A DNA stretch of 64,000 nucleotides from Anadara kagoshimensis (lineage: Eukaryota > Mollusca > Bivalvia > Arcoida > Arcidae). A model generated the notes under the pieces. That model was not told the DNA's origin and ran no database searches. It saw only the letters and a program-made list of their open reading frames with translations. Shown here piece by piece: positions 1 to 64,000 of this stretch. The stretch covers positions 10,860,721-10,924,720 of the forward strand of contig CM037867.1 in NCBI GenBank assembly GCA_021292105.1, read 5' to 3'. The translations under genes and the position numbers were made by a program. Position 1 is the first letter of the stretch; each line of letters begins with the position of its first letter.

Positions 1-106
1 TCGAGATGTCTTGAACGACCAAGCGTGCATGCTCTTAGGGGCATGATCTTCGTTCGAGATATCTTGAGCTGCCAGGCATGCATGTTCTTAGTGGTTGTGA
101 TACAGC
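1..106. repeat. 53-bp tandem pair at the left edge
   Basis: TCGAGATGTCTTGAACGACC at 1 and TCGAGATATCTTGAGCTGCC at 54 start two units that both run to TGCATG..CTTAG. The array may continue to the left of the window. Confidence 0.65.
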
Positions 107-240
107 ATCCTAATTACAAAATTTAGCTGATGTTCTGGTTAACAAAGATCACAAAATAACTTGGTGGGATCTGAACCATTCTTTTTTCTGTATGGCCAGT
201 CAGCAGGAAAGATTGTGACGTTTCCTCGGGCTCTTCATAA

Positions 241-462
241 AGAACATCAAAGCCTAATAGTTCTGATCTGTTTCAAACACCATTTACTGCTGTCTCACCT
301 TTAGTTAATTTTGTGAAAGGGTACCGCGGTCAAGATGCTCCTAAAGAGTATGAAATGATAACAGATTTCGGATTGAAATTCAAAGATCGATTCTCATTAC
401 ATGTTATAGTGAAAGGATACCTGGTGCCACAAGAACTTTTTTGTCATGTTTTGTCAATGTAA
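241..462 (+). CDS. candidate terminal coding exon, unrecognised
   Basis: An open frame of 73 codons ends at TAA 460-462. A good splice acceptor (TGCTGTCTCACCTTTAG|TT) at 303-304 would open an exon 305-462 in that frame, reading NFVKGYRGQDAPKEYEMITD and on to VPQELFCHVLSM. The residue mix is protein-like, unlike the Ile/Asn/Lys-rich chance frames elsewhere. I do not recognise a family; upstream exons would lie outside the window. Confidence 0.22.
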   Translation, partial: RTSKPNSSDLFQTPFTAVSPLVNFVKGYRGQDAPKEYEMITDFGLKFKDRFSLHVIVKGYLVPQELFCHVLSM

Positions 463-663
463 GGCTCAGAATCATAAGTGCAACACACAAGGACATGCTT
501 GCTTTAAAAACTAAATCCTGTACATATTTTTAACTGTTCTGGAGAAAGAGAGTGTTTAATTTTTTACACAAAAATGAGATTACCCATGGCTATCCTAGGG
601 TGAATAGTTATTTGACACATATGGTCAGTCATTATAGACATGATGATATTTAATGTAAAACTA

Positions 664-972
664 ATGCCAGAATTGAATTGCCCATGCCTAAATATCCCTA
701 CAAAGATACATTTGTATATTACAGTCTATTATAATTTTTTTTGTATAAAACCGATATTTTAAGATGACATCCGTCGGTCATCTTAGATTTATAGCTTATT
801 GTGCAAGTTAAGTGTTCCGTATGTAAAAAATAACACCAGAAATGGGTTTCTCATACCTGAAAACATCTAAAAAGATATGTTACAAGCTATTGGAAGATAT
901 TTTATATCGCAGTATGTACTTCAATTGCAAGTTTGGCGGCCATTTTGGATTTATGTATATTGTGCAAGTTGC
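664..972. repeat. two-unit tandem repeat, period about 165 bp
   Basis: 664-810 and 834-970 align: CCAGAATTG/CCAGAAATGG, CATGCCTAAA/CATACCTGAAA, AAAGATA, CTATT, and CGGTCATCTTAGATTTATAG / CGGCCATTTTGGATTTATG, both ending ATTGTGCAAGTT. Confidence 0.6.
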
Positions 973-2129
973 CCAAATTTGCCCTAAGGGCAACTAAGTT
1001 AGTTTTGTTCAAGGACCCATGAGGAAAAAACAACAGCAAAAAAAACTTCATAGGAATGAACATTTCTAAGTTCGTAAAATACCTATTCGACTATTCAGAC
1101 TGTCTTACTTTCAAATTTCTCAATAATATATATTTTGCATTTTCTCTTGTTGATTGTTTTTTTATTTGATAATGCACCACCATTTGAACAAAACTTAACC
1201 GGTCACAACGTCAGCGCAGAGTCGTAGAACGGTTAACAGTGCAATGTGCAATATAAAATGTACATAGCATACTCGTGTCATAATTACAATGCAAAATTAC
1301 CATATTCTGGCACGCTGTATAACATCGGTTTTAATTCTGTCTGGTCTAGTTCAAATTGTAAATTTTAACATTTCGTAAACCATATTCTTTTTAGTATGAA
1401 TTCAGAGGTTTACTTCCTATTGTCGTATCTTTGTCGTAAGGCAGTTTGTACTAGTTCATGCTTTTTATCTGCAAATCTTCTTTGTTTTGAAACTCACCAT
1501 GGTACTGAAGTTGGTAAAGTGTTAATTTCGAATGTGGGAGGTAAATTGTTCATCCGTTTTTCACTTAGACTTCAAAATCGTAGGTGAAGTATCTTATGCC
1601 AGGTACTCGACATTTTTAAAATGAATGTTTTAGGTTGAAGAATGATAATTTTGAAAGTCGATGCCGCGTATCGACGTAGAAATGGCATTAAAGCACTAAA
1701 ATGGTTAATGCTTAGATCGCATATAGGCCTAGCTTGTAGCAATTCCATAAAAGCATGGTGTTTTTGAAAGGAATATGAAACCCACTTTCATTCTATCAAA
1801 TTAACAAAATTTTTTGTTTTAAACAAAGAAAACACGTTGTCGATAGAGAACTTTATAGACACCCCTATATGCAATCATATAGATAATTAAAAAAAAAAAA
1901 CATAAGTAACAATATTGCAAAGTAGCTAGACCCTTTGAATTCAATATACAATCATTTTCATTGAAAGAGATAGTTGGTAGAAATCCTTAATAAAACAATC
2001 CTCCGTGATTGTACCTAGCTTATGTTTAATATGACTGATATAATCAGTATATATAAAAAGAAAGAAAATTGATATTTTCATGTCCCAAACATTAATATCA
2101 TAACAGATAAAGATATAATTTCATATTAT

Positions 2130-2320
2130 ACCAGTTTTAATTTTACAGCACTAGACGGCCGTTTCGGAATACAATTCCTCATCAGTAGTGCTTGGACCAA
2201 AATCATAAAACTAAAATTATTTTGAAGTAGTTAAAAAGCTTCCCAAAGGACCAAAATATATTTTACCAAATTCAGCTAAGGTAATACTTTGCATGAAGGA
2301 GTATACATGTACCTTGGTTT
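2130..2320 (-). repeat. retrozyme-like repeat unit carrying the intact hammerhead
   Basis: A ~190-bp segment from ATACCAG to about 2320. The part beyond the ribozyme, with CCAAAATATATTTT and a GGTAATACTTTGC motif, is partly shared with the copies near 9.84 and 10.03 kb. Its ends are not sharp, and no adjacent second unit is seen here. Confidence 0.5.
2140..2203 (-). ncRNA. hammerhead self-cleaving ribozyme, type I, complete core
   Basis: Read on the minus strand. Stem I AGCACTA (2192-2186) pairs with TAGTGCT (2153-2147) over 7 bp. Then come the core CTGATGA (2185-2179), stem-loop II GGAAT-TGT-ATTCC (2178-2166), GAAA (2165-2162), a tiny palindromic stem III ACGG/CCGT, and the cleavage triplet GTC, with cleavage expected between 2154 and 2153. 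All invariant core bases are present. Beyond an internal loop, ATTTT (2203-2199) can pair with AAAAT (2144-2140), giving the outer stem I that natural hammerheads use for the loop-loop contact. The open stem I makes it type I; the minimal stem III is typical of metazoan retrozymes and Penelope-linked hammerheads. It sits in a ~190-bp repeat (2130-2320). Confidence 0.88.
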
Positions 2321-2529
2321 TTTAAAATTTCAAATGTTAACTCGCAGGAAATTTAGACAATTATAGTATATTTCTGACAATACTACGAATAGTTTGTGAT
2401 ATCCTCGGGGCACCAGCCACCAGCAGAGATATCGGATCTTTATTTATAAAAAAGTTGAGGTTGTCATAACAGTATAGTCCATAAGTATAATAAATTTTAT
2501 CTAAAATTATCTTCGATGCATTTGTCGTG

Positions 2530-2745
2530 GCATAGTTTCATGTCCCTTTTATTCTTAATTTCGATTTTACACTTAGTTGGTGTAGGTAGTTAAACAGGAG
2601 GTGCTTACCCTTTTGCAGCACCTGGTGTCACCTCACTGTTGGGAATTCAGGCAATTGATTTAATTTGCCAGTTTTAAAGTTTTAACTTGCTTTCGAATTG
2701 TGGTTTGGGCATAGGTTTGAATGTTAGTTTTTGGGTTATTTTATT
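2530..2745 (-). repeat. R1 copy, reverse
   Basis: Contains CATGTCCCTTTTATTC, GTAGTTAAACAGGAGGTGCT, TACCC and TTTTAACTTGCTTTCGAATT, the reverse of the R1 order. Confidence 0.65.
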
Positions 2746-3339
2746 TAAGTTTATTTATTTTTTCTTGAAAATTACGCTAAAAACTATGTTCGTACAAGTA
2801 TTCCAATAATAAATTATTCAAATTTTTAAACCTTTTGTTTTATTACATTTCTAAAACGTATATTGGAATTTATTATAGAGGGATCAGAGTGTTTGCGGAA
2901 GAAGTTGCTTCATTAGAACATTTGAATACAATACACCTTGGTAATAACTCACGTATTTAAAAGGTATGCAATTATCTACTGTTTAGGAACTTTAAGAAAA
3001 CCATTAAAGTTTATTTTGATATTACATTTTATTTGTTTTTTGTTCAGTAAGGTTAAGATGAAGTCTGGGATTGTGATTTTTCTATTTCCTCGTTATTGTA
3101 TTGGGTTTCACAAAAAGAACTTAACACAAAAACAAAGGTATTAAATAGCAATCTAAAATGCAAATAATCATATACACGTCTTTATTGTTTTATTCAATTC
3201 GTTTTTACATTTCATATTTTACATTAAGCGTCAACCATCTAAATGGTTCTTTTTCTGCCCGTGTGTCCATGTTCCTGATTTCTCATAAAATATTAAACTT
3301 TTTTGCTTGTGATATTTAAAAATGCTACAAAAAAATGAA

Positions 3340-3570
3340 CAATTGTCCTGGATATATTTGATGTCCATTAGTTCTATGTTCCTTTTATTCAATGTTGATT
3401 ACACACGTGGCGGATGAAGCTAGTTAAACAAAAAGTGCTTACCCTTCAGGAATATTTGACCTCACTTTCCTGGTGGAAGTTCACGTGTTTAACCTAATTT
3501 ATAAGTTTCAAAATTTTGCCTTGCTTCTGGAATGTGATTCAGGCATGGATATGTATGTATTTTATTGTTT
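3340..3570 (-). repeat. R1 copy, reverse
   Basis: TCCTGGATATATTTGATGTC, ACACGTGGCGGATGAAGCTA, GTGCTTACCCTTC and GTGGAAGTTCACGTGTTTAA show a copy of R1 segments b and a. Confidence 0.75.
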
Positions 3571-3629
3571 AAGTTGTAACCGTGTACATGATTTACAACG
3601 TGGTTGATATATGTCTAAGGTTTAGGAAC

Positions 3630-3675
3630 AGCACTACTGATAAGGCATTGTATTTCGAAACGGTCGTAATATGGT
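3630..3675 (+). ncRNA. degenerate hammerhead ribozyme copy
   Basis: Same order of elements as the copy at 2140-2203, on the opposite strand: AGCACTA (3630-3636), CTGATAA with one core base changed (3637-3643), a stem II-like GGCAT-TGT-ATTTC, then GAAA (3657-3660) and a short C-GGTC-G. The 3' half of stem I is lost and the cleavage base is A instead of C. It is probably inactive, a relic of the same repeat family. Confidence 0.6.
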
Positions 3676-3937
3676 AGAATATATAAGTTGAGACAATGTC
3701 ATGTACAGAATTTTAATCAAAACATACAATTGATAGAAATTCAAAATTATGTATTTGCACGCTTTAAAACCCCTATGCACATCACACAAAGCGCACAACG
3801 ATATTAATAGGCAAAAGGTTTGCCACTTTCCCTGGTGCCGGCGACGGTCCTATTATGCCTATAAAATTGAAATTTTCTTGATAAGACATAAAATCCAATT
3901 TTATCAATCAATCAATCGATCTTTGTTTGAAGATATG

Positions 3938-4465
3938 TAAACACACTGTCGTTGAAGATATCTACGTACACCCCCATATGCAATCATTTAAATTAGAAAA
4001 AAGTTATTGTATAAAAAGATCGAATCGTTCGCAATGTCGACATGATCATTTTCATTTAATAAAATAATTAGTAGCATCCAAAGATAGACAAACACAGTTC
4101 AAAGACTATTCTTATCGCCTTTCTTTTAATATAACTAACAGGTGTATTTTATAGAAAGAAAGATATTTTACATTTAATGTCCGAATATTAATGTCATAAC
4201 AGATTCAAAACATAAAACACCTCCGCTAAAGATCAATCTCTTATACACAATGTCATTTTGGAATGTACAGCTTTTTTCGTCATTGGTTAAACGTATATTG
4301 GGATTTATGACAGAAGAATAATTGGCGTGGAAACAATTGCTGTCTTAAAATAATTACAAAATTTGAAGTTGAATTTTATTTCAATTTCTTGTCAGTAAGG
4401 TTTAGATGAAGTCTGGGATTGTATACTTTTGTTTTATACTCTCATTTTTTCATTGGGTCTACATA
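3938..4465. repeat. R2 segmental repeat, copy B
   Basis: Blocks 1 (3938-4215) and 2 (4285-4465) are closer together than in copy A, and block 2 has an internal deletion. TAAGGTTTAGATGAAGTCTG and GGGATTGTATACTTTT show the match. Confidence 0.6.
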
Positions 4466-4744
4466 TTTTATTATAATTGTTGAAATAACCGTCAAAGCCG
4501 TCAATGTACAGAATAACGTACGCTACAGAATAACGTACGCTATAGGCTTAATGAACTGATAGTTTGAAATATTGTCCTGAATTTGCTAGACATTTGTGCG
4601 AGCGACAATATAGCAGTGGGACATACTAAATACCATTGCTTTAATCATTGAGGCATTGTTAAGATTCATCAAGGTAGTTTTTCCTGCTTTAAACACCAAA
4701 AACAGTTGGTTGACAACAACTTTGAATAAATTCGTGTTAGTTGA

Positions 4745-5850
4745 AACAATGTCTTCTTAAAGCAAAATTCCAACTGACTAATTGTTCTTGATGGAATTGT
4801 TGGTTGTTGGCATGTTTTTGTGCATTGTTGTCAACTGCAACAATGTCATCTGACAAATTGATATTCACATGAAAATATGCATCAATAGGATATATGTTGC
4901 AACACACAGCTAACTGTCGACTGACACGCTGTTTTTACAACAAAAGTTTGGCTTGCAACTTTTTTAATTCAACATCAAAATTGGTTCGACATTGGTGCGA
5001 AGGACAATATAACGGTATGAGCATAGTTTTATCTATTGATGTATTAGCATTGTTTCCAAACAAAAATTGATTAAATGTGTTTTCAAAACAATCATGCATA
5101 CTTTATCAAAAAGGTATCAAACCCATCGAAAGAACCTTTTAAATTTTAATTCGAGACATACATGCTCTTTTTTCCCCATTAATGTTAAGCTAAAGGTTTG
5201 AATGTCCATAATTTTGGCCGAGCACCAGGCCTATTCATGATAAGTTTTTCCAAAATGGCTTGTGCTGCAAATTAAAGCAGTTTTGGTAATAGTTCTTAAC
5301 AACATTGCCATAAATAAAATATTCAGAGTTAAAACGTTTTTCCATTTATAAAACTTATATTGGAATTTATGATAAAGGGATCAAAGAGTGTTGGCACGGA
5401 AGCCTCATTAGAACATCAAGATACGCTACACCTTGACAATTACTCAAGTATTTCAAACGGGTATGCAATATCAAACTGTTTCACAACTGTCAGAGAACCA
5501 TTAAAGTCTATTTTAAAGTTCAATTTTATTTTATTTTTTTGTCGGTAAGATTTAGATGGAGTATGATTGTGAAGTCTTTTTTCTCTCTCATTTCTGTATT
5601 TGGTTACAAATAAAGCACTCAACAAGAATACCATTGTAACAAATAAAACCAAAATAATGCCTTCTTACAACACAATGTCATCTGACCAAACTATGGTTTT
5701 ACCAAATACATTTTTTAACAGTTAATTGTCAAGTGACACGCTGCCTTTTAACAGCAAAATTTTGGCTTGCAACATGCATTAATACATGTCAATTTTCAAT
5801 TCAATAGGAAACTGTTAATTGTCAGTCTGGTTTAAATATCAGAGTAGAAT
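4745..5850. repeat. short repeated segments around R2 copy C
   Basis: CAATGTCATCTGAC, then TGACACGCTG, and AAAATTTTGGCTTGCAAC (or AAAAGTTTGGCTTGCAAC) occur in the same order at 4845-4960 and 5670-5775. This is a further partial direct repeat of the duplicated region. Confidence 0.5.
5340..5610. repeat. R2 segmental repeat, copy C (block 2 only)
   Basis: It starts TTATATTGGAATTTATGATA and runs through GGGATCAAAGAGTG, CATTAGAACATC, GGTATGCAATATC, ACCATTAAAG and GTCGGTAAGATTTAGATGGA. Open frames here are by-products of the repeat. Confidence 0.6.
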
Positions 5851-8190
5851 ATATAGGTCTTTCTGGATTTTGTCTTATCTTTTTTGTTTTAAAAATAACT
5901 TCCTTATATCTATATTCCATACAGCCACAGATTAGACTACTGGTAAATGTTTCATTTAATAGTACGAGGGCGAAGTGGCTAGACGTTATACGAATACATG
6001 TACATTCTGATGTTTTATGATTCCATTATAATTACATAGGAGTGTTTCAATGGTTTTGTATTTCATCGGTATATATATATATAGGCAAACAACAATGACC
6101 TGTTCCCTTGACCTTTTAATTAAATATATATTACTGACCAGTGCATTGATGTATAGGGAATACCTTGCTGATTTGGTTTATATCAATTTCGTATTGTTCA
6201 CGTATTACCTGTAAATCCTAACACTATCCATGTATTGAGTTGAGTTGATTGTCACTCGTATATGAATTTTGTTATGGAGGGTCAAGCAGACAGGTTAATG
6301 TAATTTGCTTATACCCGAATAGATATAAAACGTTATATTACATTTCATATTGTTCAGCGTTTTTATAGGTTTATTTTAACATTGATGGTTTTTTTAATCG
6401 AGACATTAAACAAGGAGGTTAAGACAAATGTGCCATGTACAAAAAACCACACCCATCTATGTTAACATAATTAGTATACTGCCTGTAATTTTATTTATGT
6501 ACATTTTGTTGTGAGTTAATAAAAAATAAACCACTTATCAGTGTTTTCTGCACAATATTCTGCTACTAGATACCTCTGTCTTGTAATTTCGACATTATTG
6601 TAAGCAAAGCGAAGAAATTAAGTTAAAATTCACATGCAAAATAATATACCAAACAATGTCCCGATGACAATCTCAAAGCAAAGTAAGCAAAGTAAAAACT
6701 TTGAAGATTGAAAATTAGGTTAAACATTTAAGCGTGCCCTAGGGAAGTGATGCTTAGTGCTCCAGAGGGTATGCATCTCCTGTTTAGTTACCTACACCTA
6801 CCACGTGTGTAATAAAAATTAGGAAAGAAAGTGTAGTTTAATGCACTAAATCATAAGAATAATTCTTAACAAGCAGTTAGATACCTCGTCTTGTTATTTG
6901 TCTATTTACTAAACGCGAAATTTGAATTGATTTGAACATTGACCAATGTTTGTTTTTAGGTATTATTTTATTGTTCAAAGCTAAATCCTCAAAAAACATA
7001 ATTGTAGTCTATGCCAATGAACTCAACTTGATGGATCATGTAATGCTGACATTATTCGCAACGTGTGTGTGTGTTTTTGTTTGTGTGCTAAAATGAAACT
7101 CTTAATGTTAGAACCAAATAAAAAACTCTTAAATATATTATTGTGCTTCAATGATATATAACCGTTTAAAAATGATTGTATCTGTTGTTTTTGTGAGAAT
7201 AATGTTGTCTTATCCGACTTTTGTAAAATGCATACGAATATAATGAAAAATATATCATTTAGTACATCAATTGATTACAACCTACACAGTAAAACATTTA
7301 CCGATATATAGGTTAAGGCATCATGCACAAACAAAGAAACCAGTCCATGTTCAAATAAAAACAATAATCAAAGTCACGAACGCACATTGAGACAACTGAA
7401 TGTTACATTCTCGATTTTGGTTTGGCACTAGAGTAAATTTCCAATTTTTAAAATACTGTTGAAGGGCACTTATCCCTCACATTGCTTTTTAAAACCGAAA
7501 CTTTAAATGGAAATTTGGTAATTTCGGTTTTACGCTTTTCAGTTAAAGACACTCCTCTGATATTTTGAATTCGGTTTATTACAAATTTGGTGAACATAAA
7601 TTAAAATCATACGAAATATTAGATGAAATTGGAGATACATTAGGTAATCGGATGTCATAATTTTTATTTTGCCTCTTTAAAATGTTTTTATATAATTTAT
7701 CAATATTGGGAAGGAAAACAATTAATGTTTGTAATATTTGTTAACTAGATTTTTATTAGATATTCTTAAATTTTAATATCATTTGATATTAAAGAACAGA
7801 TATTAAAGAACAAAAAGTCAAATTTGCTAATTAAGTGCTTGAAGATAATATTATGAAATGCCATATACTTCTTAAACACTGGAAATGCAACAGGTATTTA
7901 TTAACCGATTATTCAATAATTTATTATCTATTTTTTATTATTTCAATTGAACAATTCATATATTTTGATAACATAAATGAATTGAAGTGGGAATTTAAAT
8001 TAGTTTTCTTCAGCAAATTTTATATGATTTAGAGCTATTTTGACTCAGATGCATCAAAGAGATAAAACCGTTTTAATAACCAATTGTATATTGTATTATA
8101 ATGAATTGGTATTTTTTGTTTTGATTAATAAATTCTGTTACGGTGTTAGTAAGACAATATCTGTTTCACGGATAAATTAATAAGACACGT
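5850..8190. other. AT-rich non-coding stretch
   Basis: Apart from a short (TA)n at 6070-6083 and the R1 copy at 6660-6845, I see nothing: no spliceable open frames and no RNA gene. Confidence 0.6.
6660..6845 (+). repeat. R1 copy, forward, diverged
   Basis: GCAAAGTAAAAACTTTGAAG, GGGAAGTGATGCTTAGTGCT, CATCTCCTGTTTAG and CACCTACCACGTGTGTAAT. Confidence 0.65.
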
Positions 8191-8194
8191 ATAA

Positions 8195-8480
8195 AACAAA
8201 CGTGGCGGATGTAGTTTGTTAAACAGTATGCCCTTTTTCTTCCAGAGTACCCGGGCTCCCTTCACCAGTAAAGTTTACGTGTTGAACTTAATTTTCCAGT
8301 TTTAACTATTTGACGTCCCTAACTTCAATGTCATTTTCAAATAAATAATGTGATTTCACATATTGCAGATATAACTAGCTAAACAGGAGACGCTTAACCA
8401 TCCTGAGCCTCTGTCTCTCTTCTCTGGTAGAGTTCAGCGTTGTTGTTTTGCTATGGGATTGTGATTTAGTTATAGTTTTT
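8195..8480 (-). repeat. two R1 fragments, reverse
   Basis: 8195-8305 (ACGTGGCGGATGTAG, TTTACGTGTTGAAC) and 8355-8480 (ATAACTAGCTAAACAGGAG, GATTGTGATTTA) repeat the same R1 part, so two copies lie side by side. Confidence 0.55.
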
Positions 8481-9289
8481 TTATTTTCTTTATGATTTTA
8501 TTGACTATTTATTATTAAATTTATGTAGTAGAAATGTCTTTTATTTTTAAAAAAGTTCCGTGTTAAGGAATAATGTATTAAACATTGTCAAAGAACAACG
8601 GACAATGCACGATTGTTAACTAGATGCTGATAATATTATTTGATTGATAGTTGCGTGTTGCTCCGAGTAAATTTGCACCCAGATTTAGAATAGCTACTGA
8701 AACTATTTTTGACTTATATCAATTGGGTTTGTTTTAGATATTGTTCATTGGCATGTAATATTAAATTTAGAAATGTATGTTCCAAGTTTCAAAAGATGGA
8801 TATTTTGTATTCACACGTTCTGTCTTTTATTAATTTTTTTATACCTCTCATCAATTTAATATATCAGTGATCAAAGTTATTTTTGTTTGAAGATATTTTA
8901 TAAACATCAGTTTAAAATAATATTTGTATAAACATATCATGTGCATCAAAAGCGTTCAAGTATCCGTAAACTACATATAACAAATTGGCTTAGGGGCACG
9001 CCGTCAACAAACTCAAAATAAGATATTTCCGATTGTAAATTATAGAATCGTGCTCATATCAATATCAATTATCAATGATACTAGGACTATCTTTCTAATT
9101 CATAAAATTTTAAATTATATTTTCCTGGATGCTTATGTGGACAAGAATTAAAAAGAATAAATAAACTAGAAATAAATGTTTCTGAGCTTTGATAGAACGT
9201 GTCACATTTAAAAATCACGTATCATCTCTAGTTTAATTGGTGATGTTCATATTTCCATCTATTCTTGATAACGTCTTCAGTTTTTCATC

Positions 9290-9553
9290 AATATCAACAA
9301 AAATACAAATCCATGTCCAATCCAAATCCCCAAAGCAAATAAAATAATTGAAGGTGGAAAATAAGGTTAAACAACGTACATTTACGTCAGAGAAGGGAAA
9401 ACGGGTGCTCTGGAAGGTTAAGCACATTCTGTTACTTAGCTACAAGTGTCACATGCGTAACCAAAACTTTGAATGAAATGAAGATAGATCCATGTAGCGT
9501 CAAATATGTCCAGGGTAAATTTGGACACAGAGACATCATACTATCAACAATAC
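9290..9553 (+). repeat. R1 copy, forward
   Basis: AATCCATGTCCAATCC, GGTGCTCTGGAAGGTTAAGC, GTCAAATATGTCCAGGG, ACACAGAGACATCA and ATCAACAATACTGTGAT span segments a and b. Confidence 0.75.
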
Positions 9554-9842
9554 TGTGATATTCAAATGATATAATTTTGCAATCATCCTTTTTAAAAACA
9601 TAAATATTACCTGTTATATATCTAGGAAGTATTTATGTTAAACAAAGTTAATGAAGATTGTTAAATTGCTATGATTTAAACATGGATCTTTATGTTTGTA
9701 ATATATTATTAGTGAAATGACTAGATGGATATTACCAATTTCCAATCATTTTTGAGATAGTGGGTAAAATACAAAATGTCTGCGTTGGTCATCGAGCTTG
9801 TGAACGTGTGAGCGTCTATGTGTGTAAATACATATAATACCA

Positions 9843-9912
9843 GTGTAAAGTTTTCAGCAGTAGACAACTGTTACGAAATAATTTCTCATCTGTAGTGTAT
9901 GGGCCAAAACTG
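9843..9912 (-). ncRNA. degenerate hammerhead ribozyme copy (first of a pair)
   Basis: On the minus strand: stem I (ACACTA against TACTGC), core CAGATGA (U4 changed), a weak stem II, GTAA in place of GAAA, and a terminal GTC before TAC. At least two core bases are substituted, so it is probably inactive. The flank ATACCAGT...TTTT corresponds to the flank of the intact copy. Confidence 0.55.
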
Positions 9913-10034
9913 TGAAACCAAAATATATTTTCTGACTACACAAAAGTATAACCTACTGAGTTTATCATACTCTCCGGGATTCTTAATCCACCAACGGAAA
10001 TACTTGTCTAGTGGTTTTAAATTAAAAATCATAC

Positions 10035-10105
10035 CAGTTTTAATTTACAACACTAGGTGGCCGTTTTGAAATACAATTCTAAATTAAAAGTACTTGTAAA
10101 ACATT
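10035..10105 (-). ncRNA. degenerate hammerhead ribozyme copy (second of a pair)
   Basis: It lies about 193 bp after the previous copy in the same orientation. The minus strand keeps stem II GAAT-TGT-ATTT, the A-CGGCC stem III region and the 3' arm TAGTGTT, but the CTGATGA box is lost and GAAA has become AAAA. The flank ATACCAGTTTTAATTTAC is nearly identical to that of the intact copy at 2130. Confidence 0.5.
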
Positions 10106-10989
10106 GTGAAACCTTAATTTTTAAGTGTTTAAAACTAGTACATAGTGTGTAATATTGTAACCTACAAATAAAATCGAAACCGAGTCTCAAATTTCTCTTA
10201 GCTCAAAGATCTAAATTAAGGTAACAATTAATAAGTAATTTGAGATGTTGAACGTGAATTTTGCCCGCCCGCTAAATGTGAAGGTTAGCAAAAAATCGGA
10301 TGTATAATTAATTCGGAAGCGATAGTGCTTGTAAACAAATTCAACACAATGCATATTAAAACTTAATATTGATTTGTTAAAAAACAAATGGTAATTAATT
10401 TCCATACATATTTAAAATAATGTAACAGTGCATTCTGCTCTTATTGCAATTAAACGTGAGAAAATCGTAAGGTTTCTCGCTAAATTTCATCTGAAAAAAT
10501 AAATATTATTTTTCTTTTTATACTAATGAAGGTCAGTGGTTGACAGTTTGTGTTTGAAATACTAACCTATCAAGATTATTTATCGTTGTTTTGAAAACAA
10601 AACAAACCCTGTCAACTAAGTTAATTCTATATTTAGCGACTAAATGTCTCTATGCTACCAAATCAATTAGTTTAAAAAGTGAAATAAAAACAATTATACA
10701 ATATTTGAACCTAAATAATCTAATTTTGTGTTTAAATTTTAGTAAGCTCATTTTGTTGAGAATATTTGTGACAGTGAGTTCCTTTGTATTTGCAACACTT
10801 CATTATTCCATCTATATTATAAATAATTTTAATTTCCTTTATCTAGGTTCTCGGAAAAAAATACTTATCTTAGTTAAAAGAATATACATTATATCAACTA
10901 AACTGTAAACCTTTTATACATTATTGTTTTACCCTTTTCTCTTAAAAAGTGGATTGATGGAAAGTGCAACCAAACCACTAGTAGCAATG

Positions 10990-11130
10990 AAAACAAAACA
11001 AACATACCAATCCATATGCACACGAAAATACCAAAGTAAAAAAATCTTTGAATTTGACACATTCGGTTAAATACTTGAATTGCCAGCAGGTAAACAAACC
11101 TGTTCTGTTTAGCTAGCTACATTAAGTATT
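10990..11130 (+). repeat. R1 copy, forward, diverged
   Basis: AACAAACATACCAATCCAT opens the copy; TTCTGTTTAGCTAGCTACAT closes segment a. Confidence 0.6.
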
Positions 11131-12079
11131 TTTATTTTATAATTAAGTGTGTTGTTGTGCTAATGTTACACTGTACTTTTGCGTTTACTGCAGATAAAAA
11201 TACTCAATAACCCGGTGATCTTAAAATTCACAATACAATACACTAAGCTACTGCAGCTTTGAAAAATAAGCGTGTTGATATATTTTATCTGCACTTATTG
11301 AATGCGTTGTAATAAAGTTGATTCTGAAAAGTGAACCAACTATTGAAATGATAGAACTTTGTTGAAATTTAAATATTCATGTTTAAACTTTTAAAGTTTT
11401 AACTTTGGAATTGTGATTTATATATGGATTGGTATATTCCCTAAAATATAATAATTGAAAATATGAAAAAAAGTTTTCTTGAAATTATATAAGTCATAAA
11501 TACGAAATTTGTTTGGATTAATGTTGGCAAAATATGATTTTTTTAAAATTTTAAATATGTTTCAATATGTACAATGGCATAAAGATAATTGTAGATGAAT
11601 TGAAGGCAGACTCAATATTTTACTATAACTACACCACCTGAAATGTACTCCTATTTTGAAATTTTTTTTACGAGAAGTGAACCAATATGTATTTGTAGTT
11701 CTTTGTCCAGTCTTGTATCAATTGATTTAATTGTGTCGTATTCATTATTTTGTCTGTTTCTACGTACCCATTATGTCCTTACAAATTAAATTTATTCAAA
11801 TTTTAGTATTGCATGTTGAACTACCACAAATGGTTAAACAGTTCCTGTCAAGACAATTTACATTTATTTTATTAATATTCTAACAACATTCAAAAACTTC
11901 AATACCAGTGGCATTGTACATTTTTTGGAACCAACAGCTTTAATTATGTTTCCTTCTTATTCGATCACGTTTACAATTCAGAGTTAAAGTATAATATTGC
12001 CATAAATTTATATTGTCTTTCCGGATCATTCGGCATAACTTTCATTGTTGAAGTAATTACTACATCTGTTTAAATTGTG

Positions 12080-12128
12080 CAGGTCTAGACAACCATTTTG
12101 GGAATAAAATCCATCTTCAGCAGTGGAA
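12080..12128 (-). ncRNA. possible decayed hammerhead ribozyme copy
   Basis: The minus strand shows CTGAAGA (12121-12115; an allowed variant of the core box), a weak stem II, CAAA in place of GAAA, and TTGTC followed by TAGACC. Stem I is no longer paired. The order and spacing match the other copies, so it is probably a relic, but it could be chance. Confidence 0.35.
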
Positions 12129-12924
12129 GGACCACTGTGTTTAATTTAATTTGCCCTTTTCAATATTTTTATTGTAATTGAACAATGACACTTGTTTAGT
12201 TCCATTTATCGTGGAAATATACCTTACCACGGATTAGTATACTTAATGACCTAATGACTCTGTAATTAGTGTCAATCTGACAATTTTTGGTACATAAATT
12301 GATTAAACACGTTAAATTGTTTTTATCTGAATTAATTGCACTTATTGAAGGTGTTGAAATATTACATGTATTTGAAATACGGACCAAAGAATTTAATTAT
12401 ATAACCCACGTTCATTTATTTCAATAATTGGCTACTGACACTCTAAGAACGACACATAATTATGTTTTCAAATTACTAAATAATAAAACCCCTGTTGTAT
12501 AAATCAACTGCAGACAAACTATTTAATACATATCTTTGTTTCGTATCCCCACCTATTAAAATATATATTCAGGATTTCACGATTTACTCTAATAAATTGC
12601 TGATTGATGACATCCTTTGAATTAAAATGATGAAAAAGGAAACTCAAGAAAAATAATTGAATTTGGTATAAACACGTAATTGTAGACACTGATAAATTAA
12701 TTTTAAAATCTTATTAGTTTCAGTTCAATAAATAAGCAATATCATTCATTGTGAGAAGTAACATGTTGAATTTGCAAATAGCAGTTTGTCTTTTTTAAGT
12801 CTGATACTTAAGATTTTATTATCTTTAAACTGTGATATATATAAAATTTTTTAGAAATTCCACTATTGTATTATTTGCTAAAAATTATAGATGCTTGATG
12901 TCCTCTGTAATTTTTTTTCACGAA

Positions 12925-13110
12925 GTTATTTGAAAAGGCACTGATCCTTCCGGAGCACCCTGTCTTAGATCCTTAGCGGATAAAGAAAGCTCAACCCTTT
13001 GAGGCACTCGGTTCTACATGTCTGGTTGCATTCCACATGTTTTACTTAGTTTGTCAAATTTTACTTATATTTTTGAAATTATGATTTTGAATATAAATTA
13101 ATATATTTGA
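12925..13110 (-). repeat. possible R1 relic, reverse
   Basis: GATCCTTCCGGAGCACCC and ATGTTTTACTTAGTTTGTCA, then GAAATTATGATTTTGAATAT follow R1 order but are heavily diverged. Confidence 0.4.
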
Positions 13111-13424
13111 TGGTGGTTTGCATATATTTTACATACTTTTACTTATCTAATCAAATTTCTATGCATGTTTATGAATAGTTTTGTCTATTTTTGTTCTTTC
13201 CAAATATGTATTTTTTCTCTTACAATGTTTTTTCCTATTTGATGCATTTAATTGGTTTGTTACAATTTAGGAATATTTAGCATGAACATATTTTTTATTC
13301 AATTGGCGCATGCTAATGTTGATGATATGAATTCTAAGACATATTACGTGATCCTATTCTCAGATAGCATGTAATAGTTAACATTTGCATCTGATGTTCT
13401 AATTGTATATGTAATCATAAAACA

Positions 13425-13612
13425 AAAACATACTAATCCATATCCAAATCACAATCCAGAAGATAAGTATAATTTTCGAACTGACAAGTTAGGTTAGACA
13501 CGTGAACTTTCACCAGGGAAGTGAGGCCGGGTGCTCCGGAAGGGTAAGCACTTCCTGTTAAGCTAGCTACACCCACCACGTGTGTAATCAAAATCCCTGC
13601 ACCCCGGTTGAA
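13425..13612 (+). repeat. R1 copy, forward, segment a
   Basis: AAACATACTAATCCATATCC through CACCAGGGAAGTGAGGCCGG, GGAAGGGTAAGCACTTCCTG and CACCCACCACGTGTGTAATC. The minus-strand frame here is a by-product. Confidence 0.85.
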
Positions 13613-14094
13613 AATTTGGTATATCGACGCTCTCAGAAAATCGGAATGTCTGAAGAAACATTGATTATCAACAAGCTTCTTCACATTAGAAATGCCTACG
13701 TTTGATTCAATTGATAGTAATTTATAATAACAATTATTATGTGTGGTTTACATCCATCATTCATTCTTCAAAATCAATTTTTTTTAAACTTCGATAAAAA
13801 CATTCCAAATTTAAGGAATGATGCAAGGTATGCCCGTTATATTATATGTTATTCCAGATATAGTATCAGTGGAGTGGATATTAAATATGAGGGTTAATAA
13901 AAAGTGTATATGTGTCGAAGATCATATCAAATGAACACATGACTTTTTAAATATTGAAATGATATCATGAAAATACTGTGTCATATTGGAAACCAAATAT
14001 TCTGTAACTTACCTTTACTAGGATTTTTATTTAATTAAAATCTGTCGTATTTAATATAGTTTTGTTATTCTGTTACTGAGATATTTATGTTGTC

Positions 14095-14200
14095 ATTTTA
14101 ACACCCTCACATATTTAACCTTATTTGCCAGCTTCAGAATTTTAACTTGGCTTTGAGATTGTGATTTCGACATTGGGTTGGTATGTTTGCTTTTAATGTT
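14095..14200 (-). repeat. R1 fragment, reverse
   Basis: CACATATTTAACCTTATTTG, GCCAGCTTCAGAATTTTAAC and GGGTTGGTATGTTTGCTTTT match the R1 5' end reversed. Confidence 0.6.
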
Positions 14201-15179
14201 TATTTTTAGTCGAAAAGTATTGCCAAAAGAAAAGCTAATGCAATGCTTCATAAAAAAGAACTAATAAGGTTTTATAAAATAAACATAAATTGTATATCTG
14301 CTAACGCGTTTCTCATGTAAAACAAACAATATATTTATATATATTTATGTAATATTAACCATGAGGGATTGTTTAGTAAAATAGTTCTTGCTTACGTTTT
14401 ATTTATAACCATTTGCTTTGATATGTTTGAATTGTCATTGTATTGTCTGTTTTGCAGATGCAATGTTAATCTCTATTTTTCATGTTCTTGTTTGTCCTGG
14501 CTTGTTGACAAATTGCATGTAGATATATTCTTAAAACATACAATAATCATTTTAAAATCTCGAGTCCTTCTAATATAATTGGTTATAGATCGTATTCCAG
14601 CAGTATTGTCTTTTGCAAGGTACGTTTTTCAGCTATAATTTAAAAAAAAACTCTACTATAAAGTATGTAAATACAAATTGCACATTTCTGTTCTGCATTT
14701 CAAATTGACAGACCCGCTTGAGGTTTTCAGGGTTTCGTCTATTCAGATGGGAAATAGCTATTGGTCTTTTTGCTACGTGACCTCACATTTTCATAAATCA
14801 TAATCAACCACAAACTAACCCATCCACGTTCAAGTCACAATCCCAGAAACATAATAAAAAATATAATTATGATCAAGCTATAAGAAGAATTAAGAATTCG
14901 TGTCAACTGTATGTATATTTCAATTGATTCATATAGTAATTTTCATCGATTTAAAGTTATGTTCATCAACGTCATACAACCCACTGTGAGATCGTAGAAA
15001 AACAGTTGAATTAGTGCGATTATTTTCTTTTTAAATTATTTTTCACACGAGGGTACGACCCAGGAGGGTTATCATACCCTTATAATTATTCACTCCCACA
15101 TAGTATGTCTTGAAAAATAAAATGTTATTATAGACGAGTAAAATATAAAAGTCACTAAGAACATTCTATTATATCAAAA

Positions 15180-15490
15180 GCAAACATAATTATTCATGTC
15201 AGAATCACTATCCAAAAGCAAAGTAAAAGCTTTGGAACTGACAAGTTAGGTTGACACTTGAACTTTCACTAGGGAAGTGAGGCCGGGTGCTCCGGAAGGG
15301 TAAGGTTCTCCTGTTTAGCTATACCTGCTACGTGCGAAATCAAAATTGTGTGAAAGAAAAAAGGAACTATGGGGTGTGAAATTATCAAGGGCAATCCTGA
15401 ACACAGAGACATCAACCTTATCAACAATACTGTGATCTCGGTAAAAAAACTTTTTGAGGGCCTTGATAAGCCTTGGCTTGCAATATAGGT
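15180..15490 (+). repeat. R1 copy, forward, segments a-c
   Basis: GAACTTTCACTAGGGAAGTG, GGCCGGGTGCTCCGGAAGGG, ACAGAGACATCAACC, TATCAACAATACTGTGATC and CCTTGATAAGCCTTGGCTTG. Confidence 0.85.
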
Positions 15491-15613
15491 AATGAAATAG
15501 TTATTTATTCAAAAATCAATAATCAATATGACATGTTCTCGTTTGGGGGTCCCAGCGAACGAGTGGTATATAACGCGCGCGATTACGGATTGCGGTTGCT
15601 CAATGTTAACGTA

Positions 15614-15640
15614 CAGTAGAACTTCGATAACCAGAACGTC
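15614..15640 (+). mobile_element. possible single pogo-like end
   Basis: TACAGTAGAACTTCGATAAC resembles a pogo/Tigger terminal repeat (CAGTARAACCTCGAT). No matching opposite end was found in the following ~300 bp, so this is at best a relic. Confidence 0.3.
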
Positions 15641-16164
15641 AGAATACTATTGACAACTCGAGGTCGTTATTTATTCCTATCAGTGAAATACTTATACTAG
15701 AACATCAGAATTCCTTTAAATGTGTTTGATTTAATACAATGCTTCACTTTTGCATGTTGATTATACAGGCTTCCGTTGCTTATAGGTCTCACCTTTAATA
15801 AGGCACGTCAACTTAACTAAAACTCGAGAAACGTTGTATAATTTCCCGAAATGGTATCTTGGCTTCTCGTCGAGAGTCATATATTAAAATACGATGCAAG
15901 ATTCATGATTTCTCATTCTGGTTAATATGTTTCCTGTTTATTGAATTTGTGTCATAGCTACGGTATACCGCATTGCCAATACAGGAATAATGAAAGACGA
16001 GGCTAACAAATAAATAGTTGAGTCGGATATATATCGATGTTTAGTCTTGTCAAGGCTCTCAAAATATTTATGGTTGAGATAACAATATTGTTAAGAACAC
16101 TGTACCTGTATTCAAATGCAATATGGGTATATATTCCATGTTTCTTCCTCATCAATTTTAGTTA

Positions 16165-16330
16165 ACGACGTGACAGGTGTAGCTAGCTAGATAGGATGGT
16201 ATGTACTCTTCGAGATCACACAGCATCACTTCTCTTGTGGAAAATCACTCAGTTTGTCAGTTTCCAATGTTTTTACTTTTGCTTTAAGAGGTTCAATTCG
16301 GACATGGGTCGGGTTCTTTGTGTTTGGTTT
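16165..16330 (-). repeat. R1 copy, reverse, diverged
   Basis: GACAGGTGTAGCTAGCTAGA, CACTTCTCTTGTGGAAA and GACATGGGTCGG follow the reversed R1 order. A forward segment-b fragment (GAACTATGGGACGCCCAG) follows at 16370-16450. Confidence 0.6.
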
Positions 16331-16729
16331 GAAAGAGTAAGCAGTAATACTTCAGTTATCTAAATCCGGCATGTGTAAACAAAATTTAAATGAAAGAAAC
16401 AATTGAACTATGGGACGCCCAGGATAATTTAAGATACAGAGAAACCATTAAAAACTTAAAATCCTATGCAAGACTATCATAATTGGTTCTTTTTTAACAT
16501 CATAAAAGCACAAAATCAAGTACAATAATTCAAGTCCTCAAGGATTTTATCACACCTTATAATTTTAAGTTCCTTAAAAATTATGAAGCTAATAACCTTA
16601 TTTTACAAAACAATAAGAAAACAAAATTCAAACGCAAAAGGAATGGACGAACGGAAAAATTATGGACGCAATCTTTTTGAACTAAATAGAAGTCAAGATA
16701 TAAAGTTTAGGATCGGTGATAGTACCAAA

Positions 16730-17165
16730 ATAAATCACAAAATAACTATCCGTGTTCAAATTACAATCACAAACAAAAGTAAAAGCCTTTAAAACTGAAA
16801 TTAAACTCGTCAATTCCTACAAGGGAATTGGCCTTGTTTCTCAGAAAGGGTAAACCCATCCTCTCCACCTGCCTACATACGCAATGTTTGCAATGAAAAA
16901 TTGAGAATGAACGGACCATATATTATGACACATTAAATTATCCAAGATAATTTTAGATACAGATACATTACAAATATGTGACGACGGCTATACATATTTT
17001 CGATAGTCTTAGCGTTGCAATATCATTGCGTCTTCGTTGTATGGAGTAACCGCAATTATTACAAGTACTGCTAAAGCCATAGCGTATGAACTGTGAAACA
17101 AATACACCGTAAACAGTTTATTACTGCAGTTTGATTGAAGCAGATTTCGGTAGATGGCAAATGAT
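16730..17165 (+). repeat. R1 copy, forward, long (segments a-d)
   Basis: ACTATCCGTGTTCAAATTAC begins it; GGGAATTGGCCTTGTT, GACACATTAAATTATCC, GTGACGACGGCTATA, GCAATATCATTGCG and GAAACAAATACACCGTAAAC mark later segments. Confidence 0.65.
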
Positions 17166-19195
17166 TTTATATTGTTAACATTTAATTTGTAAAAATCTTT
17201 GTGTTTGACTTAGGTAATGGTATCTGAAAATAGATTACATTTAAACAACTTGAAAAATAATATCTTGAAACAAGTTTACATCCAAATTTAAATAATATTT
17301 CAACTGGGAACAGTATTAAAAATAGTTCTTAAGCAAGCACGAATAAAAAATGAAATAAGAAATTAACTATTACATTAAAATGATCGTATTTTAAACGCCC
17401 CCTGTCTGATTTAAAACACATCTCTAGCAGAAGTTCAAAGGCATCCCAACTGAACTGTGCTGTACTGGCTGAAATGTGTAAAAGTGGATAAATCATGTTG
17501 AATAAAGGAGTCCAGCAGGATTGTCTGGTTATAAATATCGTTCGTATTATGAATGATATATCTTTCTTTTGTAAATAACTCCACATGGCATCATGAATTA
17601 TAAATTATGTGTATGACCGTTTTAGATAAAGTTAATTGTTTGATTTCCTATCGGTATTAACTTTATTCTATTTATGGTAAAAGAAAATGACAGAATAAAA
17701 TGTTGAAGCATACCTATACCGTCACCTCCCACATACATACTGATTAGAAAAATTACCTCTCGAAAAATAGAAAAGTCATTTTGAATTATCGCATACGCAT
17801 GTGCATACCTCGGATAGACAATCCTTGTCATGATTATATCTTAAAAAAATCAATGCAGTATCTCTTTATGATAGTACACTCCTTTAACTTAAATCTTTTT
17901 TAAGTTTTCATTTTGCATTGGGATTGTGATTTAGACAGGAATTGGTGTGTTTTTAATTTTTGCAGCAAAATATTACTTATTTTTTAATTTTTTGACGAAG
18001 TAGGATTATAATTTTGAGATTATTGCAGATAATTTAGATTTGATTAACATTTTGCTTGAAATTTAAATTCTCGTGTCGTTCGTTTCATGAATTGACCCTC
18101 TAAAAATTACAACAATAGACATAAAATCAAATCTACAGATTCAATAACATGTTCTTTTTACTTGAATTCTTATAGGAGTTTCCCGCCAATACAATTTATA
18201 CAATAAAATATAGATCACCCTTACATACCTTGGTCTTTTTCTGTCAGCTTAAAAATAAAAACACAAAGTCGTAATGAAAAACATTCACATGGTGTCCTTG
18301 ATATAATAAATAATTCATTTCTCAAATACAAAAATTAAAATTACAATGTCTTATGTATTTAATAATTTTTCATATTCAAAAGTACAAGCAAGAAAACAAA
18401 TCTGAAAAAATAAACTTTGACATTGTTAAATTAAAAGACGAAAAATTCAAAATGATAAAGTTCACTTGGCATCTTTGAAACAATGAATTGTCTTTAAAAC
18501 TGCATTTGGATTTAGGTAGACAGTTATTCCGAAATTTCATCAAATAACAAATTTATATAACGTCGCTTGATTGGAATCCATGACAACCATTTTATTTCTT
18601 ATTTATCACTATTCATTAGTTATAGCTTTTACATGACATCATTTTATAAGTCTGTAACTTAACACTATACATTGTTTTAATTATCTCCCTCTTACCCGTG
18701 ACAAAAAGCTATATCATTGTTAAACATATATGAACATGTCGCATTAGTAAAGTAGTGGCTTCCTGTTCAGGATATAAAACGTTCCAATTTAGGATCATAT
18801 TTCTGACTAATCCATCCATCTTACTGAAGATAATGGCGAATTCATACATAACATGCCTCTTTAAAACTGTACAAAACTTTTTTAAAAACAATTAAAACAA
18901 AAATACGTCGTTTCTTAATGCATCATCTATCATCTGACATTGTGTTTTTTAGTTTAACTCTCATACGGAATATATAACATTCAGACATTGAAAATCAAGA
19001 ATAAAACATACCTACATCAGAACAAAGCAATTATAACTTCAAATACAGTATTTCGCAACAGTCCATACAAATAAGAACACGACTTCAGAAAGGAATGCTA
19101 AAAACGGGCAAAAAAATCGACAAACACAATTTCTGAGTTTGGTAAAGTAATGCAGTATACATGGTATAGGTGTGGAGTAAACGTAGAATTTCTAC
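17165..19195. other. AT-rich non-coding stretch
   Basis: An R1 fragment (17880-17965) only. Frames at 17329-17831 and 18709-18891 on the minus strand show no family features. Confidence 0.55.
17880..17965 (-). repeat. R1 fragment, reverse
   Basis: GGGATTGTGATTTAGACAGG then AATTGGTGTGTTTTTAATTT is the reversed 5' end of R1. Confidence 0.5.
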
Positions 19196-19465
19196 TAATC
19201 AAAAACAAACATACTAATCCATGTCCAAATCGCAATCCAGGAGGAAACCGACAAGTTAGACAAGTGAACTTCCACCAGGGAAGCGAGACCTGGTGCTCCG
19301 AAGGGGTAATCACCTCCTGTTTAACTAGCAACACCCGCCACGTGTGTAATCAAAAATGTGTGAAAGGAACCTGGAACTATGGGACGTCAAATATATCAAA
19401 AACAATCCTGGACACAAAGACATCAAACTTATCAACAATACTGTGATGACGGCCATAAAAAACAT
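19195..19465 (+). repeat. R1 copy, forward, segments a-b
   Basis: AACAAACATACTAATCCATG, GACAAGTGAACTTCCACCAG, CCGCCACGTGTGTAATC, GGAACTATGGGACGTCAAAT and CTTATCAACAATACTGTGAT. Well preserved; open frames on both strands are by-products. Confidence 0.88.
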
Positions 19466-20234
19466 TTTCCTTGACTGTATAAGTGGTTTTATAATTACGC
19501 ATATTTGATTAAAACAGACCTTATTTTACCAAACAATAAATCAGAAACCCTTGCATAAATTTCTAAGCCTATTAAATGCAAATTTTTTATGTTTAAATTA
19601 TGATAATGTTAGTTTCTTGGAAACTTGAAACACTATGCACTGCAACGCCTGACAGTTTCACACAAACAAGAGCTTAAATAATAAAAAAGAGAAATCTCAT
19701 ATTTATGAATGTTGCTTTTATAATCATTATCATTTAAATTTAGAAATCAACAGCATATTTGAAAACACTTCGTGCACGTTCGCGGTGTTATCTTAATTTA
19801 CAAGTCTTCAATGAAGTATTTTTTCTTTTTGGATTGTGATTCGGACTTATAATTGAATAAAATGTTTTGGATTGGATATAAGAATAGTAATATACTGTAT
19901 TTTTTAAGCTAGAACTTGATATCTTTATTTCAATTTATTGCCTAATTCATGTCATTAGTAATGCATCACGTTTTCTAATTTTCTTTCATAAGTGTTGTTC
20001 TATATTAGGAATGGATTAGCAAAGTTTTTTAAGCTTTTAAGCCTTGCTGATATAAATACAGTAAAGATAGATTTATTAATCCGACACTCGGTTCCCTAAA
20101 TGCGTCATTCTTTGGTGTACAATTTATCTCCTTTGTAATCAATTATCGTATAATCCTTTTGACGATATAAAATCATATCTATCCGTTTTCTTTTCCTTAG
20201 ATGTAATTTGGATTACAATAACGCAGTACATATC

Positions 20235-20410
20235 TTTACACCCTCGCAAACTAGTTTGAGGGTGGCGTATATAGGAATCATCATGTCTGTGTCTGTCCGT
20301 GTAAAATCATGTCCGATTCATATCTCATAGCTGCTTTGGGCGACTTTCATAAAACTTAACACGGATAATCCATGCTGTGTCCTGACATTGGTTATAAGAG
20401 TCAAGGTCGC
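20235..20410 (+). repeat. probable dispersed repeat fragment, GC-richer
   Basis: GTTTGAGGGTGGCGTATATA, TGTCTGTGTCTGTCCGTGT, GGGCGACTTTCATAAAACTT and AGAGTCAAGGTCGCGG contrast with the AT-rich surroundings and resemble a repeat type I associate with mollusc genomes (from memory). It occurs once in this window. Confidence 0.35.
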
Positions 20411-20794
20411 GGAAAAACATTTAATGTTTGGCTCTCAAGAGATAGTTCTAGTTTATTAGGGAACCATAAACATGCATAAACGTTATTTCTGTATCTGTTA
20501 ATAAAGTTGCCTTACAAATACAAAACGATTAAAATGCTAAAATTATATTGTAACAACAAACAACAAAAACAGATGCAATGAAATGGGTTGAAAAAATATA
20601 AATGTTAAAATTTACCCAGGTGTTCGAGTAAATGACTCCTTATTTATACGGGTGTGAAATTAAAGTTTCAATTTTAATGAAATTATTATTGGGAAATTTA
20701 ATTTTGATTTTTAGCATCATCTATCTTAAACATACATCTCTAGAGATTTATACAACCGAAATTATCGTATAAACATTCGTCGTCCAATAGTCTC

Positions 20795-20990
20795 ATGTTC
20801 CTTTAATTACCAGTTTCGATTTCAAAAGAAGTGGGTATTGCTGGCTGTATTTAAGGTACCATCCTGGCCTCCGTGGAAGTCCACTTGTTCAACCTAATTT
20901 CTCAGCTCTACATTTCACAATGTTTTTAGGATTGGTATATGAACATGAATCAATATTTGTGTGTTTGGTAAGCATTTTCTACTCTCTTTT
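20795..20990 (-). repeat. R1 copy, reverse, diverged
   Basis: CTCATGTTCCTTTAATTACC, TCCGTGGAAGTCCACTTGTT and CAACCTAATTTCTCAGC. Confidence 0.6.
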
Positions 20991-22655
20991 GTTGAACTAT
21001 CTAATCGAACACAAATGTATCCTATTCAACATTTTAATGTTGAACAAATGCAATTCAAACAGCAATAAGATTTGAACAGTATTAAAATATCTTTATAAGG
21101 TTTGAAGTTTGAAGATTCGTCGTTTTAACTTGACGAAATCTGCATAATAAAATGCATAATATCTTCTACTCTACGCTATCTTAACTTTAAATTATAGAAA
21201 CCTGGAGTCATGAAACCATTATTGATATAAACCGTTTAACAGCTTCGGTTAGTCTATATATGACAAGTTAATGGTGATTGATACCCATGCATTATATCAC
21301 TGACGTTTCATACACTCTCGTTGTCTTTTAATCGTCAATAATGTGGCAGTCAAACTCAGGATAATACTTAAACACTCCGGTGTGTTGCTGTTTATTGTGC
21401 GTTTATTACAAAAACTCGCGCCATCATAAAACAATGTCTATACATGCTGATAGACCGTAAATAGGTGATCTATCAAAATAATTTTGGCTAAATATTTTAG
21501 TGTTATGTTTCTGGTATGCTTTTTGAATCAGACATTTCTTTTCTCAAAAACAAATATCAGACTTGAACACAGATGATTGTCTAATGGGTCTATAGCATAA
21601 TGCATTCAAAAAAAGGCTACAAACTATAGTCTTAAAGATTAATCAACAACTGATTAATGATAATAAAAATGAATAACGATGGGACCACTACGTCAAAGGA
21701 TTTATTCTAATTTAAGGAAGATATAATGCAGAATAAATACCAGAGCCTTAATCTATTTTTGCTTATTTGTTGAAAAAATCCGAATTCTTTCGAAACGATT
21801 CGTTTTGAAATCAATCGAAATCTTGCAAGATCTCATTAATGACACTTTCATTCATGCTTCAAAATTGCATAGTTTTGCAAAAAATTCCACGTAAATTTGA
21901 CAAGGATTTTTCAACTTACTACTATAGGATGGTTGAGTTGGAATTATTGGCTTTTTTGTTTTAAATCATGTAACTGGTAAACACGAAATCCATGCTGATA
22001 TCACTTACTATAAGGGAATCCTTTTGATTTGATAATATTGCTCTGTTTCCGATGTGTGTGTATTATTTTCAATCTAATAATAATCTAATAATCTAAGATC
22101 ATTAATTCTTCTAAACCCAATGATCAAGCAATTTTTTATTTAATGATGTCATAAACACGTTGCAATTTTGATCGATGTATCAACAACAACCCCATGGTCA
22201 AACCATAACGACAAAAGCAAATTAAAATATTTGAAATCTGACTAATTTGGTGAGATATACATTTAAAGACAATTCCATGTGTGACATTTCATGATGGAAT
22301 TTCGCTAGAGAGAATTATTTGTATACTTGTATATTATATTTTGCCAGTCATATAAATAAACCGAACACAATTTGTGCAAGGCGATAAAACCTTTTGGAAC
22401 ATGTCTGGATATAGGATACATCAGAGTTTAAGCAAAAATGTTAAATCTGTATAGCTTTATTGTAGCTAACACGATATGTTAACATCAGTTTTATTAACAT
22501 TTAGACATTTAAGAATTTGATTATGAGAAAAATATACTATTCAAACAAAATAACTGCAATGTATAACTATGTATGAAGGGTCGTCAATATTAATTGTCAA
22601 ACTAAAAGAAACTAAAGTTCAGAAAGCAACATAACGAAAATAATTGTTTATATCA
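20990..22655. other. AT-rich non-coding stretch
   Basis: Nothing recognised beyond simple A/T runs and a small ATAATCTAATAATCTAAG repetition at about 22070-22095. Confidence 0.55.
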
Positions 22656-22830
22656 AAAACAAACATACTAATCCATGTCCGAATTACAATCCAGAAGCAA
22701 AGTAAAAACTTTGTAACTGACAAGTTAGGTTAGACACGTGAACTTTCACCAGGGAAGTTAGGCTGGGTGCTCCGGAAGGGTAAGCACTTCCTGTTTAGCT
22801 AGCTACACCCGCAACGTGTGTGATGATAAT
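22655..22830 (+). repeat. R1 copy, forward, segment a
   Basis: AACAAACATACTAATCCATG, ACTGACAAGTTAGGTTAGAC, GGGTGCTCCGGAAGGGTAAG and TTTAGCTAGCTACACCCGC. Nearly consensus. Confidence 0.9.
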
Positions 22831-23885
22831 GTACATTTGGAACTACCAACTCATTCGCAATTTGTTCTGAATGTCAAAGTTAATATAACCCTTACTTTGC
22901 CAAAGAAACAGATATGAATACATTTTGATGAAATTTCAATCATTGAATAACATGTGCCATTTATGTTTGTTGTTTTTGTGTAATACCTAGTATAGGCAAA
23001 CAACTTTGACCTGTCCGTTTAACCTTTCATTAGGAATAGGTAGTGTTAGGGTTCGCAGTTAATACATATACACATGGCCCATGATTAGTGTCCACAACAG
23101 GTATACGAAATATACACTCATGATCCCTATTACTTGAATTCACTCTTCCATAATGAATATTTAAATCAAAGGTCAAGCGGACTGTTCAATGTTGTTTACC
23201 TATACAAGCCAATTGAAAGTAATGGTAAATATGTATCAAGGATTTGTACTTCTCTAACATATTCAAACAATGTTCCAATATTGGCATAGTTACTTCTTTC
23301 TTCTATATATATCAAACACTTCCCTGGTGAAAAGTGTAAAACTATAAAACTAAATATGCCAACGTCAAAAAAATTTGCTCTCTTTTGTGAAATTGGAATT
23401 ACATTCAATTTTAAACGTGGACGTTATTAAACCACTGGTTGTACAATACGTTGGGTTGCTCAGGACGCATCAAAAGTTATAATAATCATAACATTGAATA
23501 ATTGGTGCATGGTCGTCTAAAATCAAGGATTGTATAATTCGTAAAACTTAAGAGGCGTTTGTCCTTTCTATTTTTGTATTGTGTCATGTTAAGTTTTACT
23601 ATTGTCAAAAACATGTGTTTTAGCTATAATTTGTTTTCCTTTTTTAAAATTTATTATATATGTTTCAGCAACCTTTGTACGATATAATCCCTTATAGTGT
23701 ACTTGTAGCTTAAATGATCTGTTTTATATCTTGTTGTCAACAGATAATTTTATAACAGACATTTTTTTATATTTCATTACAACTAACTGTATTGCTTCAT
23801 GTTAAAAACTTATGTTTTATGTTTTAAAATGAATTTTGTTTCTTAATTTACATAACTGGATCTTAAATAGAGGACTGGTTCCGGA

Positions 23886-23913
23886 GATTGGTACAGATAA
23901 AGTCTGTACAATC
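23886..23913. repeat. R3 hairpin, copy 1
   Basis: GATTGGTACAGA and TCTGTACAATC are inverted around TAAAG, one base bulged. In copy 2 the pair G-C near the stem middle is T-A, so pairing is kept. Confidence 0.65.
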
Positions 23914-24656
23914 AAAGACAGGGTGTGTAATAAATGTGTTTAATGTTTATGTTTAAAAGTATTGGTGATGTAATAAATCTCTATATAGGAAATGTTTAAT
24001 GCACATCAAACATTGAAATCAGACATTTCCATCAAACAACGGTAGCTTATATTACAAACAATTACTCTGTTCAATGATTCAATTCAGTAAAAATATTTGA
24101 AATTAAACAAAGTGGGTTGTATATATATATTTATTTAAATATGGATATTTATAGACCATTGGCTGAATAATAAGTGGGATGTTTTCGTGGCCATGAAAAA
24201 TTTTATATTAATAACACAATAAATGGTATTTCTAATAAACCATTTGATATTTCGTCTAAAGTCAAGATTTTTTACCGGTGTCCCTAATACGTATCATTGT
24301 TTGTACTTTCTGGTTGTGTCTTGTTTGTCCTCTTATTGGGTTTAATATCTATGTCGTATCATGATTTTAGTTACGTTTAACACTTCACAAGTACATTTTA
24401 TTCAGCCTTTCTTCTTCAAATCATCGTATCTGTCTTTGAACATACCTTTTGCGATACAATCCCTGGTAGTGTTTTAGCAACATAATTGAGCTCTTTTATA
24501 CCTCTTTGTCAATAAATAATTTTAAACAGACTATTGTTATATTACATTACAACTAATTGTACTGTTTGGTGTTTAGAACTTCTGTTTTATGTTTTCAAAT
24601 TGAATATTCTTTCTTAACTCACGTAAATGTATCTTAAATATAGAACTGGTTCCGGA

Positions 24657-24683
24657 GATTTTACAGACAGAATCTGTAAAATC
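24657..24683. repeat. R3 hairpin, copy 2
   Basis: GATTTTACAGA and TCTGTAAAATC form a perfect 11-bp inverted repeat around a 5-base loop. Confidence 0.75.
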
Positions 24684-26778
24684 AAAGACAGAAGTTTGTA
24701 ATAAATATGTGGCTAATCTTTAAAAGCAATGGTAATGTAATAAATTTCTATAAAGGAACTGTGTATTGCACACCAGACATTGAAATCAGGCTATTTTACA
24801 AAACAACTGTTATATTATAAACAATGCCATTGTTGAAATATTCAATTCAGTAAATATATTTGAAATTGAACAAAGTGGGTTGTAATAAAGTTTAAATATA
24901 TAATAATAGACCATTGGTTGTACAATAAGTGGAATCTTTTGGAAGATTAGTGATATTATAGACAGTCTACTTGATATTTGTTTCATAAACAGTAGCCGTC
25001 TAACGTCAAGATTTTAAAATGGTGTCCCTAATACGTATCAGTGTTAGTCTTTTCTAGTTGTGTCTTGTATGTCTACTTATTGACTTACGTCGTATTATGA
25101 TCTTACTTTGCTATTGCACAAAATACTGTATTGTACCGTTTAGTGGTTAACATTGGAACTATACATCTCTTGAAAGAGTAAATACAGTAAATAAAAAAAT
25201 AGTATATTTTTGACAATAAAGTATCAGGGGCAACAAAAAGGGCTAGTAATAAAATTAAAATGCAATATAGTATTCAATAGGAAATGAACACAGGATCTAA
25301 GAAATTAGAATACACAAGATATATATTATTAAGACATGTTGACGTTGGTCTGGGAAGGACAATAAAACATACTTGTCATTGTGTGGGGGCAGAAGCTACT
25401 AAAAGGAAAAAGAAACTGAATGCATAGTGTTCTATAATGAAACTATGTATGCGCCCATCATAGTCATCACACTCGCCTAGCAAAACGTTTTTGGCATAAT
25501 AATGGAATTATTTGTAACTAAATATATAACAAGGGGGTTTCTGAATGTTGGTAAATTGACAATAACCACAGTGGAAGTGTATACCAATAGCATTTGCATA
25601 CCATCTTCTGATTGATAGGAGGTGTTAAGTCTAGTTCTGTAGTGAAATTTATACATCTAAGTGTATTCATTAGAAAGCTAAAAAAGATGCCTCTCAGTTA
25701 TGAATAATAAGCAACATTAAAATAAAATTAATTATCAAAGGCAAATTACAAAAGTTTTAAATTCTTATACAATGTCTAATTTACTGCTTAATGACATAAA
25801 TAGTTTGAGTCCATCCTTAATCATTATTGTTGTTTTGTTCTGGGTATTGACCCCCAACATCTGCGTAATTAACTAGGATTGTTTAACTTTGCATGAAATT
25901 CAGTGCATCTGAACTATATACTGCTTGCGCGTTTTTAAACTGAAAATAATGTCTTTGAAAGCACCTAACAGATTACTTGCTATACGTAGGGGTTAAAACC
26001 CTTAGATAATAGCTAACATTATCAAGAAAATTAATCAGTTAAATGGCGTGGAATCATAAAACCATTTTATTGTTATGAACTGTTTAACAACTTGTTGGTG
26101 ATGATTGATATTAAAACATTATAACCTTGCTGTTCTAATACACTCTGTCTGCTAATCGCCAATACTTACAAGATTCCTGCTGTGGTAGTAATTTTAATGC
26201 AGCGTTATTATTAATAATAGTATTTATTGGAATAAAGCAAAAACGAGATTATAACCCCACATATATTGATGTTATTGTATCTGGTGTCTTTGTGAATCTG
26301 TGGGAATTATACAAAATATTTTTTTTATTTTTAAAGATAATTACATAATTATATAATTCTGTATGAAAACGTTAATGTTCAAAATAACCTGTTTGAACAG
26401 TAATATAGCTGTTTATTTTACTCTTATACAAATAACGTTTCTGCTTCTCCCTGTGACATTTTAATTCATTGATACTATTATTGAATATAAATGACATTTT
26501 GATTTCCCTCTTTATATTGAACTCGCTTTGATTGACAATTCGTAAATTTCAAGTCTTTTTTTTCAAGTCCCCTGACCGATTGAAATCATTTTGTATTTAT
26601 AACGTTATTAATAAAATATTATTTTTGTATATTTCAATGTTTTTCATTTTCTCGGATTGTATTTTACCATCACTGTTTATATTTAACAATCCTTCATCAA
26701 GTTATATATTCTACATTATCCTCATATTGTAAATGTGTTTGGGCTATAAGCTGCATTTTGCCAAATGCTAATAAAAAT

Positions 26779-26782
26779 ATTA

Positions 26783-26813
<31 letters not shown>
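26779..26813. repeat. (TTA)n microsatellite
   Basis: TATTATTGTTATTATTATTA continuing as a pure (TTA) run. Confidence 0.95.
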
Positions 26814-26934
26814 AGTGTTTATTTTACAACGGTTAATATTAAGTAACTCGGCTTAATTTCTACAGGTTCATATCGTTAACAAACTGTATGTGTACATAAA
26901 AACACATGTAAATGTATGTAGTTCTCTCAATGCA

Positions 26935-26952
26935 TATATATATATATATATC
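26935..26952. repeat. short (TA)n tract
   Basis: Nine TA units. Confidence 0.9.
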
Positions 26953-27104
26953 ATACAAATCAAAATAATCGCTGGGTTGTTTTACGCAGAATGTATTTTA
27001 CAGGATAGCTACTCCAACAAAAAGGAAATAATAAACAATAGATGAAATGTTTGAAACTATTCAGATTAAATAATGTAAAATAAAATATGTTTTTTTTATT
27101 GCGG

Positions 27105-27290
27105 TCTTATATGTATAACACGAACGTTGAAAGTGAGACAGAGTGCTCCGAAAGGGTAAGTATTTTCTAAGCTAGCTACATCGTACATCCGCTAGGTGTA
27201 ATCAAAATTGAAAATGAAAGAACCGTGGAACTCTAAGGGACGTTAAATATATATCCGGGTTAATTTTGAATACAGAGACAACATATGATA
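27105..27290 (+). repeat. R1 copy, forward, 5'-truncated
   Basis: ACAGAGTGCTCCGAAAGGGT, CTAAGCTAGCTACATCG, GGAACTCTAAGGGACGTTAA and ATACAGAGACAACATATGAT. Confidence 0.75.
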
Positions 27291-27307
27291 AATACCTTAA
27301 CGTGTAT

Positions 27308-27502
27308 CTATTGTGTTTGAACTGAATAATTCATACAGATAACTTCATCGGTTTTTGTGTTGAAGCAATCCAAAAGTATATGTACTCCGGTTTCTTCTAC
27401 CATCCCTAACATATAGCCTCGATATTTGTGAAAAAATCTTGTCTTGGGCGTAAACACTTTGACTCCACTCTGAAATATAGTTCCATTGTCATTTATCAAA
27501 AA
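27308..27502 (-). CDS. candidate terminal coding exon, unrecognised
   Basis: On the minus strand, acceptor AACCAATTTCTTTGTAG at 27503-27504 is followed in frame by 64 codons and TAG (27308-27310): FLINDNGTIFQSGVKVFTPK ... GYMLGMVEETGVHILLDCFN and so on. Residue balance looks like real protein. No family recognised and no convincing partner exon found up to about 28.1 kb. An R1 copy lies directly downstream. It could be a chance frame or the end of a gene with distant exons. Confidence 0.3.
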   Translation of the reverse strand, partial: FLINDNGTIFQSGVKVFTPKTRFFHKYRGYMLGMVEETGVHILLDCFNTKTDEVICMNYSVQTQ

Positions 27503-27504
27503 CT

Positions 27505-28560
27505 ACAAAGAAATTGGTTTATATACATGTATATAAGATACTGTGGCAATAAATAGAAAAACAACTCACTGCTAGAAACAAAGACAATTATTAAAAAAAA
27601 TGGACAAATAAGAGAAAAGCAATTTCTCTTTTGCAGACATTCTGATTTTTTTACAGAAGCGATTGTGTTTTGCTTTCCAGACTATTGATATAACATATCT
27701 TTATTACAACATAAAAGAAACTTAAAGACTTATATTTATTTCATCAATATCTGAGGAAATCTTGTTAGGATTTACAATCCGAGAAAATCGTGACATGAAA
27801 CTTGTTTTAAATAATTGCTTTTCTCTGGACGATATTATTATCATCCGACTAAAACACTATCCTTTGTTTGCTTAGGACGACAGAACGGGGGAACTTTTAT
27901 TGGATTACAAAACTTAATTCTGTGCAGGTCTATTCAATTTGCTACATATGACAAAACCTATAATGTTCTCATATACCGTATACGTAAACATTGTGTGTGG
28001 CTTCCATTAGCGTGTAAAATGCTTATAACGCATGTCCTGATACAACTATAAACAATTAGTAGATCAGATACCTCAATTTCCCCAACGGTCATTTAAGATA
28101 CGACCGTTAAAAGGACTTTAATTAAGCATAATAATACGTATTACACAGTTAGTGTATGACTTGATGGATGGTAAATCGCTTTTTGTAAATTCTGGACATA
28201 TCTGACCACCGTTTATGCTTTATTGTTGTTTATCGGATAAGAGTTGACACAGGACCCTTTAGTACCTTCCATAGTTGTATGTCTAAAGCTTCTTGTATTT
28301 TTAGTATTCTAAAGTACATTGTATATGAAACGGCGTTCGGCTTACCATGGGTTTAGTTCTAAACACACGCGCTTGTTAACTTTTAAACGTATTTGGCTAG
28401 TTTGAAAAAAAACTTTACACACAAGTACTAGTTGAATATCATTGAAGCTCGGTGATCTTTTAAAACATTTAAATGCTTAAGTGTTATAAGATAAAAAAAA
28501 ACTACTGAACGATGAATTCTTTTATAACTTTTTCAACATACTAATTGCCTTACGAGTTAA
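27505..28560. other. non-coding stretch upstream of the candidate minus-strand exon
   Basis: Searched by eye for partner exons. A minus-strand piece near 27930-28000 (TMFTYTVYENIIGFVICSK) is open briefly but lacks clear splice sites. Confidence 0.45.
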
Positions 28561-28830
28561 AATCAGTGACGTACTTTATCCCTGCTAGGGAAGGGACTCG
28601 GCTTCAAAAGGAGTGAAGAGGAGAAATGGTGTTTAACAACACCAGTCAAGATTCTTTTACTTAGCTCTGTTTAGATGGAGTAAAATCGGAGTGCACAATA
28701 AAAAACCCCAGATAAACTTACTTTGTTACACTTAGATCTGTCACAGCGGGTTTCTACGACGTGAGTACACGCATAAGACCACTCGCCACAAAAGCAACGA
28801 CCTTGTGCATGTGTCATTATATTTAAACAT
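28560..28830 (-). mobile_element. SINE-like element, tail shared with the 31.5-kb element
   Basis: The minus strand carries AAAAGAATCTTGACTGGTGT then TGTTAAACACC, parallel to AAAAATTCTTGACTGG..GTTAAAC near 31870. It is GC-richer than its flanks. No clear tRNA-like head was found. Confidence 0.35.
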
Positions 28831-29574
28831 AAAAATCCTCATGTGTTTACCTTTATTTATACCCAAGATGTTTCATATTTGTAACATAGGTTATATTACC
28901 TTGATTTAAGTTTTACGTTTTAAACGTGTTGATAGTTGTAATGTGAATGTATGTTTCAGGTTTCTCTTTAATTTAGTATCATTTACAGTCTTCAGTGCCA
29001 AAAGCCGTGACTAACATCAAGAAGATTGACGACACAAACGACCAAATAACTGCTATGTCTCGGTGTCTCGGGCAGTTGAGATAAGGCAAAAATTGTATCT
29101 GCGCAATTAAAATCCTAAAACAATTCATTTATACTACAACGAATCGAAATAGTTTTTAAAAACTCACGTCATTCTTAAAGTCATATTCCATAAAATAATA
29201 TTTTATTAAGCTAAGACTTGGCGAGCAAGTGACTTGCGTCAGAGATGAAGCAGATTTCAACTGCCAAATTAAAGTAATAGTCTAGATGTTTTATTGGCTT
29301 ACGGAGGGATTTATTGTATATGATCAGTCATGTCAATCATGTATAATTTTAGTCCATAAGAAGATTTTACAACCATCGGATTTGTAATTGTTATGAAGCG
29401 GTAAATGTTACGGGTCATCTCGATTTTAATAATTGCCTTCGGCGCTGAAGAAGTTCAGTTTTGCCGTTTTCAACTAGAATTATACTTTTTTCTCAATAGG
29501 TTGCCCATCTTGTACAAATATCGTTCTAGAGAAATTTCGATTGGATTGGTTTACATTCAGAGTATCTAAGGCCC

Positions 29575-29750
29575 TTGTCATTGATTTCATTTTGTTCAGA
29601 TATTTGATGGTGGAGGAAACCTGTGTTCTCGAAGAAAACCACCGACTTTTGGCAAGCGATCTGACAATTTTCTCACACTAGGATGTAACAGAGTAACATT
29701 CGAAACTGCGCGATCTCGTTATTGCATGCTTTACACCACTTGGCCATTAA
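29575..29750 (-). mobile_element. tRNA-derived SINE-like element
   Basis: On the minus strand an A box TGGCCAAGTGG (29746-29736) is followed 27 bases later by a B-box-like AGTTTCGAATG (29708-29698). Then comes a body ending GTCGGTGGTTTTCTTCGAGA ... GGTTTCCTCCACCATC. The last part resembles a tail common in marine invertebrate SINEs (recalled, not searched). Confidence 0.5.
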
Positions 29751-31478
29751 AACCCCTAGTTAATTATTGAATATACTTTGAATGCTAATTTTGCTGACAA
29801 TCGCCTAGACATCTGCGCTTTATCCGTCAGTTGCTTAATTTACGTAATTTTTCTTTTTTTAGCACATTTTAAATTTTTAATAATTCTTAAGCTGTTTGTA
29901 ATTTTCGGATTATATTTGTTATATCCGACTTACCTTAATCTGTAGTTCCGTCTTTTAGCTTGTGAGTGAGCGAGTGTCCTGCGTCAGAGAATTAGTAACC
30001 CAATGCTTAAAATCATCTTATAAATATCAGTTAAGCCGTATTTATTGGCTTGCTGAAAGAATGAAATCTGATGTATGTTTCACAAGATTGTCTGTCAATC
30101 AAGGTTTACTCTTGCAATGAAGCTATTACAAAAACGGGTGAAAAGAGTTATTAACTTAGAAGGGTGACATTGTAAAGCGGTAATAGACCATATATATAGT
30201 AGAAATAACCAGGGAGATGTAAGACAATTTATTGTTAGGTGTGAATTATTGGTTAATTGTCTTTTAGCACAACATTAATCCACATGATAGGCCCGTGATA
30301 ATATGTGAGAATGGGGCTTATTGATTCTGGACCGTAATCACACTGTGTTGTCTGTCCTTCTTGGTGATTTTTCGTGTCTAATTATAAACCTATATTGTTT
30401 AATCAAATCTCACTGTTTACAGAGGCATCTAATTCATTGATTTGACTGGCGTGTTCTGAATCACTCTGATTATTGTTTAATTAATTTACATCATGAAGGT
30501 CATCTTTTTTACGTTTATTTAGAACAGGGAACGGAATTTTTATTTCGTTGTTAGTAGGGAATTACAAGTAATGAATTGGAGAAAACATACTTGTATCTGC
30601 CAATGAAAATTGTATTAGTACACTCCCTGAAGTAAAAGAAAACACCCAAAAAACACAAATATATGTTTCTGATCATTTTAGTTTAGTTCAATTATCTTGC
30701 TATTCATATTTTAAATTTCATGATTCTTCTACTTCTTTTTTTTTCAATTACAGCAACCAATCAAAATTTGAATACAAGATGTTGACATGCGTAGACGTAT
30801 GTAAAGAATAAATTTGCAGAAAATAAGTGAAAAAACTGGTGGTGATTAAAAATATTTACAAGTGCGTAAAATGAGATTAAGAAGTGATGTGAGAACAACA
30901 AGATCAGCTGTTCTCGCGGAAAGAGTCAACAATTGTATTGAAGAATAAGGCAGATGAATGAGAGTGTGGACGGAATTTTACAAATGCTTCATTTAAAATT
31001 AATAAAATATTATCAAGCCAGGTTGAACATGATAAAAAACATGACCACCAATTTTCGCAAACCGACTGAAAAGTTACTGGCTAGAATCTAAATAGACACC
31101 GAAAGAACTGTGGTCCGAAACCTGGTGCTTTAGACAAAAAGACCTCTAGCCTCAGTAAGCGTAACAATATTCACTTTACCAAAACCCAATTTTAGAGGTT
31201 AAGCCACATTTTACAAAACTGAAGACAATTTTTCTAGTGCCATCAATGTGTTCAAACATGTATGTCATTCGCTTTTCAAGACCTTACTTTATAAAGTCTA
31301 CAAACTCTATAAAAATTTCCATTTTACTACAAACTGAAAATTGTCTATGTATATCAGCTCCACGTTTTCATCCTTATAAGGCAATACTGATAGCCGGTGA
31401 TATGAAAATCATGACAAATTTATGACAAAAGGAAGTACTGTTTAACACCTATGAACCTTCACCATGTGACCATGCATA
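29750..31478. other. AT-rich non-coding stretch
   Basis: Nothing recognised. The 62-codon frame at 31237-31425 has no family features. Confidence 0.55.
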
Positions 31479-31912
31479 CGAGAGTGCACAAGGCAAACCA
31501 CGATGACATAGCGACTTAACGTCTAGGCTCGAATCCCATTCGGACAGATCCTATTTATTTGGCTTATCGGATGGCATTGCTTTTATACAGATATGCAGTT
31601 TCCTTCACCGTTTCGGTAGAATGTCCGCTCAAAAAGTGGGAGGTCGTGGCGTGAGTCTTGAAAGTAGGTAGTGACTGCTGTTTCGCCAAGCACTCTGCAG
31701 CACAAATGAAAGTCACGGTTCTTTCGGATGGGAAATTAAAATAAACGATCCCCGTGTCACGGCATGCTTGACACGATAAGGAACCCTGCTGTATAATGCC
31801 GTAAGCGCAACACACATGCAAAATTTCTGCACCTTCGACGCCTATAGCTTGCAACGTCTCGATATAAGTGAAAAATTCTTGACTGGGACGTTAAACGTCA
31901 TTCTCCACTGAC
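31478..31912 (+). mobile_element. SINE-like element with tRNA-like head
   Basis: A head at 31478-31545 has TGACATAGCGAC and a B-box-like GGCTCGAATCC. The body is distinctly GC-richer than its surroundings, and the tail GAAAAATTCTTGACTGGGAC then GTTAAACGTC recurs in the element at 28.6 kb. A 96-codon open frame on the opposite strand (31564-31854) is probably a by-product. The type resembles bivalve SINEs, but exact assignment needs a search. Confidence 0.4.
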
Positions 31913-32604
31913 CTCAGCCGTTTAAGAACTGCTCAACTGTATTTTTTGTGTCACATAAAGACACATTGCTCCACTCTATTTCAGTTTCCCTACGAGCTTA
32001 TATTCAAATCAAATAAAAATAACACAAATATCCTTAATAACTAAAACAATTTAAAAAAAAAAATGTAAGTAAACACATTATATGAAGCATAAAACCACAT
32101 TACTCCGCTTTACTCCAACTTTCACACCTTTTCTATATCACATAGCCTACAAAGAAAAAACGTCAATAGTCCATGCAATAACTATTATTAGTATGAAAAT
32201 GGAAAGTAAACACATAGATAATATGGATTAATAAAGCTATCAATAGAAATAAATATGATATACACAGCAATCAAAATGCAATCAACATGGCTAAGATTTG
32301 GTATTCCTTAAGGAGATGGAAACAGATTGAAATTACACACAAGTACTGTTTGAATATAATAGAAGCCGAGTGATCTTTGAATCTGGCTTAACCCTGTGTT
32401 CTAAAATAAACCTTGGACAAACATTTAAAAAGGATTTACCACGAAAACTAATTTCATTTTATAAATATTTGATCTCAGTATTATATGAATATATTCAACA
32501 TGCTGTTTTTTCTAATCTCTGCGTTATTATCACATCTAAACAAATATAAAGATTGCACTGTAGTTCACTAGGACTCGGATGTATTTTCATAATAAGAGTA
32601 CAGT

Positions 32605-33045
32605 ACAGACCTGTCGAAAGTTTAACACTGAACTAACGAAAATAAGTCGAAGCTAAGACTTCGAACGACCGATAGTGTTAGGGGCATGCGGATAACATAG
32701 TTCATATGCAGATGATTTGAAGAAGCTCGGTAGAGCACGGTACATAAAAAAAAAAAAACTACGTGTTCTTCGTTTTTCTTTTTTTTTATATCGGAAGTCA
32801 ACAAACAACTCACAACTACAAAAAAGGAAACGGATAGGTACATATATCCGGAATTATGAGTAATGACAAAAATAACCAACAAAATACAAATAGGAAATGG
32901 ATGCGAATAGATAAACCGGAATATACATGTACATAATTACAAAATTACTGATCCTACATAACCCATACATATAACAATAGTTCAAATCTAAAAAGCTGTC
33001 GAGAGATAACTGCAGTCCACAAACTAATGATATACAGTCAAGGAG
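32605..33045. mobile_element. R6 element, copy interrupted by extra sequence
   Basis: The left end CAGACCTGTCGAAAGTTTAA is intact, and AAAAGCTGTCGAGAGATAAC near 32992-33011 matches the inner right part of other copies. The middle is about 240 bp longer than in them, and the right terminus is not clear. Confidence 0.45.
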
Positions 33046-33248
33046 GGACAAATATCTGGTTTTGATTTGGCACCGAGTCGTTATAGTCTAGTCAATCTAT
33101 GAAAAAAATAGGGCCAAACCTCAAAGTAATTGCAACAGAAAATATTTTTATGTGATTTTTTCATAAATGGTGTTTTTATTCACCATAAAAAATCTACCAA
33201 TTTCAATCCAGTGGAATTCGGGTTTTTTGCCAATAAAAGTTACCAATT

Positions 33249-33610
33249 GCAATTTCTATAGAAAAGAGAGATAACTCTGTATTGTGATCCTACATTTAAC
33301 ACAGAAATTTTCAAAAACTTCAAGTATTTTCTGCTTCTTTATGAAGAACAGCATCAAAATCAGATAGAAATCTATAGCTAGACTTAAAGCAAATCATTTA
33401 AGACAATTTAGAATGCAATATATAGATGGACTGTAAAAAATTAAATTATTTTGTTGAAAATTAAAATGGGCTGATGATCTAACTCAGAAATGTTAATATG
33501 ATTGAATTCAGGGACGTTACTTTATATTTTGTTGAAATAGCAAAAGACATATGATAATGGGACTTAAACTCCACCTGTTCTACAAGAGTTATCTCCCTTG
33601 TCTATAGAAG
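33249..33610. mobile_element. inverted-repeat element with AGATAACTCT ends
   Basis: Left AATTTCTATAGAAAAGAGAG (33251-33270, then ATAACTCT) and right, reverse-complemented, AACTTCTATAGACAAGGGAG followed by ATAACTCT, give ~30-bp inverted repeats around ~300 bp of AT-rich sequence without coding capacity. It is MITE-like; no target duplication was recognised. Confidence 0.55.
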
Positions 33611-33652
33611 TTTTCCCCTTATCAGATTTTAGTAGACTTTTTTACTATAACC

Positions 33653-33657
<5 letters not shown>

Positions 33658-33733
<76 letters not shown>
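33658..33733. repeat. (TA)n microsatellite, followed by GATA/GA tract
   Basis: About 38 TA units, then GAGAGAGATAGAGATAGATA to about 33768. The open frame across it (poly Tyr-Ile) is an artefact. Confidence 0.97.
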
Positions 33734-33736
<3 letters not shown>

Positions 33737-34124
33737 TGAGAGAGATAGAGATAGATAGAGAGAGATGGGTTACTTTAAGCTGTTATTTTAGTATCAGCAT
33801 GATGCCAAATATATCACATTGCAATTAGAATCGGAAGTTCAAAACGTACCTTCCAGAGCCAGTCAGGCTGCTATATAAATCAACATGTACTTTATGTCAT
33901 GCTATGTCTAGCTACCGACTTTTAAATTCAGTTGTAAACCAGACACCGAATTTCATTAATCTATATTTTCGTCGAAGAAAATTATAAAATGTTCAAAGAT
34001 AATATGCTATATCTATTTCTATCCAGCATTTTAGTTTTTACATATAACTTAAGAATTGAAACACGATATTATCATTTAACGTTATATAGTGGGTTTCATA
34101 TCATGCTCACGTCTGGCTTCTAAA

Positions 34125-34290
34125 GTAAATATTAAACACCAATATACCGAACCATCTTCAAATCGCAATTCCAAATCAGCGTACATACTTCGAAAACTTG
34201 TACATTAAGCCAAAGCAGTTAAACTTCCATCAGGAATATGAGGTTTAGTGCTCCGGAAGGTTAACCACCTACCACAAGTAAAATCTAATC
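34125..34290 (+). repeat. R1 copy, forward, first of a tandem pair
   Basis: CACCAATATACCGAACCAT, ACTTCCATCAGGAATATGAG and GTGCTCCGGAAGGTTAACCA, ending in a second R1 start. Confidence 0.7.
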
Positions 34291-34625
34291 AAAAACAAAC
34301 ATACTAACCCATGTCCGAGTCTCAATCCAGAAGCAAAGTAAAAACTTTTGAATGTCACGGTTAGACACGTGAACTGCCACCAGGTAAATGAGGTCGGATG
34401 CTCCGGAAGGTTAACCACCTGGTACATGTAAAGTCTTTGTTGTTTTTGTATAATTGAAACTGGTATAATACGTAATAATGAAAGGAACATGAGGATTTGA
34501 AACGTCAAATACATCCAGGATAATTTTAAATACAGAGACATAATTCTTAGTAACAAGTGTGATTACGACCATAGGATGTTTTGTAGGCCTTGATAAACCT
34601 ACTTGCAATATTCCTGAGTCAACAA
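34290..34625 (+). repeat. R1 copy, forward, second of a tandem pair
   Basis: AACAAACATACTAACCCATG, GGATGCTCCGGAAGGTTAAC, GAAACGTCAAATACATCCAG, GTGTGATTACGACCATAGG and ATTCCTGAGTCAACAATTTA. Segments a-c. Confidence 0.82.
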
Positions 34626-34997
34626 TTTATTAATATGCAGCTTGCTTCGTTTAACAAAATTGTTCAAATATCAAAGCTTCTTGATTTTTAATTTCTCAAG
34701 CTGACAACAGCAATATTAAATTTGCATATGACACAATATTACTCCAGATAAACGTAAAAATCATCTACATCAAAAACGAACTATGCAGTCGATATTGAAT
34801 AGTCCAGTACTTTTGTTGACAATGTTCATCATAATAGCATTAAGGTATATTGCTTCATTTAATAACGTTTTTTTTATTTTTTGCATTCGACCGTGATTTA
34901 AACATGCAGAACAATTAGTTTTAAAATCGTATACATGGTGTAACCTCAGTATGTTACAAGCAATCCGACAATTCGAACACCGTTCATACGATATGAC

Positions 34998-35450
34998 TTA
35001 CTTGACGTAATCCTCTGCGCCCTTGGAGGGGCATAGGGCCTCGACAATAACTCTCCATCTGTCCCGGCCAGGTGCAGCTCGTTTGGCCTCTCCCCATGAC
35101 ATCTGGATCAACCTCAGATCGCTGTCTAGTGTTCTTCGCCGCGTTGGTACTAGGCGCCCTCTCTTCCTCTTTCTTTGTGAGTTCCAGTTCAAAGCATGCT
35201 TCGTGATGTTTCCCTTTTCTCGTCTTAGGATGTGGCCAATCCATCGCCATTTCTTTTCTTTATTGTATCTGAAAATGATTTTGGTGTGTTTTTCTACATA
35301 GGTCCTGGTTCGATATTTTCTCAGGCCATCTGATTTTAAAGAGCTGTCTGAGACATTTATTAACAAAAACTTGGCGGTAATGTTCGTTCTTTTTTCTTTG
35401 TTTCCATGTCTCAGATCCATAGAGAAGGACAAACTGAACATTTGTTTCAA
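34998..35450 (-). pseudogene. C-terminal region of the broken RTE element
   Basis: A 150-codon piece containing YNKEKKWRWIGHILRREK, ITKHALNWNSQRKRKRGR and WRVIVEALCPSKGAEDYVK, the conserved tail downstream of RT in this lineage. It begins in a different frame from the RT piece, showing at least one indel between them. Confidence 0.85.
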
Positions 35451-35734
35451 AAATTCTGATCTTTGTCTTGAGGCTGATGTTACTGCTTTTCCAGATTAGT
35501 CTTAAGTAACAAATGCATGTCTGGCGTTTCCATGTCCTGGTCTGCGACCCCTATTTTATTTACAATACTTCCCAGATAGGTGAAGTTGTCTACATCTTCA
35601 ATGATTTTTACTTTCAAAATGAGAGGGAAGTCAATTTGTGCATTGGTTCGTAGGCACTTAACCTTTGCGGTATTTATTTCAAGCCCAGTAGATCTAGCAA
35701 CTGCTTGAAGTGACTATGTTTTCTGTTGCATATG

Positions 35735-36253
35735 TTAGAAAAGATATGACAGCAAGCTTACATCATCTGCGAAATCAAGGTCTTCTAGTTTTGATGTAAG
35801 CGTCCATTGGATTCCTCTAGCTGGTGACATGCTAGTTTTCATAATCCAGTCGATGACAAGAGAGAAGATCAGAGGTGATAGGAGACATCTTTGTCTGACG
35901 CCTGTGGCCACACTAAATGGTGGAGATAAAGAAGATACTTGACATGTGGTGTTGTTGTATAGTCCCTGGATGATCTTGACAATTTTTTCCGGGATACCAT
36001 AGTGTCGTAGAACTTTCCATAAGGTGCTACGGTCTATCATGTCAAATGCTTTCTTGAAGTTCACAAAATTGAAGTAAAGTGTTGACTGCCACTCAAGAGA
36101 TTGTTCTATAATAAGACGCAAGGTGGCAATTTGGTCTGTACATGAACGCCCGCACCTGAATCCTGCTTGTTCATCTCTCAGTTTTCCATCGATGGCATCC
36201 TTTGCTTGGTAGTGAGAGCAGTTGTATTCCTCTCCAGTTTTGACAATAACCAA
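35735..36253 (-). pseudogene. reverse transcriptase domain of the broken RTE element
   Basis: An open piece of 172 codons holds the fingers and palm: AGFRCGRSCTDQIATLR, FKKAFDMIDRSTLWKVLRHY, GVRQRCLLSP and DLDFADDVSLLS. The catalytic Asp of KKAFD and both Asp of FADD are kept. The usual GVRQGC glycine has become Arg (GVRQRC). The frame breaks right after FADD. Confidence 0.88.
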
Positions 36254-37099
36254 GACCTCCCTTCTTTGGTAGTTTCACAATAAACCCTGTTATCCAGTCT
36301 TCTGGTATTTGTTAACTTTTAAAAAATTCATCTAATAGGTCGTACAGAATGTTTGCTCTTGTTTCAGGACTTGCTTTTAGGGCTGGTGGAATGTAGCCTG
36401 GTCCTGGTGCTTTCTCATTCTTGAATTTTTCTGATGGCTTTATAATTTCATCTTTTGAGATGGTAGATAAGTCTATGTCTATGTGAGTATTGGCTACCTC
36501 TTTTCCATTTAGGAGGCTGCTGAAGTGCTCTTTTTATTTTTCCAATTGATGTTCAAGTTTTGATATAGTGTTGCCATTCTTATCTTTTACAGGTCTAGCT
36601 GTGTTAGTCTTTCTTCCTGCTATCTGTTTAGTGATGCTATAGAAGTTTTTGTGTCATTTCTTTTCATGGCATTTTCAGCTTGTGTAGCTAGTTGGTCAAT
36701 GTACATCTTTTTGTCATTCTTTGTTTTTTTTCTTTACTTCTTTTTTCAGCTCACTATGTTCTCTCATTAGCTTTTCGTTCTTTGCTCTCGATTATGCCTG
36801 GTCAAGTTGGATCTTTGCTTTTCTTCCTTTTTCAATTGTTTCTATAGTGCTGTCAGACAGCCAGATCTTGTACTGTCTAGAGTTGTAACCCAGTTCTTCT
36901 TTACACGTGGTGGTAAATGTCTGTTTTACTCTTTCCCATTAATTTTCTAATGTACCATCTTCAACATCCGCAAGTGGTTGAAAACGATTGCTTAGCTTGA
37001 TGGTAAATTTGTTTCCATCCTTAAATCTTTCGATGTTGTATCGCTTGCCCATTTGTCCACCATGCTTGATTGCTCTTGCAATTTTGATCTTACACTTTG

Positions 37100-37800
37100 C
37101 AACAACGAGTTCGTGGTCAGATCCAACATCAGAACCTCTAAAGACCCTGACATCCTGTAAGGTTTTACTCCATCTCCTGGCTATAGTGATATGGTCTATT
37201 TGGTTTTGCCATCTGGTGATGACTATGTTGTTTTGTGAATGTTATTGTGAGGGAACATTCTTCTACCAATCACGAAATCGTTTTGTGCACACACATCTGC
37301 AAATAGTTCGCCATTATCATTGATGGTTCCTATGTCTTCCTTCCCCATGATGGTTTCTCTACCTGTGTTGTCCCCTCCAACTTTGGCGTTCATGTCCCCC
37401 ATTAAAATTAGTATGTCTTTTGGTGTTACGGCATTGACAGTGGTTTAAAGTTGGTCAGAAATTTTCTTTGTCTTCTTCCTCTGCCATGTTGGTAGGTGCA
37501 TGTATGATGGTAACTTTCTTAATCTTTGACATAAAGCAAGCAACAATGATCCTTTCGCTTACTGGTTCCCATTCCATTAGTGATGCTTTTGCCTTTTTAC
37601 TGAGAAGAATGCCAACTTCATTGTTGTGATGGTAGTTTTCATTTGGTGGTCCTGGGAATAGTAAAGTATGGCCTGAAGTAAGAGACACAATTCCAGATGT
37701 TGACCAGGGATCTTCACTGAGTCCCAATATTTCTAACTCAAATCTGTCTATCTCTCTTGCCACCTGGGCTGACCTCCCTGTTTCGTGAAGTGCTCTCACA
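37100..37800 (-). pseudogene. endonuclease (EEP) domain of the broken RTE element
   Basis: The longest open piece runs 37799-37455; the domain continues in another frame to about 37100 with GDMNAKVGGDNTGRET and DNGELFADVCAQ. EEP enzymes nick target DNA to prime reverse transcription. It is related to the proteins often misnamed craniofacial development protein 2-like. Confidence 0.85.
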
Positions 37801-38420
37801 TTTCAACATACAATCCGTGAGACGGTCTTAGGCGAGAGAAGATGCATCGGTGAATTTCTCCACTTCATTCGCTCTCCCCTGGGTCGATTCCGTAATCTAT
37901 TTGAAGTATTTTCTATTGTCTCAGTTTCTGTAACTAAGTGTCTTTTTACGGGGTAGAGCGGTTTACACTACGCCAAACTTCCACTCCGTTGGACCAGGTT
38001 TGTTCTCTGGGTATGACGTTCTTTTAGACGGTTGCAGAGCCAACTGTTAACGAGCTCCATCTACCCGGATTTTCTTTCTGGGTTTACTCCCATAGCCTTT
38101 GACTCTCCCAAGTCATCTAAAAAGTAGTAGAGCTATTTCACCCAAAGCTGGACCAAGGTTGATGAATGCTATGGCATATCCACACACCGGTGGGCCTACA
38201 CACTGCATCTCTAGGGTCCTTGGTTCTCCGAGTATTTTATTTTCAATATTGAATAATGCATTTTAGACATTGTTAAAAAATTAATAATACTATTGTGTAT
38301 GTTTGTGTTGAGAGATAATTGACAAATCGCCGGTCACGCCCACAATGTTCCGACATGGACACGTATGCTTGAATTGCACACAAAAAGAATGAAAACTCGA
38401 CCTGAATTGTGACATTTGAT

Positions 38421-38490
38421 TACGTCACTGACACTAGTACGTCATTAGTTGCCGTGACGCTGCTTTGGTACCGTGATGGCGGCCAGTGTC
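38421..38490. promoter_or_regulatory. cluster of CRE-like sites and a YY1-like site
   Basis: TTACGTCACTG (38420-38430), GTACGTCATT (38437-38446) and CCGTGACGC, then GATGGCGGCC (38475-38484) lie within 70 bp of CpG-rich sequence in AT-rich DNA. It sits about 190 bp upstream of the 5' end of the broken RTE element on that strand, and upstream of the unassigned plus-strand frame at 38828. Promoter function is inference. Confidence 0.3.
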
Positions 38491-38827
38491 GGAACATAAA
38501 AGTCGTGGCCGGCGATACGTTAATTGTTATAATAAACAACTTTTATACCTTTAAAATCTTTTAACCATAAATTCCTTTTTTGATTAGAAATTAAATACGC
38601 ATCAAAAAAGTTTAATTTCGGTTTTTCCTTGTCCGTAATTATCTTACATCGCCAAGACCTCCCTGTTAGGAAATGCATGTTTGAGTCGATTCCATTTAAG
38701 ACAGTCACCGGCAATAACATCAACTTTATTTAAATACCATTACAAATAATCCCACTATATTTACTAGGATTATACCATAACAATAAGGTTCGCCGCCGCA
38801 CCACGAGATCAATACCTCTTAACGTTT

Positions 38828-39043
38828 GTGCGGAACATTTTGGAAAACGTCAACGTCACAAATTACCGGAATAACGCCATATTGTGCGATTCTTTGTCCA
38901 TTGAAAACAAGCGTTTCATAGACACGTTAGAAGGTATCACGTGGTACAGCGGCGAACTCCATTGTTTACCGGCGTCGACAAAGACAGACGTCACCTATGG
39001 ACAAGAAACACAATATCTGAGAGAAGACAACTTGACCCTATAG
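38828..39043 (+). other. GC-richer open frame of 71 codons, unassigned
   Basis: It encodes MRNILENVNVTNYRNNAILC and on to YLREDNLTL, with codon use less AT-biased than neighbouring chance frames. No splice sites, family or homologous segment recognised. It could be a chance frame in a GC-rich island (38.34-39.04 kb). Confidence 0.2.
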
Positions 39044-41440
39044 ATGATATATGTGTACAAAATATCTGATTTTCTGTGACTCCATGTCAAAAGTTTATCC
39101 TTACCATCAAATCCCAGGACAGATATAATGTTGATCACTTAATTCATACTATAAACGCAATATCACTAAATTCACTAATATTACATTACAATTTAATGTG
39201 AATATTACCGATGTTGAACTGGACTGTTAGCCGCCCAGATAACTAATTAGATTAAATTATTGTCGACTTTATCTGATTGCAATGATTTATTGATATGTAC
39301 ACTGGAGTAGTTAAATGCTTTAAATGTTCTCCGTGCTGTAAAAATTGTTTGCGTATCTCACTGTGCTAAATCCCATTGGGAGATTCAGATAGATTAATCC
39401 TAGTCATCAGTTTAATGGTTAAAGCGGGAACTTTCTCGGAAACAGAGGAGTAGTTGTATATCAATTTTAATCTATTAACCCTTGTATTTAAGAATAAAAA
39501 TATTTTAAAGCATGTATTGTACACACTTAGGAACATAGAACGGTCATAATTACGTAATTTTACCATCGACCCCATTCTATAAAGCAGATAATGATCAAAA
39601 GAGGGAAATCTAAGGTTTTTATCTTAAAAAACTACAACTACTACGCTACTATTCATAAATAGCTTTACAAGTTTATTTTCATTTTGCAAAAGGATTATAT
39701 TATATTCACCATGCCCAATGCCTTTCATAGAATTGAAAAAATTCAAATCGTTGCGTTTTATTGAGCTACTATCTTTAATTAATGATTAAATGCATATTTA
39801 TGCAACAAACTTGTTTTTTCTTATAATTATTTAAAAGTTTTGATTTTTTTTACACAATTTCATTTTATTAAGATTTTCAGTCTATAATGACACGACCGTG
39901 TACGAATTAGTAGATGGCAGGATATAATGGGTGCTGTTAAAATGTAGTCGAAAGCACAGAAAAATACAAAAAATATTGACAAAATACAAAAAATATAGCA
40001 AGAAGATAGAAACAAATACTGTATAATGATTATATTTCGTTGTAGTTTTATTTTTATTTTTACGGTCCCTTTTATTCCCGCAAAAAATAAAACCTTCGCA
40101 AATGTATAATTTGAGACATTCGTTAACGTTTTGGGTTCTCACCCGCATCCCTCCTTTTAATCAAATAAGACCGCGAATATTTGACATCAAGAATGCACTG
40201 GGCATCGTCAAACTGCGAAAGTTGACACCGATAATATAAAGGCATTCAGTTACTGGGACCATTAATTATAAAACTCTAGAAATAGGAAGAATAATCTCTG
40301 CATTGCAATTATTTTTATACAGACCTTGTAACATATTCACCACACCTACATGTACTCCATTCCATTTATAGCTGCTGCCCTAATCAACAGACCTGTGAGT
40401 TTATGACACGTTTTTGACGCCCCCTCTAACACTACCGACATTGTAAGCCATATGTTATGTTAGCCCTTGAGATTTTCAGTTTCATTATTTTTATGCAATG
40501 ACCTTTAAAGCGAGGTCAATGTCAAAGAATTGACTAGTTTTTTCTTGTCTCAGCTAATTTGAAAATATTTTAATAAGGAATTTAACATATTATAGATAAC
40601 CATTTTAATAAAGGAAAATTTGCCATTTTTATGATTTTAGTTTGCAATCTAAAACACAATAAAGGAAATTTTATTTTTGAAATGTATGATTTCAACTCTC
40701 AACAGATGAGCGTATCAGGCCCATTGAGACCTTTTTTTCAAATTTACGCCACCACCTGTACTTTACTGGTTGACACAAGTAATGTTCCATACACTTCACA
40801 TACAATGCTTTATATCTCAGGAAGCCATAATCTCAATACAATTCTGATTTTAGTTACTTGTATAGTAAACCTCGAAGGAAATGGGATGTTTTGCGACCAA
40901 TGTATAAACATTTGCGCAGATTTTGTAATTTTATTCGATTGATTACTTTTGCAAAACGAAATGTTTTAATAGGTTGTATAAATATGCTATAAGAGACGCC
41001 GTTTTGTGTTGGTTTACATTTGTGCAACTGTTGAAAAACGAACAAGTGGAGGAAAGCGACATGCCTTGAGGAAAACGTAAAATCAAACAGGCAAACTTCA
41101 AACTTTTACATACGCGACACTTGGCTGTAACGATTTATAACTAAATCATGTCATTTTTTTATTTTTGGTACGTTAATACCACGTTTATGACGATCGATTT
41201 CAACCATACTATTAAGACATACTTATAAAACCTCGACAGAACCACATAAGGCTTCATACTCCCGAATAAGGCTTCACTTATACACTCCCGTGTTGTATTC
41301 CAAGTTTCTACTTGTTCTATGATACGTACAATACAGCTTCAAATAATAACAAAATCTACTATCATCTACAAAATTAATAATGGGATATTGGAAATTACAT
41401 TAAAAGATAAAAAACCTCATCAATGAGTTTATATTCATAA
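39043..41440. other. AT-rich non-coding stretch
   Basis: The 103-codon frame at 40631-40942 is the longest here but has no recognisable domain, splice context or conserved pattern. A small direct repeat (TAAGGCTTCA at 41249 and 41268) is present. Confidence 0.5.
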
Positions 41441-41441
41441 G

Positions 41442-41644
41442 AGACCTGTCGGAAGTTAAACATTGAAGCAACGAAAAGGAGTCAAAGCTAGGTTGCCGAG
41501 TAACCGAGATATAGACAGCTGGTAAAAGAAAAGCTGCCGGGAGATAGATTAGAGGTTCTGTAGACATATATGTAACCAGAGACAAAATGAGCTTGCGATA
41601 CAGCACTAATTCGTGAAGCTAGTGTTAAATTTTCGACAAGTCTG
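41442..41644. mobile_element. R6 inverted-repeat element (MITE-like), complete copy
   Basis: Left end AGACCTGTCGGAAGTTAAAC and right end, reverse-complemented, AGACTTGTCGAAAATTTAAC form ~25-bp terminal inverted repeats. About 200 bp with no coding capacity. Related copies lie at 32605, 46426 and 52657. Confidence 0.65.
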
Positions 41645-41936
41645 CACCGTCCTTACTGCACTGTATTTATATTGAGGCCAATCAGATAAGAGAAAAATGG
41701 GATTTTATTATCCATATTAGAATGTTTATATTGGTTTGACATTTTGTCTTGTGTTTTCTGATTCCAAATAGAATGTATATAAGTTTATTGTTTTAAGGCC
41801 TCCAGTCCATGGCATTATAAGATATACATTCATCATCAATGGAGTGTTAAATAAAAGTTCAAATGTATTGCAATACCTAATAAATGCGTAAACATCTTGC
41901 TAAATATTACAAGTGTCAATAATTTCTTTTTTACTT

Positions 41937-42420
41937 TTAAATGCATAGAAAATAAACATGCTGACTTGTAGTAGTTTGACATTTTGTGTCGACATAAGTA
42001 TATGTTTGTTTAAATACTATTTTGGTAAAAGAAACTTCTACCTGAGATCGCTGTATGTTGTACAAATAAGTAAAAATGATATTCATCTTCCACATAACCG
42101 GAATTACATATAATACAAACTCCGTCATTCCTATCAAGACCTCCGTGTCTACCCACTTCTATCATAAAACCGTGTCTACTACATCTAAATTTTGACATTG
42201 CATGTATATTTTTTAATTTTAATTTGGTGGAAGTATAACTCCTTTTCATATATATGTTTAAAGTTGTTATATGTGGAAAGTTTGGGTTTACTTGACATAT
42301 CACTATACCATGTTAGTAGGAAAATATCTTTCAGCCTAAGAACAAAAACTTCCATCAAAATATCCCTATCCCCCACTCCCTGGTTAAACAATTCTTCACC
42401 AAAATATTAATATGAAATAT
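41937..42420 (-). pseudogene. LINE C-terminal remnant (RT-associated tail), frameshifted
   Basis: Read on the minus strand: FNQGVGD...RLKDIFLLTWYSDMSSKPKLSTYNNFK (42391-42185), then, after a frame change near 42190, MSKFRCSRHGFMIEVGRHGG...CIICNSGYVEDEYHF (42303-42010 frame). The order RLKDIF, K-L-x-TY-x-x-FK, S-x-FR-x-S-x-H, IE-x-GR, C-x-x-C, EDEYHF is the tail found after reverse transcriptase in many invertebrate LINEs. Only this ~480-bp 3' end remains, consistent with 5' truncation. Confidence 0.7.
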
Positions 42421-43025
42421 TAAAACAAGTGAATCGAGGGTCGCTAATCTAATTTGAAAAAAGTATCAGTAAGACGGTGTTATATTGTCCCCTAAGTCGG
42501 ATTTATTAGTCACTTGCACTATCCTATGACATATGTTTAGGATTTTGTTAACCAATTTCTAGCAATTTGGACAATGGCAACGACCCTTTGACTTTGGTGG
42601 CGATATAAAACATGCACGAACTCTGTATGAAGAGAATATTGGTTCTCAAAGGAATTAAATAATTAAGTATTACAAAGCGTGCATATGCCATTATGTCTAG
42701 ATCTCGTAACTGTCTAGAGTCCGTTATATTGCAAAGAAGTGTTTTTTTAACAGAAATATAAAGGGTATAACAACCATTTTACCTATTCTATTTTAAAGAC
42801 GCCATTAAGAGTGGTCCATATACATGTACCTGAAACTGTGAATTCTAAACCATCTTGCGTGTAAATAACCAATGCATTTGATTTAAAATGTCCACTTCCT
42901 CCCTTGTTTTACTGGTGGTTTTTAAAGTTATATTTAACATCAAGACAAGGAAAGACATTACTTTATCGTTGACTCTACAAATAAAATAGTAACTGGCTTC
43001 TAAAAATACGAGGGTGGACATAAGA

Positions 43026-43970
43026 CAGCGGCGTACCGTGACCTGATTATATGTGTACGCAAACTTGGAGCGCCGAAGGCGCGACCACGCTAGGGGGGTC
43101 CGGGGGCATGCACCCCCTGAAAATTTTGAAATCTATATGCTTCAAAACGGCTTTTCCTGCATTTTGAGACAGATATTCAACACCTTCTCGTGTTAAATTT
43201 TTGATACAAATTGGAGTTTAATTACAATTTTTAAATATGCGGATCCTGCTGATCTTTGGGAGTGGAAGGTTGGGTACCAGGTTTAACCACACATGTTCGC
43301 TGTGTTTGTATCATAGATTTAAAGGGATAAAAGTTTTTGGTTTGATAATTTGAAAAAATTTCAGATTTGAGCTCCGATTACAAATGATGATGCATATTTT
43401 TTTGAAATCTAAATTAGTACTTTTTCAATTTTGTATTAGCGTTTTATTTATTGTGTGCCTGTTTCTTGCTGTTTGATCACTGTTACTTCCATTCTTAATT
43501 TGAATTGTACAACTTAAACATTATTATTTTAATAATCGTAGCCGACGGTTTCCAAATGTGTATATTAGTATTTATTGGTCATTCAAAGTTAACTTTCCTC
43601 TTCTTCTAAGCGTTAAATTGTCAATAACTGTTTCTACGTCGACGCCCATCTCATGATGTACATGTATGTGCATTAATGCAAGGGATGAAAGGCGAACTTC
43701 TTTTATTGTGCTCCTTAAATAAGTCTTGAGATGTTTCAGCGCACTGAAACTTCTCTCGGCAGTGGCTGTTGTAGGGGGCATGGTTACAAAAATTTTCAGG
43801 ATCTTGAAGACATATTGATAGAGCTGTTTGTCCTTTCAAGAAAATTTGGAATACGCAGCACCCCCCCCCCCTCTCTCTCTCTCTCTTACACTTTTTTATT
43901 TTAAAATATTTTTTGTGACAAATTTATGTGTACGCACTTGCGTTTTTGCGTATAGGGCGGTACGCCACTG
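43026..43970 (-). mobile_element. internally deleted hAT transposon with both ends
   Basis: Ends CAGCGGCGTACC (43026-43037) and GGTACGCCACTG (43959-43970) are inverted repeats of the hAT type (CAGTGGCGTA). They are flanked by the direct repeat TAAGA (43021-43025 and 43971-43975); hAT target duplications are normally 8 bp, so part has probably decayed. The interior keeps only the C-terminal transposase fragment. A C10 plus (CT)n tract lies at 43861-43885. The 945-bp length is too short for an autonomous copy. Confidence 0.8.
43572..43830 (-). pseudogene. hAT transposase C-terminal dimerisation domain fragment
   Basis: The minus-strand frame reads LYQYVFKILKIFVTMPPTTA then TAERSFSALKHLKTYLRSTI, followed by RLSSLALMHIH. 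The T-A-T-A-E-R-S-F-S-x-L-K-x-L-K-T-Y-L-R-S-T block is the hallmark of the hAT dimerisation domain (ZMYM1-like / DUF4371 group). The catalytic part is missing and a stop lies just upstream, so it is not functional. Confidence 0.85.
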
Positions 43971-44707
43971 TAAGATAAATTGTCTCTGGTATATTTTTAA
44001 TCTTTTAAAAATAATATAACAAGTGCACATTACGGATATCGTTTATATGTTATACGCTATTTTATATTTCGAATAAATACACACCGGATATTTTAAACTG
44101 TAAGAATAAAATTGCATTCAAAATATTGATCTAAATTATATGATTGAGCATGACTTTAAGTTAAAATACTATTTAAATCGTCTGCGATTTCTCTAAATCT
44201 TTAGAGAAAAAAAACAAAAATAAGAAAAACACATTTTATTACGACGCACATTGTATTTTATTATACTTTTTTTTTCCTTTTTCAACTTAACGCTGTTATT
44301 TTCAATTTATTTATTTTGCAAAAACATTTAAATTCATAGAAACTAGATAAACCCCTACCAAGTTCATCTAAATTACCAGTAAACCTTAAGCATGAATTAT
44401 TAACTCATTTCGGTATATAAATTGTCTGTGGTTAGATTTATTTGAGAAATGTACTCTGATCTGAACAGCGAAAACCATAGCTGAAATAATAAACCAAATA
44501 ACCTTGTTTGATCGACGATATTCAACTTGTATATCACTATGGAATCGTTATCACACCTACATGAACTCCATACCAAGCGATCGCCCACCATGCTCATGGT
44601 CTGGAGTACGAACTTAGGGATCACATCGCCTCACATCACCTAGGTTCGAATCTAACACGCGAAGATCCTAGTGTGCAAAAGCTTGTCCATTTGCTTGCAC
44701 CCCCGGG

Positions 44708-44708
<1 letters not shown>

Positions 44709-44762
<54 letters not shown>

Positions 44763-44770
44763 AATATATA
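44709..44770. repeat. (TA)n microsatellite
   Basis: Alternating TA with a few interruptions; the open frame across it is an artefact. Confidence 0.95.
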
Positions 44771-44949
44771 TTACTTAACTAAACTCCACACGACCCAGGA
44801 CTACTTGATAAGTCTCCTATTCATTCACGCTCATAAGTACATCGATCATAAAGTAAAATATAATAAATGCATTGAAAGCTATTTTAAGCATCTCTGTTGT
44901 ACTAGCATCACGTATTTTAGAAATTGTGCAAACAATTATTCATATTTTT

Positions 44950-45295
44950 AAGAAAGATACAACGAAGCAAGCTGCTTAAAATTTAATTGTTGATTCAGAT
45001 ATTGCGTGCCTAGGCTTATTAAGACCCTCATAAAGTTTTTAACGGTCACAATATTTTGATATTTGTATATTCAAAGTATCGATATATTTTACGTCTCATG
45101 GTTTCATATTTCATTCTCAATTTTAATTTTCAACACAGATGTTGTAACATAGAGAGAATGTTCTTACTCTTCTGAAGCAACCGTCTTCATTTTCTGGTGA
45201 ATTTTCACGCGTTTTTAATTACTTAACAACTTTGCTTTTGGTAATTCTGATTTGAATGTGGGACAGTTTTGTTTATTCGGTAAAGAGCAATTGCA
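44950..45295 (-). repeat. R1 copy, reverse, segments c-a
   Basis: ACAACGAAGCAAGCTGCTTA, TTGTTGATTCAGATATTGCG, ATTAAGACCCTCATAAAG, TCTTACTCTTCTGAAGCAA and TTGAATGTGGGACAGTTTTG. Confidence 0.75.
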
Positions 45296-45439
45296 TCAAC
45301 AGAATACAGATCTCTTGATACAATTACGAAATGTTAAAAGAAAAAATACATTGTTCATTAACACACTTAAATAATTCAACAAAAATAATACATCATGTAC
45401 AATATATATATTTTTGTAATTAAGAATGATATGTTATTG

Positions 45440-45715
45440 TTTTATGTACGTCAGTAATAGTTTTGTAACACAAAAAGAGAGAATAAAAAAAACAACAAAC
45501 GGGTTAAAAACATGTAAAAATAACTAATCGAATTAGCCTTTTTATCTGCTTTTGAAGTCATCAATGCGCCCTAATGAATTTACTAGCATTGAAAATATAA
45601 AAAATACTATATAGAATTGTTAAACGGACCAGAAAAAATCTTGTATGATTTTCATGACATTGGAAAAATTAATATAATTTCGTACACGCGTCAGATGATG
45701 GGTTGTTATATTCGG
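45440..45715. repeat. R4 direct repeat, copy 1
   Basis: It shares with 46145-46405: ACGTCA, AAAAATAACTAATC, ATTAGCCTTTTTATCTGC, TTTGAAGT, GCGCCC, AAACRGACCAGA, TTGTATGATTT, CATGACA and CACGCGTCAGAT. About 80% alike by eye. Confidence 0.75.
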
Positions 45716-46144
45716 AAATTGTTTTTATATATTGGGATTCTTTTTTTGACATGGAGGCAGTTTGTGGCTGATGCAATTACGTCATTCAAAAAGAAAACAG
45801 GAAACCAGGCCCCAGTTTCACAATTAATCCTTAACTAAGATTTTCCTTATTTTAAATATTTCAACTTGTACAACATAAAAAATTTAACAAAATTATAATA
45901 TAAATATAATAAGCTTAAAATAGTCTTCGCAATGACACTTTAAATGCATGAATATCTTGAAAACTAACAAATTTATTCAACTTTCAATTTTTTCCCGATT
46001 TAAGGTAAAGAAATCCTTAGTTAGGAAATAATTGTGAAATTTGAGCCTGCATGCATTGTTCATTTAAATTACTTGCTTTTTTATCAAAAATAGATTTATA
46101 ACAAAAATACATGTTGTTAGATAAGGAATTACAATTTATAGATA

Positions 46145-46405
46145 TATATGTACGTCATATTTGTAACTCAACCGAAGTGGATAAATAACACAAAACAAAA
46201 TGTGTAAAAATAACTAATCACATTAGCCTTTTTATCTGCGTTTGAAGTAAGTGCGCCCCAACGACTTTATTCATAACGAAATAAAAAATATTATCATATA
46301 GAAATGCTAAACAGACCAGATAAAATATTGTATGATTTCCATGACACTGGAAAGAATTAATATAATTTCGCACACGCGTCAGATAATGGAGTCGTTATAC
46401 GCGTA
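46145..46405. repeat. R4 direct repeat, copy 2
   Basis: Second copy of the ~260-bp segment at 45440, same orientation, about 700 bp away; it ends just before an R6 element. Confidence 0.75.
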
Positions 46406-46425
46406 TATTGTATTTTATATACAGT

Positions 46426-46622
46426 CCAGGCATGTCGAAAGTTTAACACAAAGCTAACGGATTGGTACCGAATTGGCAGCTCATGTTGGCCACTTGCTAC
46501 CTACATCTTGACAGTTTTGGGCATGTGCTATATCTTTCTTTTTGGACATAAATATCTCGGTTACTAGTCGGTCGAGTTTCAACTTTTTTGTTTGCCCAAT
46601 GTTAAACTTTCAACATGTTTCT
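46426..46622. mobile_element. R6 inverted-repeat element, second complete copy
   Basis: Ends CATGTCGAAAGTTTAACAC and, reverse-complemented, CATGTTGAAAGTTTAACAT, with a different interior from the 41442 copy apart from a CTCGGTTACTAGTCGG segment. About 197 bp. Confidence 0.6.
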
Positions 46623-47239
46623 ACAATACACTATATCATAATCTCATTACTGTTTTAGATATTGTAGTAAATGTTCCATGAATCAAAAGCTGTTGAAAGT
46701 AACTGCGTATGAAAAACGGTTAGAAATTATCGGAATAGATTATTTTAAGGTTTCGAAGGGAAATTGAAGTTCTATCACTTGTCAACAAATATAAATTAAT
46801 ATCGTCTTTGAAAACTATAACCCAATTATAGATTAATCGAAAAAGCAAAATCAGTAATTTGATAAGTTTTACATCAAACAAATCATTTTCAATGTGTCGG
46901 TAATAAAAAACTTAACAAATAAATAAATCATCACCATGGCAACGGAGGAAATAGAATTAATTGTGAAGAAATTGAATTAAAGAGATTTATGGTTTAGTAC
47001 TTTGACCTTTGTCCTGATGAAACAGTGATGGACGAAAATTTATCCAGAAAGATTTAACATTTTTTTAGTTTTTAATTGGACTAAAATGATAGAAAGAGTA
47101 CCTCAAATGTTTTTGTAAAATGTGTGACTTTGATATAAAAGCGTGTTTAGAAGGCAAGGACACATTTTACGATGCGGATTTATAAAATGTGTTTTGATTG
47201 CATTTGTGAGTGCTATGTAAATGCCTTTTCACTACAAAA

Positions 47240-50200
47240 TGTTTGCTTCTAGAGTCAAACCTATCTTAGTAACTACATGTCTATAGTGGTCACGTTTGTT
47301 TAGTCTCACCATTTTTAATATATAATTAAATTACGTATCTGAAAATTGAAGTCATCTTTGTTCAGTATTAGTGACGACCTGTCTATAGTGGTAAGATTTG
47401 TTTGGTTTAATGCATTGTGCATTGTACTTTAAACATTTATACACATGCACCTTAAAGTTACTTGGCTTCAAAACCAAGGTCACATATTCCGTATTAACCT
47501 TGTTTTGAGAACTGATGAACTTTAATTGAGCGCAAACAAATTAAGTAATACGCTGTTTCTGAGATACAAAGTTCCGGACGAAGTATCACGTGACTATCAT
47601 CACCACGTGACTTTATTAAGGGCACTTTTTTGCCGCTTCGATTTTAAACAATGAAGTGAATCGCTACATGACATTATTTTCAGTGATAAATTAAAAATGA
47701 CAATTTCTCGTCTAAAAATATCATTTGAAAATCTTTAAAGTGTTGTAAAAAATGATATAGGCAATTTAAAAAAGATTTTTTATTGATTGAATTTCGGTGG
47801 ACACGGCGCTGCATGTTGTGATCAGGTGATCGTTGCATACGAGATTTCGAGCGACCGAAATTCCTATTTTGCACCAGATATATTTTAGTTTATTTTGTCA
47901 AATAATAAATAATTCAATTTAAATCAAGTGGAAAATCTAGCAGTCTAAACTTAAGTAAAGCAGCGTATCTCCATCTAATTTCTCCTTGCCTGAATAGGGG
48001 TTTCCTACTGCCACAGACAAAAATATCCGATAAATCTTTATGAACTATATTTAGATGTTAAAATGTCATTAAATCTATTTGTTTAAAGTATTTTAATTTT
48101 TTGATGCAGGTATACGTTCGAAAAAAAGGTGTAATAAGTGTTTAAATACAGCCCATCGCTAGCACCCTCCAGTCGATCAATGTTGACATTTGTGTATTGA
48201 CCTAAATTACAGACAAGTCACGTGATTTAGGTAAATGCTAAAATCCGAATTGGCAATGATTACATACATCCAAGAAACGGCGTATAGATCAGTTTCTTTT
48301 TACAAATCTCACAAACAATCTGATTTGACCCGAATGAGTGTATAAATAAACATCTATTGTTTTCTCTGAAATGTTAGTTTGAAGTTGAGTGGGTGTCATT
48401 GTTTATTAGATTCAATATAAAAACTTAATGAACATTTTCAAGGTTAATGCATTGTGTATTTTACCTTCAACACATATAGCACACAAGCCATAGAGTTGCA
48501 TGGCTTCAAATTAAAACCAGGTCACATATTCCGTGTTCACCTTGTTTTGAGAATTGGAGAACTTTTAATGAGCGCAAAAACTGAAGTAATATATCTAAAA
48601 TATTAATCTATAGGTGGGTGTCGTTTCTTTTAATCGTATACTGTATATTTTAACAAAACGTAATAAACATTTCTAAGTGCATTCTGCATAATGGATTGTG
48701 CATTGTACTTTCAACACTTACAGCACACACGTCTTAAAGCAACCAGGTCATATATTATGTATTGACGTATTGAGAACCAAAAACAAACATACTAATGATA
48801 ATCCATGACTAAATCACAATCCAGAAGCAAGTAAAAACTTTGGAACTGACAAGTCAGATTATACACGTAAATTACCACCAGGGAAGTGAGGCCGGGTGGT
48901 CCGGAAGGGTAAGCACCTCCTGTTTAACTAGCTACATCCGACACGTGTGTAATCGAAATTGTGTGAAAGAAACATGGAACTATAAGACGTCAAATATATC
49001 CAGGGCAATCCTGGACATAGACACATCAAACTTATCAACAATACTCTGATGACGCCCATAAAACTTTTTAAGGTCTTGATGAGCTTGGCTTGCAATATCA
49101 CTGAGTCAACAATTTATTTTCAAGCAGCCTACTTCGTTGTACAAAGTCCCCACAGTTGGAACAAGCTCTACCACAGCATATTAATTGGGAAACAAATACA
49201 CCATAAGCAGGAGAAGCAGGTATATTGTTGCATCGAAAAGGAAAGTTGACAGTAGAAAAATTGAAGTCATCGCGTTTGCCATAAAGTTTCAAATATAGCC
49301 TTTCGCGGGCATCATAATTGACAAACTTTCAATGTGCGCAAAAATTAAGTAATTGATCAATTTCCTCATACAAATCTCGTAGAACAATTTGTTGTGTCCC
49401 GAATGTGAGTGTATAATTATATATTTTAATTTCTCCCTCTGAAATGGTAATCTATGGGCGAGTGGATATGGCTTCACAACCAGGCCACATCATACCATAC
49501 TTTGCATTTAAAGCTGATGAACGTTTACTGAGTGCAAAAAAATAATAAATCGTTTTCCTCTTAGAAATCTCGTAAAACAATTTTATTTGATTTTAAGAAA
49601 TCTGAATTTCATCTCAAATGCAATCTGTAGGTGGGTGGGTGTAGTTTTTCCCATATATTGATATATGCATTGTACATTTTACCTTCAACACTTATAGCAC
49701 GAAAAACCTGAAAGTTGCATGGGTTCAAAAGTAGGTCACATATTCATATAAACCTTGTTTTAGAGAACTGGTGAACTTTTAATGAGCACAAAAACTAAAG
49801 TAATAGATCTAAAATGTTAATCTATAGATGGTGGGTGTCGTTTCTTTTAATCAAATAATGTGTATTTAAAAAAACCTCAATGGACATTTCCCAGTTCATT
49901 ATGATCGTGCATTGTATTTTTAACACTTACAGCACACACGCCTTTCAAAACTAGGTCACATTTTCCGTACTGACCTTGTACTGAAAACGAATGAACTTTT
50001 AATTAGAGCAAAAAATTAAGTAATACATCAGTTGCATCTTATAAATCCCATAAACGATCTGATTTGACCTGAATAAGTGTATAAGTAAACATCTATTTTG
50101 TTCTCTGAAATGTTAATTTGAAGTTGAGTGGGTGTCGTTATTAGATTCAATATGGAAAATTAATGAACATTTTCAAGGTTAATGCATTGTGTATTTTACC

Positions 50201-50780
50201 TTCAACACGTATAGCACACAAGTCATAGAGTTACATGGCTTCAAAACCAGGTCACCTTTTCTTTATTAACCCTGTTTTTAAAATTGATGAAATTTTAATC
50301 AGCGCAAAAAAAAAAAAAAAAAGATCAGCTTCCTCTTAGAAATCTCGTAAAATAATTTGATTTAACCCGAAAAAAGTTTTGAAATAAATATTAATTTCTT
50401 CTCAAATGTGAATCTGTAGGTGGGTGGGTATCGTTTTTATAATCAAATAATGTATATTTTTAAATAAGAAATTCAAGTTAGTTAAATGCATAGTGCATTA
50501 AACTTTCAATATCTAAAGCTAACAAAGCATTAGAAAGCATGCTGTCAAAGCCAGGTCATATATACTATTTGCCTGTATTATTCACTTTATCACCTGTAAG
50601 AGTACGACACTGATGCAGTTTTATTGGGTACAAAAAATTAATTAATAGATCAGTTTCCTGTTACAAATGTCGTAAACCCTTCTGATATGACCTGGATACG
50701 TGTTTATATAAATCTTTTTTTCTCTTTGTGAAATGTCAATCTGTAAGTGAGTGGGTGTCGAATTTTATCATATATTTAAA
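47240..50780. repeat. R5: degenerate array of ~220-310-bp units
   Basis: A block with GCATTGTGYATT, TTCAACACTTATAGCACACA, CATGGCTTCAAAACCAGGTC, ACATATTCCGTATTAACCTT, GAACTTTTAATGAGCGCAAA, AATCTCGTAAAACAATTTGA and GTAGGTGGGTGGGTGTCG recurs. The AGGTCA marker is near 47475, 48516, 48740, 49472, 49732, 49949, 50238 and 50551. An R1 copy (48775-49265) interrupts it. At 47275 and 47389 a ~115-bp sub-repeat (CTGTCTATAGTGGT) begins the array. Confidence 0.7.
48775..49265 (+). repeat. R1 copy, forward, longest (segments a-d)
   Basis: AACAAACATACTAATGATAA, CACCAGGGAAGTGAGGCCGG, AACTATAAGACGTCAAATAT, AGCTTGGCTTGCAATATCAC, CCACAGTTGGAACAAGCTCT, ACACCATAAGCAGGAGAAGC and GGAAAGTTGACAG. It serves as the reference for full R1 length, about 490 bp, and is inserted in the R5 array. 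Confidence 0.88.
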
Positions 50781-51290
50781 TATATTTTAATATTAACTTA
50801 TTGAACATGCAGCATACAAATTTACGAGACTTTACGCTGGTAAAAGTCAAAGGAGCATTAATTAATTCAAGTTTGAATAGACTGACACAAATTCGAATCC
50901 GATCTCTAAATTATCAAATGAATATATGTCAGCATAATTAAGTTACATACCCCAGTAACAGATCAATGGAAAGGGACAAACTTCAAATTTGATATGTGAC
51001 TTGTAGTCATGGTAAGCTGCCAAAACAACAATAAAATGGTAAATTTTAAATATAATTAAACGACTCTATTTGTATATAAGCCAATAATACATGTTGTAAA
51101 TTGAACCATTTTCTTAATTGATGACGCTGTTTCAATTTTTTCCAGAAAATACCATTAAAATGTTTGATGTAGTTTTCAGAATATTGGATCAACATTCTAA
51201 AGACTACGTCAAACTTTTTTTAAAGAAGAAAAGCAATCAGTTTTGTTTTTGTTTTCTAATAAAACTAGTTCCCTGTTAAGGGAGAAAAGC

Positions 51291-52012
51291 TAGCATTGTT
51301 GTTTTTAGAGGTGTTTCTGGGAGTGTGGGCCGAGGATTGTTGTTTTTAGAGGTGTTTCCGGGAGTGTGGGCGAGCATTGTTGTTTTTAGAGGTGTTTCCG
51401 GGAGTGTTGGCGGGCATTGTTGTTTGTATAGGTGTTTCCGGGAGTGTTGGCGAGCATTGTTGTTTGTATAGGTGTTTCCGGGAGTGTTGGCGGGCATTGT
51501 TGTTTTTAGAGGTGTTTCCGGGAGTGTTGGCGAGCATTGTTGTTTTTAGAGGTGTTTCCGGGAATGTGGGCGGGCATTGTTGTTTTTAGAGGTGTTTCCG
51601 GGAGTGTTGGCGAGCATTGTTGTTTTTAGAGGTGTTTCCGGGAGTGTTGGCGAGCATTGTTGTTTGTATAGGTGTTTCCGGGAGTGTTGGCGGGCATTGT
51701 TGTTTTTTAGAGGTGTTTCCGGGAATGTGGGCGAGCACTGTTGTTTTTTAGAGGTGTTTCCGGGAATGTGGGCGAGCACTGTTGTCTTTAGAGATGTTTC
51801 CGTGGGTGTGGGCGAGCATTGTTGTTTTTAGAGGTGTTTCCGGGAGTGTGGGCGAGCATTGTTGGTTTAAGAGGTGTTTCCGGGAGTGTGAGCGAGCATT
51901 CGTGTTTTTAGAGGTGTTTCCGGGAGTGTGGGCGGGTATTGTTTGTTTTTAGAGATGTTTCCGCGAGTGTGGGCTAGCATTGTTGTTTTTAGAGGTGTTT
52001 CCGGGAGTGTAG
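51291..52012. repeat. 40-bp minisatellite, 18 units
   Basis: Head-to-tail units of 40 bp (plus-strand parts GCATTGTTGTTTTTAGAGG, TGTTTCCGGGAGTG and TTGGCGA). Variants alternate between TTTTTAGAGG and TTTGTATAGG and between GTTGG and GTGGG; a few units have 1-bp insertions. Because 40 is not a multiple of three, reading frames cycle every three units; the long open frames seen on both strands are a by-product. It is GC-richer than its surroundings. Confidence 0.95.
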
Positions 52013-52120
52013 GAATACAGGACGTAAACTGAAATATTCAATTAAATTTATTTTCAAGCTGAATTTATTTTTCTATAACTGCTTAATGAAAAAATTCTCC
52101 ATTAGATTTTGTAATATTAG

Positions 52121-52121
52121 G

Positions 52122-52185
<64 letters not shown>
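52121..52185. repeat. (TA)n microsatellite
   Basis: About 32 TA units, directly followed by a reversed R1 copy. Confidence 0.96.
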
Positions 52186-52187
<2 letters not shown>

Positions 52188-52189
52188 AC

Positions 52190-52345
52190 GTATTTATTAA
52201 TGCTTACCCTTCCGGAACACCCGGCATCACTTCCCCGAATTAAGTTTATTTTGATAGCCAGTTTTCAAAAGATATTAAAGTGTATACTTTGCTTTTTTAA
52301 TTCTGATTAGGACAAAGACTGGTACGTTTGTTTTTGGTGAAATTG
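52190..52345 (-). repeat. R1 copy, reverse, after a (TA)n tract
   Basis: AATGCTTACCCTTCCGGAAC, ACCCGGCATCACTTCCC and GGACAAAGACTGGTACGTTT, then GTTTTTG. Confidence 0.7.
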
Positions 52346-52656
52346 GTGGAAGTTTGTACAACATTCTGAACATATAACGAAATGGTACATATATTTTTCT
52401 GGTTAAATTGTTTACAAGTTACAGCGTAAGCCTCGGTTTTGATTTAATATGTTTTTTACGAGATATAGTTCCAATTCATTTCAACACATCGGAAGTGGTA
52501 CATGAGATTAAACATTTAAACTGCATTATGCAGTGTAATTATAACATTGAACTTTCATTTCATACAACTGGTTAGCATAATACAGTCACCACATGTATAT
52601 ACATTCAAATAATACTCAATAGACGTGTTTCCGTGTTATATCATGCAAGTAACGGT

Positions 52657-52862
52657 ACAGGCCTGTCGAAGTGTTGACACTAGAAAAGACTTGAAACACG
52701 GCTGCCGAGAGGCTGATATAAGGATAGCAAGTGACCAAAATGCTGCCTGTGATATATATATATATATATATATATATCAGCTGCCAAAAAGCTGTCGTGG
52801 TATAATTCACGAGGGTCGAGATGAGTTGTCGAATAAGCACTAATTCATAAGCTTAATATTAA
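52657..52862. mobile_element. R6 element, decayed copy with an internal (TA)n tract
   Basis: It starts CAGGCCTGTCGAAGTGTTGA and shares GGCTGCCGAGAGGCTGATAT and the GGTCGAGATGAG...GCACTAATTC end region with the 41442 copy. The right terminus is degraded. A (TA)12 tract (52752-52777) sits in the middle. Confidence 0.55.
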
Positions 52863-53384
52863 AAATATATGTTCTGTAACTCGGCTGTGAAGTCAAATGA
52901 ATAGCAGCTTAACTGAATGATAAGCAGAACATGGGATACCAATGATAATTTTGAAGCTTGTCTATTAGCGCTGTCGGTTATACAATTGTTTGTGTCTATT
53001 AGCTCTTTCGTTAACAATTATTCATTTCAATTGCTCACACTTTCAAAAAAATCTGATAATATTTTTGCTATTCGCACTTTTTGGAACAATACATGTTGTG
53101 TAACATAATTAAGTTGTCACAGTCAAGATAATTACGTTACCTGGGAAGTGGAAGTGAAAACTTTACATTTCTGATCAATAACATAATGTTTAATTAAAAG
53201 TACATACAACTTTATTTAATTGCTTTTATTAGTTTTAATTTCGATGTTTAGCAACAATTACAGGAAATTAAATGTCTTGTATTATGTTGAAAAGGGGAAT
53301 GGTTTGACATAACAAAAGATATTCTGATTAATGTTTCTCGCGAAATACTTTATCATTACTAATTTAGAATATTACCGGGTATTT

Positions 53385-53460
53385 TACTCAATTCCCTGGT
53401 GGAAGTTTACTTGTTTCATTTTCAAATTTTAAATTGGTTGAGTGGGAATAAAACATTTAA
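53385..53460 (-). repeat. R1 fragment, reverse
   Basis: CAATTCCCTGGTGGAAGTTT then ACTTGTTTCATTTTCA only. Confidence 0.45.
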
Positions 53461-55172
53461 ATAATTTTAGACAAATGTTATTATTTAAAGAATTTACTTC
53501 AATGTTTCCCTGGCCAGTTAATATTTCGAAATCTGGTTCTTTAATTAATGACGAAGGAACAAAAGGCATTCAATTCTTTTTTATTTAAAAATCAAATCTG
53601 GAATAAATTGAAAATTGTTGAAAAAATACTTGTTTAATGCTCGGAAATTTCTTTTTCTTCGTGTAAATGCGCAATATCTGGAGCAGTCAATCTGCCGAAC
53701 CTACATAATTTTCAATATCGTTCTAATGCAAGTAACAAAGACGTTCATGATGAATTCATTGTTAAACATACTTAGTTTTAATTTAATTCTTGTTTAATAA
53801 CATCAGCGTCTTTCAAAGTACTTCGATTCTTTTGTTTCTAAATGCAAAAAGCTTGTCGAATGAACAATTACTGCCTTTTTTCAAATTTTGGTCAGAGTTC
53901 TGTCCGGGGTTCGAATCCGAGGCCTCTCATATACAAAGCGAGCACTATATAAACTGAGTTATCGTAGCGGTATATATGATAGTAACCTTATAACAGAATA
54001 ATGTACTGTGTATAATAGTTTATTCAAATTTGTCCTTAACATTGCTTCTTTATGTCAAGGATCTTCATAATATGTAATTGTGCTACCTCTTCAATATTAT
54101 TCACCTACTTGGTATTGTTTTCGATTTAGTCCTGATATGTTGTATTTTACAAAATCCATGTGTTAAATGGTTTTTATTATTTCTGTCATATACTACTTTT
54201 GAATGCATTATTTCATCAAAGATTCAAAGGCAGCACATGACATTATTCTGATAAGCTCATCTTAACCTTTTCTCTGTTTTTCATTTTAATAATTGGTTTT
54301 GATTCTTAAAACATATCTGTTATGCTTGTAAATGCTTTTAAAAACGCTGCATGTAGGTCGACTAGCTATAGAATAAGCCAATTCGTGCTCTAAATGCTTT
54401 ATAAATTTTATATGTGCTGAAATAAGGTCCTACGTGGTTTAGTTTGCAGCAAGCAGTAGCGTTATTTCTGATACTATCGAAATTACTGATAAATCATGAA
54501 AAGACGAACTACTTGTGATTTCACAGTAAATGTAAAAAGATCACTTAATTCTATGTTATTTATTTTTAGTAAACTTTTAGGAGAATCATTGCACAACGTA
54601 TACCTTCCAACCTAATCAACCCTGATTACGTCATCTTACACGTGTTACGTACATATGTGTGTGTAAAAAGCTACCTGGGTAGCATTTAAGCTGCGATTCT
54701 AATACATCAAACATTGTTCCAACCCGTTTTATTTTATCGATATATTTTTGTTTTTTTATATTTATATAGATTTTCGTTAACAAAGAAGATTTTCTAGTTG
54801 AAAGTGTCGATGTATCATCTATTCACTATCATGCTTATGTCTTCCCGCGTTTTTATCAATCACTGTTGTTTTAAACAAACTGCCATTTAAGAGATCGCGA
54901 TAAAATTTAAAATAAACTCGAATAATTCCAAAACATTACGAGTAGAAAAAAAAATTGAAAATTTGAGGGATTTCTGTCCTAAAGGTAATCAAATTTCATA
55001 GATACATATTACACGTGATAATATACAAGATTTAGAAATCAAATCAAAGTACTGACGGTGCTGACCTCTGTATGACTCTGGTTTACCAAATACCAATGTT
55101 ATTAGAATTATAGCCAACCGAACAATATGATAAATGGATAATTTGGTATTGAAATATTTGGCAATTTTACAT
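53460..55172. other. AT-rich non-coding stretch
   Basis: Holds only the tRNA-Thr-like relic at 53897-53970. Confidence 0.55.
53897..53970 (-). pseudogene. tRNA-Thr-like relic
   Basis: The minus strand reads CCGCTAC, then an A-box-like TAACTCAGTT, GCTCGCTTTGTATATGAG in the anticodon-arm position (anticodon TGT, Thr) and a T arm with GGATTCGAACCCC. The 3' acceptor strand does not pair with the 5' strand and the anticodon stem has mismatches, so this is a pseudogene or the head of a tRNA-derived element. Confidence 0.5.
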
Positions 55173-55173
55173 A

Positions 55174-55360
55174 CAGTAAAACCTCGATTCATCGCCACCA
55201 TTTGTTCAGTCAAATTTTGGCGTTATAAAGGGGTTTGGCGATAAAATGAGAGAGGCTCATAAAGAAAAACATAAACAAAATGGATTTTGGGACTTCAAAA
55301 TAGTGTGGCGATAAGCGAGATGTCAAAGTTATCGAGGGGCATTATAATGAGGTTTTACCG
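55174..55360. mobile_element. pogo/Tigger-type MITE
   Basis: Starts CAGTAAAACCTCGATTCATC; the end, reverse-complemented, is CGGTAAAACCTCATTATAAT. It is flanked by TA on both sides (55172-55173, 55361-55362), the target duplication expected for Tc1/mariner and pogo elements. Internal GGCGATAA repeats give further self-complementarity. 187 bp, no transposase. Confidence 0.75.
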
Positions 55361-55361
55361 T

Positions 55362-56105
55362 ACTTGGAAATGTATCTGTACTGACATAAAATTTGATTGA
55401 CACCGTCTATTATTTAAATCATGTTTTAGTACATATACAATGCAGCACATGTAAATGTGTCGAAAGTTTTAACACAATTTTTATATCCGAATTAATATCT
55501 GATTTGTATATCATAAACATCTATATGTATATAAATGATGTCGACATTTCATGTGGCGTAAGTATGACGAGATCATCTTGCGTTTGTGTGTGTCTACAAA
55601 GTGCTAGACAAATATCAAGATATATCTTCATGACATTGAACCATCAATAACGTCCACTACACTAATTAGCTAACGAAACGTTAGATAACATCGGTTCTTT
55701 GATAGCTAAATCTTAGCAGCATTTTAGCCCTTGTCGTCTATCTATCGACATCTTTTCTAAAACTTGCTATCCTTCTTGGTCACTCGATTTTACAACCGAA
55801 CATCGATTCCTTTTCGTTACATTTAGCTCAGTGTTAAGCTTTAGACATCTCTGTATTGCAGTTGAGTTCATTGCAATAATGAAGTTTTACGTCCCAATAA
55901 AGATCCCTTCTCTAAAGTCGGAATGTGTTGGAAACCGGATTACGAGGATAAAACTAACCGGATTTGATTCAAACCTAGGTGGTAAGAGGGGTGTCATCCA
56001 CGCGTTCTTAACCAATCAATCGCCGACGCCCCGACCTAGATGTAGTGTATGTCTAATTAAACCATAAAGACTAACAATTACCAAAAGAAACAGATGTAGT
56101 TGTAA
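55362..56105. other. non-coding stretch, GC-richer toward 55.9-56.05 kb
   Basis: An R6-like end motif (GTCGAAAGTTTTAACAC, about 55459) stands alone. The 78-codon frame at 55831-56067 has no family features. Confidence 0.45.
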
Positions 56106-56280
56106 TCAAACACAAACATACCAATCTATGTCAAAACCACAATCCTAAAAACAAAGTACATATCAACACAAACAAACCGTTCCATGCCAAAATCATAATT
56201 CCAAAGCGAAGCAAAAACTTAAAAAATTTGCAAATTAAGTTAAACGCATGAACTTCCACATTGGGAATTAGGCGAAATTT
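56105..56280 (+). repeat. R1 fragments, forward, doubled 5' end
   Basis: Two R1 starts follow each other (ACACAAACATACCAATCTAT at about 56109; ACACAAACAAACCGTTCCAT at about 56164); the second continues to GAACTTCCACATTGGGAA. Confidence 0.6.
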
Positions 56281-56360
56281 AACTTTTTTTTCTGTGAATA
56301 GCAATAGAAGTCCATGAGAACTTTTAGTCAGGTTTTATTACAGATAATACAAAAAAGAGC

Positions 56361-56362
<2 letters not shown>

Positions 56363-56391
<29 letters not shown>
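56363..56391. repeat. (GA)n microsatellite
   Basis: About 14 GA units. Confidence 0.95.
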
Positions 56392-56611
56392 TTAATTTCG
56401 AATAAAAATATCATTAATATTAATTTTAGAGAGTTTATTTAAAAGAAAATAAATTTTTATTTTTGAATTGAATTATAAAATAAAAATTAATGTTACATAT
56501 GGCTAAAAATTACACTATAGGTAAGATAGAACACGGCCTCCAAAATCTATAAAACACAACGCTTGTTTACCTCAATAGACGTTCCGAAAGAAGAGTTTTT
56601 ATTAAATGAAA

Positions 56612-56745
56612 ACATTAAAAACAAACATCCCAATTAATGTCAAAATCATTATTTTAAAGAGACGAAATCACTTTGAAACTGGCAAATGAAGTTAAACATG
56701 TGAACCTCCACCATGGAAGTGGGACCTGGTGCTCAAGATTTGTAC
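56612..56745 (+). repeat. R1 copy, forward, segment a
   Basis: AAAACAAACATCCCAATTAA, ACTGGCAAATGAAGTTAAAC and CACCATGGAAGTGGGACCTG, then GTGCTC. Confidence 0.65.
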
Positions 56746-56854
56746 ATGTAACTACATGCTCTTATCTCGTTGGTTATGAATATCGTCGTTAGCAATTTAT
56801 TTCCAACTTTATTTATAAAATGTAACCTTATTATCCAACGAAAGGCTATATGAC

Positions 56855-57025
56855 AAATGTTATTACTACAATTTTTCTTTTGTCAACTTTTTTTCTATGC
56901 AGCAAATATACCTGTTTCTCCTGCTTATGGTGTACTTGTTTCACAATAATACGCTATGGTAAAGCTTGTTCCCACTGCGGGAACTTTAACAACCAAACAA
57001 ATTGCTTACAAAAAATCGGCATCAC
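56855..57025 (-). repeat. R1 segments d-c, reverse
   Basis: CTTTTGTCAACTTTTTTTCT, ACCTGTTTCTCCTGCTTATG and GCTTGTTCCCACTGCGGGAA are the reverse of 49140-49260. Confidence 0.75.
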
Positions 57026-57039
57026 AATATTGTTGATAA

Positions 57040-57205
57040 TCAAAAACAAACATACTAATCCATTTCCGAATCACAATCCAGAAGCAAAGTAAAAACTTTG
57101 GAACTGACAAGTTAGGTTAGACACGTGAACTTCCACCAGGGAAGTGAGGCCGGGTGCTCCAAAAGGGTAAGCACCTACTGTTTAGCTAGCTACACCCGCC
57201 ACGTG
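57040..57205 (+). repeat. R1 segment a, forward (left arm of inverted pair)
   Basis: AACAAACATACTAATCCATT through ACACGTGAACTTCCACCAGG and AGCTACACCCGCCACGTG. Nearly consensus. Confidence 0.88.
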
Positions 57206-57211
57206 ATAACT

Positions 57212-57445
57212 ATGATGCCATTGTGTCCAGGATTGACCTTGATATATTTGACTTACCATTGTTCGATTTCCCTTCACTCTCGATTTTTATTAAACATGTG
57301 GCAGGTGTAGCTAGCAAAGCAAGAGGTGCTTACCCTTCCTGGTTGGAGGTTCACGTGTTTAACTTAACTTGTCAGTTTCAAAGTTTTTACTTTGCTTTTG
57401 AATTGTAATTTGGACATTGGTTTATATGTTTGTTTTTTTTATTGT
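57212..57445 (-). repeat. R1 segments b-a, reverse (right arm of inverted pair)
   Basis: ATTGTGTCCAGGATTGACCT, GGCAGGTGTAGCTAGCAAAG, GAGGTTCACGTGTTTAACTT and ATATGTTTGTTTTTTTTATT. Confidence 0.85.
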
Positions 57446-58186
57446 ATACTTATAGCTTTTGAACGTGATTTCTATAAAGATGTTGTTTAAATTGTCTTTT
57501 CTTAGCTTGATCATATAAGTACTTTTCTTAAACTTTATAAATTCTTACTGATTATATAAGCATTTTTTCAATTTGTATCTATGAAGATATTTTTAGTTTA
57601 GCTTTTCTCTCTTATGATATTCAACCATTTTGTGTCTTTAGCGGTTTTCAACTCAATGCCTGATGATCAGTATGAACGTCAACCCGGCTTTTTCCGAGAA
57701 CTGTGTTTCGGTTTTAAATTTTTTTTATCCTTCCGCCGATTTGAAAATTGGGATTACTTTTTGACAAGTGTGTGAAGAACAATTTTTAAAATTTTAGTCA
57801 GCAACTCGTTTTTATCTCTGAATTAAGATAATAAAATGTAACCGGAATTGTTAAAAGTAGTTGTGGACGAGTTTCATATATTCTGATTTTTTTATGTTAA
57901 AACCCTGCTCATAACATCCGGTGATATATTGAACACAATTCCCGATTTTGCCTCGTCCAAAGGTTCGCCATTTTTTGCCCAATTTTATTCCATTTTTGCA
58001 AGTTCACAAATTTTAAAGAATCCCTACGCCAGCGGCTTTGGCGTTCCTACTGGATATTTGATAAATTCAGTTTAATTATATAATGGTTTATGTGTGACCA
58101 AAATCTCCATAATTGTTTATCATAAACTTACATTACCAACGCTCATTTACATTGACAATATATGACTAAACACACTTATCATCAGT
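57445..58186 (+). other. upstream flank of the SLC22-like gene
   Basis: AT-rich. No CpG island, no clear first non-coding exon and no repeat copy are visible between the inverted R1 pair and the TATA-like tract. Confidence 0.5.
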
Positions 58187-58200
58187 TTATATATATATAA
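58186..58200 (+). promoter_or_regulatory. TATA-like element upstream of the SLC22-like gene
   Basis: An alternating TA tract ending TATATAA lies about 80 bp before the ATG at 58280, a plausible core promoter with a short 5' UTR. Such tracts are common by chance in this AT-rich DNA, and an upstream non-coding first exon cannot be excluded. Confidence 0.3.
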
Positions 58201-58279
58201 TTGGTGACCTACAAGCTACTGTATCAGTTACAACAGGGATATATCCATATATTGTAAACCGGTCTTTATATCCCTTGTG

Positions 58280-58509
58280 ATGGAGAAATCGGACTATAAA
58301 ATTGTGGATAGATTTGATGTTAGTGACAAAGAAACAGAAATTATCCCTGGAAACGAGACAAATTCGACATCATATGATGATTTTATCGTTCATCTTGGAG
58401 AATTTGGAAGATATCAAAAAATTATTTATTTTCTGACGGCACTACCAGCAGCATGTGTTGCGTTTGCACCAATGTCCACTGTTTTTACATTCGGAGAGCA
58501 GTCATTCAG
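58280..58509 (+). CDS. SLC22-like gene, exon 1
   Basis: It codes residues 1-76 plus two bases of codon 77 and ends CAG|GTGAGA. It holds the cytoplasmic N-terminus, the GEFGRYQ motif (residues 40-46) that precedes TM1 in this family, and TM1 itself. Sequons at N25 and N28 lie before TM1 and are probably cytoplasmic, hence unused. The first ATG is at 58280; the GTG three bases upstream is not a credible eukaryotic start. Confidence 0.92.
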
Positions 58510-60996
58510 GTGAGAGTATGATACCAGTGTTGGGAGACCCTATATATGCACTTACCAACTAAATGACCACCATCAACAAAAAATAGGGGAGGGTAAACAT
58601 TTAAATTGACAATGCATAAGGTATGCAATGCTACTTTAACATATATGTTCTACAGTTTTCTGTCTGTAATGTCATTTGTTACTTTTGAATTTGTATTTTA
58701 AAAAATGCATCCAAAAGTATGCCATTGATACCTTTGAATGTAACATTTCATAAAAATTCAAAAGTAGCAAATAACAGTAATATGGATGGATTGTGGTCGA
58801 TTCGCAAAAATAAACAATCCGGGGTTTTAGGTCTGTCTGTATTCCTATGCTATTTGGCAATGGATGATCCCTATAATTGGCCATTGGTAGATTTTAGCTG
58901 TCTAAGGATTAAAGAATCAAGTTTCTCATTCTTATTAGTCTATATACAAATAAAAACGTTTACACGGAGTTTAAAGGGCATAATAATATATAGATGTACA
59001 TTACATGCGGATTATAAGTAATGGTGTTTAAATGTGTGGTATTTTTGTAGTGATATGTCAGCTAAGATTATGAAGTTATTGATAATTCTCCAAATATAAA
59101 CAGTCCCGAGTGCCTTGGGACCAATGGTCAACATAAATCAAGATATAGAAGAGGGGATTTTCCTAAGAGACTAGTGATGCATGTAGTTGTCATCCACGAG
59201 TACAAATAAAGTCCAGTTAATCCTTACTAACGACATCAAATCCTAAAAAAATATTTTCAACTGGAAAATGCGAAAATCACCCACCCTCCATGACAACAAG
59301 CAGGTCGAAGGTCCCGTGTACCCTTTACCAAAATCATTGCCATATACATTTTTATTGTATTTTATGATTTTTTTAAAATCTATTTGACAGCACCATCACA
59401 TGTTAAAATGAACAGAAGAGTAAATATCAGCTTATATCTTTCGCTGGAGTTTTTAACATGAGCTATATGGCTCATTTTTTGCTCCAATATCCCATGCACG
59501 CTGTACCATAGTGATCTAGTACTGTAATAGTTGGTTTACACACATTTTGCATCAAATCTTGTCTTTTGTGCTAGTTGTGTTTGTCATTTTTGGGGTGAAT
59601 CGACTGATATGCCATTTGAAATATTTGATTTACTCTTACAATTCAATTACATGATGTATTTTAGGTGTGCCTAAAGAAATGTTAAAAATGACTTTCATTT
59701 CCCACAAAGTTGTTTGCATGTCGCTTTTTTAATTTAAATGTTTAAAATTCCGTTTTAGGTGTTCCATTCGAAATATGGCAAATGATACATTCTTCCCTCA
59801 AAATGATGCACATGCGGCCATGATAAACCAAAGTATACCAGTGATAATGAAAAATGGGGTGACAGCTTACTCTGAATGTGAAAGATACCAGATTCCAGCG
59901 AATTACACCAATGGTATAAGAGTTGAACCGCAAATAGAAAACTGTGACAGTTGGGTATACGACAGATCTGTATTCAAGAAAACTGTCATATCTGAGGTCA
60001 GTCAAGATTCTTATAACTAAAAGTCACCATAACACCCCGTCTCGATTTTCGAACAATTTATACAACATTTTTCTTTGATATTATATTTTGATACCTGAAA
60101 ATTTGAACAAATTGTATCTTATTATAATACCTGTATGTACAATGTTTTTCATTAAGGTACCGCGTGATGAATACATCCATGTTTTGTAGAACGTTATCAA
60201 AAGTAACGACTGTTAAATATTCAAAAATAGATAATTTGTCTGTAAAATGATAAGGCGTTTTTCTTTCTGTACACCGGGCTCCATTTAAACCCAATTTTAT
60301 GTTTATTCAAAGTATTAAATTGCTTTAAGTAATTTAAATTAAGAGGATGTTAAAGAGAATTTTATACCAGACCCAGCATGTGTCAATTGATCATGCATCA
60401 TGGATGTTTGAAAAAAAATAATTTTCCATTTTCACCAAAACAGTCTGGAGTTTTAGTCAGTTCGATGGCACCAGAATAATTTCAAAATTTGACAAGTTTA
60501 ATAATTATTGCAAGTTGAAATTAAAATACTATATAACCAAGGGTATTGTTTCAGTCTAACATTAACGATATATCTATAGACAAATCTATCATGTTACTAT
60601 AACTTAAAGTGGTACATATAATAATTCAGTCAAGTTTTTTTTAGGTGAAATGCATAATTTGTAAATTGAAATCTTGAACCAAAACAAATTTAAATATATC
60701 ATAGCTAATAAATCAAATACAAATCATGAACCCCAGCCTAATCACAAGCCACTGTTTTTGAATTTCTTTATACGAATTTCGCGGTCTAAATGTTTAACTT
60801 GGAAAGAAAATATTATATTTATTTGGAAATGAAAGACTGACAAAAATGTTTCTTTTACAGATGAATCTTGTTTGTGTTGACCTTATTGATCAGTCCCACG
60901 CTGGAATGATTTACTTCTGTGGTTTATTGTGTGGTGCCTTCTTCATGGGTATATGTGCAGATATGTACGTAGTTGAGATAAAGTTGTAAAGTTGGC

Positions 60997-61047
<51 letters not shown>

Positions 61048-63802
61048 GTGCGAGAGAAAGAAAGAGAGAGAGAGAAATTGGTCAACATTGGGGCAGTTCT
61101 AGGGACAAACATTGCCCCGATGTCTGACAATCACGCAACTATTATCATTTTCACATAATGCCCAAATGTTAATTAATCAGAACTTACAATCAGCAGGCCA
61201 CTGACAGTTTGTTGCACGGGGGAATTGGGAGAAAAATGTATGGTTCCAAAATTGAGGCTATATATAGTTGCTTTCTTCAAAATGTATTTACTTGCACTTA
61301 ATATCCCATTTTTACTATATGTTGCCTCTCAATTACCCGGCTCACTTCCAAGGTGAAATTTTAAGTGTTTAATTTCATGCCAGTTTTCATCCAAAGTTTT
61401 ACTAAGCTTTTGTGATGGCGTTTTGAACATGGGTCGGGTATGTTTGCATATGATTACACAGAAGCTAGAAAGCATTTGGGTGATGCACCATTACAAGTTA
61501 ATAGATTTGCATATGTGGGTGGACATTATATTGAACAAAAACTCGTAAAAACCATAATAACTGCAATTTGTACGTATATAGTAGTTGGTAGCTTATCGCT
61601 GACTATTGCCGTTTAACTTTCAGCATTGGTAGAAAGCCAGTTCTTTGTATATGTATATTCGGTATGTTAATATCTAACTTGTCACTGGTATGGGCACCAG
61701 GCTTCATTGGATACGTTATTTTACGGTTTATGGCAGGACTTGTGAACGTTGGCTGCTTCGACGCTGCTTTTGTTTTAGGTAATTGTTTATAATATTGCTT
61801 ATCGAAATGGTGATTCAAAGCATTGCTAAAATAATATTCCGTTCGTGAAAACTTTCCCTATACTTATTCTAAAAATAAATAATGCAACTTATTAAAGTTA
61901 TTGCTGGGGTCTTCCTTTACATTACGCACATTGAGTGCGTTATTCGGCAAAAATATGTGGAGGCTGAACAAAATTTCAACAACAGTGCAATATATGACAA
62001 GAAGTCGTCGTGGCCGAGTGGTTAAGGCGATGGACTAGAAATCCATTGGGGTCTCCCCGCACAGGTTCGAATCCTGTCGGCGACGGACATTTTTATCTCT
62101 TTTCGTAAGAAATCTATGTGCTCAGTTTCAGTGTTAAAACTATAGAATATGTAAGAATATGTGAACTTTGTTTAACGAATTCCCGGTAAACTAGATTCGG
62201 AGATATTTTAAAGAATTGCGGTAAAACCGGAGTAGACTTATGTTCTCGAGCCCCCAGTTAAGTTTTTTTTCACTAATGTCAGAGCGAGCAGTAATCTCTT
62301 AGATGTTAAAGAAAACCTGAGTGCTTTAAGAAATTAACACGTTCTCACTTTGATAATGTGTATTTGAATGGATTCTAACTTGGGCCGTTAGAGGTGCAAC
62401 TTTGATGTGATAAACCACCATTTAAACATGGACTCAGTATATTTGAAGTCTAACAATCAATAATGACTTTATTTTTTTCACAAAGTACAACGTCCTTAAG
62501 TATTTTTAAATATTGGGTTTTGATATTTTGAAGGTTTGGAAATGGTTGGTCCATCTAAACGAGTTTACACTGGTATCGTTATCGAATTTATATGGTGTTT
62601 AGGTGAGGGTTATCTCTTGATAGCAGCTTATTTTGTAAGAGATTGGAGGTACCTACAGCTGGCTTTTTCTGTACCTATTGCTATAATGGCGCTATACTGC
62701 TGGTAAGAATTTACCAGGAGCTTTTTAGCAACATTACTAATATATTTTGTGCAAACATTATAAAATTATCAATTATTAGCTCTAGTCAATAAAACTTTTC
62801 TAATCTGTTTTATATAACCGTAGTGAAATAATCTAAGACGTGGTTTTGTTGTTTACAAATCATTTAATGAAATGCACTTGTATTTATCATTCAATATACT
62901 GAGTATCTTGTCGATTACAAAGGTATAATATCCCCTAACGTAGTCTAAAAATAGTATATTAGATGCAGGTAGATACCACGATAATTTCGTGACATGCCTC
63001 AATTCATTCATTCATTGAATTAAATCAATGTAGTATGCAAGTGTACCACGTGATACCCTATGAGGTTCCTGTGAAATGATTATTTCTATTAGAGATGAAA
63101 TACTTTAGTTTCCGTAAAAAATACGTTACTCTGGATTTCGACATAAATGTTTTCTGAAACGTTGAGCTAGTTTCAACTATGGAACTTGTTACAACGAAAC
63201 AAGTTGCTTTTAAAAAATTGTTGACTTTGGTTGGCTTATCAAGCCCTCAAAAATTGTTATGGCCGTCATCACAAATTTGTTGAAAAGTGTGATCTCTCTG
63301 TTTCGAAATTATCTTGTTAATGGATATATTTGAAGATCCATATTTCCATGTCCCGTCGATTCTCAAGTCTGACTGACATTGGCGGGTGAAGTTAGCAAAG
63401 CAGGTTGTGCTTACACTTCTTGAACACCCGGCCTCGCTTCTCTGGTAGAAGTTTTCGCGTATTTGACTAATGTTTTAAATTTACTAGTTTTCAAACTTTT
63501 AACTTGGCTGCTTTTGGGATTGTGGTTTGAATATGGACCGATATGTTTGTTTTTGTATGTTGTGCTGCGACATATTTATCTAATTTTAGGATTATTCCAG
63601 AGTCGCCGAGATGGTTGATTTCAAAAGGTCGGACTGAAAAAGCAATGACAATTATAAACAAAGCAGCCAAAATCAATAAAGTCACGCTACCAGAAAATAT
63701 CAACTTTTATAACCAGAAAGAAGACAAAAGTTTGCTTCAAATCATACCACTACTGAAATCTCCACGACTTCTAGGACGCCTTGTTATATCAAGTCTTGCC
63801 TG
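58280..63802 (+). CDS. SLC22-family organic ion transporter gene, first six coding exons (3' part beyond the window)
   Basis: Joining 58280-58509, 59759-59996, 60861-60964, 61624-61778, 62534-62702 and 63590-63802 gives one open frame of 369 codons plus two bases, with GT-AG at every junction. Seen: a FGRYQ segment leading into TM1 (residues about 47-66), a large extracellular loop (about 67-165) with sequons at N85, N100 and N125 and several cysteines, a DSWVYD segment followed by NLVC, the MFS motif G186...D190..GRK195 after TM2, and PESPRWL (302-308) after TM6. These are hallmarks of SLC22 (major facilitator) plasma-membrane carriers of organic cations, anions or zwitterions. Family proteins are about 550 residues, so TM7-12 are missing only because the window ends. 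The start is the ATG at 58280, which gives the usual short cytoplasmic N-terminus. The substrate cannot be told; OCT, OAT and OCTN-like subtypes are all possible. Confidence 0.93.
59759..59996 (+). CDS. SLC22-like gene, exon 2 (large extracellular loop)
   Basis: The acceptor is CGTTTTAG|GTG and the donor GAG|GTCAGT. Codons 77-156 form the glycosylated loop between TM1 and TM2: sequons NDT (85), NQS (100) and NYT (125), cysteines at 78, 117 and 139, and the family segment DSWVYD (140-145) followed by VFKKTVISE. The exon ends in phase 0, so the next exon starts at a whole codon. Confidence 0.92.
60861..60964 (+). CDS. SLC22-like gene, exon 3 (TM2)
   Basis: The acceptor is TCTTTTACAG|ATG and the donor GATAT|GTACGT. 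Codons 157-190 plus two bases encode the NLVC segment closing the loop, then TM2 (about 170-188), rich in Gly and Cys, ending in the first half of the MFS signature (G186 to D190). A (CA)n tract begins about 35 bp after the donor. Confidence 0.92.
60999..61041. repeat. (CA)n microsatellite in intron 3
   Basis: About 21 CA units, followed by CGTGCGCGTGCGAGAG and an AG-rich tract to 61076. Confidence 0.97.
61325..61455 (-). repeat. R1 fragment, reverse, in intron 3 of the SLC22-like gene
   Basis: CTCAATTACCCGGCTCACTT, CCAAGGTGAAATTTTAAGTG and AACATGGGTCGGGTATGTTT. Only segment a remains. Confidence 0.65.
61624..61778 (+). CDS. SLC22-like gene, exon 4 (TM3-TM4)
   Basis: The acceptor is AACTTTCAG|CATTGG and the donor TTTTAG|GTAATT. 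Joined to exon 3 it completes the D..GRK signature (DIIGRKP), then encodes TM3 and TM4 (about 197-240) and stops after the first base of Gly243. The loop motif is intact, which argues for a working transporter. Confidence 0.92.
62004..62085 (+). tRNA. tRNA-Ser(AGA), inside intron 4 of the SLC22-like gene
   Basis: It folds as an 82-nt cloverleaf. Acceptor arms 62004-62010 and 62078-62084 pair over all seven positions with one G-T wobble. The anticodon stem ATGGA/TCCAT encloses loop CTAGAAA, anticodon AGA at 62037-62039, and a serine-type long variable arm follows. The T arm is ACAGG-TTCGAAT-CCTGT. A box TGGCCGAGTGG (62011-62021) and B box GGTTCGAATCC (62064-62074) match the pol III consensus, and a T5 terminator lies at 62090-62094. 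No CCA is encoded, as expected in eukaryotes. Nothing suggests a pseudogene. Confidence 0.97.
62090..62094 (+). terminator. pol III T5 terminator of tRNA-Ser
   Basis: A run of five T begins five bases after the tRNA discriminator base, the usual RNA polymerase III stop. Confidence 0.85.
62534..62702 (+). CDS. SLC22-like gene, exon 5 (TM5-TM6)
   Basis: The acceptor is ATTTTGAAG|GTTTGG and the donor TGCTG|GTAAGA. Codons 243-298 plus two bases of Trp299. It starts in the conserved E-x-V-G-P-S-K-R cytoplasmic segment after TM4 and covers TM5 and TM6, with RDWRYLQ between them as in SLC22 proteins. Confidence 0.92.
63175..63557 (-). repeat. R1 copy, reverse, in intron 5 of the SLC22-like gene
   Basis: ACAACGAAACAAGTTGC, GTTGGCTTATCAAGCCC, TGGCCGTCATCACAAATTTG, GGCGGGTGAAGTTAGCAAAG, CACCCGGCCTCGCTTCTCTG and CCGATATGTTTGTTTTTG. 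Segments c to a, ending 32 bp before exon 6. Confidence 0.85.
63590..63802 (+). CDS. SLC22-like gene, exon 6 (large cytoplasmic loop)
   Basis: The acceptor is TCTAATTTTAG|GATT and the donor GCCTG|GTAAAA. Codons 299-369 plus two bases. It begins W-I-I-PESPRWL, the diagnostic SLC22 motif after TM6, followed by a charged intracellular loop (KGRTEKA, NKAAKINK) leading toward TM7. The gene continues past 64000. Confidence 0.92.
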
Positions 63803-64000
63803 GTAAAATATTTTTATTGCCTACATTGAAAATTGATTGAATTTTATTCTGCATCTTAGTTCTGGTCAATTAAATACTGTTCATATCCACTGTGTTGTTT
63901 GATTTTACCAAGTTTAACATACCACAATTTGTACGTTATTTTACAGAAATATAAGTCGCTAGTAGACAATTGTTATTACTTCATGAATACTGTGTAAGAT

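Follow-up and report, generated by a model that had tools for sequence, protein, structure and literature searches.

Results

A type I hammerhead ribozyme in the window

The stretch of DNA analysed in this study (64 kb, positions 10860721-10924720 of contig C11 in the 1.115-Gb, 36-contig genome of Anadara kagoshimensis; hereafter the window) carries on its minus strand a 46-nt type I hammerhead ribozyme (2147-2192), the sole match in the window to a strict hammerhead descriptor. In minus-strand order, it comprises the 5' strand of stem I (AGCACTA; 2186-2192), the core box CTGATGA (2179-2185), stem II (GGAAT-TGT-ATTCC, 5 bp with a 3-nt loop; 2166-2178, also visible in aligned copies), a segment with GAAA, stem III (ACGGCCGT) and C17, which ends in GTC (2154-2165), and the 3' strand of stem I (TAGTGCT; 2147-2153). 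The sequence and the Rfam alignment place the predicted cut between 2154 and 2153. Both the letters and the descriptor scan revealed the complete type I core, i.e. CUGANGA, GAAA and UH at the cut site, together with three helices, of which stem I is open. Stem III consists of 2 bp with a tetraloop and is palindromic. An earlier note on this DNA had recognized a minus-strand type I hammerhead with all core letters, a 7-bp stem I (AGCACTA/TAGTGCT) and a 5-bp stem II with a 3-nt loop, and our analysis bears this out; its comparison of the very short palindromic stem III with those of metazoan retrozyme hammerheads is likewise supported.

The outer 5-bp extension of stem I suspected in the same note is present in the sequence as the helix ATTTT/AAAAT (2199-2203 with 2140-2144), which gave the earlier limits of 2140-2203. 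Beyond it, a second outer helix, AGTTTTA/TAAAACT, may be formed by 2206-2212 and 2133-2139. The 5' strands of the two helices (2199-2212) are indicated by the sequence and by the consensus fold of 18 chosen copies. Their predicted 3' strands lie within the tail (2117-2146, minus strand), a segment running from +8 to +37 past the cut site, between stem I and the common 3' end of the family, as delimited by the end positions of the anchored copies (see below).

Presented with 81 nt, the Rfam model Hammerhead_1 (RF00163) produced a score of 28.1 bits (E = 1.2e-5; cut-off, 34). This was the covariance-model check of the minus strand proposed in the earlier note. A gathering-threshold scan of the whole 64-kb window listed a tRNA only and no hammerhead, and no hammerhead was listed in an E-value scan of 601 nt around the site. 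The search of the whole genome with RF00163 returned nothing at E<=0.001; only 73 of 112,716 candidates were scored in this search, so it does not demonstrate absence. The hammerhead of the window is therefore below the threshold for Rfam membership, while the descriptor and the genomic family indicate that it is built like a type I ribozyme. The single descriptor match in 64 kb compares with a mean of 0.01 expected from 300 simulated windows (first-order Markov). The folding energy of the 53-nt strand was unremarkable (z = -1.65, with 15 of 200 shuffles equally good), and the single-strand fold places three core bases in extra pairs.

All five pairs of stem II are retained in 85-91 of the 91-92 aligned copies. 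When 92 copies were analysed with RNAalifold, no structure was obtained (0.0 kcal/mol). The consensus fold of the 18 chosen copies predicted the extended stem I and stem II, with extra pairs in the catalytic core, seen in the single-strand fold as well, that replace the stem III needed by a hammerhead; since these pairs stand where stem III should be, the consensus structure lends weak support. The covariation term was 0.01 in these 18 copies, which are too alike, and the extended stem I has the standing of a prediction. At the second pair of stem II, A accounts for 78 of the 100 variants listed (197 in all); a compensating T was present in 5 of these 78 A-variants and in none of the other 22 listed. 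In the sample that was not chosen by the core, mismatches were found at 3 of 318 positions of the catalytic core and at 132 of 5,521 positions elsewhere, a difference that is not significant (Fisher p = 0.12). Judging by these sequences, single copies appear to decay without clear constraint, which is the expectation for mostly dead insertions.

The retrozyme insertion and its relatives in the window

The ribozyme is part of a single retrozyme insertion of 322 bp (2117-2438, minus strand), delimited by BLASTN with an array consensus and by junctions common to a second locus. Its 5' end (2438) corresponds to position 47 of the repeat unit, from which the copy runs through position 338 to a 3' end (2117) at +37. 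The consensus of the array at locus L009 and the window copy are identical at 298 of 336 positions (88.7%, 21 gap positions; BLASTN), and the ribozyme of the copy equals the family consensus letter for letter. Locus L002 (C11:12545403-12548597), on the same contig at a distance of 1.68 Mb, has identical insertion junctions, which implies that the insertion predates a segmental duplication. The duplicated segment holding the insertion extends from about 1091 to at least 3819 in the window (93% identity to L002 over 2.76 kb). The loop of stem III in L002 differs from that of the window copy.

The hammerhead had been assigned to a repeat of about 190 bp. We reject a unit of this size, as the window copy is homologous over 322 bp (2117-2438) and the spacing of full units in arrays is 336-340 bp. 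In the window, a spacing of 193-195 bp occurs solely between two decayed relatives arranged in tandem on the minus strand and identified by BLASTN and sequence inspection, at 9825-9931 (76% identical, hammerhead not intact) and 10018-10134 (73% identical). By eye, this pair (9825-10134) looks as if it were built of a shorter unit, without about 145 nt of the 338-bp one. The same methods revealed two plus-strand fragments. A decayed hammerhead (3616-3667) with the core box CTGATAA (81% identity over 53 columns) is the nearest BLAST relative of the insertion within the window, 1.4 kb off and on the opposite strand, and a 33-bp piece of the tail (85% identical) is located at 34447-34479. A further repeat of the window, at 51292-52010, is a 40-bp tandem repeat (17.9 copies, 91% matches) in a region with a strong skew of G over C.

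The earlier note had also proposed that this copy could give rise to small, possibly circular, self-cleaved RNA. This is not supported: two hammerheads in tandem are needed, and the window copy, having only one, cannot release a monomer or a circle alone. Judging by its sequence, it could cut a read-through transcript at most once. It is probably a dead end, just under one turn long and with a single hammerhead.

A genome-wide family of dispersed copies and arrays

Genome-wide, 10,421 matches to the 32-nt core were counted (<=2 mismatches; reversed-pattern control, 0), and a 30-mer from the region upstream of the hammerhead gave 5,382 (<=3 mismatches; control, 0). A 201-base query gave at least 40 matches of 90-100% identity, its own place included, among the best 40 of 1,964 candidates. 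Elsewhere in the genome, full units 336-340 bp apart form head-to-tail arrays of an element of about 338 bp; the largest among the loci read (e.g. L009 and L029) hold five units. With 34.6% G+C and a longest stop-to-stop stretch of 65 codons, the unit is AT-rich and non-coding. Single-hammerhead, dispersed elements account for 60 of the 86 in the BLAST map.

The metazoan retrozymes are characterized by type I hammerheads in units of 150-450 bp, arranged in tandem as dimers to multimers, by low G+C content and by absence of a protein; the arrays show this organization (34.6% G+C, at most 65 codons), the window copy being a single one. The element of the window thus fits a metazoan-type non-LTR retrozyme of about 338 nt, in which each unit carries a single type I hammerhead. 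Other hallmarks of the group are the lack of long terminal repeats, of a primer-binding site and of a polypurine tract, target duplications that exceed 4 bp where they occur, and expression as linear and circular RNA.

Eleven arrays had comparable units and ten were scored. Within eight of these ten, units differ by 0.3-3.0%, the mean for first units compared across arrays being 4.4% (Mann-Whitney p = 0.003, all 10 arrays included). The two remaining values (25% in L039 and 19% in L058) come from loci where, according to BLAST, separate elements had been joined by the aligner. The arrays L009 and L011 have five and four units, respectively, and comparison of their flanks showed 17 differences in 417 positions and 1 in 400; L068 has the same junctions and two units. 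Since these duplicated loci hold 5, 4 and 2 units, units are also gained or lost after insertion, and therefore not every multimer directly records reverse transcription. Such post-insertion change concerns whole units, and leaves fractional 5' ends and the common 3' end unaffected.

A common 3' end and scattered 5' ends

The boundaries of the copies were mapped in two samples of 30 loci each. Sample 1 (L059-L088) was selected with an exact 30-mer at unit positions 225-254, i.e. 46-75 nt upstream of the hammerhead, which makes it independent of the hammerhead and the tail; sample 2 (L029-L058) was selected with the exact core, as the first 30 matches listed on contig C1. After overlapping loci of one array had been joined, 18 elements of sample 1 and 24 of sample 2 had a readable 3' boundary.

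In 38 of these 42 anchored copies (18/18 in sample 1 and 20/24 in sample 2), the 3' end falls between +35 and +44 past the cut site, most frequently at +37 (...TATAATATGTAATT). Seventeen of the 18 copies of sample 1 are independent, as L059 and L068 have both junction sequences in common. The exceptions, all in sample 2, end at 19 (L034), 27 (L043), 208 (L036, where another copy interrupts) and 324 (L049). None of the 42 3' ends, and none of the 5' starts of the 41 copies with a readable 5' boundary, falls within 3 nt of the cut site. A BLAST-based count for the first 88 loci, some of which had been found with a tail-containing query, placed 69 of 86 3' ends at 35-44. The prevalent end, about +37, is located 16 nt past the foot of the predicted extended stem I.

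By contrast with this common 3' end, the 5' ends are scattered. A uniform spread fits them (Kolmogorov-Smirnov p = 0.28 for n = 17 and 0.74 for n = 20), in samples small enough for mild preferences to escape, and the lengths of the copies fit an exponential distribution (p = 0.48 and 0.39). Among copies with both boundaries, 6/17 and 6/23 are longer than one unit; eight copies ending near +37 are 1.04-1.46 units long. Moreover, the bases past +37 tend to continue the unit sequence: over six positions in 38 copies there were 90 matches against 63.3 expected (z = 4.0, first of 338 offsets, the next reaching 3.55; within-flank shuffle p = 4e-4).

Target-site duplications remained mostly undetected, flank matches of at least 10 being found in 6 of 72 insertions, compared with 1.5% of shuffled pairs. 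In three loci (L036, L076 and L080), retrozyme copies seem to have been inserted into older retrozyme copies of opposite orientation; the two halves of the interrupted copy in L036 have 8 positions in common, an overlap of the kind that target duplication leaves. Head-to-head insertion was considered as a Penelope-like trait, but L036 and L076 are better read as insertion into an older copy on the opposite strand.

Search for the mobilizing element

The retrozyme unit does not itself qualify as a Penelope-like element: it contains no reverse transcriptase with GIY-YIG, and no stop-to-stop stretch exceeds 65 codons. A GIY-YIG profile search of the genome gave 50 matches. Three Penelope-like loci from among these 50, inspected over 3.5-6 kb, showed no hammerhead belonging to the element itself. 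A decayed retrozyme copy is located about 1 kb past the end of the open reading frame in one of them (L095), and in another (L093) Pfam confirmed both the reverse transcriptase and the GIY-YIG domain. The latter holds a 762-aa RT/GIY-YIG element (L093:1039-5151) with a 489-nt inverted copy of its 3' part (99% complementary), and the 3' ends of the element and of the inverted copy both point outward. The 50 GIY-YIG matches include six opposite-strand pairs 2-5 kb apart, some of which are apparently mutual copies. In the window, a fragment of a reverse transcriptase is encoded on the minus strand at 35735-36274 (RVT_1, E = 1.9e-12), and further open frames matching no Pfam family are present at 34998-35495 and 37455-37802.

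We also looked for another family with the same 3' tail. Among the matches listed, which are the first of 4,901, variants of the hammerhead predominate. Nine listed tail matches do not, by eye, have the 3' strand of stem I; the four stretches read, two of which represent one duplicated locus, resemble truncated or inverted tails and not a shared partner.

Discussion

Retrozymes of Metazoa have been described (Cervera and de la Pena 2020, PMC7229834) as type I hammerheads in AT-rich tandem repeats of 150-450 bp, present in thousands of copies. According to this source, the genome of Mytilus galloprovincialis has about 5000 hammerheads in repeats of about 350-390 bp, circular retrozyme RNA occurs in tissues of mussel, coral and axolotl, most invertebrate retrozymes self-cleave efficiently, and a 2-bp stem III with a tetraloop is likened to invertebrate hammerheads. 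For the window copy, the earlier note had predicted weak monomer activity from the shortness of stem III. The element described here resembles these non-LTR retrozymes in its type I hammerhead and its tandem, AT-rich units, its unit length and copy number (about 338 bp; 10,421) standing beside those of the mussel (about 350-390 bp; about 5000); the likeness to the Mytilus galloprovincialis elements is one of description and not of sequence comparison.

Two other groups of hammerhead-bearing elements are discussed in PMC7761336. The retrozymes of plants have long terminal repeats, type III hammerheads and 4-bp target duplications. The element of the window is similar to them in being non-autonomous and hammerhead-bearing, with a proposed circular RNA intermediate, but differs in the type of its hammerhead (type I). 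The second group comprises the Penelope-like elements and Terminons, which carry minimal type I hammerheads and are put forward as likely movers of the metazoan retrozymes. As described there, their hammerheads are without helix III nucleotides, whereas that of the window has a 2-bp stem III with a tetraloop; they also code for a reverse transcriptase, while the retrozyme unit codes for no long protein. According to the same source, the repeats of metazoans have no conserved motif that would allow the moving element to be deduced.

The best explanation of the observed features, to which we assign a probability of roughly three in four, is a circular-RNA retrozyme life cycle, with the window copy as a solo insertion. 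Arrays of at least two units would be transcribed, and each hammerhead would cut the RNA at ...GUC|UAGUGCU.... The cleaved monomers would be ligated into circles, as analogy with known retrozymes suggests; multi-unit arrays elsewhere in the genome (e.g. L009 and L029) are plausible sources of such circles. By the same analogy, a reverse transcriptase supplied by another element would copy the circle, and we infer that this mobilizing enzyme may be primed at the target. A life cycle of this sort, in which a circular template yields tandem cDNA, is proposed in PMC7229834. The present analysis adds that copying would start at a fixed place, about 37 nt beyond the old cut site, and continue to or past one turn, with drop-off at no fixed place. 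Copies made in this way would finish at the same 3' sequence (...TATAATATGTAATT), would begin at various 5' positions and would include head-to-tail multimers. The scarcity of target duplications weakens the target-priming part of this model, or points to unusual target cuts.

A linear self-cleaved monomer is excluded as the template, since such an RNA ends at the cut site and the insertions run 37 nt past it; therefore the template has to carry the joined junction, either as a circle or as an uncleaved multimer. SINEs and LINEs, too, typically have scattered 5' ends but a 3' end that does not vary. The pattern observed here could accordingly have been produced by SINE-like reverse transcription of linear multimeric transcripts that had stayed uncleaved and acquired their 3' end near +37, the circles being a by-product, and multi-unit transcripts of this kind could yield copies longer than one unit. 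We consider this unlikely. Such a transcript would need to avoid cleavage despite its intact ribozyme, no pile-up of 5' ends marks a transcript start in the 17 and 20 copies analysed, and the unit sequence continues past +37, as if the template often extended beyond this point. The circle is favoured because of the fractional lengths above one unit, the absence of a 5' pile-up and the continuation past +37. On balance, we lean towards the interpretation that the insertions record reverse transcription of ribozyme-made circles, with a fixed entry about 37 nt past the junction and rolling for more than one turn possible.

Explanations that give the ribozyme no part in the process fare considerably worse. 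Head-to-tail arrays of similar units are also what ordinary satellite DNA would form by unequal crossing-over or through DNA circles, with the hammerhead playing no role in the spread, and the duplicated loci with equal junctions do vary in unit number (5, 4 and 2). However, 60 of the 86 elements of the BLAST map are dispersed and have a single hammerhead, and anchored copies at different flanks have one 3' end in common. Moreover, crossing-over cannot turn a copy shorter than one unit into the first copy exceeding one unit, and eight copies of 1.04-1.46 units were observed; a satellite origin is thus very improbable. Even less credible is the assumption that the sequence at 2147-2192 resembles a hammerhead by chance, or has decayed and lost the ability to cleave. 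The Rfam score under the cut-off (28.1 vs 34) and the unremarkable fold energy would agree with it, but only 0.01 descriptor matches are expected per window, the 32-nt core recurs 10,421 times with at most two mismatches, and the ribozyme is identical to the consensus letter for letter in a copy whose overall identity is 88.7%.

Both the kind of element described here and the proposal of a circular template are known; what this study adds is the anatomy of the insertions, with a shared 3' end beyond the cut site. In the main text of PMC7229834 we did not find a description of a fixed 3' end past the cut, scattered 5' ends or fractional lengths. No published end map of retrozyme copies was found in our literature search, which did not extend to bioRxiv and most subscription journals.

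Despite the abundance of circular retrozyme RNAs, the way in which metazoan retrozymes re-enter the genome has so far been inferred. That the copies have a 3' end in common beyond the cut site speaks against a linear self-cleaved RNA as the template, and the segment from +8 to +37 is a short, defined candidate stretch for binding and priming by the enzyme. If the insertions do record entry into the circle at one fixed place, this place would provide the sequence signal that has been missing for metazoan retrozymes, and could help to name the enzyme that mobilizes them.
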